64,000 nt of DNA from an uncultured Pelagibacteraceae bacterium (lineage in GTDB: Bacteria > Pseudomonadota > Alphaproteobacteria > Pelagibacterales > Pelagibacteraceae): positions 75,196-139,195 of the forward strand of contig CABXTC010000001.1 of assembly GCA_902515095.1 (NCBI GenBank), in the 5' to 3' direction. Positions 1 through 64,000 of the stretch are shown here, one piece after another. How positions within the stretch are numbered: the first letter of the stretch is position 1; each line of letters begins with the position of its first letter. The position numbers and the translations under genes are program-made. The notes under the pieces were generated by a model. The model did not search any database. It was not told the origin of the DNA and saw only the letters and a list, made by a program, of their open reading frames with translations.

Positions 1-60
1 ATAATTAAAATAATAGTTGTAATCTTGCTTTTTACAAACCAATCATTAACAGAGGAGAAT

Positions 61-549
61 ATGATGATTTTAAAATTAAAAGATGGTGATGTTAAGATAG
101 AACTGTTTTCAGACACAGCGCCAAATCACGTTAAAAGAATAAAGGAATTAGCAGATGGTGGTAAGTATGATAATGTTGTGTTCCATCGAGTGATTGATGG
201 ATTTATGGCTCAAACAGGTGATGTTAAGTTTGGAAATTCTAATTCAGATAGTTTTGATTTAAGAAGAGCAGGAATGGGTGGATCAGATTTACCAGATCTT
301 GAACAAGAATTTAGTAATTTACCACATGACAGAGGTACTTTATCAATGGCAAGATCATCAGATCCTAATAGTGCTAATAGTCAATTTTTTATATGCTTTA
401 AGCCAGCACCTTTTTTAGATAAACAATATACTGTTTTTGGTAAAGTAATTGAAGGTATGGAATATATCGATAAAATTAAAAGAGGTGATGAAAGTAATAA
501 TGGAGCTGTAACGGATCCTGATAAAATAATAAGCTTCAAATCTTTATAA
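61..549 (+). CDS. peptidyl-prolyl cis-trans isomerase (cyclophilin type)
   Basis: Cyclophilin signature (VVFHRVIDGFMAQTGD, SQFFICF) in ORF 25..549; the ATG at 61 is a more likely start than the upstream TTG. Confidence 0.93.
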   Translation: MMILKLKDGDVKIELFSDTAPNHVKRIKELADGGKYDNVVFHRVIDGFMAQTGDVKFGNSNSDSFDLRRAGMGGSDLPDLEQEFSNLPHDRGTLSMARSSDPNSANSQFFICFKPAPFLDKQYTVFGKVIEGMEYIDKIKRGDESNNGAVTDPDKIISFKSL

Positions 550-564
550 TTTTGTCAAAGACGA

Positions 565-1671
565 TTGAAAAAATTTAAATTTAAAGTTTTAAAAGAAGAC
601 AATTTTGCAAGACTTGGCTCTATTGAAACACATAGAGGCAATATAGAAACTCCTGCGTTTATGCCTGTTGGGACTCAAGCAACAGTTAAAGCTTGTACAA
701 TCGAGGATGTTAAAAAGACTGGTTCTCAAATTATCTTATCAAATACTTATCACCTTATGATAAGACCTGGTTTAGATAGAATAGAAAGCTCTGGAGGTCT
801 GCATAAATTCATGAATTGTGATCTTCCAATACTTACAGACTCTGGTGGCTTTCAGGTTATGTCATTATCCAAACTTAATAAAATAGACAGGGAAAAGGGT
901 GCAATATTTAATTCTCATATAGATGGTAAAAAATTTTATCTAAGTCCGGAAGAAAGCATCAGGATACAACTTGGTTTAGGTTCAGATATAGTTATGATTA
1001 TGGATGAGTGTCCAAAAAAAACGAATGATTATAATATAATTGATAAATCTATGAATCTTTCTTTGTACTGGGCTGAAAGATCTAAAAAAGCTTTTGGTGA
1101 AAATCCTCACAAAGGTTTATTTGGAATCGTTCAAGGAGGTTTATTTAAAGAGCTTAGAATTAAGTCTCTTGAGGGACTTTTAAAAATTGGTTTTGATGGG
1201 TATGCTTTAGGTGGTTTAGCTGTTGGAGAAACACAAAGTGAAATGTTTACAGTTTTAGATGATATCAAAGACTTTATGCCAAAAGATAAACCACACTACC
1301 TAATGGGTGTTGGCACTCCTAATGACATTTTGGGTGCTGTTAAAAGAGGAATTGATATGTTTGATTGTGTATTACCAACCCGGTCTGGTCGAACTGGTTT
1401 AGCTTTTACATGGAATGGAAGGGTAAATATCAAAAACAACAAATATCAGAATGATAACAGTCCTTTAGATCCAAATTGTAACAATCTTAATTTAAATAAA
1501 TACTCTAAAAATTACTTAAATCATCTATTTAATACAAACGAAATTTTAGGTTCTATGTTGCTCACATTACACAACATAAATTTCTATCAAGAGTTAATGA
1601 AAGCTATTAGAGAGAATATCAAAAATGACACATTTGACGAATTTCACAACAAATACATAGATAAGTTGTAA
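565..1671 (+). CDS. tgt: queuine tRNA-ribosyltransferase
   Basis: TGT family motifs (LTDSGGFQVMSL, GLFGIVQGG, YALGGLAVGE, FDCVLPTRSGRTG); TTG start. Confidence 0.95.
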   Translation: MKKFKFKVLKEDNFARLGSIETHRGNIETPAFMPVGTQATVKACTIEDVKKTGSQIILSNTYHLMIRPGLDRIESSGGLHKFMNCDLPILTDSGGFQVMSLSKLNKIDREKGAIFNSHIDGKKFYLSPEESIRIQLGLGSDIVMIMDECPKKTNDYNIIDKSMNLSLYWAERSKKAFGENPHKGLFGIVQGGLFKELRIKSLEGLLKIGFDGYALGGLAVGETQSEMFTVLDDIKDFMPKDKPHYLMGVGTPNDILGAVKRGIDMFDCVLPTRSGRTGLAFTWNGRVNIKNNKYQNDNSPLDPNCNNLNLNKYSKNYLNHLFNTNEILGSMLLTLHNINFYQELMKAIRENIKNDTFDEFHNKYIDKL

Positions 1672-1754
1672 ATACTAAAGTCTTTCTTTTAAATTCGTGT
1701 TTGAAATATTTAGATAATTCTGTATACACAAGTTTCATTCTTATTAATGATTGT

Positions 1755-1830
<76 letters not shown>

Positions 1831-1836
1831 CATTAA

Positions 1837-2664
1837 TCATAATGATTTTAAAGGTGGATATTTTATAATTATTTCGTTAGTCCACTGATTTATCATTTTA
1901 ATTCTATTATCAGCAGATGGATGGGTACTTAAAAACTCTGGTTGCGCTTTTCCCTTATTTTGTTCTTTCATTCTTTCCCATATCTTTACAGTTTCTCTGA
2001 TGTCATAGCCTGATAGAGATGAAAAAATCATTCCTAAATAGTCAGCCTCACTTTCTTGTTTTCTGTTAAAAGGATTCATGATTCCTATTTGTGATAATAA
2101 ACCAACAGTATTCATTCCAGTGACACGGTTAACACTAGACAATTTACCACCACTAAAAATATCTATCAGCTGTGTACCAGTATTTAACAAAACTCCTCTA
2201 CTTGCTCTCTCTACAGAATGTTTAGCAACTGCATGTGCAATCTCATGTCCCATAACAGCAGCTAAACCATTTGTATTTTTAGTTACATCAAGCATACCTG
2301 TATATACAGCTATCTTACCCCCCGGCATACACCAAGCATTTTTAATTTTTTTATTTTCAATTAAAATATACTCCCACTCAAAATTAGTTGTTGGATCTGG
2401 GATATTTGATTTATTAAAATAGCTAGATATTGCAGTTTCCATTCTCTTCCCAATATCTTTTATTTCATTAAGAGATTTTGTATCTTTGCTTAATTTTTCC
2501 TTTTCTTTAACTTTTTCATAAATTTGAGCAGCTTGAGCATTTAATTTAGCTTCAGGTATAAGTTTTAATTGTTTTCTTTCTGTAATTGGTGCTGTTGTAC
2601 ATGAGTTCATTAAAAATCCACAACAACCACAACCCACATATGTTAAAAATTTTCTTCTATCCAT
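1837..2664 (-). CDS. M48 family metalloprotease, probable lipoprotein
   Basis: HEIAH zinc motif (MGHEIAHAVAKH), ESEADYLG, N-terminal lipobox-like CTT after signal sequence. Confidence 0.88.
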   Translation of the reverse strand: MDRRKFLTYVGCGCCGFLMNSCTTAPITERKQLKLIPEAKLNAQAAQIYEKVKEKEKLSKDTKSLNEIKDIGKRMETAISSYFNKSNIPDPTTNFEWEYILIENKKIKNAWCMPGGKIAVYTGMLDVTKNTNGLAAVMGHEIAHAVAKHSVERASRGVLLNTGTQLIDIFSGGKLSSVNRVTGMNTVGLLSQIGIMNPFNRKQESEADYLGMIFSSLSGYDIRETVKIWERMKEQNKGKAQPEFLSTHPSADNRIKMINQWTNEIIIKYPPLKSL

Positions 2665-2694
2665 TTTTATTAGACATTGATATTATATTAGCTA

Positions 2695-2772
2695 ATGAAT
2701 CTAAATAATAAAATATTAATAATTTTATTTATAATAGCAATAACTTTTGTAATATATTCAAGTTTCAAATAA
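2695..2772 (+). CDS. 25-aa hydrophobic small ORF (MNLNNKILIILFIIAITFVIYSSFK)
   Basis: ATG...TAA with stop overlapping the next start (TAATG); single predicted TM stretch; not in supplied ORF track because of length. Confidence 0.4.
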   Translation: MNLNNKILIILFIIAITFVIYSSFK

Positions 2773-3389
2773 TGGCAAAGATAAAGAAAAAAAAATCGTT
2801 AAGTTTAGTTTTAAGAAATTACTTTATAACAGGTGTATTTGTTTTAATCCCGATTGGTTTTACTCTTTATCTAACTAAATTTCTAATTGGACTTTCTTCA
2901 AATTTAATTCCCGAAAATATTAATCCTAATAGTTATTTACCATATTCAATACCTGGTGTTGAAATTTTAATATCTATTATTATTATTACAATCGTTGGTG
3001 GACTTTCCTTGTCTTTCTTTGGTAAAAAGATTTTAAAATTAATTGATGATTTGTTTAAAAGAATACCTTTTTTAAGAACAATTTATTCTGCGATACTGCA
3101 GATGACAGAAACTTTTTCGAAAAAAGATAATGACCGAAAAAGTGTTGTGTTAGTTGAGTACCCTAGAAAAGGAGTTTGGGCAGTTGGATTTGCTACCAAA
3201 GAAAATAAGGGTGAAATGGCAAACAAAACAAATAGAAAATTATTAAATGTTTTTGTTCCCACTACACCAAATCCTACAAGTGGTTTTTTGTTAATGTTTC
3301 CTATCGAAGAAGTAATTTACTTAAATATGACTTTTGAGGAAGCATCGAAGTTCATTGTATCAGCGGGAACATCAACTGATAAGAGTTAG
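2772..3389 (+). CDS. DUF502 family membrane protein
   Basis: Two N-terminal TM segments plus FLRTIYSAILQ...VVLVEYPRKGVWAVGF...VPTTPNPTSGFL signature. Confidence 0.88.
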   Translation: MAKIKKKKSLSLVLRNYFITGVFVLIPIGFTLYLTKFLIGLSSNLIPENINPNSYLPYSIPGVEILISIIIITIVGGLSLSFFGKKILKLIDDLFKRIPFLRTIYSAILQMTETFSKKDNDRKSVVLVEYPRKGVWAVGFATKENKGEMANKTNRKLLNVFVPTTPNPTSGFLLMFPIEEVIYLNMTFEEASKFIVSAGTSTDKS

Positions 3390-5434
3390 ACTATATCATT
3401 TAAAATATCTGCCTGATCATAAAGTTTCATTAAAACTTTGTATCTTAAAGTATTAATATTATTTTTTTCCATATATTTAATTTCTTTTTCAGCTAATTCA
3501 AACAAATCATTATTTAGAACAGGATCTGCTAATTTAAATATTTTCATACCACTTTGTTTAAATCCCAAAATATCACCATATCCTCTTAATTTCATATCTT
3601 CTTCAGAGATTCTAAAACCATCAGTGGTATCCTTTAATATTTGTAACCTTTTTTTTGCATTATCAGTAAGAGATGATTTAAACATTAAGATACAAGAAGA
3701 TTCCTTTTCACCTCTTCCTACTCTTCCTCTTAATTGATGAAGTTGTGATAGACCAAATTTATTGGCATTTTCAATAATGATTACATTGGCATTAGGAAAA
3801 TCAATACCAACTTCAATAACTGTCGTTGAAACTAGTATTTGGAATTTATTATCTAAAAATTTTTTTAAAATTACCTCTTTTTCCTCACTCGAAGTTTTTC
3901 CATGTAGTAATGCAACTTTATTTGGAAAAATTTTTCTTAGGTACTCAAATTTTTTAACAGCTGATGTATGGTCTATTTTTTTTGATTCTTCAATTAGCGG
4001 ACACACCCAAAAAACTTGATTATTTTTATTTATTTCTTTTTTTACAAACTTTAGAATATCTTCCATTTTATTTTCAAGTTTGCTGTAAGTTTTTACTTCT
4101 TTTCTAAATTTAGGTTTTTCTTTTATGATAGATAAATCCATATCACCATAAATTGTCATTGTTAATGTTCTTGGAATTGGTGTAGCTGACATAAGTAAAA
4201 CGTCACAATTCTTACCACCTTTATCAGATAATTTTTTTCTCTGATTAACACCAAATTTGTGTTGTTCATCAATAATAATTAATCCTAGGTTTTTAAATAT
4301 AACTTTACTTTGAAAGACTGAGTGTGTTCCAAATAAGATATCAATCTTATTTTCTTTGATATTATTTATTACTTTTTTCCTATTTTTATATTCTGATTTA
4401 CCAGAAAGAAAATCTATCTTTATGTCTTTAAGAATTTTTTTAGCTAGATCAAAGTGTTGACGCGCTAATATTTCAGTAGGAGCCATAAATGCAACTTGAA
4501 AACCTGCCTTAACAACATTATAAGCACTTAATAATGCTACAATAGTTTTACCACTACCAACATCACCCTGTAGAAGTCTAAACATTTTTTGGTTAGACTT
4601 TAAATCATCATTTATTTCATTTAATGTTTTTTTTTGATCACCTGTGAGTTCAAAATCAATTTTAGATAAAATTTTTTTTTGTTCTGAGGGGTTAAATATT
4701 TTTCTGCTTTTCTTTATTTTTTTTATTTTTTTTCTGATATCTGAATGAACCAAATAAGATGATAAAATTTCATCATATGATAATCTTCGATAAAAATTAG
4801 ATTGATAATTTCCAATATTTTCAGGTTTGTGTAATTCTATAATTGCTTGATTCCAATTTATATAATCAAATTTTTTCATAATATTCTTATCATGCCATTC
4901 ATCTAAATAAGGCAATTTTTGTAAAATTTGTTTAATGATATTATTATACACTTTTTCTGATATACCTTCCGTAAGTGAATATTTATTGTGTTTATCTTTT
5001 ATGATAGCAGCATCTTCTGATATATATTTTGGGTTTGTTATTTGATGTTTGTTCCTAAAAAAACCTATTTTCCCACTAATAGTGACCTCTTTATTCATAG
5101 GAAGTATTTTTTTGATATAGCCCTCAAAACTATTAAAAAAGATGCAATCAATTTGCCCCGTATCGTCTCTACAAAAAACTTTATTTGGTAAATTTCTAAC
5201 TCTTGGAAAATTATATTTAAAGGGAACAACTGTTAACGTTTGAATTTCACCAATTTTTAAATCTTTTATTTTTGATGATACGCTTCTGTCTGTATAATTT
5301 CTTGGTAATTTCCATAATAAATCGAATATATTATAAATCTTTTTCTTTTTTAATAAATTTGAGGTTTTTGTACCAACACCTTTGAGATTCTTTAATTCTG
5401 ATAATAAAAAATTATATGTATTATTATTAGTCAT
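3386..5434 (-). CDS. recG: ATP-dependent DNA helicase RecG
   Basis: LLQGDVGSGKTIVA, IIDEQHKFGV, LLMSATPIPRTL, QLRGRVGRG motifs and wedge/OB domain. Confidence 0.96.
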   Translation of the reverse strand: MTNNNTYNFLLSELKNLKGVGTKTSNLLKKKKIYNIFDLLWKLPRNYTDRSVSSKIKDLKIGEIQTLTVVPFKYNFPRVRNLPNKVFCRDDTGQIDCIFFNSFEGYIKKILPMNKEVTISGKIGFFRNKHQITNPKYISEDAAIIKDKHNKYSLTEGISEKVYNNIIKQILQKLPYLDEWHDKNIMKKFDYINWNQAIIELHKPENIGNYQSNFYRRLSYDEILSSYLVHSDIRKKIKKIKKSRKIFNPSEQKKILSKIDFELTGDQKKTLNEINDDLKSNQKMFRLLQGDVGSGKTIVALLSAYNVVKAGFQVAFMAPTEILARQHFDLAKKILKDIKIDFLSGKSEYKNRKKVINNIKENKIDILFGTHSVFQSKVIFKNLGLIIIDEQHKFGVNQRKKLSDKGGKNCDVLLMSATPIPRTLTMTIYGDMDLSIIKEKPKFRKEVKTYSKLENKMEDILKFVKKEINKNNQVFWVCPLIEESKKIDHTSAVKKFEYLRKIFPNKVALLHGKTSSEEKEVILKKFLDNKFQILVSTTVIEVGIDFPNANVIIIENANKFGLSQLHQLRGRVGRGEKESSCILMFKSSLTDNAKKRLQILKDTTDGFRISEEDMKLRGYGDILGFKQSGMKIFKLADPVLNNDLFELAEKEIKYMEKNNINTLRYKVLMKLYDQADILNDIV

Positions 5435-5456
5435 AAATTATTAATATAAGCAAAAT

Positions 5457-5717
5457 ATGATTTTCGAAATAGACAAATTTAAAAAAAGACTTTTATACAG
5501 ATCTCAATATCGGGGCACAAAAGAAATGGACAAATTAATTGGATCTTTTGTTAAAGATAAAATAAATACCTTTAACAAAGAAGAATTGATTGAATTAGAA
5601 AAATTTTTAGAAATAGATGACGATAATCTTTATAAATTCTACAATAATCAGATTTCACAAATAGACCAGAACGATAATAAGATTTTAAATTTATTTAAAG
5701 ATTATATATACAAATAA
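5457..5717 (+). CDS. sdhE: succinate dehydrogenase assembly factor 2 / SdhE-like
   Basis: Small protein with RLLYRSQYRGTKEMDKLIGSFV (RGxxE motif), divergent from recG. Confidence 0.85.
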   Translation: MIFEIDKFKKRLLYRSQYRGTKEMDKLIGSFVKDKINTFNKEELIELEKFLEIDDDNLYKFYNNQISQIDQNDNKILNLFKDYIYK

Positions 5718-5721
5718 AATA

Positions 5722-5811
5722 TGGCGGAGAGACTGGGATTCGAACCCAGGAAAGAGTTGCCCCTTTGCCGGTTTTCAAGACCGGTGCTTTCAACCGCTCA
5801 GCCATCTCTCC
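5722..5811 (-). tRNA. tRNA-Ser(UGA)
   Basis: Reverse complement GGAGAGATGGCTGAGCGGTTGAAAGCACCGGTCTTGAAAACCGGC...TCTCTCCGCCA; anticodon TGA, long variable arm, encoded CCA. Confidence 0.95.
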
Positions 5812-5885
5812 GTGAGCAAGGTTTTATAAGTATAAATTTTAAATTCAACAAAAAAACAGAACATATATAAAAAAAAAATTTAACC

Positions 5886-5909
5886 TTTCGTTAGAGTTTC
5901 GTTAGAGTT
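5886..5909 (+). repeat. tandem 11-mer (TTTCGTTAGAG)x2 + TT, left copy
   Basis: Identical 24-nt block at 7616-7639. Confidence 0.9.
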
Positions 5910-5965
5910 ATCCTATAAAAACCAATAAAAAAAAAGATAATAGCTAATATCAATTATTTAAAAAT

Positions 5966-6568
5966 ATGATTTTTTTCTTAAGATTAATTAAAATTTTGTT
6001 AATTCTAAATTTGATCTGCAATATATCAATAGCAGAAAAGTCATATCAAGAGTGTGATGGAAATATATCTAATCTTACAAAATTTTCAGTCAAACATTAT
6101 AAGAAAGTAAGAAAATGGACTGAATGTTTTGGAAAAGGAGTTGGTCCCAATGGAGCAACTTATATTGGTGAATTCAAAGATGGAAAATTTCATGGCAAAG
6201 GAATCTACACTCATGAAGGTAGAGAGTATAATGGTAATTGGAAAGAAGGAAAAAAATTTGGTTTTGGAGTATATACTTATAGTAATGGAGATAGATTTGA
6301 GGGTAACTGGATTAAAAGCGAGTATGATAATAATGGAAAATATATTTATTCAAATGGAGAAATGTACATCGGTGAGTGGAAAAAAGATAAATATAACCAA
6401 CCTGATAATGGAAATGAAAAACATGGCAAAGGTACATTTTTTTATTTAAATGGAGATGTATATTCAGGTTATTGGAAAAATGGTTTAAAACATGGCAAAG
6501 GTGTTCTTACAAAGTCCGACGGTACTAAAATTAAAGGTAAATGGAAAAAAGGAAAAATAAAAAAATGA
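5966..6568 (+). CDS. MORN-repeat protein with signal peptide
   Basis: Repeated YxGEFKDGKFHGKG / YNGNWKEGKKFG / YSGYWKNGLKHGKG units. Confidence 0.92.
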   Translation: MIFFLRLIKILLILNLICNISIAEKSYQECDGNISNLTKFSVKHYKKVRKWTECFGKGVGPNGATYIGEFKDGKFHGKGIYTHEGREYNGNWKEGKKFGFGVYTYSNGDRFEGNWIKSEYDNNGKYIYSNGEMYIGEWKKDKYNQPDNGNEKHGKGTFFYLNGDVYSGYWKNGLKHGKGVLTKSDGTKIKGKWKKGKIKK

Positions 6569-7119
6569 ACAAATCATTGTTAAAATTTTTATCTAATGTA
6601 GGACCACTAGCAATATTTTTATATATTTATTATGATAGTGAAAAAAGTTTAACTACTGCATTGCCACCTTTAATTATTGCAACAATTTTAGCTGTCGGTT
6701 TAGTGTGGATTGTTGAAAAAAAAATTGCTTTTATACCTCTAATAGGTGGTTTTTTTATTGCTCTATTTGGTAGTTTAACAATTTATTTTGATAATCCAAT
6801 TTTTATTTATATGAAACCAACTATTGTAAATATTTTAATTGGTTTACTTTTAATTTTTGGAGGATACTTCTCGAAAGAGCCAATGCTTAAAAAAATAATT
6901 GGTGATAAAGTTCCAATGACAATTGAAGGTTGGAAAATATTTAATAACAGATGGGTAGTTTTAGTTTTTTTTCTAGCTCTGTTAAATGAAATTGTATGGA
7001 GGACACAATCAGAGGAATTTTGGGTTAATCTAAAAGTATGGGGTAGTCCAGTAATAACGGCAATCTTTTCGTTCTTTCAAATAAAACTTGTAAAAAAGTA
7101 CAGATTGAAGAAAGTTTAG
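6565..7119 (+). CDS. yciB: inner membrane-spanning protein YciB / intracellular septation protein A
   Basis: Multi-TM protein with FNNRWVVLVFFLALLNEIVWR...EFWVNLKVWG family signature; ATGA overlap with MORN gene. Confidence 0.85.
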   Translation: MNKSLLKFLSNVGPLAIFLYIYYDSEKSLTTALPPLIIATILAVGLVWIVEKKIAFIPLIGGFFIALFGSLTIYFDNPIFIYMKPTIVNILIGLLLIFGGYFSKEPMLKKIIGDKVPMTIEGWKIFNNRWVVLVFFLALLNEIVWRTQSEEFWVNLKVWGSPVITAIFSFFQIKLVKKYRLKKV

Positions 7120-7120
7120 A

Positions 7121-7396
7121 TTAAAGATTTTGTAGCTTCATGCAAATAAAAGGGTCTTCACCATTTGCTTTTAAAGCCTCTTTAATTGCTGTTCTATTTG
7201 GAACTCTTCTTTTTTTTTTCCAGTATCCAACTTCTTTCCACATTGCACAGACTTCGTCTAAATCTAGACCTCTATAATGTCTGACAAGTTCACTATGTGG
7301 TGCATGTTTGTACCAAAAAGTAGTTCCTTCCTTAAAAGCATAAGAATTTCCTTGAAGAAAAAAAGTAAAAAAAAATACAAACAAAATTTTTTTCAT
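7121..7396 (-). CDS. small secreted hypothetical protein
   Basis: 91-aa ORF with N-terminal signal peptide (MKKILFVFFFTFFLQGNSYA). Confidence 0.65.
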   Translation of the reverse strand: MKKILFVFFFTFFLQGNSYAFKEGTTFWYKHAPHSELVRHYRGLDLDEVCAMWKEVGYWKKKRRVPNRTAIKEALKANGEDPFICMKLQNL

Positions 7397-7404
7397 AAAG
7401 TTAT

Positions 7405-7476
7405 TTATTCAGTATATTGCACGAGTGCCCATATCGCTAAAAATATAAATACTCCTGCTAGTTCTGCTCCTGTCAT
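7405..7476 (-). CDS. 23-aa single-TM small protein (MTGAELAGVFIFLAIWALVQYTE)
   Basis: ATG preceded by AGGAG at canonical spacing; ends 8 nt before the 7396 start; not in supplied ORF track. Confidence 0.6.
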   Translation of the reverse strand: MTGAELAGVFIFLAIWALVQYTE

Positions 7477-7615
7477 TATTAACTCCTGTTTTTTTTTAAG
7501 TTTCCTTTACAGATTATAATTAATTTTATGTTATGAAAAGTATAATGTTTAATATATATACGCATTTTTTTTGATTTATTAAAAAAAATTCAATTATAAG
7601 TTTTCAATTTATTAA

Positions 7616-7639
7616 TTTCGTTAGAGTTTCGTTAGAGTT
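7616..7639 (+). repeat. tandem 11-mer (TTTCGTTAGAG)x2 + TT, right copy
   Basis: Identical to 5886-5909. Confidence 0.9.
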
Positions 7640-7755
7640 TTGTAGTTTAGGCAGGACAATAATGATGCGTTTTTCGTAAAAGCTAAATTTCAAAAAATAA
7701 GTAATGACTTGATAAGTATGTGAATCGTCGTAAAAGGGGTAGGGGTTACTTGGAA

Positions 7756-7794
7756 TTTCAAGACCGGTGCTTTCAACCGCTCAGCCATCTCTCC
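7756..7794 (-). pseudogene. partial tRNA-Ser(UGA): 5' half up to end of anticodon loop
   Basis: Exact match to the tRNA-Ser 5' half at 5773-5811; 3' half absent. Confidence 0.9.
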
Positions 7795-7940
7795 GTGTGC
7801 TAGGTTTTATAAGTATAATGTTAAATATCAACAAAAAAACTAAGCTAAATTTTTATGAATTTGAGTAATTAGTAATAGTCTTTCATATAAAAATGTTTAA
7901 TCATTCAGTAAACATACAAACCTGAGATCATTCTTTAATA

Positions 7941-9203
7941 ATGAAGTACGATTTTTTAAAAACTTATAATGTAATATTAATATTTATAACGCTTTATATT
8001 TCACTTATAGTTGGTTTTTTTTTTGATGAAAACTTAAACCTGGGTGCTAAACCAGATTGGTATTTTGGTGATATACCAGTTATAGAGGCTTTATCTGTAG
8101 ACTTAAAAAAAACTTTCATTAACTATGATATGTATGGCCATCGACATTCGCCAGTATATTTAATTTTTTTAAGTTTTTTGAAAAGTATTGGTTTTGATTA
8201 TGATTTAATTAGATTTATCCATCTCAATATATCTATTTTATTAATTTATTTTTTTTTCAAATGTTTATCATTTAAATTCGACAATATTGAAAAAAAAATA
8301 CTGTTAATTTTTTCATTTTCAATCTTTTTATCACCAACCTTTAGATCTTTAGCAATTTGGCCAGATACAAGAATAATTGGATTATTATTTTTTGTAATTT
8401 CTATATTAGAATTCTTAAAATATTTAAGATACAAGAAAAAAATATATATATGGAAAAATACAATTTTTTTAATCTGTTCGTCATATATAAGTCCTAATTT
8501 TTCTCTATTCATAATCTTTTTCGCATATCACTATTTAAAAGAAAATAATTTCAAAGATTTATTTTTTTTATATATTTTTTGTTTAGCTAGTTCTTTGCCC
8601 GTTTTTTATTATATATTCATATTAGATGTAAATTTTTTAATGGTAAACACGCCAGGTGAAATTACTGGTGAAAATATAAGCTTAAGTTTTAACATTTCAG
8701 ACAAAATACTTATTATAAGTAGTATTATATTATTTCACTTAATTCCTTTTCTTTTAAATAAAAATTTTTTCTGCGAAATAATTAAAAATCTAAAAAAAGA
8801 TCTTTTGATTGTTAGTTTTATATTTGTAATTCTTATATATTTTTTTAATTATCAGATTAATTTTACTGGGGGTGGAATTTTTTTTCAATTTTCACATTTC
8901 ATTTTCAAAAACAATGTCCTATTTTATATAATTAGTTTCATATCTTTAATTTTATTATTTTCTTTTGTAAAAGATAATTTAAATAATTTTCTTATTTTTT
9001 CTATTCTAATTATTTCTAATGTACAAAATTCAATTTATCACAAATATTATGATCCACTCATGATGATATTATTTTTCTCTGTAATTATCATTCCTAGTAG
9101 TTTGAGATTTTTTGATAAAAAAAATAATATTTTTATAATCTATGCTTTTTATATTCTTTATATCATTTCAAGAATATTCAAAAATAATCTTTTAAGTTTT
9201 TAA
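7941..9203 (+). CDS. uncharacterised multi-pass membrane protein
   Basis: 420-aa ORF with ~10 hydrophobic segments; superficially like dolichol-type glycosyltransferase membrane proteins but no motif recognised. Confidence 0.75.
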   Translation: MKYDFLKTYNVILIFITLYISLIVGFFFDENLNLGAKPDWYFGDIPVIEALSVDLKKTFINYDMYGHRHSPVYLIFLSFLKSIGFDYDLIRFIHLNISILLIYFFFKCLSFKFDNIEKKILLIFSFSIFLSPTFRSLAIWPDTRIIGLLFFVISILEFLKYLRYKKKIYIWKNTIFLICSSYISPNFSLFIIFFAYHYLKENNFKDLFFLYIFCLASSLPVFYYIFILDVNFLMVNTPGEITGENISLSFNISDKILIISSIILFHLIPFLLNKNFFCEIIKNLKKDLLIVSFIFVILIYFFNYQINFTGGGIFFQFSHFIFKNNVLFYIISFISLILLFSFVKDNLNNFLIFSILIISNVQNSIYHKYYDPLMMILFFSVIIIPSSLRFFDKKNNIFIIYAFYILYIISRIFKNNLLSF

Positions 9204-9211
9204 ATCTACTT

Positions 9212-10090
9212 ATGAACGAAAAATTCAATAAAGGTTTACTTCTGACATCTCTAGGATCTTTTTGGTGGGGCTTTGTTGGAGTTATATATTTTGAAATGGT
9301 TACCTTTATTGGACACATAGAGTTAGTCGTTCATAGATGCTTATGGACTGCCGTAATGTTAATCTTAACTACTTTTTTTTTAAAAAAATGGAAAACTTTT
9401 TTAAAAACAATTTCAAATAAAAATAATCTTTTTTATCTTTTTGTTTCAGGATTATTAATTTTTATAAATTGGGCAATTTGGATTTATGCAGTAGCTACCA
9501 ATAGAATTATTGATGCAAGTTTTGGATACTTTATAATGCCTATCATAAGTGTACTTTTGGGGTATATATTTTTTAAAGAAAAACTGAATCAAAAAAGAAT
9601 TTTTTCCGTAATTTTGGTGCTTGTTTCAATTCTTTTTATGGTTTTTATAAATATTAAAGCTCTTCCTTGGGTAGGATTAATAGTCGCTTTAAGTTGGGCT
9701 TTTTATAATTTAGTTAGAAAAAAAATCAATGTTGATACAGATATTGGTCTTTTAGTTGAAAGTTTATATATTTTCCCTTTTGCACTAGCTGTTTTTTATT
9801 TTATTGCATCAAAAGGTTTAAACGATTTTAGTTTAGACAATCCTGGTTTAAGTTTATTTCTTTTATTAGCAGGACCAATGACAGTGATTCCTTTGTTCTT
9901 ATATGTAAGGGGAGTTGAATTAATTGGCCTAGGAGCTACAGGTATGATTTTTTATATTACACCTACATTACAGTTTATTTTAGGCTATTTTTTTTATAAT
10001 GAAGAATTTTCTTTAATTAAATTAGTGAGTTTTATTATTATCTGGATTGCTGTAATCATATATCTTAAAGATCTTTATGAAACTAATTAA
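9212..10090 (+). CDS. rarD: EamA family transporter RarD
   Basis: GSFWWGFVGVIYF, HRCLWTAVML, FINWAIWIYAVATNRIIDASFGYFIMPI RarD signature. Confidence 0.92.
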   Translation: MNEKFNKGLLLTSLGSFWWGFVGVIYFEMVTFIGHIELVVHRCLWTAVMLILTTFFLKKWKTFLKTISNKNNLFYLFVSGLLIFINWAIWIYAVATNRIIDASFGYFIMPIISVLLGYIFFKEKLNQKRIFSVILVLVSILFMVFINIKALPWVGLIVALSWAFYNLVRKKINVDTDIGLLVESLYIFPFALAVFYFIASKGLNDFSLDNPGLSLFLLLAGPMTVIPLFLYVRGVELIGLGATGMIFYITPTLQFILGYFFYNEEFSLIKLVSFIIIWIAVIIYLKDLYETN

Positions 10091-11078
10091 TTTAATATTT
10101 TTCTTATTTTTATTTCTCACAGTAAATAGTTATTCAGATGAAAATATCAATTTCGATAAATGGAAAAAAAATTTTAAAGATATTGCACTTAAAAATGGCA
10201 TATCTGAAAAAACTTTTGATATAACTATGCGAAATGTAAAATTTTTGCCAAAAGTGATTGAATATGATCGTTTCCAACCTGAATTTTACGAAGATACAAA
10301 AACTTATATTTCAAAAAGGACTTCTAACAAAAAATTAAAAAAAGGATTAGATTTTTATAGTAACAATATTGATTTAATAAATATAATTGAAAAAAACTTC
10401 CAAATAGAAAAAGAATTACTTTTGTCTTTAATGGGTATCGAGACCAACTTTGGTACTTATGTTGGAAAAATGGATATTTTATCATCTCTAGCTACTTTAA
10501 GTTATGACAAAAGAAGATCTGATTTTTTTTCAAATGAACTTTTAATTCTTTTAAGATTGGTTGATAATAATATAATTGATTATAAAACGCTTTACGGATC
10601 TTGGGCTGGTGCTTTTGGTTTTTTTCAATTTATGCCATCCACAATCAAAAATTATGCATTTGATTATAACAGAGATAATTATATTGATCTAAAAAATTCT
10701 GAAGATGCTTATGCATCAGCTGCAAATTATTTGAACAAAATTGGATGGAAGAAAGATGACCATTGTTTTAAAAAGATTGAATTGAGTGAGGATATTCCTA
10801 TAAAATTTTTGAATGTTTCAGCTAAAAAAATTCATAGTAAAAAAAAAATTAGATTATTTAAGAAATATATAAAAAATTACTCTGATCTTGGTATTAAAAA
10901 TGAAAATCAAAAAATTGCAATAGTGACCCCAGATAAGGATATAATACCAGATGCACTAACTTTGAGCCCTGCATACATAGTTTTTGATAATTATGAGATA
11001 ATTCTTAAATGGAATAGATCTTTAAGATTTGCTCTAGCCGTATGTACTTTAAAAAACAAGTTTAAAAATGAAATTTAA
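10077..11078 (+). CDS. mltB: lytic murein transglycosylase (MltB family)
   Basis: LLSLMGIETNFGTYVG, YGSWAGAFGFFQFMPSTIKNYAFDYNRD motifs. Confidence 0.92.
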   Translation: MKLINLIFFLFLFLTVNSYSDENINFDKWKKNFKDIALKNGISEKTFDITMRNVKFLPKVIEYDRFQPEFYEDTKTYISKRTSNKKLKKGLDFYSNNIDLINIIEKNFQIEKELLLSLMGIETNFGTYVGKMDILSSLATLSYDKRRSDFFSNELLILLRLVDNNIIDYKTLYGSWAGAFGFFQFMPSTIKNYAFDYNRDNYIDLKNSEDAYASAANYLNKIGWKKDDHCFKKIELSEDIPIKFLNVSAKKIHSKKKIRLFKKYIKNYSDLGIKNENQKIAIVTPDKDIIPDALTLSPAYIVFDNYEIILKWNRSLRFALAVCTLKNKFKNEI

Positions 11079-11823
11079 TAAGTTAATTATTTTAAGCTCT
11101 TTATTATTATTGATCGGTTGTAATCAATATTCATCTAATCAAACTAAAATATCAAATATTGTAATTGAAAATAGATATAAAAACAGTGGCTTTTCTTTAA
11201 TTTATAATGAAAATTTAGATATTAAAAAAAAAATTGATCAAAGATCTTTAACTATATTTCACAAATCACTTAAAAATAAGTCATTTGTTAAGATCACAAA
11301 TCCATTAAATGGAAAATCACTAATTGCAGAAGTTAAATCTAACCGTGTAAAATTTTCTCCATTTTACAATTCTATTATTACTGAGAGAATTGCGAATGAC
11401 TTAGATCTCAATCTAATTGAACCATATATAAATATTATTTTAATCTCAAAAAATTCAACATTTGTAGCTAAAAAATCCAAAACATTTGAAGAGGAAAAAA
11501 AAGTAGCTGAAAAAGCTCCTATTGATGGAATTAAAATAAGTAATTTGAATAAAGTTGATAAAACTAAAAAAAAATCAAAAAAAAACCACAAATTCTCTTA
11601 CTCTATAAAAGTTGCAGATTTTTATTATAAAAAATCTGCTCAAAATATGATTTCTAAAATTAAAAAAAAAGTTAAGATTTCTAATTTTAAGATCATTCAA
11701 ATATCTAAAACAAATTATAGGTTAATTTTAGGTCCTTTTAGTGATATAAATTCTTTAAAAGAGTCATTTGAAAAAATAAACTCTTTATATTTTGAAAATC
11801 TAGAAATAATAAAAAATGTTTAA
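11068..11823 (+). CDS. RlpA-like lipoprotein with C-terminal SPOR domain
   Basis: Lipobox LIGC, degenerate double-psi-like region, C-terminal SPOR-like repeat; gene order mltB-rlpA-dacA. Confidence 0.75.
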   Translation: MKFNKLIILSSLLLLIGCNQYSSNQTKISNIVIENRYKNSGFSLIYNENLDIKKKIDQRSLTIFHKSLKNKSFVKITNPLNGKSLIAEVKSNRVKFSPFYNSIITERIANDLDLNLIEPYINIILISKNSTFVAKKSKTFEEEKKVAEKAPIDGIKISNLNKVDKTKKKSKKNHKFSYSIKVADFYYKKSAQNMISKIKKKVKISNFKIIQISKTNYRLILGPFSDINSLKESFEKINSLYFENLEIIKNV

Positions 11824-12967
11824 AAAACTTATATTTACAATCTTAGTATATTCTTTAACCCTTTCTTTTGTTAGTGCAAATATTGAAATAAAAGCTAGAA
11901 CAGCAATTCTACAAGACTTTTTATCAGGAGAAATACTATATGAAAAAGACGCTGATGAATCAATTTACCCAGCATCAATGACAAAAATAATGACTACTAT
12001 TATTGCCTTTGATTTAATTAAATCTGGAGATTTATCATTAAATGATAGATTTATTATATCTGAAAGAGCTTGGAGATTATCGACCGCAGGATATTCGTCA
12101 ATGTTCATTATGGTAGGTGACGAAGTTTCTGTAGAAGATTTATTATTGGGAATAATTATTGCATCAGGTAACGATGCATGCATTGCTCTGGCCGAAGGTA
12201 TAGCTGGTACTGAAGAAGAGTTTGCGATTTTGATGACCTCTAAAGCAAAAGAATTAGGTATGGAAAATACCAATTTTGCTAATTCTTCAGGAATAAACGA
12301 CCCAGACAATTATTCAACTGTCAGAGACATTTTAAAAATGTCAACTTATTTAATAAAAGAACATCCAGATTATTATAAATGGTTTGCTGAAAAAGAATTT
12401 ACTTGGGATCGAACTGGTGGTGATCCTATTACACAAGGAAATAGAAATCCTCTATTATATAAGAATATAGGAGCCGATGGTATCAAGACTGGTTATTTAG
12501 CTGTTGAAAAATATTCTTTAGCATCTTCTATTTATAGAAAAGGAAGAAGATTAATTGCTGTAGGCAGTGGATTTGAAACAAAAAATTCAAGATCTAGAGA
12601 GAGTTCTAAATTGCTTACTTATGGTTTAACAAATTTTGATCTAGTAGAAATTAATAAAGCCAAAAAACCTATTGATCAAGTAGAAGTGTGGTTGGGTAAG
12701 CAAGGCTATGTGGATGTACATGTAGATGCCGATATATATAAAACAATCAAGAAAGCAAAAAAAAGATTGCTAAAGATTTCAATTAAATATGATGGTCCAA
12801 TTGAAGCGCCTATCAATAAAAATCAAAAAGTAGGAACATTTAAAGTTGTATATGATCAAGAATTAATTGGTGAATACGATTTATTAGCTTCTAATGATGT
12901 ACAAAAAGTGAATATTTTTACTAGATTAATTAAATCACTTAATTATTTAATCTGGGGTGATGTCTAA
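11816..12967 (+). CDS. D-alanyl-D-alanine carboxypeptidase (PBP5/6 family)
   Basis: SxxK (PASMTKIMT), SGND, KTG (GADGIKTGYL) motifs. Confidence 0.95.
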   Translation: MFKKLIFTILVYSLTLSFVSANIEIKARTAILQDFLSGEILYEKDADESIYPASMTKIMTTIIAFDLIKSGDLSLNDRFIISERAWRLSTAGYSSMFIMVGDEVSVEDLLLGIIIASGNDACIALAEGIAGTEEEFAILMTSKAKELGMENTNFANSSGINDPDNYSTVRDILKMSTYLIKEHPDYYKWFAEKEFTWDRTGGDPITQGNRNPLLYKNIGADGIKTGYLAVEKYSLASSIYRKGRRLIAVGSGFETKNSRSRESSKLLTYGLTNFDLVEINKAKKPIDQVEVWLGKQGYVDVHVDADIYKTIKKAKKRLLKISIKYDGPIEAPINKNQKVGTFKVVYDQELIGEYDLLASNDVQKVNIFTRLIKSLNYLIWGDV

Positions 12968-13574
12968 AAAACCTGTTATTGTTTTTGAGGGAATCGAGGG
13001 CAGTGGTAAAAGCCATCATATAAATATTGTTTCAAGATATTTAAAAAAAAGAGATATTCCTTTTTTTAGAATAAGGGAACCAGGTGGAAGTATTAATTCA
13101 GAAAAAATTAGAAAGTTAATTCTTAACAAAAATTCTAACTTCAATCGAAATACAGATCTATTGCTTTATCTAGCATCCAGAAGTGAGAATATGATTTTAC
13201 TTAAAAAATTCTATAATAAAAAAATTATTCTTATTGATAGATTTATTGACTCAACTATAGCTTATCAACATTATGGACTGGGTGTTGAACTTGCTTTAAT
13301 TAAATCAATTAACAAGTCTATTTTATCTAATTTTAAAATTAGTTTTACTTTTTTAAATCTAGTAAATCATAAAAATATGCTTAAAAGATTGAAAACTAGA
13401 AATTCCTTAAATAGATATGATAATTTTAACAAAAATTTTTATAATAAAGTGCAAAATGGTTTTATTAAATTGTCCAAAAAAAATACAGCAAAATATCAGA
13501 TTGTTGACTCTAATTTAGATATAAAAGTTAATGAAAACTTGATAATTAACAAAATAATGAAATTAATAAAATGA
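12960..13574 (+). CDS. tmk: thymidylate kinase
   Basis: FEGIEGSGKS P-loop, REPGG, DRFIDSTIAYQ motifs. Confidence 0.95.
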   Translation: MSKKPVIVFEGIEGSGKSHHINIVSRYLKKRDIPFFRIREPGGSINSEKIRKLILNKNSNFNRNTDLLLYLASRSENMILLKKFYNKKIILIDRFIDSTIAYQHYGLGVELALIKSINKSILSNFKISFTFLNLVNHKNMLKRLKTRNSLNRYDNFNKNFYNKVQNGFIKLSKKNTAKYQIVDSNLDIKVNENLIINKIMKLIK

Positions 13575-14500
13575 TTTTAAAACCAGTACACCAAAAAAAT
13601 CTCTATGGTTTAAATGATTTTTTTCTTAATTTTGTTAAATTGTATCGGAAAAATAATTTGCCAAATAAGATTTTGATAAGTGGAGATGAAGGATTAGGTA
13701 AGTCGACGTTAGCTTTTCATTTGGTTAACTATGTATTATCAAGAGATGAAGATTATAGCTATGACCTTAAAAACCTTCAAATTAATCAAGAAAACAAGTC
13801 ATATAAACTTACAATTAATGCATCAAATCCAAATTTAACATTGGTTGACTCCTTAAATGATAAAAAGAGTATAGATATAAATCAAATTAGAGATTTAATT
13901 TCAAATTTAAATAAATCATCCTTTAATAATAAAGAAAGATTTGTAATTATCGATAATATTGAAAAATTGAATATAAATTCTGTTAATGCACTTTTAAAGA
14001 TTTTAGAAGAGCCTCCCCAAAATATATTTTTTATCTTAATCAATAATGACAGATTTATTTTACCAACATTAAAATCCAGATGTATAAATTTTAATCTTTT
14101 TTTAAATCATCAAAATACTATTTGCGTTGTAAATAAGCTATTAGGAGAAGATATTTTTAACCACATAAATACTGATTTGTTCAACCATTATACAACACCT
14201 GGTAAACTTTATAAATTAATCACTTTTTTTGAAACAAACGGTTACAATTTAAAAGATTATCAACTAAAAGATCTTTTAAAATTGATCATTAATGAAGAAC
14301 TTTATAAAAAAGATATTTTAATCAAGAATATTTCATTTGAATATTTTGAATTTTTTTTTAGAAAAGAATTATCTTTAATTAAATCAAAAACTTTTGATAT
14401 TCATAATTATTTTATAAAAAGAATAAATGAAACTAAAAAATTTAATTTAGATGAAGAATCTTTATTTAATGAGTTCGAATATAAAGTGTTAAATGGATAA
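13571..14500 (+). CDS. holB: DNA polymerase III delta' subunit
   Basis: GDEGLGKSTLA, IIDNIEKLNINSVNALLKILEEPP, LKSRC motifs; tmk-holB-metG order. Confidence 0.92.
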   Translation: MILKPVHQKNLYGLNDFFLNFVKLYRKNNLPNKILISGDEGLGKSTLAFHLVNYVLSRDEDYSYDLKNLQINQENKSYKLTINASNPNLTLVDSLNDKKSIDINQIRDLISNLNKSSFNNKERFVIIDNIEKLNINSVNALLKILEEPPQNIFFILINNDRFILPTLKSRCINFNLFLNHQNTICVVNKLLGEDIFNHINTDLFNHYTTPGKLYKLITFFETNGYNLKDYQLKDLLKLIINEELYKKDILIKNISFEYFEFFFRKELSLIKSKTFDIHNYFIKRINETKKFNLDEESLFNEFEYKVLNG

Positions 14501-16034
14501 AAATTTTTATATTACAACACCGATATACTATCCTTCTGCGAAACCTCACATGGGACATGCTTATTCGAGTATAATTGCAGATTTCTTTGCAAGATTTAAA
14601 TCTATTGATGATTTTGATGTTTATTTTCTTACTGGTACTGATGAACACGGATTAAAGATACAAAGATCAGCTGAAAAGGCAGGGAAGGAACCCCAGGAAT
14701 TTTGTGATGAGATAAGTAAAACTTTTAGAGATTTATCAAAAACTTTAAACTTATCAAACACTGATTTTATTAGGACTACTGAGGAAAGACATAAAAAAAC
14801 TGTTCAATATCTTTGGAGCAAGCTTGAAAAAAATGATGATATTTATTTATCAAATTATTCGGGGTGGTATTCAGTTTCAGATGAGGCTTTTTATAATGAA
14901 GATGAAATAGAAGAAATTAATGGGAATAAAATAGCTATAACATCCAAATCACCAGTTGAATGGATTGAAGAAGAATCTTTTTTTTTTAGACTTTCAAAAT
15001 GGGAAAAACCTTTATTAGAATTTTACGAGTCAAATCCTGATTTTATATCACCTGTATCAAGAAAAAATGAAGTTATTAGTTTTGTAAAAAGTGGTCTAAA
15101 AGATCTCTCTGTTAGTCGAAAAACATTTTCATGGGGAATACCTGTTCCAAATAAAAAGGACCACATAATATATGTCTGGCTTGATGCTCTTACAAATTAT
15201 TTAAGCGCTTTAAATTATCCAGATACAAAAAATACACTTTTCAATAAATTTTGGCCTGCATCAATACACTTGATTGGAAAAGATATTCTTAGGTTTCATG
15301 CTGTTTATTGGCCAGCTTTTTTATTGGCTGCAAATGTAACTTTACCTAAAAAAGTTTATGGTCATGGATGGATACTTTCTGGAGATGAAAAAATGTCTAA
15401 ATCTAAAGGAAACATATTAGACCCATTAGAAATTATAGAAAAATATGGTTTAGACTCACTTAGATATTATTTGATTAAAGAAGTTTCATTTGGAAATGAT
15501 GGTAACATCTCACAGGAAAGATTAGAGAATTGTATTAATAGTGATTTAGCTAATAATTATGGAAATTTATGTCAGAGAGTTGTTGCTTTTACGATTAAGA
15601 ATTGTGAGGGAAAAATTCCATCTAAAATAAAGTTTTTAGAAGATGATTTAAAAATTCTAAACAAATATAAAAAAAATCTTGATAATATTAGGTCCAAAAT
15701 TGATGAACAAAATATAAATTTTTATATTGATTATATAGTTAGTTCGTTATTTGAAGCTAATAAATATTTTAATGATCAGGAGCCATGGAAGAAAAAAAAT
15801 GATCAACTAAGACTAAACACGATAGTTTATACTACATTAGAAATAGTGCGTAAAATAAGTTTTTTGATCTATCCAATAATTCCCGAGACATCGTTGAAAG
15901 CTCTTAAAATCTTCAATATTTTAGAACCAAATATAAAACTAGAAACATTATCAAATAATGAATATATACAAAAAGGTAATATTATTAATAAAATAGATAT
16001 TCTTTTTAAAAAAATAGAAAAAAACAATGATTGA
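14493..16034 (+). CDS. metG: methionyl-tRNA synthetase
   Basis: TPIYYPSAKPHMGHAYS, TGTDEHG, KMSKSKGN motifs. Confidence 0.97.
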   Translation: MDKNFYITTPIYYPSAKPHMGHAYSSIIADFFARFKSIDDFDVYFLTGTDEHGLKIQRSAEKAGKEPQEFCDEISKTFRDLSKTLNLSNTDFIRTTEERHKKTVQYLWSKLEKNDDIYLSNYSGWYSVSDEAFYNEDEIEEINGNKIAITSKSPVEWIEEESFFFRLSKWEKPLLEFYESNPDFISPVSRKNEVISFVKSGLKDLSVSRKTFSWGIPVPNKKDHIIYVWLDALTNYLSALNYPDTKNTLFNKFWPASIHLIGKDILRFHAVYWPAFLLAANVTLPKKVYGHGWILSGDEKMSKSKGNILDPLEIIEKYGLDSLRYYLIKEVSFGNDGNISQERLENCINSDLANNYGNLCQRVVAFTIKNCEGKIPSKIKFLEDDLKILNKYKKNLDNIRSKIDEQNINFYIDYIVSSLFEANKYFNDQEPWKKKNDQLRLNTIVYTTLEIVRKISFLIYPIIPETSLKALKIFNILEPNIKLETLSNNEYIQKGNIINKIDILFKKIEKNND

Positions 16035-16788
16035 TTCACACTGTCATCTTGATCATGAGTCTTTATTAAGCGATTTGATAAATGTTTTACAAAGATCCAA
16101 GGATAAAGGCATTAAAAAATTGTTAACAATTTCAACATCAATCGAAAGTTTTTCGAAAGTTAAGGAGTTGGTAAAAAAAGATGAGATGATTTATGGAACA
16201 ATTGGTATTCATCCACACGAAAGTAACTCAAATTTTATTACTTCTGACGACATAGTAAAAGGACTTAGAGAAAATTCGAAAATAATCGGAGTAGGTGAAA
16301 CTGGACTTGATTTTTACTATAATAATAGTGACAGAGATAAACAAATATCAAGTTTTAGAATACATATTGAAGCATCGATTAAAGCTAAAGTTCCTTTAAT
16401 AATTCACTCCAGAAATGCTGAAAAAGAGACTTTTGATATTTTGAACGAGTATAAGAAAGATAATCTGAAAATTCTTATGCATTGTTTTACGGGATCAAAA
16501 GAATTTTCACAAAAACTTTTGGATCTTAATTCTTATTTTTCAGCCAGTGGGATTATTACATTTAAAAATTCAATTGATTTACAAAATACTTTTAAATCTC
16601 TTCCATTAGATAAAATTTTAATTGAGACAGACAGCCCATATCTTGCCCCTGTTCCCAATAGAGGAAAAAATAATGAGCCTTCTTTTATTGATTTCACTGC
16701 TGCTAAGCTTGCAGAAATTAAGGAAATATCTAAGTTTGATCTTGTAGCAGCAACTTCAAAAAATTTTGATAAATTATTTTTTAATTAG
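16027..16788 (+). CDS. tatD: TatD family hydrolase
   Basis: MIDSHCHLD, GIHPHE, GETGLDFYY, ETDSPYLAP motifs. Confidence 0.95.
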   Translation: MIDSHCHLDHESLLSDLINVLQRSKDKGIKKLLTISTSIESFSKVKELVKKDEMIYGTIGIHPHESNSNFITSDDIVKGLRENSKIIGVGETGLDFYYNNSDRDKQISSFRIHIEASIKAKVPLIIHSRNAEKETFDILNEYKKDNLKILMHCFTGSKEFSQKLLDLNSYFSASGIITFKNSIDLQNTFKSLPLDKILIETDSPYLAPVPNRGKNNEPSFIDFTAAKLAEIKEISKFDLVAATSKNFDKLFFN

Positions 16789-16794
16789 AATTTA

Positions 16795-17565
16795 ATGAAA
16801 TTTATCATTTTAGGTTGTGGAAGTTCGACTGGTGTACCGAGACCAGATGGTTATTTTGGAAACTGTGATCCAAAAAATAGAAAAAATTATAGAACGAGAT
16901 GTTCAGGTTTAATTAAAACCAGTAAAGAAAATATTCTGATTGATACTTCTCCAGATTTAAGACAACAATTATTACGTCACAAGATTACAAAAATAAATAA
17001 AGTTCTTTTTTCACATATGCATGCAGATCAAACCCATGGCATAAATGATTTAAGACCATTTTACTTAAATAGTAAGAAACAGATAGATGTATACGCGGAT
17101 AAAGAAACATCATTTTATCTAAAAAAAACTTTTTCTTATATTTTTAAGTCTTACTCCAAGGAATATCCCGCCACACTTAAAATTAATAATTTAAAAAATA
17201 TCTTTTCTATTAAGGATAAAAATAAAATTCTTAAGATTAAATCTATTAAAGTTGAACATGGCAAAGTAAAGTCGAATTGTTTTATAATTGATAAAAAAAT
17301 TGCATATATAAGTGATGTAAATAAGATTTATAGTAAAGACTATAAGTATTTTCAAAATTTAAAGTTTTTGATTATTGATTGTTTGTGGTATGAAAATCAT
17401 CCATCTCATTTTAATTTAGAAACATCATTATCAATAATCAAAAAATTCAAGCCTAAAAAAGGTATTCTAACGAATTTATCGCATGTTTTAGATTATGCGG
17501 AATTAAAAAAAAAATTACCTAACAATGTTATTCCAGCTTATGATGGTTTAACAATAGATCTATAA
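16795..17565 (+). CDS. MBL-fold metallohydrolase (PhnP-like)
   Basis: GCGSSTGVPRP, HMHADQTHGINDLR motifs. Confidence 0.9.
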   Translation: MKFIILGCGSSTGVPRPDGYFGNCDPKNRKNYRTRCSGLIKTSKENILIDTSPDLRQQLLRHKITKINKVLFSHMHADQTHGINDLRPFYLNSKKQIDVYADKETSFYLKKTFSYIFKSYSKEYPATLKINNLKNIFSIKDKNKILKIKSIKVEHGKVKSNCFIIDKKIAYISDVNKIYSKDYKYFQNLKFLIIDCLWYENHPSHFNLETSLSIIKKFKPKKGILTNLSHVLDYAELKKKLPNNVIPAYDGLTIDL

Positions 17566-18105
17566 GATTTTCTCAATACTATTTATAAGTTTATTGGACA
17601 TGGGATTGGTCAGAGATGAAAATGTGCTTTCAATTTTACCTTGTTTATTAATCAAAATTTTATGAAAATTCCATTTAGGAATTGCTGACTTCCCATAGTT
17701 TTCTTTTGCCCATTTGAATATTTCATGGGCATTTTCTCCTTTAACATCAGTTATAGTTGAAAGAGGAAAGTTTATTTCAAAATTTACTTCACAGAATTTT
17801 TTAACCTCAGAATTAGAATTTTTTTCTTGATTAAATGAATTTGATGGTATCCCAAGAACAACTAAACCCCTCAATTTGTATGTATCCCAGAGTTTTTGTA
17901 AGTCTGTATATTGTTTTGTGAAACCGCAATAACTTGCTGTGTTAACAACTAAAATAACTTTATCTTTAAATTTATTAAGGTCAATATTTTCTCCAGTAAT
18001 GCTATCTATTTTAAAATCAAAAAAGACTTTGTCATAATTTGCAGTAGCTGTACTTTTAAAAAAAAACATAAATAAGGTAAATCCTAGTATTAAAAATTTT
18101 TTCAT
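17560..18105 (-). CDS. glutathione peroxidase family protein
   Basis: VVNTASYCGFTKQYTDLQKLW, IPSNSFNQEKN, KWNFHK motifs, signal peptide. Confidence 0.93.
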   Translation of the reverse strand: MKKFLILGFTLFMFFFKSTATANYDKVFFDFKIDSITGENIDLNKFKDKVILVVNTASYCGFTKQYTDLQKLWDTYKLRGLVVLGIPSNSFNQEKNSNSEVKKFCEVNFEINFPLSTITDVKGENAHEIFKWAKENYGKSAIPKWNFHKILINKQGKIESTFSSLTNPMSNKLINSIEKIL

Positions 18106-18114
18106 TTATAGAAA

Positions 18115-19287
18115 TTATCTATTAGGTGTGAGTAATATCAAAAAGTATCCAAATAATGTGGATAATAATGACCCAGTTAATACACCAATTTTTACACCAT
18201 CCATATATTGAATGTTTTCGACAAAAGCCAAGTTTCCAACAAATAAGCTCATTGTAAAACCTATTCCAGTTAAAACACCGACACCATAAAAATTGAACCA
18301 ATTTGAATTATTTGGCATTTGTGCAATTTTTGTTTTAATTGCAACGTATGAAAAAACAAAAACACCCAATTGTTTTCCAATAAATAAACCTAATAAAATT
18401 CCTAATGGCACTTTATTTAATAAAGAACTAAATGATAAACCTTCCAAAGATACACCTGCATTAGCGAATGCAAATAATGGCATAATACCAAATGCAACAT
18501 AAGGACTTATTGCGTGTTCAATCTTAATTAATAACGAAAAATCTTTTTCTTTTTTTCTATGTGGAATCGTCATTGCCAATAAAACTCCAGCTATTGTTGC
18601 ATGTATGCCAGAATTATGTGTAAAATCCCAAAGAAATATACCAATAATTAAATAAGGTAAGAATTTTTTTACGTTGAATTTGTTTATAACAAGTAAGCCT
18701 ATAAACGCCAGTAACATTAAACTTAAATATTTAATACTTAAATCTCCTGAATAGAATAGAGCAATAATTACAATAGCGCCCAGATCATCGATGATTGCTA
18801 ACGCCGTCAAAAAAACTTTTAGTGACAATGGCACACGTTTTCCCAATAATGATAAGACTCCTAGCGAGAAAGCTATATCAGTTGCTGATGGTATAGCCCA
18901 TCCATTTAATGTTTCGCTATCACCAAAATTTATAAAAATATAAAATAATGCTGGAACTAACATTCCACCAACAGCGGCTATAATTGGAAGTAATGCTTGT
19001 TTAATATTAGATAATTCTCCTTGTAAAAATTCTCTTTTTATTTCTAAGGTAACAAAGAAAAAGAATATTGCCATTAAAGCGTCATTTATCCAATGAATCA
19101 CAGACAATTTTAATCCAAAATTATTTACACCTATAAATAAATACTTATCTAATGTAGAAAAATAAACTTCTGAAAACCCTGAATTACTAATTATTAATGC
19201 TATGATAGCAGCGAATAACAATACTAAACCACTTGCTGCCTCTAGTTTAAAAAACCATATAAAAGGTTTGGATAAATAATTTATCAT
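18115..19287 (-). CDS. nhaA: Na+/H+ antiporter NhaA
   Basis: PSATDIAFSLGVLSLLG, LAIIDDLGAI, GIGFTMSLF motifs. Confidence 0.96.
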   Translation of the reverse strand: MINYLSKPFIWFFKLEAASGLVLLFAAIIALIISNSGFSEVYFSTLDKYLFIGVNNFGLKLSVIHWINDALMAIFFFFVTLEIKREFLQGELSNIKQALLPIIAAVGGMLVPALFYIFINFGDSETLNGWAIPSATDIAFSLGVLSLLGKRVPLSLKVFLTALAIIDDLGAIVIIALFYSGDLSIKYLSLMLLAFIGLLVINKFNVKKFLPYLIIGIFLWDFTHNSGIHATIAGVLLAMTIPHRKKEKDFSLLIKIEHAISPYVAFGIMPLFAFANAGVSLEGLSFSSLLNKVPLGILLGLFIGKQLGVFVFSYVAIKTKIAQMPNNSNWFNFYGVGVLTGIGFTMSLFVGNLAFVENIQYMDGVKIGVLTGSLLSTLFGYFLILLTPNR

Positions 19288-19758
19288 TTATTTCAAGTCC
19301 TTGGCGAATAAAAATAAATCTCTTAAAGTTTCAAACAGGTTGTATAGAAATAATTCTATATTTGGAAAAAAAACACTGAGCGGATTTTTAAATGTATCTA
19401 AAAGAATTATTAAACCAATGAAACTAATTAGTGATACGATTATATAGCTTAGTGTTTTAGAAATTGTTAAACTAGATTTACCTCTATATTTTATTAATTC
19501 TGAGCCTTTATTTTCTGAGAAATTTGTAATCTTTATATTTTTTTCTTTATATTTTTCAGATGAAATTTCACGCTCATTCTTTTCTTCATAACTTTCAGTT
19601 ATTGGAATTTCTTCATTAACATCTGAAGTAGGTTGATCATTTTTATTAAAAAACCACGTTTCATTACAAGAACCACATTTAAGGAGTCGGCCTTTTGATG
19701 GGATCAAATCAGACTCCACATTAAATTTTTTTTGACAACAAGGGCAAGTAATAATCAT
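19288..19758 (-). CDS. MJ0042-type zinc-ribbon protein with C-terminal TM
   Basis: MIITCPCCQKKFNVESDLIPSKGRLLKCGSCNETWF. Confidence 0.85.
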   Translation of the reverse strand: MIITCPCCQKKFNVESDLIPSKGRLLKCGSCNETWFFNKNDQPTSDVNEEIPITESYEEKNEREISSEKYKEKNIKITNFSENKGSELIKYRGKSSLTISKTLSYIIVSLISFIGLIILLDTFKNPLSVFFPNIELFLYNLFETLRDLFLFAKDLK

Positions 19759-19851
19759 AAGCTTTATATAACAGATTCTAATTAAAAATCCCTTGATTTA
19801 CACATCTTTATACATTGAAAAAATAAATAAGTACTGTATTAGTACTTGTTC

Positions 19852-19928
<77 letters not shown>

Positions 19929-19931
19929 CCT

Positions 19932-20216
19932 ATGATGAAAAAAGCTAAGATATATAAACCAAATAAAACTGCCATGCAATCAGGTCTGGGCAAGATTGAT
20001 AAGTGGATATTAGAATTTGAAACGAAAGACCCAACTAAAAATCCATTAATGGGATGGGAAAGTTCGTCTGATACTTATTCAGAGTTAAAACTGGAATTTT
20101 CAAGTAAAGAATTAGCTATAAATTATGCAAAAAAAAAGAAAATTGATTTTGAATTAATAGAACCAAAAAAAAGAAAAGTAGTAAAAAAATCATATGCTGA
20201 CAATTTTCTAAACTAA
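19932..20216 (+). CDS. NADH dehydrogenase ETC complex I subunit (NDUFS4-like)
   Basis: KIYKPNKTAMQSGLGKIDKWILEFE...NPLMGWESSSDTYSELKLEFSSKELAINYAKK family signature. Confidence 0.9.
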   Translation: MMKKAKIYKPNKTAMQSGLGKIDKWILEFETKDPTKNPLMGWESSSDTYSELKLEFSSKELAINYAKKKKIDFELIEPKKRKVVKKSYADNFLN

Positions 20217-20220
20217 AATT

Positions 20221-21219
20221 ATGTTTAAATTTTTTACAGACAAAAGATGGCATTTATGGAGTATTGGAGGAACAATACTTATTCTTGCAGCAACTTGGTA
20301 TCAAGTTCAATTAGATGTGAGAATAAATGAATGGTTTGGTGAGTTTTATGATACTTTACAAAGAGCTTTAGCTGAACCTGGAGCAGTAACAGAAAAAGAA
20401 TTTATTGCCTATCTTTTTACTTTTGCAAAAATTGCTGCAATTTATATATTGGTTGTAATATTTAGTGACTATTTTACTAGTCATTGGACTTTTAGATGGA
20501 GAACAGCTATGGCTGATTTTTACCATGATAAGTGGAGCTTTGCTTCATCAATAGAGGGTGCATCTCAAAGGGTTCAGGAAGACACACTTAAATTTGCAAG
20601 AATTATGGAAGGATTAGGTGCGGAACTTTTAAGAAGCGTGATGACACTAATTGCATTTACACCAATATTATGGGGTTTATCAAAAAGTATAACTGTACTA
20701 CCTTGGATAGGTGAGGTTGACCACGCATTAGTTTGGGTTGCTATTATTTCTGCTTTAGGAGGCACATTTATTCTTGCGGCTGTTGGGATAAAATTACCTG
20801 GTATTGAATATGATATTCAAAAAGAGGAAGCAGCCTATAGAAAAGAACTAGTTCTTGGTGAAGACTTTAAAGAGAAAGCTCAACCAATTAAAATTGATAA
20901 TCTATATGGTGGCGTAAGAAAAATACATTATAGGATGTATTTTCATTATTTGTATTTTAATGCCGTCAAATGGAGTTATCTTCAGGGAATGGTTATAGTT
21001 CCTTATTTAGCTTTAGCACCAACTATAATTACTGGGGCAATCACTTTAGGCTTTGTTCAACAAATAATTAGAGCATTTGGAAGAGTAGAAACCTCATTGC
21101 AGTATCTTGTTAGAAGTTGGCCTATAATTGTTGAATTAATTTCCGTATGGAAAAGATTAAACGAATTTGAAAATAAACTTAAGATTAATACAGAAAAAAC
21201 ATTAAGAGAAAAAATTTAG
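20221..21219 (+). CDS. SbmA/BacA-like transporter
   Basis: N-terminal WHLWSIGGTILILAATWYQVQLDVRINEWFGEFYDTLQ; SbmA/BacA-like TM architecture. Confidence 0.88.
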   Translation: MFKFFTDKRWHLWSIGGTILILAATWYQVQLDVRINEWFGEFYDTLQRALAEPGAVTEKEFIAYLFTFAKIAAIYILVVIFSDYFTSHWTFRWRTAMADFYHDKWSFASSIEGASQRVQEDTLKFARIMEGLGAELLRSVMTLIAFTPILWGLSKSITVLPWIGEVDHALVWVAIISALGGTFILAAVGIKLPGIEYDIQKEEAAYRKELVLGEDFKEKAQPIKIDNLYGGVRKIHYRMYFHYLYFNAVKWSYLQGMVIVPYLALAPTIITGAITLGFVQQIIRAFGRVETSLQYLVRSWPIIVELISVWKRLNEFENKLKINTEKTLREKI

Positions 21220-22169
21220 TGACTTTAAACAAAGATCTAATCAATCAAATAATAACTGTTACCTCAAAAGCAGCAATATCTTGTTACAACTTTGTAGGAA
21301 AAAACGATAAAAAGAATGCCGACAAAGCTGCCACAGACTCAATGAGAAATGAAATCAATAAATTAAAAATAAATGGTGAAGTGGTTATTGGTGAGGGTGA
21401 ACTCGATGAGGCCCCGATGTTGTTTATTGGTGAAAAATTGGGAGCGGGTGGTGATTTGAATTTAGATATTGCAGTTGATCCTCTTGAAGGAACAAATTTT
21501 GTTGCTAAAAATTTACCTGGAGCATTATCAGTAATAGCAATTGCTGAAAAAGGTAACCTCTTTAATGCACCAGAGACTTATATGAATAAACTTGCTGTTT
21601 CAAATAATGTACCAATTGACGCTACAGATCTTGATTTTCCGCTTGAAAAAAATATAAAAAATATTGCTGATTCTTTAAACAAAGATGTCAAAAATATAAC
21701 TGCATGTCTCCTGGACAGACCTAGACATAAAGTAATTATTAATAAATTAAAAGAAATGAATGTGAAAATTAAACTGATCTCAGATGGTGATGTCTCTGGA
21801 GCTTTAATGGTAACAGATAAAAAATATAATGTGGATATTTTTTTGGGTATTGGCGGCGGTCCCGAGGGAGTTTTGGCAGCATCAGCAATTGATGCCTATG
21901 GATGTAAATTTCAAGGAAGATTTATTTTTGACAATGATAAGGACATTTTAAGGGCAAAACAAATGGGGATTGAAGATTTAGAAAAAAAATACGATTTAAA
22001 AGAAATCATAAAAGGTGACTCGATTTTCTGTGCCACAGGTATCACACCTGGAGATTTGGTTAAGGGCATTAATATTAAAGACAATAAATTTATCACAGAA
22101 ACCTTAGTTACTCATAAAAACTCAAATTTATGTAAAATAGTAATGAGAGAAGACACTATAAGAACTTGA
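21219..22169 (+). CDS. glpX: fructose-1,6-bisphosphatase class II
   Basis: VIGEGELDEAPMLFIGE, DPLEGTNFVAK, GIGGGPEGVLAA motifs; GTG start. Confidence 0.95.
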   Translation: MTLNKDLINQIITVTSKAAISCYNFVGKNDKKNADKAATDSMRNEINKLKINGEVVIGEGELDEAPMLFIGEKLGAGGDLNLDIAVDPLEGTNFVAKNLPGALSVIAIAEKGNLFNAPETYMNKLAVSNNVPIDATDLDFPLEKNIKNIADSLNKDVKNITACLLDRPRHKVIINKLKEMNVKIKLISDGDVSGALMVTDKKYNVDIFLGIGGGPEGVLAASAIDAYGCKFQGRFIFDNDKDILRAKQMGIEDLEKKYDLKEIIKGDSIFCATGITPGDLVKGINIKDNKFITETLVTHKNSNLCKIVMREDTIRT

Positions 22170-22204
22170 TAAATATTATTTTTTACAATAAAAGATCCGA
22201 ATTT

Positions 22205-22279
22205 GGTCCCTTCGTCTATCGGTTAGGACACGTGGTTTTCATCCTCGAAAGAGGGGTTCGATTCCCCTAGGGACCGCCA
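22205..22279 (+). tRNA. tRNA-Glu(UUC)
   Basis: Acceptor GGTCCCT/AGGGACC, anticodon loop with TTC, encoded CCA. Confidence 0.94.
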
Positions 22280-22282
22280 AAA

Positions 22283-22534
22283 ATGTCTTATTTTGTATAC
22301 TTAATTGTTTCAAATCTTAAAAATAACAAAAAAATTTCATACGTTGGATATACAAACGACATAAAGAGAAGACTAAATTTACATAATTCTGGAAAAGGAG
22401 CTAAGTTTACAAGGGGAAAAATCTGGAAGTTAGTTTACTATAAAAAATATGATTCGAAATCTATAGCAATGAAAAATGAATATTTATTAAAAAAGAATTA
22501 TATTCTTAGAAAAAAAATAATAAATAAAAGATGA
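22283..22534 (+). CDS. GIY-YIG nuclease domain protein
   Basis: YFVYLIVSN...SYVGYTNDIKRRLNLHNSGKGAKFTRG...WKLVYYKKY. Confidence 0.92.
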   Translation: MSYFVYLIVSNLKNNKKISYVGYTNDIKRRLNLHNSGKGAKFTRGKIWKLVYYKKYDSKSIAMKNEYLLKKNYILRKKIINKR

Positions 22535-24660
22535 AAATATCAATTTTATTACCTTTAAAAGAAAATTTTTCACCTTCATATGCTGGTGCCGTATCTTTAT
22601 TTATAAATGACACTTTAAAATTTAGTCAATTTAAAAAAAATATTACTGTTTTCGGACATACACAATATAAAAAAAAGTTTGATAGAAAATATTTTAATAT
22701 AGATATTAAAAAGAATTTATTTCAAAGTCAAAATAAGGAATATGTTAAAAGATTTATCAAAAAAGAAAAAGAGATTAATTCAGACATTATAGAATTACAT
22801 AATAGACCAATTTATCTTAATTATTTAGTTAATGAGTTAAAAGATAGAGACTATATTTTGTACTTTCACAATGATCCATTAACAATGTCTGGATCAAAAA
22901 GTATTAGCGAAAGATCATTCTTATTAAATAACTGCTATAGAATTGTTTTCAATAGTAATTGGTCAAAAAAAAGATTTTTGTACAATATGAAATCTGAAGC
23001 AATAAATAGTGAAAAATTAATTGTTATAAATCAATCAGCAAAAAAAAATGTAATAAATTTTAAGAAAAAAGAAAATATAATTACATTTGTTGGAAAGCTT
23101 AACAGATCAAAAGGTTATGATCTATTTGGAAATGCAGTTATCAAAATTTTAAAAAAATACAAAAAATGGAAAGCTTATGTTGTTGGAGATGAACCAAGAG
23201 ACAGATTAGACTATAAACATGAAAGACTAACAAACTTTGGTTTTAAGGAACATAAAGATGTTATTAAGATTTATAAAAAAACAAGTATAGCAGTTGTTTG
23301 TTCTAGATGGGACGAACCTTTTGGAAGAACTAGCTTGGAAGCTGCTGCTAATGGGTGTGCTGTAATTATAAGCAATAGGGGAGGGCTTCCTGAAACAATT
23401 ACAAATGGTCGTATTTTAAAAAATTTGACTGTAAAAAATATTTATAAGGATATAGAAGATTTGATAATTAACTCAAAAATAAGAGAAAAGTATCAAAAAT
23501 TATCATATAAAAATTTTTATTTATCACATCAATATGTTTCTAAACAAATTGACGATATAAGATTTAATTTATCAAAGATTTATAAACCAAATATCTTAAA
23601 TTCTAAGTCTAACTTAAGAATACTACATATTACTAATTTTAATGAACGTCATAATGGGAGACTTTATTTTAATACAGGAAGAAGATTGAACAATGGCTTT
23701 ATAAGACTTGGTCACAGTGTTCTAGAATTTAGTGATAGAGATATAGTGAGCAGAGGTAAATCTATAAAGGATTTATCAGGTTCTAGTACATTAAATGATA
23801 AATTAGTAAAAACTTGTTATCATTTTAAACCTGACATGATCGTTTTGGGACATGCTGATATGATATCTAAAGATATATTATATAATTTAAAGAAGGATTA
23901 TTCTCATCTAAAAATAGCTCAATGGTTTTTAGATCCCCTTAACAAAAATGGTCCTGATTTTTTTAAAAATAAAAATAGAATCCTTGATAAATCAGATGTA
24001 ATAGATGCGAATTTTTTAACAACCTCACCAAAAGCAGTCAGTTTATTATCAAAAAAAGTAAAGAATTTTTTTATACCTAACCCCTCTGATGACTCCATGG
24101 AAACATTAAATAATTTTGATAAAGATTGCTCAAATGATGTCTTTTTTGCATTAAGTCATGGTGTTCATAGAGGACATTTAAAAAATCGTTCTACAGATGA
24201 TAGAGAAAAATTCATTAAGGATTTAGTTAATAAATGTGAAAATATCAGATTTGATTTATTTGGGATGAATAACATTCAGCCAATATGGGCAGACCAGTAT
24301 TTTAAAAATATATCTAATTCAAAGATGGGTTTAAATCTTAGTAGAGGTACACCTATAAAGTATTATAGCAGCGATAGAATCACACAAATTATTGGAAATG
24401 GTTTAGTCACATTAATAGATGAAAAAACTTGCTATAATGATTTCTTTGATGATACTGAAATGGTTTTTTACAAGAATATATCTGATTTATCCGCAAAAAT
24501 TGAGAAAATTTCCGAAGATGAAAAATTACGTAAATTGATTGGTCGAAAAGGCAAAGCTAAATATATGAAATATTTTAACTCTACTCTAGTGGCAGATTTT
24601 ATTATCAAAAAAACTTTGAATATCACTGATAAAAGAAGCTACTTATGGCATAAACCATAA
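22531..24660 (+). CDS. two-domain glycosyltransferase: N-terminal GT4-like plus C-terminal CgeB/Glyco_trans_1_2-like
   Basis: GT4 signature FVGKLNRSKGYDLF...EPFGRTSLEAAANGCAVIISNRGGLPE; second Rossmann-like half ending GLNLSRGTPIKYYSSDRITQIIGNGLVTL. Confidence 0.88.
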   Translation: MKISILLPLKENFSPSYAGAVSLFINDTLKFSQFKKNITVFGHTQYKKKFDRKYFNIDIKKNLFQSQNKEYVKRFIKKEKEINSDIIELHNRPIYLNYLVNELKDRDYILYFHNDPLTMSGSKSISERSFLLNNCYRIVFNSNWSKKRFLYNMKSEAINSEKLIVINQSAKKNVINFKKKENIITFVGKLNRSKGYDLFGNAVIKILKKYKKWKAYVVGDEPRDRLDYKHERLTNFGFKEHKDVIKIYKKTSIAVVCSRWDEPFGRTSLEAAANGCAVIISNRGGLPETITNGRILKNLTVKNIYKDIEDLIINSKIREKYQKLSYKNFYLSHQYVSKQIDDIRFNLSKIYKPNILNSKSNLRILHITNFNERHNGRLYFNTGRRLNNGFIRLGHSVLEFSDRDIVSRGKSIKDLSGSSTLNDKLVKTCYHFKPDMIVLGHADMISKDILYNLKKDYSHLKIAQWFLDPLNKNGPDFFKNKNRILDKSDVIDANFLTTSPKAVSLLSKKVKNFFIPNPSDDSMETLNNFDKDCSNDVFFALSHGVHRGHLKNRSTDDREKFIKDLVNKCENIRFDLFGMNNIQPIWADQYFKNISNSKMGLNLSRGTPIKYYSSDRITQIIGNGLVTLIDEKTCYNDFFDDTEMVFYKNISDLSAKIEKISEDEKLRKLIGRKGKAKYMKYFNSTLVADFIIKKTLNITDKRSYLWHKP

Positions 24661-24661
24661 T

Positions 24662-25495
24662 ATGATCTCTATAATTATTCCTTCATTCAATAATCTAGAT
24701 TATCTTAAACTTTGCATTAAAAGCTTAAAACTAAATTCAAAATATGACCATGAAATAATTTTTCATATAAATGACGGTTCAGATGGATCGTTAAATTTTA
24801 TAAAGGACGAGGGATTTAAATATACATATTCTAATACAAATATAGGGCTATGTTCTGCAATTAATATGGCAGCAAAATTAGCTACTAATCAATATATTTT
24901 GTATAGCCATGATGATATGTATTTTTGTCCAGACTGGGATGTTGTATTAATGAAAGAGGTTCAAAAAATTGGGCATGATAATTTTTACTTATCTGGAACT
25001 ATGATTGAATCAAATTCAGGTCATATTATCTATAATTTTGGTAAAACTTTTTTAGATTTTAATGAGCATGAATTATTAAAAACCTATAAACAAATAAACT
25101 TTTATGATCACCAAGGCACACATTTTGCGCCACACTTGGTTTCTAAAAATATGTGGTTTAAAGTAGGAGGATTTAGTGAAGAATTTAATCCTGGTATAGC
25201 TTCAGACCCTGATTTTAATATGAAATTGTGGAAAGAAGGAGTAAGAATTTTCAAAGGTTTAAATGATTTTAAAGTTTATCATTTTGGATCCATTACTTCA
25301 CGAAAAAAAAAAAGTCTTACTCAAAATAAGGGGGATAAGACATTTTTAAAAAAATGGGGAATCACAACGAAGTTTTTTAAAAAACATTATTTGAAATCAA
25401 AAACTAAATATAATGGACCTTTGAACGAACCTAAAAAAGACATATTTTTTTTTATAGATTTAGCTATATGTAAACTTAGATTAATTTTGTTATAG
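24662..25495 (+). CDS. glycosyltransferase family 2
   Basis: ISIIIPSFNNLDYLKLCIKSL, SHDDMYFCPDWD, GFSEEFNPGIASDPDFNMKLW. Confidence 0.93.
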   Translation: MISIIIPSFNNLDYLKLCIKSLKLNSKYDHEIIFHINDGSDGSLNFIKDEGFKYTYSNTNIGLCSAINMAAKLATNQYILYSHDDMYFCPDWDVVLMKEVQKIGHDNFYLSGTMIESNSGHIIYNFGKTFLDFNEHELLKTYKQINFYDHQGTHFAPHLVSKNMWFKVGGFSEEFNPGIASDPDFNMKLWKEGVRIFKGLNDFKVYHFGSITSRKKKSLTQNKGDKTFLKKWGITTKFFKKHYLKSKTKYNGPLNEPKKDIFFFIDLAICKLRLILL

Positions 25496-25506
25496 AAATT
25501 TTAAAA

Positions 25507-26412
25507 TTAAATTTTGATTTTATTTAATGCATTGTTTTTAAACAAATTCGCTTCATGTATATATCTTCTTACCATTTGTGTTGTTTTATGACCTGTCATA
25601 GCCATTATATTTCTTTCTTCGGCACCAAACTCTGCGGCCGTAGTTGCAAATCCTGATCTTAAACTATGACCAGAATAGCTTTCTGAATCAAGTCCTGCTT
25701 TTCTTGCATATCTCTTGATTATAAGGGCTACAGACTTATCTGAAAGATCAAAAATTTTTTCTTCATTAGTGTTCGCTAACTTATTATTTAGATAATTTTT
25801 GAGTGCAATTACTGGACAAAATTCTTGATTATTGAAGTAGGGGATAGCTTTAATTGTTCCCTCGCCTGATTGGTCAGTTTTAGATCTTTTAATTAAAATC
25901 TTTACGCCCTCTGTTACGAATTCAACATCTGAAGAATATAGATTAACAAGTTCTGACCTCCTAAAACCACCTGCAAATCCTATTAAAATTAAAGCTTTAT
26001 CTCTAATATTTTTCTTATCTATTACATTAATAATTGATTTTAAATCATTGATTAATATTGGTTTTTTAGCTTTCTGTCTTGACCCTATTGTTCTTTTTAT
26101 CCCGTGTAAGTTTTCCATAATTATAGGATGTTTTGTATCCAGATAATGCCCTTTTAGCTTATGAATCACACTTATAGAGGCTATTCTTCTCTTCAAAGTG
26201 CTAAATTTAGAGGATTTTGAAAGATGAGTTATGTAGAGAGCAACAATTTTAGGCTGAGTTGGCATTGAAGAAAACCCACTTTTTGCGCAAAAATTAGTAA
26301 AATCTCTAAAATCTGACTGATATGCTCTTAAAGTATTTTCAGCTTTAGAACTTTTCAAGTTTTTAATTGTTTCGATTTCTAAGCTTTTAATATTAGTTAT
26401 TAAATCATTCAT
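25507..26412 (-). CDS. site-specific tyrosine recombinase/integrase
   Basis: Catalytic set: R (GGFRRSELVNL), K region (KRSKTDQSGEG), HSLRSGFAT, GHKTTQMVRRY. Confidence 0.95.
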   Translation of the reverse strand: MNDLITNIKSLEIETIKNLKSSKAENTLRAYQSDFRDFTNFCAKSGFSSMPTQPKIVALYITHLSKSSKFSTLKRRIASISVIHKLKGHYLDTKHPIIMENLHGIKRTIGSRQKAKKPILINDLKSIINVIDKKNIRDKALILIGFAGGFRRSELVNLYSSDVEFVTEGVKILIKRSKTDQSGEGTIKAIPYFNNQEFCPVIALKNYLNNKLANTNEEKIFDLSDKSVALIIKRYARKAGLDSESYSGHSLRSGFATTAAEFGAEERNIMAMTGHKTTQMVRRYIHEANLFKNNALNKIKI

Positions 26413-26418
26413 AAATAT

Positions 26419-26443
26419 TTCCGATAACCATTAATTATCGGAA
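26419..26443. promoter_or_regulatory. perfect 9-7-9 inverted repeat upstream of recombinase (possible recombinase core or operator site)
   Basis: TTCCGATAA CCATTAA TTATCGGAA, 6 nt upstream of the 26412 start codon. Confidence 0.55.
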
Positions 26444-26492
26444 GTTATATAATAGGTGATTTTAAATGTCAATAGTTTAAGTTAAAAAATTT

Positions 26493-26669
26493 ATGGGTTC
26501 AATAGATGGAGAAATTCCTGCAGTATGGTTCTTAATTAGCTCGATAGGTTTTGTTATATTAACTTTTATTCAATATCGAAACACAGGAAAGAGCTTTAAC
26601 ACAGTATTCTTATTCATAATGGCTATTATATTCTTTGTAAGTTACATAATTTTATCAATTCCACGTTAA
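26493..26669 (+). CDS. 58-aa two-TM small membrane protein
   Basis: MGSIDGEIPAVWFLISSIGFVILTFIQYRNTGKSFNTVFLFIMAIIFFVSYIILSIPR; not in supplied ORF track (below length cutoff). Confidence 0.65.
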   Translation: MGSIDGEIPAVWFLISSIGFVILTFIQYRNTGKSFNTVFLFIMAIIFFVSYIILSIPR

Positions 26670-26675
26670 ACATAA

Positions 26676-26945
26676 ATGGAAGGAACAAAATTTCAATTAA
26701 AAGTTTGGAAATATCTTAAAACTATACCAAAAGGTAAGGTAAAAACCTATAAGCAGGTGGCTATTGGAATAAAAAGACCAAAATCAGCTCGTGCTGTGGC
26801 CAATGCATGTGCCAAAAACCCTTATGCACCAAAAATACCTTGTCATAGAGTGATCAGGTCCGATGGAGCCCTCGGAGGCTACTCTGGAAGAGGTGGAATT
26901 AGGCAAAAGCTAAGATTACTTAGATCGGAAAAAGTAGCTATTTAG
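26676..26945 (+). CDS. MGMT-family methyltransferase DNA-binding domain protein (single domain, PCHR retained)
   Basis: FQLKVWKYLKTIPKGKVKTYKQVA...KIPCHRVIRSDGALGGYSGR. Confidence 0.93.
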   Translation: MEGTKFQLKVWKYLKTIPKGKVKTYKQVAIGIKRPKSARAVANACAKNPYAPKIPCHRVIRSDGALGGYSGRGGIRQKLRLLRSEKVAI

Positions 26946-26952
26946 CCCTATT

Positions 26953-27165
26953 TTAGTGCTTTTTTACATTAAAAAAGTCAGTAAATTCAACGTTTTTATA
27001 TCTTTTTACCTGATTTCTCACAAAATAACATAATTCACCCTTCAGTTGTACCATATATGAACCTACACCTAAAACAGACCCCTCTACGGCCGTTTAAATA
27101 GCATATTCAATTAGTGCATCGCTCTACTATTCAACTATATTAACATTTTTAGACTGCCCTATTTC
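26953..27165 (-). pseudogene. degraded coding remnant
   Basis: One frame reads EIGQSKNVNIVE**SDALIEYAI*TAVEGSVLGVGSYMVQLKGELCYFVRNQVKRYKNVEFTDFFNVKKH*; coding-like composition with three internal stops. Confidence 0.45.
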
Positions 27166-27193
27166 TTAAGAATTTAAATTAAGTTAATGTTCT

Positions 27194-27220
27194 AAAACCC
27201 CTATTTTATATAGGTTTTTT
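27194..27220 (+). terminator. possible intrinsic terminator
   Basis: CCTAT-tttat-ATAGG hairpin followed by TTTTTT. Confidence 0.35.
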
Positions 27221-27406
27221 ACATTTTTTTATAATTTTAGCAAAATTTGACTCTTAATGATGAGTTCATAATTCTAAACAGTATTATTTGTTACTATTTT
27301 AAAGTATTTATATCATTTTTATAATATAAAATATGTAACAATTACAATACTATATATAAATAACTTAAAGTAATACATTAGATATTAGTAAACAAATATT
27401 TACTTA

Positions 27407-28258
27407 TTAGTAGATCTTTTTAATTAAGCTCTCTCTTCTAGAAATATAAATACCACTTAACACGATAATAAATAAACCTAAAAAAGTCCAATTATCTGGG
27501 AAATCACTAAAGAAATAATAGCCTATAATAATATTTGTAATGATCTCAAAATAGCTAAAAGGTGCTAATTTAGAGGCGTCAGCGTATTTAAGGGATAGTA
27601 TTAGAAATAAATGCCCTACACAGGCAAATATACCTATAGCAGCCATCATCGACCACTGACTTAAGCTTGGTTTGACCCACACAAATGGCATTACAATTGA
27701 TATTATTATGGCCCCTACTACGCCGGTTAGCAATAAAGTCAATAAAGGATTGTCTGAAGTGCTAAGTTTACGAGTAATAATTAAATAAAATCCATACATA
27801 ATTCCTGTGCCAAGTGCAGCCAAACTTGCTAAATTAATTTCTACAAATCCTGGTCTAATAACTACTAAAGAACCTACAAATCCGATGATTACCGCGGCCC
27901 ATCTTCTAAAACCAACTTTTTCTTTTAGAAATATTGGTGAGAAAGAAGTAACAATTAATGGAGCAATAAATGCTAAAGTTAATGCCTTAGCCAAAGATAT
28001 GACTGATATAGCATAAAAAAAACAAATGTTTGCACAGAGTAAGATTAAACCTCTAATAAATTGTAATTTTGGTTTATCTGTCCAAACAAGATTTTGACGA
28101 AAAAAGAAAAACATAACTGGAAGAGTAAATGCTACAGTAAAAAAATATCTAGCCCAGGTAATTTGTAATACAGGAAGATCTGCACTTAAATATTTTGCAA
28201 AACCATCCATAATTGGAAGCATTACCCAAGCCAAGAGGTTAAAAGTTATGGCTTTCAT
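27407..28258 (-). CDS. EamA/DMT family transporter
   Basis: Ten-TM protein with two EamA repeats (AKALTLAFIAPLIVTSFSPIFLKEKVGFRRW). Confidence 0.92.
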   Translation of the reverse strand: MKAITFNLLAWVMLPIMDGFAKYLSADLPVLQITWARYFFTVAFTLPVMFFFFRQNLVWTDKPKLQFIRGLILLCANICFFYAISVISLAKALTLAFIAPLIVTSFSPIFLKEKVGFRRWAAVIIGFVGSLVVIRPGFVEINLASLAALGTGIMYGFYLIITRKLSTSDNPLLTLLLTGVVGAIIISIVMPFVWVKPSLSQWSMMAAIGIFACVGHLFLILSLKYADASKLAPFSYFEIITNIIIGYYFFSDFPDNWTFLGLFIIVLSGIYISRRESLIKKIY

Positions 28259-28276
28259 TAACCTTAAGAATACAGA

Positions 28277-29173
28277 TTAATTAAAGTATTTTAAAGCAAA
28301 GAATACAACAATCGGGATAGTTATAAAGGACATAAGAGTTGAAACGACAATAGTACTAGCAACACTGTCAATGATTTTTTTAGGTGAATACATGCTGCCA
28401 ACTAAATAATTCAATATTGCACTGGGCATTGCACTCTGTATAAGTAAAACACCCGCAGCTAATCCAGATAAATCAAAATTATTAATCACAGCAAATGCTA
28501 TTAAGGGTCCTATTAAAACTCTGCAAAGAGATAAAATAATTGAGTTTTTTAACGAAAATTTAAATCTTGTAAGAGCAATACCTAGTGACATTAATACTAA
28601 AAAAATTGTAGCATATGTTAAAAGGAATGTTGTATTCTCAAGAAATAAAGGTGTATCAATTTCAAAATATAAAAAAAAAACAGATATAATAATTGCATAA
28701 ACAGGCGGGCTTTTAATCAAAATATCAAAAGAAAAACTTTTTTTTGCTAAAAAAACTCCTAGTGTAAAGTGGAATAAAATAATGACAGACGCTATAGCAG
28801 AAGCAACACCAAGACCCTGTGTTCCGTAGGCAAAAAGACAAATTGGAATACCCATATTTCCTGTATTCGGAAGAATTAGAGGTGGAAGTTCCATACTTAG
28901 ATCTTTTTTAAGAAAAAAAAGAAGCAAAAGCCCAACAATTGCAAAACCAGCAATCATTATTAAAGCATAAACGAAATAGTGTATAAAAATACTTAAAGTA
29001 ATTCCGGTCGTTGTTACTGTATAAAAAATCATTGCTGGTGTACCAACATTACCAGCAAAATTTGTTATGAAATTTGTATCAAATTTAGGATTTTTCTTAC
29101 CCAGGTAATAACCAACACCAATAACAAAAAAAACAGGGAAAATAACTTCAAAAATTTTGATATAGATTTCCAT
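28277..29173 (-). CDS. AEC family (auxin efflux carrier-like) transporter
   Basis: PVFFVIGVGYYLGKK..., PPLILPNTGNMGIPICLFAYG motif. Confidence 0.9.
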   Translation of the reverse strand: MEIYIKIFEVIFPVFFVIGVGYYLGKKNPKFDTNFITNFAGNVGTPAMIFYTVTTTGITLSIFIHYFVYALIMIAGFAIVGLLLLFFLKKDLSMELPPLILPNTGNMGIPICLFAYGTQGLGVASAIASVIILFHFTLGVFLAKKSFSFDILIKSPPVYAIIISVFFLYFEIDTPLFLENTTFLLTYATIFLVLMSLGIALTRFKFSLKNSIILSLCRVLIGPLIAFAVINNFDLSGLAAGVLLIQSAMPSAILNYLVGSMYSPKKIIDSVASTIVVSTLMSFITIPIVVFFALKYFN

Positions 29174-30465
29174 TAATTATATAATCTAATTAACATTGGA
29201 AATTTTAAAATATTCCTATTTTTTTTAAATATTGACAAACACTTTCTGGCATTTTTTTCTGATGTTTTGTGTGTAATTATAACAATAGTAGCTGAATCAT
29301 TTTTCTTATTAGGTGTTTGTATTATTCTTTTTACAGATATTTTATATTTGGCTAGTCGATTAGTGATAGAAGATAGAACTCCTTGTCTGTCTTTTACTTC
29401 AAATCTTAAATATAAAGAGTTTGAATAATCATCATTATTAAAAACTTTAACAACTTTTCTTTTATTTGAGGCAACCCCAAAAGGATATTTAGTATTTCCT
29501 CTTAGAATTGACAATAAATCTGATAATAAAGACGAGGAAGTAGGTCCAGGTCCTGCGCCCTCACCTTGAAGTATACTTTCCCCTACTGGTTTACCTTCTG
29601 TAATAATAGCATTCATAACTCCATTTACATTACCTATATAAGTTTCTTTACTTACTAAACAAGGATGAACAGTTTCAAATAAACGATTGTTAATCATCTC
29701 ACATACACCAAGTAATTTAATTCTAAGGTTTAATTGATTTGCAATTTTAATATCTTTTAAATCAATATTTTCTATACCCTCCATAATACATTTATGGTTT
29801 GAGATTTGATTATTAAATGCAAGAGCTGATAAAATCCTTACTTTTGCAAATGCATCAAAACCGTTTAAATCTAATTTAGGATTACCAGGTTCGGCATAAC
29901 CAAGTTGTTGAGCTTTTTTTAAAACTTTGTTAAAAGTTTCGTTTGTGTTTTCCATCTCTGTTAAAATATAATTAGTTGTACCATTTAAAATTCCATAAAC
30001 TTTCTTTATTTTGTTTGTAGCCAAACCTTCTTTAATAGTTCTAAGTATTGGAATTCCTCCAGCAACTGAAGCTTCAAATTCTAAATTTACGTTATTCTTT
30101 TCAGCCAATTTAGCTAACTCATTACCATGTTTAGCAATTAATGCTTTATTAGGAGTGATAACATTAATTTTATTTTTTAATGCCATTACAACAATTTTTT
30201 TCGAGACGCCATCAGATTGACCAATGGACTCAAATAAAATATCTATTTTATTTTCTTTAAATATTTTAAGTGGGTTTGTGTAAAAAATTTTTTTATTAAT
30301 ATTAAATTTTCTTTTTTTATTCTTATTTTTAGCAGATATGGCAACAATATTTATTTTTTTCCCAGTTTTAATTTCTATTTCTTTTTTTTTGATCTTAAGT
30401 TCGTTGTAAAGATAGATGCCTACTTGTCCTAAACCTACTATTGCAATATTAACTGTTTTATTCAT
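29173..30465 (-). CDS. hom: homoserine dehydrogenase
   Basis: IAIVGLGQVG, GILNGTTNYILTEM, C-terminal ACT domain; start at 30465 (MNKTVNIAIVG) preferred. Confidence 0.95.
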   Translation of the reverse strand: MNKTVNIAIVGLGQVGIYLYNELKIKKKEIEIKTGKKINIVAISAKNKNKKRKFNINKKIFYTNPLKIFKENKIDILFESIGQSDGVSKKIVVMALKNKINVITPNKALIAKHGNELAKLAEKNNVNLEFEASVAGGIPILRTIKEGLATNKIKKVYGILNGTTNYILTEMENTNETFNKVLKKAQQLGYAEPGNPKLDLNGFDAFAKVRILSALAFNNQISNHKCIMEGIENIDLKDIKIANQLNLRIKLLGVCEMINNRLFETVHPCLVSKETYIGNVNGVMNAIITEGKPVGESILQGEGAGPGPTSSSLLSDLLSILRGNTKYPFGVASNKRKVVKVFNNDDYSNSLYLRFEVKDRQGVLSSITNRLAKYKISVKRIIQTPNKKNDSATIVIITHKTSEKNARKCLSIFKKNRNILKFPMLIRLYN

Positions 30466-30466
30466 A

Positions 30467-30628
30467 TTATTCATCAATGTTAGGGTATTCACTATTATCT
30501 ACATATACTTTTAAATTTGTTTTAAATTCCTCAAAAGTTAAATCTTTTGAAAAATTTATCTTTTTTTCTGTCTGAACTGAACTACAGGATATAGTTAAAA
30601 GTAAAACTAATATAGATAATTTTTTCAC
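30467..30628 (-). CDS. 53-aa putative small lipoprotein
   Basis: GTG start, MKKLSILVLLLTISCSSVQTEKKINFSKDLTFEEFKTNLKVYVDNSEYPNIDE; lipobox; packed between argC stop and hom start; not in supplied ORF track. Confidence 0.7.
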   Translation of the reverse strand: MKKLSILVLLLTISCSSVQTEKKINFSKDLTFEEFKTNLKVYVDNSEYPNIDE

Positions 30629-31647
30629 AACAATCCTTCATTAATTTTATATCCAAATTTCAAATTCATATTTTGAACAGCCTGACCTGCACCTCCTTTA
30701 ATAAGGTTGTCGATAACTGACAAAATTATTATCTTATCTTTGAATTTTGTTTTGCAGACAGAAATAAAACAATTATTACTATTCATTACATCATTTGTGC
30801 TTAAGAATGTGTTGTTACCCTTTATTTTTATAAATTTATTCTTTTTATGAAATTTTTTCAAAATGTTTTGTACCTTGTTTGAAGTAATTCCCGGTTTTAA
30901 ATCTAAATAAATAGTACTCAAAATTCCTCTAAACATTGGAATAATATGAGGTGTAAATATAAAGCTAATCTTTGAAGAAGTATGATTTTTTAATTCTTGA
31001 TGAATTTCAGAATTATGTCTATGAAACCCTACTCCATACGCACTAAGAGATTCGTATAAATTTTTATTTTTAAATTTTTTATGTACTCCTCTACCAGCTC
31101 CTGAATAGCCCGATTTAGAGTCTATAATTATATTATTTAGGTTAATTGCTTTTTTTTTTACTAAAGGAATAAGTGGCAAAAGTATTGATGTTGGATAGCA
31201 ACCAGGACATCCAATAATATTAAAATTTTTAACTAATTTCCCTGTTATTTCAGGTAAAGCATAAATGCTATCTTTTATGTTGCTTGGGGCTTTATGTTTC
31301 TGTTTATACCATTTTAAATAATTAGAACTTTTTTTAAGTCTAAAATCTGCAGCTAAATCAATTAATGTATTTTTCTTTAATAAATCTTTTGAAATTATTT
31401 GAGCCTCTCCGTTTGGTAAAGCAGTAAATATAATGTCAACATTACCTAAATATTTTTTATTATACTTTGTAATTTTTGGTAATTTTTTTGATCTTAATGA
31501 ATTATCATAAAATGAAATTTTTTTACCAACAGAAGTATTACCACAAAGGTATCTTATACTAATATTTTTGTGTTTAGTTAATAATCTAACTAATTGAAGA
31601 CCAATATATCCAGTGGATCCAGCAATTAATACATTAAGCTTAGGCAT
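30625..31647 (-). CDS. argC: N-acetyl-gamma-glutamyl-phosphate reductase
   Basis: AGSTGYIGLQLVRLL, IGCPGCYPTSILLPL motifs. Confidence 0.95.
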   Translation of the reverse strand: MPKLNVLIAGSTGYIGLQLVRLLTKHKNISIRYLCGNTSVGKKISFYDNSLRSKKLPKITKYNKKYLGNVDIIFTALPNGEAQIISKDLLKKNTLIDLAADFRLKKSSNYLKWYKQKHKAPSNIKDSIYALPEITGKLVKNFNIIGCPGCYPTSILLPLIPLVKKKAINLNNIIIDSKSGYSGAGRGVHKKFKNKNLYESLSAYGVGFHRHNSEIHQELKNHTSSKISFIFTPHIIPMFRGILSTIYLDLKPGITSNKVQNILKKFHKKNKFIKIKGNNTFLSTNDVMNSNNCFISVCKTKFKDKIIILSVIDNLIKGGAGQAVQNMNLKFGYKINEGLL

Positions 31648-31680
31648 TTTATATTATAGCAGTTTAAAATTAAAAAAGAA

Positions 31681-32118
31681 TTATCTTTTGGAGAATTGAA
31701 AGCTTCTTCTAGCTTTTTTTCTTCCAGGTTTTTTTCTTTCAACTGACCTGGAGTCTCTTGTGGTTAATTTTTCAGTTTTGAGCGTAGATTTTAAATTTTC
31801 ATCAAATAAAACTAAAGCTTTTGAAATACCATGTACCATTGCCCCAGCTTGACCAGTAGGACCTCCCCCTCTTACGCTACACTTAACATCATAATCAGTA
31901 GCTTGATTAATAAGCTCAAAAGGTCTTACTATTTGCATTTTATGGTTATCGCTTGAAAAATATTCACTAAATAATTTCCCATTTACATAAATTTTACCTG
32001 AACCTTTTTTTAACCAAACTTTGGCTATTGAAGTTTTTCTTCTTCCAGTAGCATATTTGCTATCTTTAAAATCAAGTTTAATTTTAGGTTTTCTTAGATT
32101 TGATTGTGTATTTTCCAT
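31681..32118 (-). CDS. rpsI: 30S ribosomal protein S9
   Basis: YATGRRKTSIAKVWLKKG..., C-terminal DSRSVERKKPGRKKARRSFQFSKR. Confidence 0.97.
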   Translation of the reverse strand: MENTQSNLRKPKIKLDFKDSKYATGRRKTSIAKVWLKKGSGKIYVNGKLFSEYFSSDNHKMQIVRPFELINQATDYDVKCSVRGGGPTGQAGAMVHGISKALVLFDENLKSTLKTEKLTTRDSRSVERKKPGRKKARRSFQFSKR

Positions 32119-32119
32119 A

Positions 32120-32578
32120 TTAATTTCTAGCAATATTCTTGGAATTTAATTTATCCAATTCTATAATCTTGGGATTTTGAGAAGAGTGAGGATGATCATT
32201 ACCTACATATATTTTTAGTTTTGTTAATTGTTTTTTACCTAATACTCCTCCAGGTAGCATTCGTTTTACAGCAAGTTTAAGAGCTTCACCTGGTTTTTTT
32301 TCAGCAAGTTTTTCTGGTGTAATTTCTTTTATTCCTCCAGGATGACCTGTATGTCTAAAATATTTTTTATCTTGAAACTTTTTTCCTGTAAATTTGATTT
32401 GCTCAATATTCTTAACAACCACAAAATCTCCATCATCCATATGGGGTGTAAAAGTAGTCTTATTTTTTCCTCTAATAATTTTTGAAATAACTGTAGCCAA
32501 CCTACCCACAACAGCATTTTTCGCATCTATTTCGTACCAACTAGATGAAATTTGGTCTTTTTTAAGGAATTTTGTCAT
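32120..32578 (-). CDS. rplM: 50S ribosomal protein L13
   Basis: WYEIDAKNAVVGRLATVISKIIRGKNK..., HTGHPGGIKE, VKRMLPGG. Confidence 0.97.
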   Translation of the reverse strand: MTKFLKKDQISSSWYEIDAKNAVVGRLATVISKIIRGKNKTTFTPHMDDGDFVVVKNIEQIKFTGKKFQDKKYFRHTGHPGGIKEITPEKLAEKKPGEALKLAVKRMLPGGVLGKKQLTKLKIYVGNDHPHSSQNPKIIELDKLNSKNIARN

Positions 32579-32660
32579 TGTGCCAGGATTAATACTATTA
32601 ATAGGATCAAAGTCAAATTGATATTTTTATTGTTTTAAGGGTTTTTTTTGTTATATTTAC

Positions 32661-32704
32661 ATTGCCGATTTGATCCTATTGCGGGCTAACAGCTAAACAG
32701 GAAA
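32661..32704 (+). promoter_or_regulatory. probable SAM-II riboswitch aptamer
   Basis: GATTTGA-TCCT-ATTGC ... AGCTAAA-C-AGGA matches SAM-II core layout (L1 signature plus UCCU/AGGA pseudoknot) upstream of metY. Confidence 0.7.
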
Positions 32705-32718
32705 CTTCTCACAAAATC

Positions 32719-32775
32719 GGTAGGCATTTGAACTATATTGTGCGCCTTACATTAAGTTAAAGCACTAAAAAAGGA
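32719..32775 (+). promoter_or_regulatory. probable SAM-V riboswitch aptamer overlapping the Shine-Dalgarno
   Basis: GTAGGC-ATTTGAAC...TTGTGC-GCCTTAC...AAAGCACTAAAAAAGGAG immediately before metY ATG; resembles the described Pelagibacter SAM-V class. Confidence 0.75.
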
Positions 32776-32780
32776 GTAAG

Positions 32781-34109
32781 ATGACAAAAAAAAGAAATAA
32801 CCCAGAAACTATAGCTATACATGGTGGGGACTATAGAAGTGATCCAGCTACAAATGCTGTAGCAGTTCCAATCTATAGAACTACATCGTATCAATTTAAT
32901 AGTGTGGATCATGCAGCTAACCTCTTCGCATTAAAAGAGTTTGGAAATATCTATACAAGGATAATGAACCCCACTAATGATGTTTTAGAAAAAAGAATTG
33001 CTGCTTTAGAAGGAGGCTTGGCTTGTCTAACAGTGGCCTCTGGACAAACCGCATCACTATTTTCAGTATTAAATGTTGCTCAAGCTGGAGATAATATTGT
33101 TAGTTCAACTGACCTTTATGGTGGTACCGTATCCTTATTTACCCACACATTAAGTAAACTTGGAATAGAAATAAGATATGCTGATCCAAAAGATCCTAAA
33201 AATTTTGAAAAAAAAGTTGATGATAAAACGAGAGCATTTTATGGAGAAACTTTGCCTAATCCTTATTTAAGAGTATTTCCGATTAAAGAAGTTTCAGATA
33301 TTGGTCGAAAATATAATATACCTCTTATAATGGATAATACAGCCGCTCCAGTTATATGTAAACCTATTGAGCATGGTGCTGCTGTAGTAATTCATTCTCT
33401 AACTAAGTACATAGGAGGTCATGGTACTGCTATTGCAGGTAGTATAGTAGATAGTGGCAATTTTGATTGGACCGCAGATCCTAAGAGGCAACCACTGTTT
33501 AATGAACCAGATGCTAGTTACAATGGAGCAGTTTGGGGTAAAGTTGTACCTGAGCTTACTGGAGCAAATGTTCCTTTTGCTGTAAGAGCAAGAGTTTGTT
33601 TATTGAGAGACTTAGGTTCAGCATGTTCTCCAGATAATGCTTTTGCCATTATTCAAGGACTTGAAACTGTAGCCCTTAGAATGAAACAGCATTGTTCTAA
33701 TGCTGAACAAGTTGTTAGTTTCCTTAAAAAACATAAAGAAGTAACTAAAGTTATTTATTCAACTGAACACGATAAACTTATAACTGATAGAGCAAAAAAA
33801 TATCTTAAAGGTGGAAATGGGCCTATGGTTGGCATTGAATTAAAAGGTGGTATTGAATCTGGTAAAAGATTTATAGAAGCTTTAAAAATGTTTTATCATG
33901 TAGCAAATATTGGGGATGCTAGAAGTTTAGCTATTCATCCTGCAAGCACTACTCATAGTCAATTAAATGAGAAAGAATTAGCTGCATCGGGTGTTACTCA
34001 AAGTTATGTGAGATTGTGTATAGGTTTAGAACACATAGATGATATAGTTGATGATTTAGATCAAGCACTAAGCAAATCTTCGAGAGGAAATTTAAAGGCT
34101 GTTAGTTAG
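32781..34109 (+). CDS. metY: O-acetylhomoserine sulfhydrylase / PLP-dependent Cys/Met metabolism enzyme
   Basis: ETIAIHGGDYRSDPATNAVAVPIYRTTSYQF, VIHSLTKYIGGHGTAIAG motifs. Confidence 0.93.
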   Translation: MTKKRNNPETIAIHGGDYRSDPATNAVAVPIYRTTSYQFNSVDHAANLFALKEFGNIYTRIMNPTNDVLEKRIAALEGGLACLTVASGQTASLFSVLNVAQAGDNIVSSTDLYGGTVSLFTHTLSKLGIEIRYADPKDPKNFEKKVDDKTRAFYGETLPNPYLRVFPIKEVSDIGRKYNIPLIMDNTAAPVICKPIEHGAAVVIHSLTKYIGGHGTAIAGSIVDSGNFDWTADPKRQPLFNEPDASYNGAVWGKVVPELTGANVPFAVRARVCLLRDLGSACSPDNAFAIIQGLETVALRMKQHCSNAEQVVSFLKKHKEVTKVIYSTEHDKLITDRAKKYLKGGNGPMVGIELKGGIESGKRFIEALKMFYHVANIGDARSLAIHPASTTHSQLNEKELAASGVTQSYVRLCIGLEHIDDIVDDLDQALSKSSRGNLKAVS

Positions 34110-35118
34110 TAGTAGTATTTATATAAAAAAAATAAATACATGAACTAACTAAAAATATTGAACTTATTTGGTGCATAGAGGCAATTAAGATCTGTGCACC
34201 ATTAAGAATAGTAAGAATACCTAAAACTATTTGTAATATAATAAAAAATCCAAGAAAATTTATAGATTTGTATAAATCATGCATCTTATTTTTATATATC
34301 TTAAAAAGAATAAATAGATAAAAAATTCCTATTATATATGCCAAGTTTCGGTGAATAAATTGCACAAGTGATGGATCACTTAAAGCGGCAATTTCAAATA
34401 GGTTATTAATTCGATTATCATCTGGAAAATATGAGTAACCCATTAAAGGCCATGAATTATAAATTTTCCCAGCATCCATACCTGAAACAAATGCACCAAC
34501 TAAAATTTGAATAAAAATCAAAATTAAAAAAGATAATGGAATAAACATATTTAATTTATTTGAAATATTTCCAATTTTATTGATTTTAAGATAGTTCCAA
34601 TAAATTAAAGATAAAATTAGAAAAGCAATTAACAAATGTGCTGATAATCTGAAATGGCTCACATCAATTCTGTTTATTAGTCCACTACTAACCATGTACC
34701 AACCAATAAAACCCTGAAAGCATATCAGTAAAAAAATAAAATATAGACCAAATAAATTGGTAAATTTTATTTTAAAAGAGAAATATATCAGTGGTAATAA
34801 GAATCCTATGCCAATAAGTCGGCCAAGAAATCTGTGAGCCCATTCCCACCAGAAAATAATTTTGAATTCATTCATCGTCATATTGTAATTTTGTAATTTA
34901 AATTCAGGAATTTCTTTATAAAGATTAAAATATACAGTCCATTCATTTGTGTTAAGTGGTGGAAAAAAACCAGAAAATAATTCCCATTGAGTTATTGACA
35001 AACCTGAGTCAGTTAATCTTGTTAAGCCCCCAACTACAATCATTATTGATACAATCCAAAACATTGTAATTAACCAAATGGACAATTGATTATTAATTTT
35101 TGTATTTGCTGTATACAT
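34102..35118 (-). CDS. ctaA: heme A synthase (COX15/CtaA)
   Basis: VGGLTRLTDSGLSITQWELFSG, FWWEWAHRFLGRLIG, FIHRNLAY motifs. Confidence 0.95.
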   Translation of the reverse strand: MYTANTKINNQLSIWLITMFWIVSIMIVVGGLTRLTDSGLSITQWELFSGFFPPLNTNEWTVYFNLYKEIPEFKLQNYNMTMNEFKIIFWWEWAHRFLGRLIGIGFLLPLIYFSFKIKFTNLFGLYFIFLLICFQGFIGWYMVSSGLINRIDVSHFRLSAHLLIAFLILSLIYWNYLKINKIGNISNKLNMFIPLSFLILIFIQILVGAFVSGMDAGKIYNSWPLMGYSYFPDDNRINNLFEIAALSDPSLVQFIHRNLAYIIGIFYLFILFKIYKNKMHDLYKSINFLGFFIILQIVLGILTILNGAQILIASMHQISSIFLVSSCIYFFYINTTTN

Positions 35119-35161
35119 GTAGGGATAAATATAATAATTTTAAGATTACCCAAATATATAA

Positions 35162-35452
35162 ATGTCGCCATTAAAAAGAAAAAAACTTAATAAAATCAGA
35201 ACAGAATTGGATAAATTAGATAATTCTCTCATCAAGGTTATAAAAAAAAGGACAAATCTTGTAAAAAAAGTCTTAGAATTAAAAGATAAAAAAAATCAAA
35301 TTATCGATTCAAAAAGAATTAAGTTAATACTTAAAAATATAAGAAAAAAGTCTATCGCAAATAAGATTGACCCAAAAATTACAAATAGAATATGGAAAAA
35401 TATGATTTGGTCCTACATAGATTACGAAAAAAGAAACTTTAAAAAAAAATAA
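35162..35452 (+). CDS. chorismate mutase (AroH/AroQ class II type)
   Basis: LNKIRTELDKLDNSLIKVIKKRTNLVKKVLELK. Confidence 0.85.
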   Translation: MSPLKRKKLNKIRTELDKLDNSLIKVIKKRTNLVKKVLELKDKKNQIIDSKRIKLILKNIRKKSIANKIDPKITNRIWKNMIWSYIDYEKRNFKKK

Positions 35453-35644
35453 TTATTTACTATGAGGAGGAAGTTTTTTTTCTACAAATATTTCGTGTTT
35501 TCTTGTGCTTGGATTGTACTTTCGGGCTGAAAGTTTTACCTTAGCCTTTTCTCCTCCAGCAGGTTTTTTCACATAATAAAAAAAAGAGCTGTCAGGTTTG
35601 CTCTCTGGAACCAATCTGACTTTTACGTGTGTTTTTTTTGCCAT
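35453..35644 (-). CDS. rpmG: 50S ribosomal protein L33
   Basis: AKKTHVKVRLVPE...VKLSARKYNPSTRKHEIFVEKKLPPHSK. Confidence 0.95.
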   Translation of the reverse strand: MAKKTHVKVRLVPESKPDSSFFYYVKKPAGGEKAKVKLSARKYNPSTRKHEIFVEKKLPPHSK

Positions 35645-36027
35645 TATTTATTATCTTTCAAGTTTTTTACAATTTTAGAAATATTTATTATTTTATCTTT
35701 AACCTTTTGAGATCTTATAGAATTATTTGAAATTTCGTCAAGATCTAAAGATTCTTTATTATCTGTATTATTTAAGATTTTTTTTACTCCATTTATCGTC
35801 ATTCCCTGATCCTTTAGAAGAAATTTTATTTTTTTTAAAATATCAACGGTTTTTTGATCATAATATCTTCTATTTGAGTTTAGTAGTTTCGGTTTTATTT
35901 GTTTAAATTGTTTTTCCCAAAAACGAATAGTATGAGTTGATAATAATCCATTTTTTTTTGATTTTAATTGAAGAATTTTCGCTACCTCACCAATTGTTTT
36001 ATAAGCATTATCAGATTTATTATTCAT
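35644..36027 (-). CDS. MerR family transcriptional regulator
   Basis: YKTIGEVAKILQL...LLSTHTIRFWEKQFKQIKPKLLNSNRRYYDQKTVDILKKIKFLL; start at 36027 preferred. Confidence 0.92.
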   Translation of the reverse strand: MNNKSDNAYKTIGEVAKILQLKSKKNGLLSTHTIRFWEKQFKQIKPKLLNSNRRYYDQKTVDILKKIKFLLKDQGMTINGVKKILNNTDNKESLDLDEISNNSIRSQKVKDKIINISKIVKNLKDNK

Positions 36028-36316
36028 TTTTTTTATTAATAAATTCCTTAAATTCTTTTGAAGGTTTAAATAAAACAACATACCTACTTGAAATTAATTT
36101 TGTTTCTTTTGTTTTGGGATTTCTTCCAATTCTTGATTTTTTTTGTCTTATTAAAAAAGTACCAAATTTTGATAATTTTAACTTTTTTTCGATCTTAATG
36201 TTTTGAATTATTGTTAATAAGAAATCATTTACTAGATTTTCTGAAATTTGTTTTGAAAAACCTAATTGCATGTATATTGAATTAACTAAATCTTTTTTAG
36301 TTAAGTTTATTCTCAT
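36020..36316 (-). CDS. ihfA: integration host factor alpha / HU family DNA-binding protein
   Basis: LTKKDLVNSIYMQLGFSKQISENLVNDFL...LSKFGTFLIRQKKSRIGRNPKTKE. Confidence 0.92.
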   Translation of the reverse strand: MRINLTKKDLVNSIYMQLGFSKQISENLVNDFLLTIIQNIKIEKKLKLSKFGTFLIRQKKSRIGRNPKTKETKLISSRYVVLFKPSKEFKEFINKKNE

Positions 36317-36320
36317 ACTA

Positions 36321-37322
36321 TTAAATATTACGTTTTATTTTTTTTATCAAATTTCCTTTTACAATTCTATTGCAAACATCTAAAGAATTTGAAAAACCAA
36401 TAAAATCAGTCCCACCATGACTCTTAACTACTGGTGAGTCTAATCCTAAAAAAATTGCTCCATTATATAATCTTGGATCTAAACGTTTTTTAAACTTATT
36501 TAGGTTCGAATAGTTTAAAAGTGCAGAAATTTTTCCCAAAATTGTGTCTGTCATTGATTTCTTTAGTTCTTTTATAATAAAATTAGCTGTACCCTCCGCT
36601 GTCTTAAGGGCAATATTGCCTGTAAACCCATCAGATATGATTACATTTATTTCACCATCCATTATTTGATTACCTTCGATATATCCTGCAAAATCATAAT
36701 TTGAGGATTTTTTATTATTTAAGATCTTAAAAGTTTCTTTTATAGTTTCATTTCCTTTCAGTTCTTCAGATCCAATATTCAATAAACCTATATTTGGTTT
36801 TTCATTTGGATATAGAGAAGTATATAAAGATGCACCCATAATTGAAAAATCTAATAAATTTTTTGAACTGCATTCAATGTTGGCCCCTAAATCTAAGACA
36901 ACACTCATACCGCTTTTATTAGGCCATAGAGCTGAAAGTGCTGGTTTGTCAATATTTCTTATCATTTCGAGATTTAATTTTGCAATGACTAAAAGAGCAC
37001 CTGTATTTCCAGCAGATATTATAATATCAGTCTCTCTTTTTTTTACACTTTCGATTGCTAGCCACATACTGGTATCTTTGCCTCTTTTAGCTGCCTCTAA
37101 AGGACTATCTGTGCTACGGACAAAATTTTCTGTGTGAATAATTTCAAAACTATTAGTATTAATTTTATTATCAATTAATTTATCAATCTCTTTTTTGTTA
37201 CCAAAAATTTTAAAATAAACATTTTTATTTTTATAATGATTGTGAATAATTCCATCAATCACTTTCTTTGGTGAGTTATCACCTCCCATTGCATCAACTG
37301 CAATTTTTACAATATCCGACAT
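36321..37322 (-). CDS. plsX: phosphate acyltransferase PlsX
   Basis: IAVDAMGGDNSPKKVIDGI, SAGNTGALL, VISDGFTGNIALKTAEG. Confidence 0.96.
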   Translation of the reverse strand: MSDIVKIAVDAMGGDNSPKKVIDGIIHNHYKNKNVYFKIFGNKKEIDKLIDNKINTNSFEIIHTENFVRSTDSPLEAAKRGKDTSMWLAIESVKKRETDIIISAGNTGALLVIAKLNLEMIRNIDKPALSALWPNKSGMSVVLDLGANIECSSKNLLDFSIMGASLYTSLYPNEKPNIGLLNIGSEELKGNETIKETFKILNNKKSSNYDFAGYIEGNQIMDGEINVIISDGFTGNIALKTAEGTANFIIKELKKSMTDTILGKISALLNYSNLNKFKKRLDPRLYNGAIFLGLDSPVVKSHGGTDFIGFSNSLDVCNRIVKGNLIKKIKRNI

Positions 37323-37340
37323 TTTAAAATATTAGATTAT

Positions 37341-37523
37341 TTAGTCCTTTGGGTCTATAACTTGACGACCTTTGTACATACCTGTTTTTAAATCTAAATG
37401 ATGAGACAGCCTATATTCTCCTGATTTTTTATCCTCAACAACATTCTTTGATGAGAATTTCATATTTTGAGCTCTTCTCATACCTGTTCTAGATGGAGTT
37501 TGTTTTCGTTTAGGTACAGCCAT
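37341..37523 (-). CDS. rpmF: 50S ribosomal protein L32
   Basis: [19 protein letters not shown]. Confidence 0.96.
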
Positions 37524-37525
37524 AA

Positions 37526-37987
37526 TTATTGGTTAATTACACTTTTTAAGTAAGAATTCAAAGTTTTTTTTGATAAATTATCCAAATATTTGTCAAAATA
37601 TTCTACTAATTCATCGATATTAGTGAAATTTTCTAAAAATTTTGAAATAATATCCCTTTTTTTATCAACACCTATATCATTCCAAAAATGAATATCTGAA
37701 ATAATTGCGTGAAAAACGTTAATGTAATCTTTCATTTTCTTGTTTATTGATTGATCACCATAACCGATTTCTCTTATACTTAGTTCTAATTGTCTAAAAT
37801 TAAAATCATATATTTCTTGGAGTTCTTTTTCATTTTCCTCACTTTTAAAATTTTTTAAAAAGAAGGCAAAATGTAAAAGAAAAATAATCAAACGATCATT
37901 AAAACTATCTTGTTTACTAAGGTTTTTATAAAGTAATTTATTTGTAGTTAATTTGATTAAATTGTTATAAAAATTTATATAATTCAT
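37526..37987 (-). CDS. ubiquinol-cytochrome c chaperone family protein
   Basis: [16 protein letters not shown]...[28 protein letters not shown]. Confidence 0.8.
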
Positions 37988-37990
37988 TTC

Positions 37991-38455
37991 ATGAAAATAT
38001 TATTAATTATTTTAACTTTATTTTTAACTAATTGTAAATTAAATAAAATTGTAAATCACCACGGAATACATAATTTAGAGATAAAAAGTAAAGAACTTTC
38101 AATAGATAGATCCAACGTTAATGATATTAAAAAAATTCTTGGGCCACCGTCTTCAACCAGTTATTTTAATAACGACATATTTATTTATATAGAAAGAAAA
38201 ACATCAAATTCAAAATTACTTAAACTTGGAAAGAAAAAATTAATTGCAAATAATGTTCTATTATTAGAGATTGATAAAAGAGGTATGTTAGTTAAGAAAA
38301 AATTACTTAATAAAGACGATATTAATAAACTAAGACTTTCAAGAAAAGAAACTGAAATTACTACAAGTCAGGATTCGTTTGTGATAAAAGCCTTATCTGG
38401 TGTTTTAGACAAAATGGATGATCCCCTTGGAAAAAAAAGAGGATCATTAAAATAA
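37991..38455 (+). CDS. bamE: outer membrane protein assembly factor BamE/SmpA-like lipoprotein
   Basis: Lipobox LTNC, DRSNVNDIKKILGPPSSTSYFNNDIFIYIERK. Confidence 0.88.
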   Translation: MKILLIILTLFLTNCKLNKIVNHHGIHNLEIKSKELSIDRSNVNDIKKILGPPSSTSYFNNDIFIYIERKTSNSKLLKLGKKKLIANNVLLLEIDKRGMLVKKKLLNKDDINKLRLSRKETEITTSQDSFVIKALSGVLDKMDDPLGKKRGSLK

Positions 38456-38459
38456 TTAT

Positions 38460-40565
38460 CTATCCAGCTATAACAGCAAGCAACAATAAAGCGACTATAT
38501 TTGTAATTTTAATCATAGGATTTACTGCAGGACCAGCTGTATCTTTGTATGGATCGCCTACTGTGTCACCTGTAACAGCTGCTTTGTGGGCTTCAGAACC
38601 CTTTCCACCGTGATTTCCATCTTCAATAAACTTTTTTGCATTGTCCCAGGCGCCACCACCTGCTGTCATTGATACTGCAACAAATAGTCCTGTAATAATT
38701 ACACCAAGCAACATTGCACCAACAGATGCAAGTGCTGCTACTTGACCACCAATTGATAGAATTACAAAATATAAAACTACAGGAGAGAGAACAGGTAATA
38801 ATGAAGGAATAATCATTTCCTTAATTGCTGCAACAGTTAGTAAATCAACTAACTTTGCATAATCAGGTTTTTGCTTTCTTTTCATTATCCCAGGATATTT
38901 CTTAAACTGTCTTCTCACTTCTACAACAACAGCACCACCAGCTCTTCCAACGGCTTGCATACCCATGGATCCAAATAAGTATGGTAACATTCCTCCAATT
39001 AGTAATCCAACAACAACATATGGATTGGATAAGTCAAAAGTAACTACAATTCCTTCCAAAGCTGAACCTGCTTCTTTTGAAAAATGTTTTATATCTTCAG
39101 TGTACGCTGCAAATAAAACTAGCGCACCTAATCCTGCTGAGCCTATAGCGTAGCCTTTTGTAACTGCTTTTGTTGTGTTACCTACAGCATCTAATGCATC
39201 TGTAGTTTTTCGAACTTTTTTATCTAAATTAGACATCTCTGCAATACCACCAGCATTATCTGTAACTGGCCCATAAGCATCTAATGCTACAACCATGCCA
39301 GCCAAAGCAAGCATAGTTGTTACTGCTATCGCAATTCCAAATAGACCTGCAATCATATTGGTCGTTAAAATACCTGCAACTATTATGAGTGCTGGAATAG
39401 CTGTTGCTTCCATAGAAACAGCTAGACCTTGAATAACATTTGTTCCATGGCCTGTTGTTGATGAAAAAGCCACAGATTTAACTGGTCTATAACCAGTTCC
39501 AGTATAATATTCAGTAATCCAAATTAATAATCCTGTAATTACAAGACCAATTACACCACAATAATATAAATCCATTCCATTAAAAGTTTTGTCGTTAACC
39601 GTATATTCATTAGTAAAACCAATAACAAAATCTGTTACTGGCCATAAAATAGCTAACGAAGCTAAAGCAGAAACGATAAAACCTTTATATAATGCATTCA
39701 TAACATTATTACTTTTTCCAAGTTTTACAAAAAAAGTTCCAATAATAGATGTTATTAAACAGGCAGCACCTATTGTAAGAGGATAAATCATCATATTTAA
39801 ATCCCCCACAAAGAAAATTGATGATAAGACCATTGTCGCTACAATAGTCACAGCATAAGTTTCAAATAAATCTGCCGCCATTCCAGCACAGTCACCCACA
39901 TTATCTCCAACATTGTCAGCTATAACAGCTGGATTTCTAGGATCGTCTTCAGGTATTCCCGCTTCAACTTTCCCAACTAAATCTGCACCAACATCTGCAC
40001 CTTTTGTAAAAATTCCACCACCCAATCTTGCAAAAATCGAAATTAGCGATGCACCAAAACCTAGGGCAACTAGTGCATTAATAATTTCTCTATCTTCAAT
40101 ATTTAATTTTAATAACAAATAATAATAAACAGCTATTGCTAATAACGCTAAACCAGCTACCAACATACCAGTAACAGCACCTGATTTAAAAGCTACTGAG
40201 AGCCCTTGTGCTAGACCTTTTCTTGAAGCTTCAGCAGTTCTTACATTAGCCTCTACTGAAACTAACATACCAACATAACCAGCTATACCTGATAAAGATG
40301 CACCAATTAAATAACCAAGGCCAACTAATGGACTAAATGCAATACTTACAATAACTAATACAACTACTCCAACTATGGAAATAGTTTTGTACTGTCTCGC
40401 TAAGTATGCTTTTGCTCCAATCTGTATCGCAGAAGCGATTTCTTGCATTTTTGAATTTCCAGCGCTAGAATTAAGAATATTTTTTCCAGTTAAATATCCA
40501 TAAACAATAGATAATAGACCCGCTACGATAGTGTATAATAATATAGTTTCAACTGTTTCGTTCAT
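38460..40565 (-). CDS. hppA: membrane-bound H+/Na+-translocating pyrophosphatase
   Basis: [54 protein letters not shown]. Confidence 0.98.
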
Positions 40566-40643
40566 ATAAACCTTAAGTTATTGGTTGTTAATTTTTTAAA
40601 GCCGGACAATACAAAAAAAGATAAAAAAGACAATCATTAACTT

Positions 40644-41603
40644 TCAAAATTGGTGCACATAACCTTTGTTATTAGGCTCTATTTGCTTACCTTTTGCATC
40701 AATAACGATTGATTTATTTTTACCAGATATGATTTTGCCAATTTTTGTTATTTTAACTCCTGTATTTTTTGAGATCTTTTTAATGATTCTGTCCTTATTT
40801 TTATTTGCTGTAAATAAAATTTGATAATCATCACCATTTGATACAATTTTTCTCTTTTTAAATTTTTTTATACTTATCAAATTACTCAAGTGTGAAGAAA
40901 TTGGGATTTCATCTTCATTTAATTGAAAAGAAATATTTTGTTTATTAATCATCTTTTTTAAATCATCAAAGAGTCCATCTGAAATATCAATAGAAGTATT
41001 TGCAAATTTAGACAAATGATTACATAATCTAATTTGTAATTCAGGTTGATAGTATTTATTTGTGAAAAAATTAGCAGTCTCTTTATTCAAATTTATTTTA
41101 TTCTTTAATATTTGGAGACCTATAAAACTATCACCCAAGTCACCTGTTACGTATATATTATCATTTAAACAAGCTTTATTTCTGTAAACTATTTTTTTTG
41201 AATAGCCTAAAGAAGTAAAAGTAAAACTTAATTTATTTGAAAATGTGGTATCACCACCACATAAATTCAATCCGTATTTTTTCTGTTCTTTTTTAAGTGA
41301 ATTAGAGATTTTGGATAAATTTTTTTTTGAGAATGTTTCTTTATTTCCAGATCCAGAAATAAAATAAAATTTAGGTTTAACTCCTTTACAAATTAAATCA
41401 GATATTGATGATCGCAAAATTTTCTTGATTACTAAATCAGGAGATTTAAAATTAACAAAGTGAGTTCCAATAATATAAGTATCTACAGATATTACTAGTC
41501 CTTTTGATTTATCAAAAAAAACATCATCATTTAGATTAAGTGCTGAAATGTTTTTTTTTGAAATTTTAGAAAAATAATTATTTATTAATTCAAATTCATG
41601 CAT
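40644..41603 (-). CDS. thiL: thiamine-monophosphate kinase
   Basis: DVFFDKSKGLVISVDTYIIGTHF, GDLGDSFIGLQIL, SIDISDGLFDDLKK, VSNGDDYQILFT. Confidence 0.93.
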   Translation of the reverse strand: MHEFELINNYFSKISKKNISALNLNDDVFFDKSKGLVISVDTYIIGTHFVNFKSPDLVIKKILRSSISDLICKGVKPKFYFISGSGNKETFSKKNLSKISNSLKKEQKKYGLNLCGGDTTFSNKLSFTFTSLGYSKKIVYRNKACLNDNIYVTGDLGDSFIGLQILKNKINLNKETANFFTNKYYQPELQIRLCNHLSKFANTSIDISDGLFDDLKKMINKQNISFQLNEDEIPISSHLSNLISIKKFKKRKIVSNGDDYQILFTANKNKDRIIKKISKNTGVKITKIGKIISGKNKSIVIDAKGKQIEPNNKGYVHQF

Positions 41604-42000
41604 TTTTTGATCTAAGTTTTTTTCCTAAATTATCTAACAAAGCATTTAGATATTTTGTTTGTGAATCTTCTAAGAAAAAATTGGATGAATTTAAATACTC
41701 TTTAATAATAATATTAATTGATAAATTTGGTTTATACATAAATTCGTAAGTTGCTGCTTTTAAAATTGTTTGCAAAATTTTATCTAATTTTTCAAAAGTA
41801 AAATCTTCACCAAGTTTGTTCTTTAATTCATCTAATATAAGATCATTTCTTTCAATTGTGCCATAAACAATATCTTTAATAAATTTTTTAAATCTATGCT
41901 TTGGAAAATCTAAATTATTCTCTTCATTAAAAAATTTACTATATAATTTTTGAATAATAATTACTCTTGGATTAGTTTGGGGACTGAATTGTGTTCTCAT
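41596..42000 (-). CDS. nusB: transcription antitermination factor NusB
   Basis: IQKLYSKFF...LQTILKAATYEFMYKPNLSINIIIKEYLNSSNFF...YLNALLDNLGKKLR; gene order ribH-nusB-thiL. Confidence 0.88.
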   Translation of the reverse strand: MRTQFSPQTNPRVIIIQKLYSKFFNEENNLDFPKHRFKKFIKDIVYGTIERNDLILDELKNKLGEDFTFEKLDKILQTILKAATYEFMYKPNLSINIIIKEYLNSSNFFLEDSQTKYLNALLDNLGKKLRSKNA

Positions 42001-42386
42001 TTTTGGGACAGAACTGAAATGATAGCTTTTGCGGCTTCTGCTCCCTTTTTTTTTCTAGCTTTAGCTTGAGACATATTAAGACAAGTAATTATCCCATTGC
42101 CAATAGGTTTTTTACTTGTAACTGATAAATTCATAATTGCGTTTGTTGAGGCCTGCGAAATAAAATCAAAGTGAGGAGTTTTTCCTTTGATTACACAGCC
42201 GAGAGCTAAAAATGCATCATATTTATTTATGTTACGTGATATTGTTACAGGGATCTCGAAAACACCAGGAACTTTGATAGTATCAACTTTATTTGTTTTG
42301 GGTATGATATTTTTGGCGCTTTTAATTAACCCATCAGCAATATCTTTATAATAATTTGCTAAAATAATAAGAATTTTTTTTTTCAT
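41997..42386 (-). CDS. ribH: 6,7-dimethyl-8-ribityllumazine synthase
   Basis: VPGVFEIPVTISRNINKYDAFLALGCVIKGKTPHFDFISQASTNAIMNLSV. Confidence 0.95.
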   Translation of the reverse strand: MKKKILIILANYYKDIADGLIKSAKNIIPKTNKVDTIKVPGVFEIPVTISRNINKYDAFLALGCVIKGKTPHFDFISQASTNAIMNLSVTSKKPIGNGIITCLNMSQAKARKKKGAEAAKAIISVLSQK

Positions 42387-43486
42387 TAAATCAATTCCTG
42401 TTTTTTAATTTTTATACCATATCCATCTAAACCAATAACTTTTTTTGGAGATCTTGTAATTAATATCATATTTTTAATATTTAAATCTTTAATTATTTGA
42501 GCGCCAATACCATAATTTTTGATGGATTTATCACTACCTTTTTTATTAAACTCTTTGTTTTTATATTTTTTTAATGTCTGAGTTACTGATCTTAAATTTG
42601 AATCTTTAATAAACACTAATACACAATTTTGGTAATTTTTAAAATAATTTAAAGTTTTATTAAATGAATTTGGTAATTTTTGATTTATCAAATAATTTTG
42701 AACTATGTTTGATGAAATAACTCTTACTCTTGGGGTTGTACCTCTTTTTATTTTTCCTTTTATTAGTGCAAAATGTTCAGAACCATCCAGTAAATTTTCA
42801 TAAATTTTAATTTTATATTTTTGTTTTTTTACATCTATTTGGCTTTGTTTTTTAAGTTTAATAAGTTTCTCTTTTTTTAGCCTATAAGCGATTAAGTCCT
42901 CAATTTTACCAATCAAAAGTTTGTGCTTATTAGCAAAATTAAATAAATCTTGTCCTTTTGCCATAGTTCCATCTTCATTCATGATTTCACAAATTACTGC
43001 AGAATTATTTTTTTTTGCTAGTTTAGAAATATCCACAGAGGCTTCCGTATGCCCTGCTCTAACAAGAACACCTCCATCTTTAGCTATAATCGGAAAAACA
43101 TGACCAGGTGAAACAATCTCACTTTTTTTAACATTTTTTTTAGAAGCAATTTTTATAGTTTTGGCTCTATCTTTTGCAGATATGCCCGTTGTTATCCCTC
43201 TTTTTGCCTCTATAGAAATTGTAAATGCAGTCTTATTTCTTGATTGGTTAACAGGTGACATTAAAGATAAGTTTAACCTTTTTGCTTGAAGATTATCTAA
43301 AGCAAGGCAAATCAAACCCCGGCCATATTTAGCCATAAAATTAATATTCTTTGAATTTGTATCTGACGTTGAAATAACTAAATCACCTTCATTTTCTCTT
43401 TTTTCGTCATCAACTAATATGAACATGCCACCTTTTTTTGCAACTTTAATGATTGTATCTATTGATGCAAAATTATTTTTTGTCAT
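42386..43486 (-). CDS. ribB: 3,4-dihydroxy-2-butanone 4-phosphate synthase with degenerate GTP cyclohydrolase II-like C-terminus (RibBX-type)
   Basis: FILVDDEKRENEGDLVIS, GLICLAL, GHVFPI, RAGHTEASVD; C-terminal half lacks the GCHII Cys cluster. Confidence 0.9.
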   Translation of the reverse strand: MTKNNFASIDTIIKVAKKGGMFILVDDEKRENEGDLVISTSDTNSKNINFMAKYGRGLICLALDNLQAKRLNLSLMSPVNQSRNKTAFTISIEAKRGITTGISAKDRAKTIKIASKKNVKKSEIVSPGHVFPIIAKDGGVLVRAGHTEASVDISKLAKKNNSAVICEIMNEDGTMAKGQDLFNFANKHKLLIGKIEDLIAYRLKKEKLIKLKKQSQIDVKKQKYKIKIYENLLDGSEHFALIKGKIKRGTTPRVRVISSNIVQNYLINQKLPNSFNKTLNYFKNYQNCVLVFIKDSNLRSVTQTLKKYKNKEFNKKGSDKSIKNYGIGAQIIKDLNIKNMILITRSPKKVIGLDGYGIKIKKQELI

Positions 43487-44066
43487 TAAAATAATTTCTA
43501 ACGTATTTGGATAATATATCTATCTCAATGTTTACTAAGTTAAATTTTCTTAGGCTCGATAAATTAGTTTCATTATAGGTATGAGGAATAATCCATATCT
43601 GAAAACCTTTTTGAGTGATTTTTGAAATAGTTAGAGAAATGCCATTCACACAAATAGATGCTTTTTCGATAAGATTTTTTCTTTCTTTTTTGGATATCTC
43701 AAAGTCAAAAAGAAATGATTTGTCAATTTTTCTTATTTTCAAGATTTTTCCAACTGTATCAACATGACCCTGGCAAATATGACCAGAAATTTTGGTTCCA
43801 TATTTGAGAGGTAATTCTAAATTAATTCTATCATTAATTTTTAAAAATCTAAATCTAGAACGTGATATGGTTTCTTTTGAAAGGTAAAACTCCATTATCT
43901 TTAACTTATAAGAGATTAAGGTTAAACAAACACCATCGCAAGCAACTGACAGGCCTATATCTTTTTTTGTGATCTTTAAGTTGCTTTTTATAAATAGATT
44001 TAAACCTTTTGGTCTATTTACAATTTTACTGACAGTACCTTGGTTATATATTATTCCGTTAAACAT
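43473..44066 (-). CDS. ribE: riboflavin synthase alpha chain
   Basis: MFNGII, VACDGVCLTL, GHICQGHVDTVGKI, CVNGISLTI. Confidence 0.95.
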   Translation of the reverse strand: MFNGIIYNQGTVSKIVNRPKGLNLFIKSNLKITKKDIGLSVACDGVCLTLISYKLKIMEFYLSKETISRSRFRFLKINDRINLELPLKYGTKISGHICQGHVDTVGKILKIRKIDKSFLFDFEISKKERKNLIEKASICVNGISLTISKITQKGFQIWIIPHTYNETNLSSLRKFNLVNIEIDILSKYVRNYFNDKK

Positions 44067-44067
44067 A

Positions 44068-45174
44068 TTATTTCTTATATAATGTAATTTTATCTTTACC
44101 CAAATTCAAATTTAAATTAACTTTATTTTTAAATTTCTTGTCTAGTAGTTTCAAATCATTAAATGCAAGGTATCCAGGTGATTTCGGTATTTTTTTTATT
44201 CCTCTAAAGAGATAAAATTCATTAAAAAATTTTTTTCTTAAAAGTTTACTTGTTAATAAAGCACCTCCTTCAACTAGTAAATTCCTACATCCGTACTTAA
44301 AAATCTTTTTTAAAATCATTTTAAAATCAAAATTTTTATTTTTGTGAAGCTTAGATTTTAAAAGAAAAACTTTTTTTTTCTTAAACTCTAAAATTTTAGA
44401 TTTTTTGGCTTCATTGTAAAAAATTAGTGTATTATTTGAATTTGCAGTTCTTATTATATAACTATTTAAATCAGTCTCTAGCTTGTTGTCTAAAATAATT
44501 CTCTTTGGTGAAAAATGTTCTAATCCCTTTAACCTACAATTCAATTTTGGATTATCTTTATTAAGTGTTTTGTAAGTAATCAAAATGGAATCATTTTTAT
44601 ATCTTAAAAAATGTGTAAATTTATCTGAATATTCATTCGTAATTTTTCTATTTGACTTACTATAAATCATATTGTTTTTAGCCACAGCAATTTTTCCAGT
44701 AACAAAAGGTATTTTGGAATTTCTATTTATGTTGTATGATTTATAAAAATCTTTTGACTCTTTAACCAAAATTCCTTTATGAACTTTAATCTTATTCTTA
44801 GATAAAATTTTAAAACTTTTTCCTTTTACTTTTTTATCAATGTCGTTTGAAGGATAATAAACTTCAGATATACCACTTTTAACAATTTTTTGTGTGCATG
44901 GCGGTGTCTTTCCATAATGATTACATGGCTCAAGTGTAACATACATTATTGAACCATTTAAATTATCATATGAGTTCGCTATTGCATTATATTCTGCGTG
45001 TGGTCTTCCGTTAAAACCAGTGCGCCCGATTGATACAATTTTATTCTTTTTAACTATTACACAACCAACAGATGGATTATCTCCAGTAAGACCTTTTCGT
45101 GATCTTGCTAAAATAAAAGCAAGTTTCATGAAATTTTTATCTTTTGATGAAAATTTATCTTTTTTTGTAGACAT
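44068..45174 (-). CDS. ribD: bifunctional pyrimidine deaminase/reductase RibD
   Basis: [53 protein letters not shown]. Confidence 0.95.
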
Positions 45175-45613
45175 CTAATTTGTCAACAAATTGTACAAAA
45201 TCTTTTTCTTCCCTGAAGTTTCTATAAACAGAGGCAAAACGAACATAGGCAACTGGATCTAATTCTTTCAATCCTTCCATAACCATAGTACCAATAGTAT
45301 TTGTTGATATTTCACTTTGACCTAGCTCTTCAAGAGTTCTTGAAATTTTACTTATGAATTTTTCAGCAGTTTCTGTATCGATTGGGCGTTTCTTTAAAGC
45401 TATATAAATTGATTTTGATAATTTATCTCTATCAAACGCAGACTTTCTACCATTCTTTTTAATTACCATAATTTCTCTAAATTGAACCCTCTCAAATGTT
45501 GTAAAGCGTGCACCACAAACACAAAGTCTTCTTCTTCTTATTGCTGTGCCATCTTCTGTAGGACGTGAGTCGACAACAGAGGTCTCCCCTTTTTTACATA
45601 TTGAACAAATCAT
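45155..45613 (-). CDS. nrdR: transcriptional regulator NrdR
   Basis: [45 protein letters not shown]. Confidence 0.96.
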
Positions 45614-45616
45614 TAA

Positions 45617-46930
45617 TTATAAGTTCTTATATATCGGAAATGATGAAGTTAAAGAGATAACTTCATTTTTTACTTCATTTTCTATTTTACTGTTATCAGT
45701 CGGATTTTCAGATAAACCTTTTAATGTTTTTGTAATTAACTCACCAACAGTTTTAAATTCATTTAAGCCAAAACCTCGTGTTGTAGCTGCTTGAGTTCCA
45801 AGTCTTATTCCAGAGGTGATCATTGGCTTTTCAGTATCAAATGGGATACCATTTTTGTTACAAGTAATGTTTGCTCTTGAGAGGCTCTCAGCTGCAAGAT
45901 TTCCTTTAACATTATAAGGTCTTAAATCAACTAACATCAAATGAGTATCAGTACCGTCTGAATAAATCTTAAAACCATTATTTTTTAAAGTCTCAGCTAA
46001 CATTTTTGCATTTGCTAAAACTGATTTTATGTAATCTTTGAATTCTGGTTGTAAGGCTTCTAGAAATCCAGCTGCTTTTGCTGCAATCACATGCATTAAA
46101 GGACCACCTTGATAACCTGGGAAAACTGCAGTATTAAATTTTTTTGCTAGATCTTCATGATTGGTTAATATTATTCCTCCTCTTGCACTTCTAAAAACTT
46201 TGTGTGTTGTTGATGTAACAACATGAGCATGATCACATGGGTTTGGGTAACCTTTACCAGCTACTAAACCTGAAAAATGTGCCATATCTACCATAAGATA
46301 TGCTCCAACTTTATCCGCAATCTCTCTGAATTTTTTGAAATCTATTACTCTTGAGTAAGCACTTCCGCCAGCAATAATTAATTTTGGCTTATGTTCTAAA
46401 GCTAGTTTTTCAACATTGTCATAATCTATTAACTCAGACTTCTTATCAACATCGTAACCTATAGCATTAAACCATTTTCCAGACATTGAAATTTTTAAAC
46501 CATGCGTGATGTGACCACCTGAATTTAGACTCATTCCCATAAAAGTATCTCCGGGACTTAGTAGCGCTAAAAAAACAGCACCATTTGCTTGTGCACCAGA
46601 ATGTGGTTGAGCATTAGCAAATTTACAGTTGAATAACTTTTTTAATCTTTCAATAGCTAAATTTTCAGCAACATCTACATGTTCACATCCGTTGTAGTAT
46701 CTTTTACCTGGATAACCTTCCGCATATTTATTTGTTAAAACAGATCCTTGAGCTTCAAGCACTGCTTGAGAAACAATATTTTCCGATGCAATCAACTCAA
46801 TATGTTGTTGTTGTCTTGTTAGTTCATCTTTAATTGCTTTATATAATTCAGGGTCTTTTAAAGATAAACTATCTTCAAAAAAACTTTTATAGCTATCGTT
46901 TAAATAATTTTTTTCACTAGACATAATCAA
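45617..46930 (-). CDS. glyA: serine hydroxymethyltransferase
   Basis: [50 protein letters not shown]. Confidence 0.98.
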
Positions 46931-47352
46931 ATCTTCTTTATTCTTTTTAAGTGTCTTCCACCATCAAATTTAGTATTTAAAAAAATACTTACGAATTTTA
47001 AAGCATTTTTTTTACTAATTAATCTAGAGCCTAATGTAATGATGTTTGCATCATTATGCAATCTGGATAATTTAGTTGATTTCGTATTAAAACATTGAGC
47101 AGCACGTATATTTCTATGCTTATTTGCCGCAATATTCATCCCTGTACCTGAGCCACAGACTAAAATACCTATGTTATTTTTACTTACTTTTACTTTTTTT
47201 GCGAGTTTGTGTGCATAATCAGGATAATCTACCCTAACATCTTCTATAGGCCCCAAGTCCTCAAAGTTTATTTTTTTTCTTCTAAGAGAATTTTTTATAT
47301 CTTCCTTTAATCGAAATCCTGCGTGATCGGATGAAATAAATATTTTTTTCAA
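46927..47352 (-). CDS. rpiB: ribose-5-phosphate isomerase B
   Basis: [43 protein letters not shown]. Confidence 0.94.
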
Positions 47353-47353
47353 A

Positions 47354-47992
47354 TCAGTTAAACTTATAATCTAAAACACATGCAACTAAATGAATTCTAT
47401 TTTCTTCTCCACCATTAAATGCATTATGGTATTTTGTGTTATTTGTAATCCAAACAGATCCATCAGCTGGCATATGCTTGGCTACATTGTCTATAACCAT
47501 GATGCTACCAGGATTTGTTATTATAGGAATATGTAATCTTGGTTCTGGATCTCTGTGCCAACTTAAAGTAGAACGTGGTTCTTTAAGTAAGATTCTCATT
47601 CTACCTAATTTGTATTTAGATGATAATATATCATGCACATGTTTAAAATAGGTATTTTCATAATCTTTTACAAATTCAGAGTAAGCGGACTCGTCAATTG
47701 TTTCACTTCTAACAACTTCTTTGCCTGATTTATCAGGTTTAGTCCAATATACACCTCTGGCTTTGTCTCCTTTAATTGAGTCTGGGTCACCGGGTATCTG
47801 TGTTAATGATATCGCTCCAAAATGAGTTACACCTGCATCCTCAAATTTTTTAATGTTGACTATTTGACTGTATGCTTCTTGAAGTTTAGAAATATCAAAT
47901 TTAATTTCTTGCTTTTGAAAATCTCTAAAGTCTAAAACTCTCTCATCTTTTTTAATATGTAAATCTATTACTTTTGTGTTTTCTATTGTCAT
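47354..47992 (-). CDS. aspartyl/asparaginyl beta-hydroxylase-like 2OG-Fe(II) oxygenase
   Basis: STLSWHRDPEPRLHIPIITNPGSIMVID...WITNNTKYHNAFNGGEENRIHLVA (HxD...H...R pattern). Confidence 0.8.
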   Translation of the reverse strand: MTIENTKVIDLHIKKDERVLDFRDFQKQEIKFDISKLQEAYSQIVNIKKFEDAGVTHFGAISLTQIPGDPDSIKGDKARGVYWTKPDKSGKEVVRSETIDESAYSEFVKDYENTYFKHVHDILSSKYKLGRMRILLKEPRSTLSWHRDPEPRLHIPIITNPGSIMVIDNVAKHMPADGSVWITNNTKYHNAFNGGEENRIHLVACVLDYKFN

Positions 47993-48065
47993 CGTGATTG
48001 CTTTGTACCTTTTTTATTGTATATGTGTATATTACATTTGTCGCATTTTTTAAATAAATTTAAAT

Positions 48066-49055
48066 ATGATTACAGGAAAATATCCTAATTTAAGACTAAG
48101 AAGAAGCAGAAAAAACAGTTGGTCACGAAGACTATTGGCTGAAAACAATTTATCTGCAAGTGATTTTATTCTACCAATATTTCTTATGGAAGGAAAAAAT
48201 AAAATTCAACCAATTAAATCAATGCCTAATGTAAATAGATACTCAATCAATAAATTAGGTATAATTTTGGATCGAGCTATAAAAAGCAAGATACCAATGG
48301 TTGCTTTATTTCCATACACATCAACAAAATTAAAAGACTCTTTAGGCAGTGAGGCATTAAATGAAAATAACTTAGTTTGTAGGGCGATAAGATACATAAA
48401 AGAAAGATATAAAGATAAAATTGGAATTATGTGTGATGTAGCTCTAGATCCATATACTGTGCACGGACATGATGGTATTTTGAGATCTGGATATGTATTG
48501 AATGATGAGACTATTGAAATATTAATAAATCAATCTTTGCTGCAAGCTCAAATGGGTTGTGATGTCCTGGCTCCATCAGATATGATGGATGGAAGAATTG
48601 GTAGAATAAGAAAAGCTTTAGATAAAGAAAATTTAAAAAATGTTCAGTTACTTTCATACGCAGTGAAATATGCATCAAATTTTTATGGGCCTTTTAGAGA
48701 TGCAGTGGGATCAAAAATTGCTCTTAAAGGAGATAAAAAAACCTATCAAATGGATTTTAGAAATATTGATGAAGCGATTAGAGAGGTTGCGTTAGACGTT
48801 AAAGAAGGAGCTGATATGGTAATGGTTAAGCCGGGATTACCTTACATTGATATTATAAAATCGATTAAGAGCAAATTTAAGGTTCCAGTTTTTGCCTATC
48901 AAGTTTCAGGTGAGTATAGCATGTTATCTAATGCTATTAACAAAAAAATTATTGGAAAAGAAGCTATTTACGAAAATTTAATGAGTTTTAAAAGAGCTGG
49001 AGCGAATGCTATTATTAGCTATTATGCTGATAGATTAAATGAAATTTTACCTTGA
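48066..49055 (+). CDS. hemB: delta-aminolevulinic acid dehydratase
   Basis: RLRRSRKNSWSRRLLAENNLSASDFILPIF, DVALDPYTVHGHDG, ADMVMVKPGLPYIDII. Confidence 0.96.
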   Translation: MITGKYPNLRLRRSRKNSWSRRLLAENNLSASDFILPIFLMEGKNKIQPIKSMPNVNRYSINKLGIILDRAIKSKIPMVALFPYTSTKLKDSLGSEALNENNLVCRAIRYIKERYKDKIGIMCDVALDPYTVHGHDGILRSGYVLNDETIEILINQSLLQAQMGCDVLAPSDMMDGRIGRIRKALDKENLKNVQLLSYAVKYASNFYGPFRDAVGSKIALKGDKKTYQMDFRNIDEAIREVALDVKEGADMVMVKPGLPYIDIIKSIKSKFKVPVFAYQVSGEYSMLSNAINKKIIGKEAIYENLMSFKRAGANAIISYYADRLNEILP

Positions 49056-49742
49056 TAATTTTAGAGTATCTATAAAATGAGTCCGGCTAATTGGATAATT
49101 TAAGTTATTAGGTTCTAAAATATTTTTTTCTAAAAAATCACCGACTAATTTTAATCCTTTTAAAAGCGAATTTATATCTTTTACCTGAAGATCTTTATCA
49201 ATTAAAAAACTTGGTATTATTTTTTTTTCATTTTGAGACTTGACTACATAAATAGTTTTTTTATCAATTAACTCTTTAGAAGCAAGTCTGTTTAATTCTA
49301 AGTCAAATCCTAGAGTTTTAAGTAATTCTAATTCCCAAAAAATATAATCTTTTAACCATTGATTATTATTATCTGAAATAATTGAATAAAATTTTTCAAT
49401 CAAATGAAATATATTAAGATTTGATTGTGACTCAGCAGTCAATAAACGAACTAAATTCATTGCTGAATATATACATGTAATTTTCTTTGGATTTTCAAAA
49501 TATACAGGGGAAAAAACTTTTTGAATTTCTAATTTAAAATATCCTATTCTGTTTTCAGATTTAGAATTATAATTAACGTATAATTGATTTCCAATTTGAA
49601 GGTAGTTTTTAATTTTTCTGGAAGTTCCACCAAAAACTAGACCTGATATTTTTCCATGGTTTTTTGTATAAATCTCTGAAATAAGTGAGTTCTCACTATA
49701 TTTGCTTTTTGAAATTAAAAATCCTGTATCATCCCAGTTCAT
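49047..49742 (-). CDS. recO: DNA repair protein RecO
   Basis: DDTGFLISKSKYSENSLISEIYTKNHGKISGLVFGG; recO-rnc-lepB-acpS-pdxJ order. Confidence 0.9.
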   Translation of the reverse strand: MNWDDTGFLISKSKYSENSLISEIYTKNHGKISGLVFGGTSRKIKNYLQIGNQLYVNYNSKSENRIGYFKLEIQKVFSPVYFENPKKITCIYSAMNLVRLLTAESQSNLNIFHLIEKFYSIISDNNNQWLKDYIFWELELLKTLGFDLELNRLASKELIDKKTIYVVKSQNEKKIIPSFLIDKDLQVKDINSLLKGLKLVGDFLEKNILEPNNLNYPISRTHFIDTLKLSR

Positions 49743-50407
49743 TATTTCAAATTATTATTTAAACAGAACAATGCAGCATTTTGTTCAGCTTCTTGTTTAG
49801 ATTGACCCTCACCATTATAAAATTTCGTATTGTGTAATCTTACTGCAATTCTAAATATTGGTTTATGTCTGGGGCCAGTGTCAGAAATAATCTTATAAAT
49901 TGGAAGTTTCTTAAATTTCTTTAATGAATATTCTTGAAGTTTGGTTTTGGCATCAATTTGAGTGATCACACTTTCTTTAATTTTTTCTCTCCATAAATCT
50001 AAAATTACTTTCTCTGTTATGTTAAAACCTTTTTCTAAATAAATCGCACCGATTAATGCTTCACAACCATCAGACAAAACTTTATCTTCAATATCTACAA
50101 ATTTATTTTTCGGATTAAAAATTAAAATATAATCTTGTAAATTAATACTTTTTGCTATTTCTAAACATGTTCTTTTATTCACTAAAGATGCATATTTCTT
50201 ATCTAAAATTCCTTCTTTTTCATTTGGATATATTTCTAAAAGCTTTTTAGCTATGATTAAACCAAGTACTCTGTCACCTAGAAATTCAATCTTTTCATAA
50301 TTATTGGATCTATCAAAACTTTTGTGAGTAAGGCTTCTAATCAATAAATCTTTATTTTTGAACTTTATATTTATTTTTTTTTCAAGTTTTGAATAATTAA
50401 TTTTCAT
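49742..50407 (-). CDS. rnc: ribonuclease III
   Basis: YEKIEFLGDRVLGLIIAKKL, SDGCEALIGAIYLEKG, C-terminal dsRBD. Confidence 0.96.
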   Translation of the reverse strand: MKINYSKLEKKINIKFKNKDLLIRSLTHKSFDRSNNYEKIEFLGDRVLGLIIAKKLLEIYPNEKEGILDKKYASLVNKRTCLEIAKSINLQDYILIFNPKNKFVDIEDKVLSDGCEALIGAIYLEKGFNITEKVILDLWREKIKESVITQIDAKTKLQEYSLKKFKKLPIYKIISDTGPRHKPIFRIAVRLHNTKFYNGEGQSKQEAEQNAALFCLNNNLK

Positions 50408-51141
50408 TAAATGATATTTTTAAAAAATCTATCAAAACGAATAGATTCATTCCATTTCCAAAATTTAAAAAAACTTCCTACAGATCTGTCAGAAGAGAAA
50501 AAAATAAATTGTGCCTTTCCGACAAGATTATTCTGATGAACGTATCCAACACTTGTTAAAAACCTACTATCTTTAGAACAATCTCTATTATCTCCTAAAA
50601 AAAAATAGTGATCTTCAGGAACAGTAAAAATATCAGAATTTTGAAAAGTAAAATCTCTTAGATAAACTGTTTTATGTAATTTACCATTAGGCAATTTTTC
50701 ATCAAATGTAAAAACGTTGATTGTTTTATTGCCACAATAAATAATATCAGTTTCAGCTATTTTAGATTTTAAGACTTCATTATTATTTATATATAAATTC
50801 GACTCAATGAATTGTATATTATCCCCTGGCAGTCCAACCAATCTTTTAATATAATCTGTTCTATTATCTGCAGGTGTCTTAAAAACTATTACATCCCCTC
50901 TTTTAGGTTTATTAAAAAAGATTCTATTTTTAAAAATGGGTGGGCTAAATGGAAAAGAGTGTTTGCTGTAACCATATGAATATTTAGTTACAAAAAGTCT
51001 GTCACCTACTAATAAATTTGGCTCCATTGATGATGATGGAATATAAAATGGTTGTATAAAAATTGATCTTATGATTACAGCAATAATAAGAGCGTAAATA
51101 AGTGTTTTTATATTTTCAATAATAAATTTTTTATTAAACAT
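50407..51141 (-). CDS. lepB: signal peptidase I
   Basis: IPSSSMEPNLLVGDRLFVTKYSYG, GDVIVFKTP, DYIKRLVGLPGD, FFLGDNRDCSKDSR; start at 51141 preferred. Confidence 0.95.
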   Translation of the reverse strand: MFNKKFIIENIKTLIYALIIAVIIRSIFIQPFYIPSSSMEPNLLVGDRLFVTKYSYGYSKHSFPFSPPIFKNRIFFNKPKRGDVIVFKTPADNRTDYIKRLVGLPGDNIQFIESNLYINNNEVLKSKIAETDIIYCGNKTINVFTFDEKLPNGKLHKTVYLRDFTFQNSDIFTVPEDHYFFLGDNRDCSKDSRFLTSVGYVHQNNLVGKAQFIFFSSDRSVGSFFKFWKWNESIRFDRFFKNII

Positions 51142-51526
51142 TTTTCGTTTGTATAATTGTAAAAGCAATTGAATAATTTTTTTCATCTGAAATAGAAAGA
51201 AACGTATCAAAATTTTTAACATTCAAATTTTTTAAAACTGCAGTTTTTATTTTTTTATTTAATCTAAAATACGGTTTGCCAAGATTGTCATTTAAAATTT
51301 CAATATCTTTAAAATTTAGACCTTTTCTAAAGCCAGTTCCTAAAGCTTTAGAAAAAGATTCTTTTGCAGCAAATTTTTTTGAATAATAGACAGTTTTATT
51401 TTTTATTTTTTTTGCATTTTTAATTTCAAGTAAAGTAAATATTCTTGATAAAAAAATTTTTTTTTTAATAGATATTTTAAATCTATTATTATCGATTATA
51501 TCAACACCAATACCTAAAATTTTCAT
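51134..51526 (-). CDS. acpS: holo-[acyl-carrier-protein] synthase
   Basis: ILGIGVDIIDNNRF, KKFAAKESFSKALGTGFRKGLNFKDIEI. Confidence 0.94.
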   Translation of the reverse strand: MKILGIGVDIIDNNRFKISIKKKIFLSRIFTLLEIKNAKKIKNKTVYYSKKFAAKESFSKALGTGFRKGLNFKDIEILNDNLGKPYFRLNKKIKTAVLKNLNVKNFDTFLSISDEKNYSIAFTIIQTKNV

Positions 51527-51527
51527 A

Positions 51528-52247
51528 TTAATTTTTAATTATTTTTTTTAATTTTTTAATTACATTAGTTAAACCAAAAAAAATTGACTCTCCAATGATA
51601 AAATGCCCAATGTTAAACTCTTTGATTTCCTTTATCTTTGATAATATTTTTGTAGATTTATAATCGAGTCCATGCCCTGCATGAACTTCAATCCCAATTT
51701 TTGTTGCAAGAATTGAACATTTTTTTATGTTCATAAGCTCATTAGAAAATTTTTTTTTTGATTTGATCAAATTAGCAAAATGACCTGTATGAATTTCAAC
51801 ACAATCAGCTCCAATTTCTTTTGATAATTTAATATCTTTTATCTTAGGGTTAATAAAAAGACTTGTTCTAATTTTTTTTTTTTTAAATTTTAATATAATT
51901 TTTTTTATTTTTTTTTTATTATCTAATAGATTAAGCCCTCCTTCTGTTGTAATTTCACTTCTATTTTCTGGTACAATACAAATATATTTTGGTTTAATTT
52001 TTAAAGCATTTTTTACAATATTGTTATTTGTTGAAATTTCTAAATTAACGTTCAGTTTTTTAATTGAACAAATTTTCTTTGCATCCAAATCTCGTATATG
52101 TCTTCTATCTTCACGCAAATGAATAGTTATTGAGTCTGCACCTTTTTTTTTTACAAATATAGCTGCTTTTAAAGGGTCAGGGTGAACTTCTCCCCTTGCA
52201 TTCCTTACTGTGGCGACATGATCAATATTTACACCTAATCGTTTCAC
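51528..52247 (-). CDS. pdxJ: pyridoxine 5'-phosphate synthase
   Basis: RLGVNIDHVATVRNARG, HLREDRRHIRD, EVHAGHGLDY. Confidence 0.97.
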   Translation of the reverse strand: MKRLGVNIDHVATVRNARGEVHPDPLKAAIFVKKKGADSITIHLREDRRHIRDLDAKKICSIKKLNVNLEISTNNNIVKNALKIKPKYICIVPENRSEITTEGGLNLLDNKKKIKKIILKFKKKKIRTSLFINPKIKDIKLSKEIGADCVEIHTGHFANLIKSKKKFSNELMNIKKCSILATKIGIEVHAGHGLDYKSTKILSKIKEIKEFNIGHFIIGESIFFGLTNVIKKLKKIIKN

Positions 52248-52831
52248 TTAATAAATCTACTTCCTGGTGTTGATACGGGAATTGACTTTAATTCCTTTGG
52301 TAATTTATTTGATTTGTAAGTTGGTACATCTATTTTAAGATGAGAAACTATTTTTTTTTTTATTTTTAATGTTTTTTTTGTTGATCTGTCAATAATTGTG
52401 GCAAAACCAACAAGAGATGCTTTGGATTTTTTAATTAATTTAACACATTCCATACTTGATTTTCCAGTCGTTATCACATCTTCAATAATTATAACTTTAG
52501 ATCCTTTTTTAATTTTAAAACCTCTTCTTAAAATAAATTTGCCTTTTACTCTCTCACAAAAAATTGTCTCTTTTTTTAAAATTCTACCAATTTCGAAACC
52601 TATAACAATACCACCAATAGCTGGAGCTAAAATAAGATCAAATTTTTTGAAATTCTTTTTGATCTTTAAAGCTAATGATTTGCATATTTTTTCTGCTTTT
52701 GATGGAAAACTTAAAAGTTTAGCACACTGGATATATTTTGAAGAGTGTAATCCAGAAGATAAAACAAAGTGTCCTTCTAATAAAGCATTAGTCTTTCTTA
52801 AAATATCTAAGGATTTTTTGTGTGAAAGCAT
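52244..52831 (-). CDS. pyrE: orotate phosphoribosyltransferase
   Basis: GHFVLSSGLHSSKYIQCAKLL, VIIIEDVITTGKSSMECVKLI. Confidence 0.94.
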   Translation of the reverse strand: MLSHKKSLDILRKTNALLEGHFVLSSGLHSSKYIQCAKLLSFPSKAEKICKSLALKIKKNFKKFDLILAPAIGGIVIGFEIGRILKKETIFCERVKGKFILRRGFKIKKGSKVIIIEDVITTGKSSMECVKLIKKSKASLVGFATIIDRSTKKTLKIKKKIVSHLKIDVPTYKSNKLPKELKSIPVSTPGSRFIK

Positions 52832-54533
52832 TTCTTTTATCTTCGTGTCTAATTATCTTAAATTTTATACCTTTTTGTTTAAGCTCTGCAATAAAATTAG
52901 TAAAATTTTTCAAATCTCTTATTATCAGCTGAAATTTAAAATTAATATAGTCAGGTTTTTTCCCAGCCATTACTAAATTAGAAATATTTAATTTATGTTT
53001 ACCAATTAATGAACTTACATCTCCTAATTGTCCTGGTTTATCAGGTAATGAAATCCACAAAGTGGTATTATATTTTTTTATTCTTTCCTGTTTCTTTTCA
53101 CCTCTTTCGTGCCAATATCTTCTGATAGCAGCTCTAGCTTTTCCAGTTTTTGTTGTTGGAATCCAATGTAGAGATGGCGACTGTTTTTTCGATGTAATTA
53201 TTTTTATTCTATCACCATTTCTTAAGATAGACTGGAGTTCACTTTTATTTCCGTTAATTTCACATCCGATAGCTGTATCACCAATTTTTGTATGTACAGC
53301 ATAAGCAAAATCAATTGCTGTTGCATCTTTGGGTAGTTTAATTACAGATCCTTTGGGAGTAAAACAAAAAACATTTTCTTGGAACATTTGAAGTTTTGTA
53401 TATTCATATGAGTGTTCAGGATTCTCATTTTTTTCTATGATTTCAACTAAGTCTTTCAACCAATCGTACTCTTTCCAAGTGAGTGAATTGAACTTTTCCG
53501 AGGACTTATACTGCCAATGAGATGCTATACCTCTTTCGGCGAAATCGTGCATGTCTTTAGTTCTTATTTGAATTTCTATAGGTTTTCTATTAGATCCAAT
53601 GACTGAAGTATGAATTGATTTATAACCATTAATTTTTGCAGAAGATATATAATCTTTAAATTTTCCTGGTATACAATTGTATTCTTTATGAATTATACCC
53701 AAAGTTTTGTAACAATCATCAACGTTATTTAAAATAATTCTAAAACCAATAATGTCAGTGATTTGTTCCAAAGAAACTCTTTTTTTTTGAACTTTTCTCC
53801 AAATTGAAAAAGGTGTTTTTTCTCTTCCATAAATTTTAGAAGAAATTTTATTTAAATCTAATAATTTACTTATTTCATATGACAAAGACTCAAAAATATC
53901 TTTTTTATCTAATTTTATTTCGTCTAGTCTTTTTTGAATTAATGATCTAGCCTCATTATTCAAAATTTCAAAAGAAAGATCTTCTAGCTCATCCCTAATT
54001 CTATGCATTCCCATCCTGTCAGCTAATGGGGCATAAATTTCCATAGTTTCTTGAGAAATTCTTTTTCTCTTTTCTTCTTTTGAAATTGCTTTTATTGTTC
54101 TCATATTATGTAATCGATCAGCTATTTTAACCAATAAAACTCTTATATCTTTAGAGGTTGCTAAAATTAATTTTCTAAAATTTTCTGCTTTAGAATTAGA
54201 TGATGCATTATTTTCAAGAGCAGATATTTTGGTTACTCCATCGACTAAATCAGCAACTTCATCTCCAAACTCGCCTTTGATAGTTTCATAAGTTGCATAA
54301 GTGTCCTCAATAGTATCATGCAATAAACCTGTTGTAATGGTTGCACTATCTAATTTTAAATCAGTTAATATGTTTGCTACTTCAATTGGATGAACAGAGT
54401 ATGGATCACCTGAGGCTCTTTTTTGATTACTGTGAGCCTTTACTGCAAAATCATAAGCCTTATTTAATCTATCTAGATTTGAAAACTTATTATAACCTTT
54501 TACTTTATTTATTAAATCATCTGAATTAAGCAT
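52788..54533 (-). CDS. rsh: RelA/SpoT family (p)ppGpp synthetase/hydrolase
   Basis: HD (GLLHDTIEDT), synthetase RXKD-like region (KRVSLEQITDIIGFRI, YNCIPGKFKDYISSAKINGYKSIHT), TGS and ACT-like domains. Confidence 0.95.
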   Translation of the reverse strand: MLNSDDLINKVKGYNKFSNLDRLNKAYDFAVKAHSNQKRASGDPYSVHPIEVANILTDLKLDSATITTGLLHDTIEDTYATYETIKGEFGDEVADLVDGVTKISALENNASSNSKAENFRKLILATSKDIRVLLVKIADRLHNMRTIKAISKEEKRKRISQETMEIYAPLADRMGMHRIRDELEDLSFEILNNEARSLIQKRLDEIKLDKKDIFESLSYEISKLLDLNKISSKIYGREKTPFSIWRKVQKKRVSLEQITDIIGFRIILNNVDDCYKTLGIIHKEYNCIPGKFKDYISSAKINGYKSIHTSVIGSNRKPIEIQIRTKDMHDFAERGIASHWQYKSSEKFNSLTWKEYDWLKDLVEIIEKNENPEHSYEYTKLQMFQENVFCFTPKGSVIKLPKDATAIDFAYAVHTKIGDTAIGCEINGNKSELQSILRNGDRIKIITSKKQSPSLHWIPTTKTGKARAAIRRYWHERGEKKQERIKKYNTTLWISLPDKPGQLGDVSSLIGKHKLNISNLVMAGKKPDYINFKFQLIIRDLKNFTNFIAELKQKGIKFKIIRHEDKRNAFTQKILRYFKKD

Positions 54534-54554
54534 ACTTGTTATTATATCATTAAT

Positions 54555-55106
54555 TTAGATTTGTTTAATAGATCTTATGTCTCTATTTGGTAATGATATT
54601 ATGAGCTTTTTAATGTGATCTTTGGAGATTGGATGTTTCCAATTTTTATTTAATTCAAATAATGGAAAAAGGACAAAATTTCTATTGTGCATCCTTGGAT
54701 GGGGTAAATTGATTTTTTGACTTATTTTTTTACTTTTATAATCGATTATATCTATATCACACTCGCGTGGCGCATTTTTATAACTTTTTTTACGACCAAG
54801 ACTTATTTCAATATCTTTCAATACTTTAAGTAATTCCAAAGGTTTTAGATCAGAACTAACTTCCAAGACTATATTTAAGTATTTAGGTTTACTTTTGTCC
54901 GGCCATGATAAACTTTCGTAAAAATTTGATGATTTGACAACTCTGATATTTTTTAACAATAGTTTATATTTAGCTTGTTCAATTTTATTTCTTCTATTTC
55001 CTAAATTTGAACCTATTCCTAAGTAGATACGATTAGCTCGATTTTCTAAAATATCTCGATTTATCACGATTCCAATCCCTGTTTTTTTTGGTTGCTCTTT
55101 TATCAT
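54555..55106 (-). CDS. folK: 2-amino-4-hydroxy-6-hydroxymethyldihydropteridine pyrophosphokinase
   Basis: [52 protein letters not shown]; true start uncertain. Confidence 0.92.
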
Positions 55107-55503
55107 GTAGTTTTTTTCCTTTTGCTACAGCAAGTTCAACTTTTGCTTTTCCTTTTTTAAAATACATTTTAGTAGGAACAATTGTAAGACCATCTCTTTG
55201 CATTTTTCCTATTAATTTATTTATTTCACGTTTATTTAAAAGTAATTTTCTTTCATCTGTAGGATTATGATTTGAATAACTAGCTTGTTTGTAAGAGGCT
55301 ATATGAGAATTAATTAAAATTAATTCTCCATTTTTTTCTACAGCATACGACTCTGCAATATTAACTTTTCCTTCCCTGATGGACTTGATCTCAGAGCCTT
55401 TGAGAACAATTCCAGCTTCTAATAAATCTTCAAAAAAATAATTAAAACTAGCTTTTCTATTTAAACATATTATTTTTAAACCAGAATTGGTTTTTTTGTT
55501 CAT
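55033..55503 (-). CDS. smpB: SsrA-binding protein
   Basis: [34 protein letters not shown]...[19 protein letters not shown]. Confidence 0.96.
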
Positions 55504-56384
55504 TAAATTAATTTAGCTGTATGAAGAGCTTTTTTAACAATCTCTTTAGTAGAGTTTGTTACCTTAACTAATGGCAATCTTACATCATCATCACATAAAT
55601 TTAATAATTTCGCAGCATATTTGACTGGACTTGGATTACTTTCAACAAACATAGCATGATGAACAGGCTGCAGTATTTCATTTAATCTCTCAGCTTCTTT
55701 AATTTCATTATCATTATTGGACTTTGAAAATCTCTGGAAATCAGAACAAAGTTTTGGAGCAATATTTGCTGTCACACTTATAGCTCCTACCCCACCTTTT
55801 TTATTAAATTCAAATGCAATGTCATCATTTCCTGTTAATTGAATAAAATCTTTGCCTAATTTTTTAAGTGTTTTATCTACTCTAGTTAAATCTCCTGTAG
55901 CATCTTTGACACCAATAATATTTTTTAATTCAAATAATCTTGCCATTGTTTCAACTGACATATCGATCACTGATCTTCCTGGAATATTATAAATAAGAAT
56001 TGGAATTCCACATTTATCATTTATAGCCTTATAATGTTGATAAAGCCCCTCTTGGGTAGGCTTGTTGTAATAAGGGGTTACGATTAAAGCTCCATCTGCA
56101 CCAATTTTTTCTGCATGCACTGTTAATGAAATTGCTTCCTGGGTAGAGTTTGAGCCAGTGCCAGCAAATACAGGCAATTTTCCTTTACTTTCCTTTACAC
56201 ATAAATCAATTACCCTTTCGTGCTCATCGTGACTTAGAGTTGGGGACTCTCCAGTAGTTCCTGCAGGAACTAAACCATTTGTTCCATTTTCAATATGAAA
56301 ATGGATTAACTTAATGTAAGTTTCATCATCAAGTTTATCATTTTTAAACGGAGTGACTAAAGCAACATTTGATCCTTTGAACAT
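55503..56384 (-). CDS. dapA: 4-hydroxy-tetrahydrodipicolinate synthase
   Basis: [41 protein letters not shown]. Confidence 0.97.
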
Positions 56385-56427
56385 AAATACTTATAACATA
56401 GTTTGGGGATTCATATACTAAAAGATT

Positions 56428-58647
56428 ATGCTTAAAAAATTAATATTTTTTATCAGTTTATTTTTATTCTCTAATATTACTATTTTAATATCTGCAGAAA
56501 TAATACCTCTAAAAAAACCACTGCAGACTAAAGAAGAAAAAGATCAAAAATTACTAATTGATGTAATGAAACCTTTACCAAAACCAATTACCAAACAAAT
56601 AATAGAGGAAAATAAAAAAGAGCCTAAAGAAGAAATAAAGTTAAAAGCTGAGAAAAATTTAGGTATTATTCTACCTAAAAAGAAACCTTTAATTGCTGGA
56701 ACTACAAAGACTGAAACAACGAAAAAGTCTAAATATTATAGCAAAAAAGATTTTGAAATTGCGAAAAAGGCTATCTCAGAAATGAAACAAGCAAAATGGC
56801 CTAATGCATTAAAAACTGCAAAAAGAGCCAAAGATAAATCCATATATAATTTTATACAATGGAGACACCTTCTAACTAAAGGAAATACAGCCTCTTATTA
56901 TGATTATAAAACTTTTATAGACTCAAACCAAGATTATCCACGATTAGGAAGGATAAAATATTTAGCAGAGCATAAACTTTCAACAGATACTATTTCACCC
57001 AAAAAAATTATTGATTGGTTTGGTGCTGACGAACCTTTGAGTGGCTTTGGAAAAATGATACTTGGAGAGAGTATAATTCTCAATGGTAATACACAAAAAG
57101 GTATTTCTTATATTAAAGAAGGATGGATTACAGCAGAACTAAGTAAATCTGAACTAAGATTTTATAGAAAAAAATTTAAGAAGTATCTCAATGCTGATGA
57201 TTATATTAAAAGAGCAGATTATTTAGCTTGGAATAATAAATACTGGGATTTAAAAAGATTATTAAGATATTTGCCTAAAGATTATGAATTACTTTATACT
57301 GCAAGGCAATTATTAATGAGTAAATCATATGGTGTAGATAATGCAATTTCAAAAGTTCCAGCAAAATTTAAAAATGATGCGGGTTTAAATTACGATAGGT
57401 TGAAATGGAGAAGAAAAAGAGGAAGAGTTGATAGTTCTGTTGAAATCTTTCTAAGAATAAAGAATACTAAAGATTATTTAGTAAGACCAGATAAATGGTG
57501 GTTTGAAAGAGAAATTATTTCAAGATCATTGATTTATAAAAAGAAATATGAGCTAGCCTATAAGATTGCAAGTAATCACGCTTTGACTGAAGGACCTGAG
57601 TATGCAGCTGCAGAATGGATGAGTGGGTGGATAGCATTAAGTTTTTTAGATGATCCTTTATTGGCAAAAGATCATTTTGAAAGTTTTTATAATAATGTTG
57701 GTTATCCAATAAGCACGTCTAGAGGAGCCTATTGGTTGGCTAAAACTTATCAAAAACTTGATAAAAATGAATTAGCTAATGAATGGTTTGGTAAAGCAGC
57801 TAATTTTCTAACAACATATTATGGTCAATTAGCTTATATGGAGTTAAATCCTAATCAACCTTTTGAGCTCACTAAAGATATAGACGTTTCAAAAGAATAT
57901 AAAAATTACTTTTTTAAAAAAGAATTAGTTAAAACAATTTATCTTCTTGATGAACTTAATGAAGATAAATACACAAAATTTATTTTAAGACATTTAGCTA
58001 ATGATGATATAAACAATGGAAGTGAAGTTTTGGCGGCTGAATTAGCAACAAGTATTAATAGATTTGATTTTGCTATTCAAATAGCCAAAATTGCATCTTA
58101 TGAAAAAAGATTTCATAACAAGTATAATTATCCTATTATAAGTACACCAAATTATATAAATGGAAGAAAAATTCCTGATACTGCATTTATACTATCTATA
58201 ATAAGACAAGAAAGTGAATTTGATTTAAGTGCTAACAGTCATGCAGGAGCAAAAGGTTTGATGCAACTGATGCCTTACACTGCAAAATTAGTTGCAAAAC
58301 AAGCAAAGCTTCCTTACTCAAAATCTAGATTAACAAGAGATGCGGAATATAATATCAATTTAGGCTCTCATTATATAGCTGGTTTAATTCTGGAATATGA
58401 TGGTGCTTATCCGTTTGCAATAGCTGCTTATAATGCTGGACCTAAAAGAGTGAGATATTGGAAAAAAATAAATAAAAATCCGCAAAAGAACCAAATTGAT
58501 TACGTAAATTGGATTGAATTAATCAAATTTAAAGAAACAAGAAATTATGTGCAAAGGGTATTAGAAAACTATAATGTTTATCGTTATATCTTAGCTCAAA
58601 AGCCAATTTCTATGGTAAACTTCTTTAAAGACGATCCTTTGTATTAA
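56428..58647 (+). CDS. slt: soluble lytic murein transglycosylase
   Basis: SIIRQESEFDLSANSHAGAKGLMQLMPYTAK, YNINLGSHYI, AIAAYNAGPKRVRYW. Confidence 0.95.
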   Translation: MLKKLIFFISLFLFSNITILISAEIIPLKKPLQTKEEKDQKLLIDVMKPLPKPITKQIIEENKKEPKEEIKLKAEKNLGIILPKKKPLIAGTTKTETTKKSKYYSKKDFEIAKKAISEMKQAKWPNALKTAKRAKDKSIYNFIQWRHLLTKGNTASYYDYKTFIDSNQDYPRLGRIKYLAEHKLSTDTISPKKIIDWFGADEPLSGFGKMILGESIILNGNTQKGISYIKEGWITAELSKSELRFYRKKFKKYLNADDYIKRADYLAWNNKYWDLKRLLRYLPKDYELLYTARQLLMSKSYGVDNAISKVPAKFKNDAGLNYDRLKWRRKRGRVDSSVEIFLRIKNTKDYLVRPDKWWFEREIISRSLIYKKKYELAYKIASNHALTEGPEYAAAEWMSGWIALSFLDDPLLAKDHFESFYNNVGYPISTSRGAYWLAKTYQKLDKNELANEWFGKAANFLTTYYGQLAYMELNPNQPFELTKDIDVSKEYKNYFFKKELVKTIYLLDELNEDKYTKFILRHLANDDINNGSEVLAAELATSINRFDFAIQIAKIASYEKRFHNKYNYPIISTPNYINGRKIPDTAFILSIIRQESEFDLSANSHAGAKGLMQLMPYTAKLVAKQAKLPYSKSRLTRDAEYNINLGSHYIAGLILEYDGAYPFAIAAYNAGPKRVRYWKKINKNPQKNQIDYVNWIELIKFKETRNYVQRVLENYNVYRYILAQKPISMVNFFKDDPLY

Positions 58648-58650
58648 TAA

Positions 58651-58742
58651 TGGCGGAAGAGGAGGGATTCGAACCCTCGGTACAAGTTTCCTCGCACGGT
58701 CATTTAGCAAACGACTGGTTTCAGCCTCTCACCCACTCTTCC
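58651..58742 (-). tRNA. tRNA-Ser(GCU)
   Basis: Reverse complement GGAAGAGTGGGTGAGAGGCTGAAACC...GTCGTTTGCTAAATGAC...CTCTTCCGCCA; anticodon GCT, long variable arm. Confidence 0.93.
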
Positions 58743-58806
58743 AATAAAATTGTCACTTCTGATTGTATTGAATAATCAATATTTATAAAGTAATTATTCA
58801 ATAATT

Positions 58807-60060
58807 ATGAAAAATAAGTATTCAATTTTTTCTCTTATTAAAAATGCTTTCTCTTATCATGAAAATTGGGAGAAAGCTTGGAAAGATCCTGAACCTAAAA
58901 AAGAGTATGAAGCTATAATAGTCGGTGGTGGAGGACATGGTCTAGCAACGGCCTATTATTTAGCAAAAAAACATAACATAAAGAATATTGCAGTTGTTGA
59001 AAAAGGTTGGATAGGAGGCGGAAATACTGGCCGGAATACTACAATAATAAGATCGAATTATTTATGGGATGCAAGTGCTGGTCTTTATGATCATGCTCTT
59101 AAAATTTGGGAAGGCTTATCCCAGGAGTTAAATTATAATGTTATGTTTAGTCAAAGAGGTGTTATGAATCTGGCTCATAATTTACAAGATGTAAGAGATT
59201 TAAAAAGAAGAACCCATGCGAACAGATTAAATGGAATTGATGCAGTTTATTTGAATACTGAAGAAGTCAAAAAATTTTGTCCAATTATAAATACTTCACA
59301 GGATATCCGTTATCCAGTTTTAGGTGGTACTCTTCAACGAAGAGCTGGTACGGCAAGACATGATGCTGTTGCCTGGGGATATGCAAGAGGTGCTGATGAA
59401 ATGGGTGTGGATATTATTCAAAATTGTGAAGTAAAAGGAATAAAAAGAAATGGTGATACAGTTGAAGGCATAGAAACAACTAAAGGCTTTATTAAAACTA
59501 AAAAAATTGGTGTTGTAGCTGCTGGTCACTCTAGTGTTATAGCAAATATGGCAGGATTGAAATTACCTTTAGAAAGTAAACCACTTCAAGCCTTAGTATC
59601 AGAACCAGTTAAACCGGTAATAGATACAGTTGTAATGTCAAATGCTGTTCATGCATACGTAAGTCAATCTGATAAAGGTGAATTAGTTATTGGAGCGGGT
59701 ACTGACGATTATGTGTCCTATTCTCAAAAAGGAAGCCATGATATCGTAGAAGGTACTTTAAATGCAATTTTAGAACTGTATCCAATATTTAGTAGAATGA
59801 GAATGCTTCGTCAGTGGGGAGGAATAGTTGATATATGTCCAGATGCAAGTCCCATAATAAGTAAAACATCAATTAAGGGTTTATACTTTAACTGTGGTTG
59901 GGGAACAGGAGGTTTTAAAGCAACACCTGGCTCGGGTGATTTGTTTGCTCATACCATTGCTAATGATGAACCTCATAAATTAAATGCTGCCTTTAATATA
60001 AATAGATTTGTAAGTGGTGATCTAGTCGACGAACATGGTGCAGCTGCTGTCGCACACTAA
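58807..60060 (+). CDS. soxB: sarcosine oxidase beta subunit
   Basis: [52 protein letters not shown]. Confidence 0.96.
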
Positions 60061-60335
60061 TGTTTTTAATTAATTGTCCTTTTTGTGGAGAAAGAGAGCA
60101 AAGCGAGTTTAAAGCTGGTGGTGAAGCTCATATAGTAAGACCAAAACAGCCTACAGAGTTAAGTGATGATGAATGGGCAGAATATTTGTTCATGAGAAAA
60201 AACATTAAAGGAGTTCAGTTTGAAAGATGGAATCATATTCATGGTTGTAGAAAATGGTTCAATATGGTTAGAGATACATCAAATGATCAAATTAAAGCTG
60301 TCTACAAAATGGGTGAAAAACCACCAGTAAAATAA
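60060..60335 (+). CDS. soxD: sarcosine oxidase delta subunit
   Basis: LINCPFCGEREQSEFKAGGEAHIVRP...WNHIHGCRKWFNMVRDT. Confidence 0.96.
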   Translation: MFLINCPFCGEREQSEFKAGGEAHIVRPKQPTELSDDEWAEYLFMRKNIKGVQFERWNHIHGCRKWFNMVRDTSNDQIKAVYKMGEKPPVK

Positions 60336-60336
60336 A

Positions 60337-63300
60337 ATGTCTAATAGTTTAAGATTTAAAACAAGTAAATTTATTGATGAAACTTATAGAGTATCGTTTA
60401 AATTTAATAACAAAACATATTTTGGTTTTAAAGGTGATACACTTGCATCAGCTCTATTAGCAAATGGTATTCATCTTGTAGGAAGAAGTTTCAAATATCA
60501 TAGACCTCGTGGAATTATGACATCTGGATCCGAGGAACCTAATGCAATTATTCAATTACATGATAATTCTTCAAGAACTGAACCCAATGTAAGAGCTACA
60601 GAAGTTGAAATTTATGAAGGTTTAGTTGCCTCTAGTCAAAATTGTTGGCCAAATGTTAATTTTGATATTGGTGGAATTAATAATCTATTATCCCCTATTT
60701 TACCCGCAGGTTTTTATTATAAAACTTTTATGTGGCCTGCAAGTTTCTGGGAGAAGTATGAATACTTTATTAGAAAGTCTGCAGGTTTAGGTAAATCACC
60801 TAAAGTCGCTGATCCAGACATATATGAACATAATTACATTCATTGTGATGTTTTAATAATTGGAGCTGGTATATCAGGCATAATTGCAGCCAAAATGGCA
60901 GCTAAAAATGGTTTTAAAACTCTTTTAGTTGATGAGAAATCTTATTTGGGTGGATCATCCATTTACGATAACTCAGAATTTTCAAAAATTAATAATCAAA
61001 TAACGAGTTCATGGTTAGAAAAAGAAATCAACGAAATATCTAAATTAGAAAATTTAGAAATAAAAACAACAACTAGTATTGCGGCATTTCATGGATACAA
61101 TTTTTTATTAGCTCGTGAAAATCTTACTGATCATTTACCAATTAATCAAAGAAACGGTAAAGTTAGACAAAAATTATTAAAAATTAGAGCTAAAAAAGTA
61201 ATCACGGCCACTGGCTCAATAGAAAGACCTTTAATATTCGATAATAATGATCGCCCAGGAATTCTATTATCTTCAGCAATTAAAAAATATATCGATTTAT
61301 ACGGTGTTGCTTGTGGTGAAAATAATATTCTTTTTACCAATAACGATACTGCTTACGAAACTGCTTTGAGCTTAATTCAAAGAGGTATTAAGATTAATGC
61401 AATAATTGATAATAGAGAACAAATCGACTCTAAAATTTCTTACGAAGTTGAGAAAAATAATATTAAAATTTATAAAGGTTACTCTGTTGTTGATACCTAC
61501 GGGTATAAAAGAATTAATAAAATATCTATTATGAAACTTTCAAAAGATGGTCAAAAATTAATAGGTGAAAAGATAAAACTTAACTGTGATTGTTTAGGTG
61601 TGTCTGGTGGTTGGACCCCAGCAGTACATTTATTTACTCAATCAGGTGGTAAATTGAAGTTCAGAGAAGAAGACCAGGTATTCATTCCAGAAGTTTACCC
61701 CTCAGATCAAATAAGTATTGGGTCTTGTAATGGAGACTTTAGTTTAGACGAGGTAGTAAAGAATACTTTATCTTCAATTAAAAAATTTCTTAATATTGAT
61801 AATTCTGAATTCAAGACTATTGAAATTATCTCTGGATTGAATCAATCAAAAAGAAATATATGGTTATTGCCATCTGACAAATCCATTGGTAAAACCAAAT
61901 CTTTTGTTGATTACCAAAATGATGCGACTTCAAAAGATATTAAATTAGCACTGAGAGAAGGATTTAGATCTATTGAACATGTAAAAAGATACACCACTAC
62001 TGGTATGGGTACAGACCAAGGTAAGCTTGGTAACATGCATGCTTTAGGAATTATTTCGGAAACAGCGGGAACTAAAATGGGTGAACACGGAACTACGACT
62101 TTTAGACCTCCTTACACGCCTCTTACTTTTGGAGCTATTGTAGGAAGAAATGTAGGAGAATTTTTTGACATATTTAGGCGTACACCAATACATGATTGGC
62201 ATATTGCAAATAATGCTAAGTTTGAAAATGTTGGTCAATGGAAGAGAGCTTGGTACTACCCCAAAAAAAATGAAAATATGCATCAAGCAGTACAAAGGGA
62301 GAGTAAAGCTGCTAGAGACTCCGCGGGTATACTAGATGCATCTACATTAGGAAAAATCGATATTCAAGGAACTGATGCATCAGAATTTTTAAATCGTGTT
62401 TATACTAATGCTTGGTCAAAACTTGCAATCGGTAAATGTCGTTATGGTTTAATGTTGAATGAAGATGGAATGGTTTATGATGATGGGGTAACTACAAGAC
62501 TAGGTGAAAATCATTATATAATGACTACTACTACCGGAGGCGCGGCAAACGTTTTAGGAAAACTTGAAGACTATCTTCAGACCGAATGGCCTGAATTGGA
62601 TGTTTATTTATCATCTGTAACCGATCATTATGCAACAATTAGTGTTTGTGGTCCTAATAGTAAAAAGATTGTTTCAAAAGTTATTCCTGATTTAAATTTT
62701 TCTGATGAAAAGTTTCCACATATGTCGTTTAAAGACTCAAAAATAAACAACATTAAATGTAGAGTAATGAGAATTAGTTTTACAGGAGAACATAGTTATG
62801 AAATTAATATCCAAGCAAATTATGGAAAATCTGTTTGGGAAAAATGCATGGAAGCTGGTAAAGATTTTAATATTACACCCTACGGAACCGAAACAATGCA
62901 CTTATTAAGAGCGGAGAAAGGTTTTATTATTGTTGGACAAGATACTGATGCAACAATGACGCCAATTGATTTGCAAATGGATTGGATAGTAAGTAAGAAA
63001 AAATACGATTTTATTGGAAAAAGATCATTGTATAGATCCGATACAATTAGAGAAGACAGAAAGCAGCTTGTTGGCTTATTGACAGAAAATCCAGATGATG
63101 TTCTTGAAGAAGGAGCGCAGATTGTTGCTGATATAAAAAAGACACCCATTGAAATGTTGGGTCATGTTACTTCAAGTTATTACAGCCCGAACTTAAAAAA
63201 ATCTATTGCATTGGGAGTCGTTAAAGGTGGAAAAAAAATGTTAGGCCAAAAATTAATAATACCCATGGAAAATAAAAACATAAATGTGACTGTGGCTGAT

Positions 63301-63348
63301 CCAGTTTTTTTAGATAAAGAAGGTGAAAGATTAAATGCTAAATTATAA
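60337..63348 (+). CDS. soxA: sarcosine oxidase alpha subunit
   Basis: N-terminal 2Fe-2S-like/NAD domain, VLIIGAGISGIIAAKMAA, C-terminal aminomethyltransferase-like domain; 1003 aa. Confidence 0.96.
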   Translation: MSNSLRFKTSKFIDETYRVSFKFNNKTYFGFKGDTLASALLANGIHLVGRSFKYHRPRGIMTSGSEEPNAIIQLHDNSSRTEPNVRATEVEIYEGLVASSQNCWPNVNFDIGGINNLLSPILPAGFYYKTFMWPASFWEKYEYFIRKSAGLGKSPKVADPDIYEHNYIHCDVLIIGAGISGIIAAKMAAKNGFKTLLVDEKSYLGGSSIYDNSEFSKINNQITSSWLEKEINEISKLENLEIKTTTSIAAFHGYNFLLARENLTDHLPINQRNGKVRQKLLKIRAKKVITATGSIERPLIFDNNDRPGILLSSAIKKYIDLYGVACGENNILFTNNDTAYETALSLIQRGIKINAIIDNREQIDSKISYEVEKNNIKIYKGYSVVDTYGYKRINKISIMKLSKDGQKLIGEKIKLNCDCLGVSGGWTPAVHLFTQSGGKLKFREEDQVFIPEVYPSDQISIGSCNGDFSLDEVVKNTLSSIKKFLNIDNSEFKTIEIISGLNQSKRNIWLLPSDKSIGKTKSFVDYQNDATSKDIKLALREGFRSIEHVKRYTTTGMGTDQGKLGNMHALGIISETAGTKMGEHGTTTFRPPYTPLTFGAIVGRNVGEFFDIFRRTPIHDWHIANNAKFENVGQWKRAWYYPKKNENMHQAVQRESKAARDSAGILDASTLGKIDIQGTDASEFLNRVYTNAWSKLAIGKCRYGLMLNEDGMVYDDGVTTRLGENHYIMTTTTGGAANVLGKLEDYLQTEWPELDVYLSSVTDHYATISVCGPNSKKIVSKVIPDLNFSDEKFPHMSFKDSKINNIKCRVMRISFTGEHSYEINIQANYGKSVWEKCMEAGKDFNITPYGTETMHLLRAEKGFIIVGQDTDATMTPIDLQMDWIVSKKKYDFIGKRSLYRSDTIREDRKQLVGLLTENPDDVLEEGAQIVADIKKTPIEMLGHVTSSYYSPNLKKSIALGVVKGGKKMLGQKLIIPMENKNINVTVADPVFLDKEGERLNAKL

Positions 63349-63898
63349 TCATATAATAAAAAAGGAAAAATCATATCAAGGTCTAAAAATAAATGAGATA
63401 AAGCCTGTTATGAAATTGATAATAAGAGGAAAAAAAAGGGAATTTTTGTCAGCGATTGGAAAATCTTTAAATATGGTTTTACCTACAAAAGCAAATACTT
63501 CTACTCAAAGTGAAAAATTGACTGCCTTATGGTTAAGCCCTGATGAATGGATGATTTTTTCAAATGATGTTGTCAAAGAAAATACAAATTCATATGATAC
63601 AGAAAATCTTTTAAATAATAATATATCTAAATTAAATTTAGGTGCTGTTGTTGACGTCACAGATCAATTTGTAAGGATTAATCTTAAAGGTGATAAAATC
63701 TATAACTTATTTCAAACAGGATCCCCTTTTAATTTTAATGATTTTCAGGATAAAATTGGCTCTGTAACCCAAACAATCCTCACAAAAATAGACGTTATTA
63801 TCCATAATCAAAATAAAAATGAGGTAAATTTGTTTGTAAGGCGCTCATTTTCAGAACATTTGTTCTCATGGATAAACGATAGTGCGTCAAGATTATAG
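63335..63898 (+). CDS. soxG: sarcosine oxidase gamma subunit
   Basis: ALWLSPDEWMIFSND, LNLGAVVDVTDQFVRINLKG; soxBDAG order. Confidence 0.9.
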   Translation: MLNYNHIIKKEKSYQGLKINEIKPVMKLIIRGKKREFLSAIGKSLNMVLPTKANTSTQSEKLTALWLSPDEWMIFSNDVVKENTNSYDTENLLNNNISKLNLGAVVDVTDQFVRINLKGDKIYNLFQTGSPFNFNDFQDKIGSVTQTILTKIDVIIHNQNKNEVNLFVRRSFSEHLFSWINDSASRL

Positions 63899-63932
63899 TC
63901 ACATTTAAATCAGAAATAAGTTATTAAAAATT

Positions 63933-64000
63933 ATGAAAAAATTATTTTTAATAGCAATATTTGCTCTTTTACCCTTTTCACTTAATGCAGAATCTAATTT
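63933..64000 (+). CDS. partial ORF truncated by window end (signal peptide MKKLFLIAIFALLPFSLNAESN)
   Basis: ATG with signal-peptide-like N-terminus running off the window. Confidence 0.6.
   Translation, partial: MKKLFLIAIFALLPFSLNAESN

What the first reader, a model, noticed from the sequence alone, without database searches (positions are those of the whole stretch)
5773..7797. tRNA-Ser 5'-half duplication bounding a ~2 kb segment: attL/attR-like structure without an integrase
Seen directly: 42 nt (TTTCAAGACCGGTGCTTTCAACCGCTCAGCCATCTCTCCGTG) are identical at 5773-5814 and 7756-7797, in direct orientation, and similarity continues into the tRNA upstream region (AGGTTTTATAAGTATAA...CAACAAAAAAAC). 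The left copy is part of a complete tRNA-Ser(UGA); the right copy stops exactly at the end of the anticodon loop. Established: tyrosine integrases often use tRNA anticodon loops as crossover sites and leave a full plus a partial tRNA. Unusual here: the duplicated part is the 5' half plus promoter region rather than the 3' half, so the element would have supplied a new promoter and 5' half to the host tRNA. Inference: 5773-7756 (MORN protein, yciB, 91-aa secreted protein, 23-aa peptide) is an integrated cargo element or remnant.
Basis: partly seen in the sequence, partly recalled or inferred. Interest (0 to 1): 0.8.

Follow-up and report, generated by a model that had tools for sequence, protein, structure and literature searches.

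The report
Integrase-less gene cassettes at Pelagibacter tRNA
In this Pelagibacter (SAR11) genome a 2-kb gene cassette sits in the serine tRNA gene with both integration sites intact but no enzyme to move it; similar cassettes, often carrying anti-phage genes, are common in the genus and probably borrow the enzyme of rarer satellite elements.

Summary
A 42-nt exact (85 nt at 92%) direct repeat of the tRNA-Ser(UGA) 5' half and promoter bounds 5773-7797 and begins exactly at the 7-nt anticodon loop. New here: inside each end lies a tandem 11-bp repeat, (TTTCGTTAGAG)x2, at 5886-5907 and 7616-7637 and nowhere else in the genome. This is the arm-core-arm layout of a tyrosine-integrase attP, but no integrase is present. 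Twenty of 260 same-genus genomes with this site have such duplications. Arms lie at fixed distances (+112, -140); their sequence differs between elements but matches within an element (17/17 scorable; shuffles at most 12). At tRNA-Leu(UAA) the same architecture occurs (21/21; shuffles at most 11), and 49 of 110 genomes have two or more copies. Cargo includes type I, IIG, MmeI-type and III restriction systems and STAND ATPases. Rare integrase/primase satellites at the same tRNAs share arm types with some integrase-less cassettes. Empty sites exist; in-silico excision rebuilds an identical tRNA. Best reading: cassettes integrated in trans by satellite integrases and stacked at tRNA 5' halves. 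The helper for this arm type was not found; movement is inferred from sequence only.

The parts
5457..5717 (+). sdhE-like gene, host left anchor
   Evidence: homologue at the same place in nearly all relatives
5722..5811 (-). tRNA-Ser(UGA), intact; 3' half host-derived, 5' half supplied by the element
   Evidence: ARAGORN; excision test
5773..5814 (.). left core (att) with the 7-bp anticodon loop TTTCAAG at 5773-5779
   Evidence: exact 42-nt repeat; start of identity the same in 23 of 24 right cores
5812..5857 (-). element-borne tRNA promoter region (left-end type)
   Evidence: repeat D2; left-end versus host score +20.9 bits; promoter role inferred
5886..5907 (+). left arm sites (TTTCGTTAGAG)x2
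   Evidence: +113 from core start
5966..6568 (+). cargo: secreted-looking MORN-repeat protein, 200 aa
   Evidence: PF02493 1.9e-23; signal peptide judged by eye
6568..7119 (+). cargo: extra, divergent YciB/IspA septation-family membrane protein
   Evidence: PF04279; second copy in the genome
7121..7396 (-). cargo: 91-aa ORF, no Pfam match
7616..7637 (+). right arm sites (TTTCGTTAGAG)x2
   Evidence: -140 from core start
7702..7755 (+). conserved right-end block TAATGACTTGATAAGTATGTG...GGGGTTACTTGGAA
   Evidence: conserved in the alignment of 24 right ends
7756..7797 (.). right core (att), partial tRNA-Ser
7798..9203 (+). probable second element: left end 7798-7843 plus 420-aa membrane protein (7941-9203); right end lost
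   Evidence: +18.9 bits left-end type; gene absent from this locus elsewhere, homologues elsewhere in 28 other genomes
9212..10090 (+). EamA-family gene, host right anchor
   Evidence: follows the last core by about 110-150 bp in nearly all relatives

Best explanation
5773-7797 is a non-autonomous, site-specifically integrated cassette. Its circular form would carry a complete attP (two arm repeats, conserved block, 7-bp overlap plus tRNA 5' half and promoter, two arm repeats). A tyrosine integrase supplied in trans would join it to the anticodon loop of tRNA-Ser(UGA); the cassette's own 5' half and promoter then rebuild the tRNA, and the displaced 5' half marks the far end. Successive insertions at the restored site stack cassettes. 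The helpers are probably phage-satellite-like elements with a divergent (about 550-aa) tyrosine integrase that use the same tRNA site and share arm sequences. Shown: architecture, recurrence, arm matching, empty sites, horizontal spread of at least one cassette, three integrase-bearing elements with arm types shared by integrase-less ones. Inferred: arm binding, trans catalysis, excision, and the existence of a helper for this cassette's arm type.
For: Arms only at these two places in the whole genome. Same layout and spacing in about 20 genomes at tRNA-Ser. Arm sequence matches within elements: Ser 17/17 (2000 shuffles: mean 6.4, max 12), Leu 21/21 (mean 4.2, max 11); random 50-nt windows hold such tandems 0.7% of the time. 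A hand-compiled set gave 18 of 21 identical hexamers (20000 shuffles, max 8). Empty sites; excision restores an identical tRNA. Tandem array of three elements in G171. The same NB-ARC cassette in two genomes is 92.7% identical over 3948 bp beside backbone at 73.1%, with the switch at the core. No integrase recognised in the ORFs of the integrase-less tRNA-Ser elements; only one PF00589 gene in the own genome, outside the element. Integrase-bearing elements: G326 at tRNA-Ser (PHROG integrase 6.5e-15, primase 5.9e-30), arms shared with G341 and G132; G120 at tRNA-Leu, arms shared with G110 and G022; G168 at tRNA-Leu, arms shared with G027.
Against: No integrase-bearing element with the TTTCGTTAGAG arm type was found. 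No circular or excised form was observed; reads are not available. G168's integrase has a stop codon. Right-hand arms of G326 and G120 are not clean tandems. Two elements (G326 second, G276) have unlike arms at their two ends by hand comparison. Arm types were compared by sequence only.
Confidence: 0.78

Rival explanations
1. Decayed autonomous elements: each cassette is a satellite or prophage that lost its integrase after inserting and is now immobile.
For: Islands often lose integrases; some cores and ends are decayed (G124 core with 7 mismatches; the truncated second element in this window).
Against: Both arm sets stay matched; one integrase-less cassette was shared recently across a 73%-identity backbone; integrase relatives occur in 6 of 399 genomes while duplicated cores occur in 20 of 260 (Ser) and 49 of 110 (Leu).
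Confidence: 0.13
2. Cassettes spread by ordinary homologous recombination between conserved tRNA and host flanks; the integrase acted only long ago.
For: Pelagibacter recombines much (general knowledge); tRNA and ends give short homology.
Against: Identity switches from 73% to 93% at the core rather than within flanking genes; the tandem array and matched arms need site-specific joining.
Confidence: 0.06
3. Local tandem duplication of part of the tRNA with unrelated genes between the copies.
For: A direct repeat is present.
Against: Paired arms, conserved right end, recurrence with different cargo, empty sites, extra yciB copy.
Confidence: 0.01

Closest known systems
Tyrosine-integrase genomic islands in tDNA (Islander set, PMC4383910)
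   Same: tRNA plus fragment bound the element; anticodon crossover; regenerated tRNA; tandem arrays
   Different: 5' fragment (4% in Islander); no integrase; under 2 kb here; such candidates are rejected by Islander's filters
Tycheposons (marine; original paper not held, known from memory and from PMC10872708, PMC11389934)
   Same: marine streamlined hosts, tRNA sites, tyrosine recombinase, satellite and cargo forms; the integrase/primase satellites here may belong to this kind
   Different: the cassettes carry no recombinase; paired arms of many types; 5' half; membership of the satellites not tested
CALIN (integrase-less integron cassette arrays) and MITEs, as described in PMC11389934
   Same: non-autonomous units with recombination sites only, moved by an enzyme in trans
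   Different: attP-like sites in a tRNA, not attC or terminal inverted repeats; multigene cargo
CIMEs (cis-mobilizable elements of streptococci; general knowledge)
   Same: att-bounded elements without recombinase; tandem accretion
   Different: CIMEs derive from conjugative elements; no conjugation genes seen here

Membership tests
tDNA genomic island (Islander definition) | intact tRNA plus correctly placed, same-orientation fragment | tested here: met
   5' fragment upstream of the tRNA
tDNA genomic island (Islander definition) | integrase gene within the element | tested here: not met
   ORFs; only PF00589 hit in the genome lies outside; no relative of the 558-aa integrase in G000
Tycheposon | its own tyrosine recombinase | tested here: not met
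   this cassette. The G326, G120 and G168 satellites do encode one
Tycheposon | recombinase belongs to the tycheposon clade | not testable with these tools
   defining paper and its models not held
CALIN / integron cassette | attC sites | not tested
   the ends found are arm-core-arm at a tRNA; no attC search was run
Trans-mobilized element of a tyrosine integrase | complete attP halves at both ends | tested here: met
   (by sequence)
Trans-mobilized element of a tyrosine integrase | excised and integrated by a helper integrase | not testable with these tools
   needs experiment or reads; arm sharing with integrase-bearing elements is indirect support

The most novel reading that the evidence does not exclude
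Pelagibacter has a genus-wide, integron-like cassette system: integrase-less cassettes stacked at tRNA 5' halves, each addressed by a short arm code to one of many satellite integrases, serving as a main route by which this streamlined genus trades anti-phage defences and nutrient genes.
Probability: 0.5. Interest if true: 0.87.

Novelty: new variant of a known kind. Interest (0 to 1): 0.75.

Why it matters
SAR11 is among the most abundant bacterial groups in the ocean, has very small genomes and few known mobile elements, and how it trades genes is an open question. A family of small cassettes that carry defence and other genes without their own enzyme, with duplicated cores at one tRNA in about 45% of genomes with that site, would be a concrete route. 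It would be missed by island finders that demand an integrase or a 2-kb minimum. The arm code also predicts which helper moves which cassette, which can be tested.

Tried and rejected
tRNA-Ser 5' half in viral contigs: the two hits are T4-like phages carrying a whole tRNA, not att sites. Arm motif in a GC-rich viral contig, Paenibacillus, a gammaproteobacterial MAG and Ruminococcaceae: judged chance. Integrase relatives in viral contigs and phage records: none. Search of phages with the right end: only unrelated tRNA-Ser genes. PF00589 genes in the genus: mostly one Xer-like gene per genome. A YciB comparison failed on wrong coordinates and was not repeated. Williams 2002 was not held.

Full report
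Observation. The repeat is real: 42 nt identical at 5773-5814 and 7756-7797 within 85 nt at 92%, the left copy in an intact tRNA-Ser(UGA). The finding missed a second repeat: TTTCGTTAGAG twice in tandem at 5886-5907 and 7616-7637. The pair occurs at only these two places in the genome; four unit matches in the window against 0.95 expected. In a circle the order is arms, conserved block, core, arms, the layout of a tyrosine-integrase attP (interpretation from general knowledge of such integrases).

Recurrence. A degenerate core pattern matched 260 of 399 same-genus genomes, 20 of them with two or more copies (counted by me from the table). In those fetched, left arms start 111-113 nt after the core start and right arms 137-140 nt before it. 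The arm sequence varies between elements (for example TTTACTTCAAG, TTTGTCTCAAG, TTTGCTTCTAG) but agrees between the two ends of one element. Automated scoring gave 17 of 17 for tRNA-Ser (shuffles at most 12) and 21 of 21 for tRNA-Leu (shuffles at most 11), with such tandems in 0.7% of random windows. The denominators are elements in which both ends showed a tandem (17 of 20, 21 of 32); the rest were not scorable. A hand-compiled comparison gave 18 of 21.

Site and crossover. In 23 of 24 right cores, identity with the tRNA starts at the anticodon loop TTTCAAG, preceded by an element-type sequence such as GGGGTTACTTGGAA; the 24th (G124) has a decayed core. Six genomes without arms have the tRNA followed by EamA at 121-148 bp. 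Joining 5772 to 7756 rebuilds an identical 90-nt tRNA. The sequence after 7797 scores as an element left end (+18.9 bits; the two nearest empty sites score about -30 to -34), and EamA lies 1456 bp from the right core instead of about 125, with a 420-aa gene between. I read this as a second element whose right end was lost; its own arms are not recognisable. Four other host-side sequences (G222, G180, G008, G276) also score positive, so this is probable, not proven.

Cargo. Here: MORN, a second YciB (149.5 bits against 194.6 for the copy on contig C7; the only genome of 121 with two matches) and a 91-aa ORF. Elsewhere: type I restriction-modification, PLD-helicase plus type IIG, MmeI-type and type III systems, NB-ARC STAND ATPases, an HNH nuclease, and a diacylglycerol kinase/phosphoesterase/glycosyltransferase set, which resembles phosphate-stress lipid remodelling (my knowledge).

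Mobility. One NB-ARC cassette is 92.7% identical between AG-343-L02 and AG-453-P15 over 3948 bp while the backbone is 73.1%; a third genome has it at 87-88% against 77.9%. G171 holds three elements in a row. In G132 two cores flank a single arm pair at 251 bp, as expected if recombination between arms deleted the cargo (inference).

Helpers. G326 has a 9-kb element at the same tRNA-Ser encoding a 558-aa integrase (PHROG 6.5e-15; Pfam misses it), a primase, an HTH protein with a sub-threshold Pfam match and a RusA-like protein. Relatives of the integrase occur in 6 of 399 genomes, counting G326 itself; two of them (G120, G168) lie in elements at the 5' half of tRNA-Leu(UAA). Arm types are shared: G326 with G341 and G132, G120 with G110 and G022, G168 with G027. 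G168's integrase has one stop. No helper with this window's arms was found.

Generality. At tRNA-Leu(UAA), 49 of 110 genomes with a match have two or more copies (counted by me from the table). Loci examined there were chosen for multiple copies, so their element counts are not frequencies. The own genome has two copies on contig C9.

Literature. Islander lists 159 5'-fragment islands of 3919 and rejects candidates without integrase or below 2 kb (PMC4383910). Searches of the held library for SAR11, tRNA sites and integrase-less islands found no description of this system, but the original tycheposon and marine-satellite papers are not held, so priority cannot be settled.

Noticed in passing
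G124 contig C5 (L066:4064-12493) and G180 contig C3 (L067:6259-12399): Elements with PF00589 integrases (about 316-320 aa) bounded by duplicated 5' halves of tRNA-Gly(GCC): a third tRNA used in the same way.
   Followed up: partly
G381 (L027), oriented 7782-10580: A tRNA-Ser cassette carries a diacylglycerol kinase, a metallophosphoesterase and a glycosyltransferase, reminiscent of phosphate-stress lipid remodelling.
   Followed up: partly
G132 (L036:7282-7572): Two cores 251 bp apart share one arm pair: possible scar of cargo loss by recombination between arms.
   Followed up: no
own genome contig C9 (L087:1452-12506): Two tRNA-Leu(UAA) 5'-half cores 11 kb apart with different right-end arms; the tRNA itself is not on the fetched part.
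   Followed up: partly
L019 (AG-909-P05, 5088 bp): A contig that is almost exactly one cassette: arms, hsdM-hsdS-hsdR, arms; its ends may mark a circle or a repeat break.
   Followed up: no
window 7941-9203: 420-aa membrane protein without Pfam match; relatives (30-62%) at other places in 28 of 100 other genomes.
   Followed up: partly

Follow-up and report, generated by a model that had tools for sequence, protein, structure and literature searches.

Integrase-less SAR11 elements with end-to-end matched putative arm sites at tRNA-Ser(TGA): candidates for mobilization in trans by satellite integrases

Introduction

Tn916 has a lambda-type (heterobivalent) attachment site with 11-bp repeats. 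For ICEMlSymR7A, five IntS arm sites with the consensus TGKTGGTATC have been described, all of which are required (PMC11963761). The SAR11 elements described here resemble these systems in that short direct repeats, which we read as putative arm sites, are found inside both ends beside the core. They differ from the known att systems in that the putative arm word changes between elements while the two ends of each element agree, and in that no integrase accompanies it.

The Dehalococcoides ssrA islands carry target-gene repeats at their ends, and some of them have no integration module and lie in tandem with integrase-bearing islands (PMC3146451). Like these islands and other cis-mobilizable elements (CIMEs), our elements are bounded by target repeats, have no integration module and occur in tandem with integrase-bearing elements. 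However, the recombinase of the Dehalococcoides islands is of the serine type and their target is the 3' end of ssrA, whereas the SAR11 elements carry a tRNA 5' half with its upstream region and matched arm words, and no ICE relative was seen for them. The element under study keeps attL and attR and has no recombination or transfer genes, as a CIME would. We do not file it as one because the one relative at tRNA-Ser(TGA) examined over its whole length, in G586, resembles a satellite and not an ICE, and none of its genes was recognised as a conjugation gene.

Described marine satellites include VEIMEs and tycheposons (PMC10803314, PMC10187409) and PICMIs (PMC10803314). The integrase-bearing relatives of our elements resemble them in encoding an integrase, a primase-helicase and a RusA-like protein with no recognised structural genes; one of them (G586_1) has both its own integrase and the satellite gene set. 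In contrast, the element under study encodes no integrase, primase-helicase or RusA-like protein. Islander reported 5' tRNA fragments in 159 of 3,919 islands and rejects islands that have no integrase or are shorter than 2 kb (PMC4383910), and therefore elements like ours escape standard searches. As in Islander-type tRNA islands, a tRNA and a displaced fragment mark the ends and the crossover is centred on the anticodon; unlike in most of those islands, it is the 5' tRNA fragment that is duplicated.

Results

We analyzed a window of 64,000 nucleotides (the whole stretch of DNA) from the 1,065,439-bp genome of an uncultured Pelagibacteraceae bacterium. The original prediction described identical tandem 11-mers just inside both ends of a segment flanked by two tRNA copies, 75 nt inside the left copy and 116 nt inside the right one, and read them as possible integrase arm sites. 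Both 24-nt blocks (TTTCGTTAGAG, twice in each) are exact, and the distances hold (Table 1). The left tRNA copy is intact; the right one proved to be only a 5' half (39 nt) followed by ~46 nt of upstream DNA. The 11-mer has four copies in its own genome, all at this element and all on one strand, and the reversed pattern has none. Likewise, five first-order Markov shuffles of the window contained no repeats of at least 22 nt. A common dispersed repeat, the outcome that would have spoken against the prediction, is thus ruled out, as the 11-mer occurs nowhere else in this genome. A 22-mer search also returned a Paenibacillus match (L006).

The element spans 1,983 bp (5773-7755) in tRNA-Ser(TGA) and is missing from relatives. 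It is followed on the right by 85 nt that repeat the 5' half of the tRNA together with upstream DNA, which places the crossover in the anticodon loop/stem; positions 7756-7840 are the original end of the tRNA target. When the window flanks are joined across the insertion, they align continuously with several element-free relatives, so the insertion was precise. Thus, as in a tRNA-gene island, an intact tRNA and a displaced fragment flank an insertion whose site is empty in relatives, but neither the open reading frames nor the family matches include an integrase gene inside it. The right end (7640-7755) has no conserved RNA fold and no Rfam match, which led us to reject a structured RNA or attC-like site there and separates the element from integron cassettes and CALINs, with their structured attC sites. 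To the right of the tRNA fragment, the sequence (7756-9203) resembles element left ends more than it does the upstream DNA of element-free genomes. It includes an inserted ORF for a 420-aa membrane protein (7941-9203), ahead of the EamA gene; this region is possibly a second, truncated element. Elsewhere in the window, a SAM-V riboswitch (32713-32779) precedes a gene of sulfur-metabolism type, as would be expected for SAR11.

Table 1. Features of the element and its borders (window coordinates).
Feature	Position	Strand	Remark
Intact tRNA-Ser(TGA)	5722..5811	-	Regenerated target gene, attL side; ARAGORN
Crossover region, anticodon loop/stem TTTCAAGACCGG of tRNA-Ser(TGA)	5773-5784
Left tandem 11-mer pair, TTTCGTTAGAG x2	5886..5909	+	Putative left arm sites
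Diverged copy of motif TNTCCTATAAAATCCTAT	5908..5926	+	Possible accessory-factor (Xis/host/helper) site
MORN-repeat protein, 200 aa	5966..6568	+	Cargo
IspA/YciB-family membrane protein, 183 aa	6568..7119	+	Cargo
91-aa protein	7121..7396	-	Cargo; no family match
Right tandem 11-mer pair, TTTCGTTAGAG x2	7616..7639	+	Putative right arm sites
Right-end segment between arms and core	7640..7755	+	Conserved 75-89% in other elements
Displaced tRNA-Ser 5' half (7756-7794) with ~46 nt upstream DNA	7756..7840	-	attR side

A DNA search with the right end retrieved further elements beside tRNA-Ser(TGA), and a tandem array of three is present in AG-453-P15 (L005/G297), a single-cell genome of SAR11. We built a sequence model (R1) from the right end and ran it on 399 genomes of the genus, which gave ~25 strong matches. 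The same architecture occurs at tRNA-Ser(TGA) in ~25 other SAR11 genomes, with unrelated cargo and some elements in tandem, and no integrase was seen in the integrase-less elements read at this tRNA. Sizes range from 251 bp (G416) to 14.7 kb (G586_2). The smallest (L101:7282-7533) is gene-free and looks like a left and a right end fused across the arms. The cargo includes type IIG and type III restriction-modification systems, a PLD-SNF2 helicase, NB-ARC/STAND NTPase and caspase-domain proteins, and a metallophosphatase and glycosyltransferase pair (L044:4658-6529), which we take to resemble phosphate-starvation lipid remodelling genes. Cargo modules form mosaics from one element to the next. 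The cargo often has much higher identity than the flanking DNA (92% versus 77% identity for G230/G297, 86.5% versus 69-70% for G137/G639, and 89% versus 69-72% for G452/G639), which indicates that the elements have moved horizontally.

The predicted core-arm...arm-core plan is borne out in ~25 elements at this tRNA, and within an element the arms match end to end. In 23 of 24 two-ended elements, one tandem 11-mer pair is set ~113-145 bp inwards of the left core and another lies within the right end; the exception (G408_2) has no left arms. The word itself varies around the consensus TTTNNTNNNAG, with 41 different units among 104, and differs even inside one genome (G297). For instance, TTTGTCTCTAG (G192), TTTGTCTCAAG (G600), TTTGCTTATAG (G639), TTTACTTCAAG (G369) and TTTCGTAATAG (G526) are each near-identical at both ends, and a clear mismatch between left and right was found only in G586_2.

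For 16 non-redundant elements, left and right arms differ on average at 1.06 of 18 positions, versus 5.9 when re-paired (0 of 20,000 permutations); the shuffles take the elements as independent, so this exact probability should not be over-read. Left and right arm distances are strongly correlated (Mantel r 0.92). Arm distance is uncorrelated with how far the adjacent sequence, at the left or the right end, has diverged (r -0.13 to 0.05). A partial Mantel test gave 0 of 5,000. The right-end bodies of G526 and G433, for example, differ by 5%, and their arms are quite different, having changed at both ends. End-to-end matching of the arms is independent of the remaining end sequence, and common descent of entire elements is by itself no explanation for it. 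Selection for one integrase specificity and gene conversion between ends are candidates for the joint change of the word.

Some elements with this layout do carry an integrase. In G586, a 9.0-kb integrase element adjoins a 14.7-kb integrase-less element at the same tRNA-Ser(TGA). The 9.0-kb element codes for a tyrosine integrase of 558 aa, at L116:7393-9069, together with an HTH protein, a primase-helicase and a RusA-like protein. The integrase matches phrog_1 (E 6.5e-15) and is missed by PF00589. Integrases of this family share the phrog_1 similarity and invariant catalytic-type residues (R365, R498 and Y531); a PDB search with the integrase profile returned designed repeat proteins only. Homologues are rare, with 6 of 399 genomes in one search and 4 of 397 in another. 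Related satellite-like elements of 8-10 kb combine a tyrosine integrase and a primase-helicase with the same tandem-arm layout. Three of these integrase elements are at tRNA-Leu(TAA) (G246, G404 and G182), where they have a duplicated 5' tRNA half, tandem arms at the left end and a recurrence of the word in the integrase leader, close to the right end.

The arm words link the two kinds of element. The left arms of the G586 integrase element (TTGTCTCAAGTTTGTCTCAAG) are 114 bp inwards of the core, two further copies of the word stand close to the right end, and the arm 21-mer (TTGTCTCAAG twice) is exact in integrase-less elements of G600 and G416. Similarly, G567 has an integrase-less element with exactly the arms of the G246 integrase element. 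Two integrase-less elements come after the integrase element of G182. Both ends of the first carry the arms TGTGCTGGT, identical to the arms of the integrase element in G404; both ends of the second carry GTACAAG. (A row of type IV pilin-like genes is found in an integrase-less element of G182 at tRNA-Leu, L126:3419-7075.) In all, three of the four integrase-bearing elements examined have arms that recur exactly in other genomes, in integrase-less elements occupying the same site; for one of the three, that site is tRNA-Ser(TGA) itself. Some of this sharing is possibly due to chance because the arm words come from a limited set. No integrase-bearing element with an exact TTTCGTTAGAG arm was found in the integrase-homologue searches (399 and 397 genomes), and no satellite-type integrase in the window's own genome. 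The partner integrase is usually missing from the genome that holds an integrase-less element.

Integrase-less elements at the two tRNAs have in common, immediately inwards of the left arms, the motif TNTCCTATAAAATCCTAT, which has 87 copies in 77 of the 399 genomes; the reversed motif has none in any listed genome. At most of the sites read, a tandem repeat of ~11 nt stands just before it, and such sites are at tRNA-Leu, at tRNA-Ser or where a protein-coding gene begins. Another five loci, which have TTTCCTATAAAATCC but lack arms, appear to be unconnected with the elements. The motif is missing from integrase-bearing elements in all four cases read. Its presence at three sites in integrase-less elements, and not in the integrase-bearing ones read, argues for the integrase-less elements being a class of their own. 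The third attachment site is the start of a small protein-coding gene (MNKENASKLWKIIQEAGDYLVG...; L149, L151, L155, L160, L166, L170 and L173), and a broken integrase element in G439 lies apparently in the same neighbourhood.

Neither the arms nor the right end has an exact match in IMG/VR viral contigs, and thus there is no sign of packaging; these contigs gave no integrase match either. Phage records gave only chance tRNA-Ser similarity and no integrase match. The pattern AAGTATGTGAATCGTC matched four viral contigs, which were discounted, as they have no element end. The left-end motif TTATCCTATAAAATCCTAT of integrase-less elements is found at one homologous place in six viral contigs (L141-L146), in one of which (L145) it precedes a gene near terminase genes; this could be a helper-phage signal or chance.

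Discussion

We consider it likely that positions 5773-7755 are a non-autonomous SAR11 element whose TTTCGTTAGAG pairs are arm sites for a satellite integrase provided in trans. The arm-site reading of the original prediction thus gains support from the integrase-bearing relatives, which have the same layout at the same tRNA and at tRNA-Leu. Its insertion would have been the work of a tyrosine integrase recombining at the anticodon loop of tRNA-Ser(TGA), and would have given the tRNA a new 5' half and upstream (promoter) region. An integrase from a separate satellite-like element would bridge arm and core sites at both ends, leading to integration or excision of the cargo, in trans or by accretion, and the one arm sequence that an element carries at its two ends would determine the integrase able to move it. 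Binding of the integrase to the arms, its action in trans and the route between cells are what we infer from sequence comparisons.

The elements could instead be immobile remnants, deletion products of integrase-bearing satellites that became fixed at the tRNA, with matching arms as inherited relics. Such an origin would fit the missing integrase, the usual absence of a partner integrase from the same genome, tandem arrays that resemble accretion and the 251-bp G416 copy, with its two ends seemingly fused across the arms. It is nevertheless rather unlikely, given that elements are more alike than flanks across lineages, that right ends and arms are conserved, that TNTCCTATAAAATCCTAT is found in integrase-less elements at two tRNA sites and one protein gene but not in the integrase-bearing elements read, and that the arms match end to end independently of the rest of the ends. 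Mosaic cargo could also result from cassette exchange by homologous recombination between conserved ends, with no site-specific recombination, and SAR11 recombines freely. Yet exact tRNA-half junctions, a core at each tandem join and clean empty sites mark site-specific integration, and we regard exchange of this kind as very unlikely.

The 11-mers might bind some other factor, such as a regulator, a replication initiator or a helper-phage packaging protein, with the ends kept alike by gene conversion; the right arms of integrase-bearing elements, being in the integrase leader, could also be operators. This is quite improbable, as the positions near the left core and right end, the pairing with integrase-bearing relatives and the occurrence in a gene-free 251-bp element all fit arm sites better. 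Most improbable of all is that the 11-mers serve the chromosomal tyrosine recombinase at 25507-26412, ~18 kb away. It is the sole PF00589 match in its own and six other element-bearing genomes, always ~11-25 kb from the element; this count of one recombinase per genome may be an undercount because PF00589 misses the satellite integrase. However, it is not tied to the elements, because it occurs in 60 of the 79 genomes of the family and in 13 of its 14 genera, and its spread across the family regardless of elements makes it unlikely as their own integrase. Moreover, it is Xer-sized (301-317 aa) with SAM-like and catalytic domains only, arm types differ within G297, and a separate integrase family carries the same arms. 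This recombinase adjoins an ogt-like gene, is conserved in most SAR11 genera and scores far below the XerC/XerD cut-offs; it is possibly the SAR11 Xer.

Returning to mobilization in trans by satellite integrases, we tentatively suggest that SAR11 may hold a pool of integrase-less cargo at several sites, with paired arm words as interchangeable addresses that assign each element to a satellite integrase. In this scheme, which we rate as somewhat short of probable, each word, identical at both ends, would be exchanged at the two ends together, whatever the other parts of the element.

Few mobile elements are recognised in the small genomes of SAR11. The integrase-less elements bear on how these bacteria gain defence and nutrient genes, and a common class, with its left-end motif in 77 of 399 genomes, would escape island finders that require an integrase. 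The many natural matched arm words would also offer a ready test of how integrase arm specificity evolves, and of how the cargo of one enzyme stays apart from that of another.
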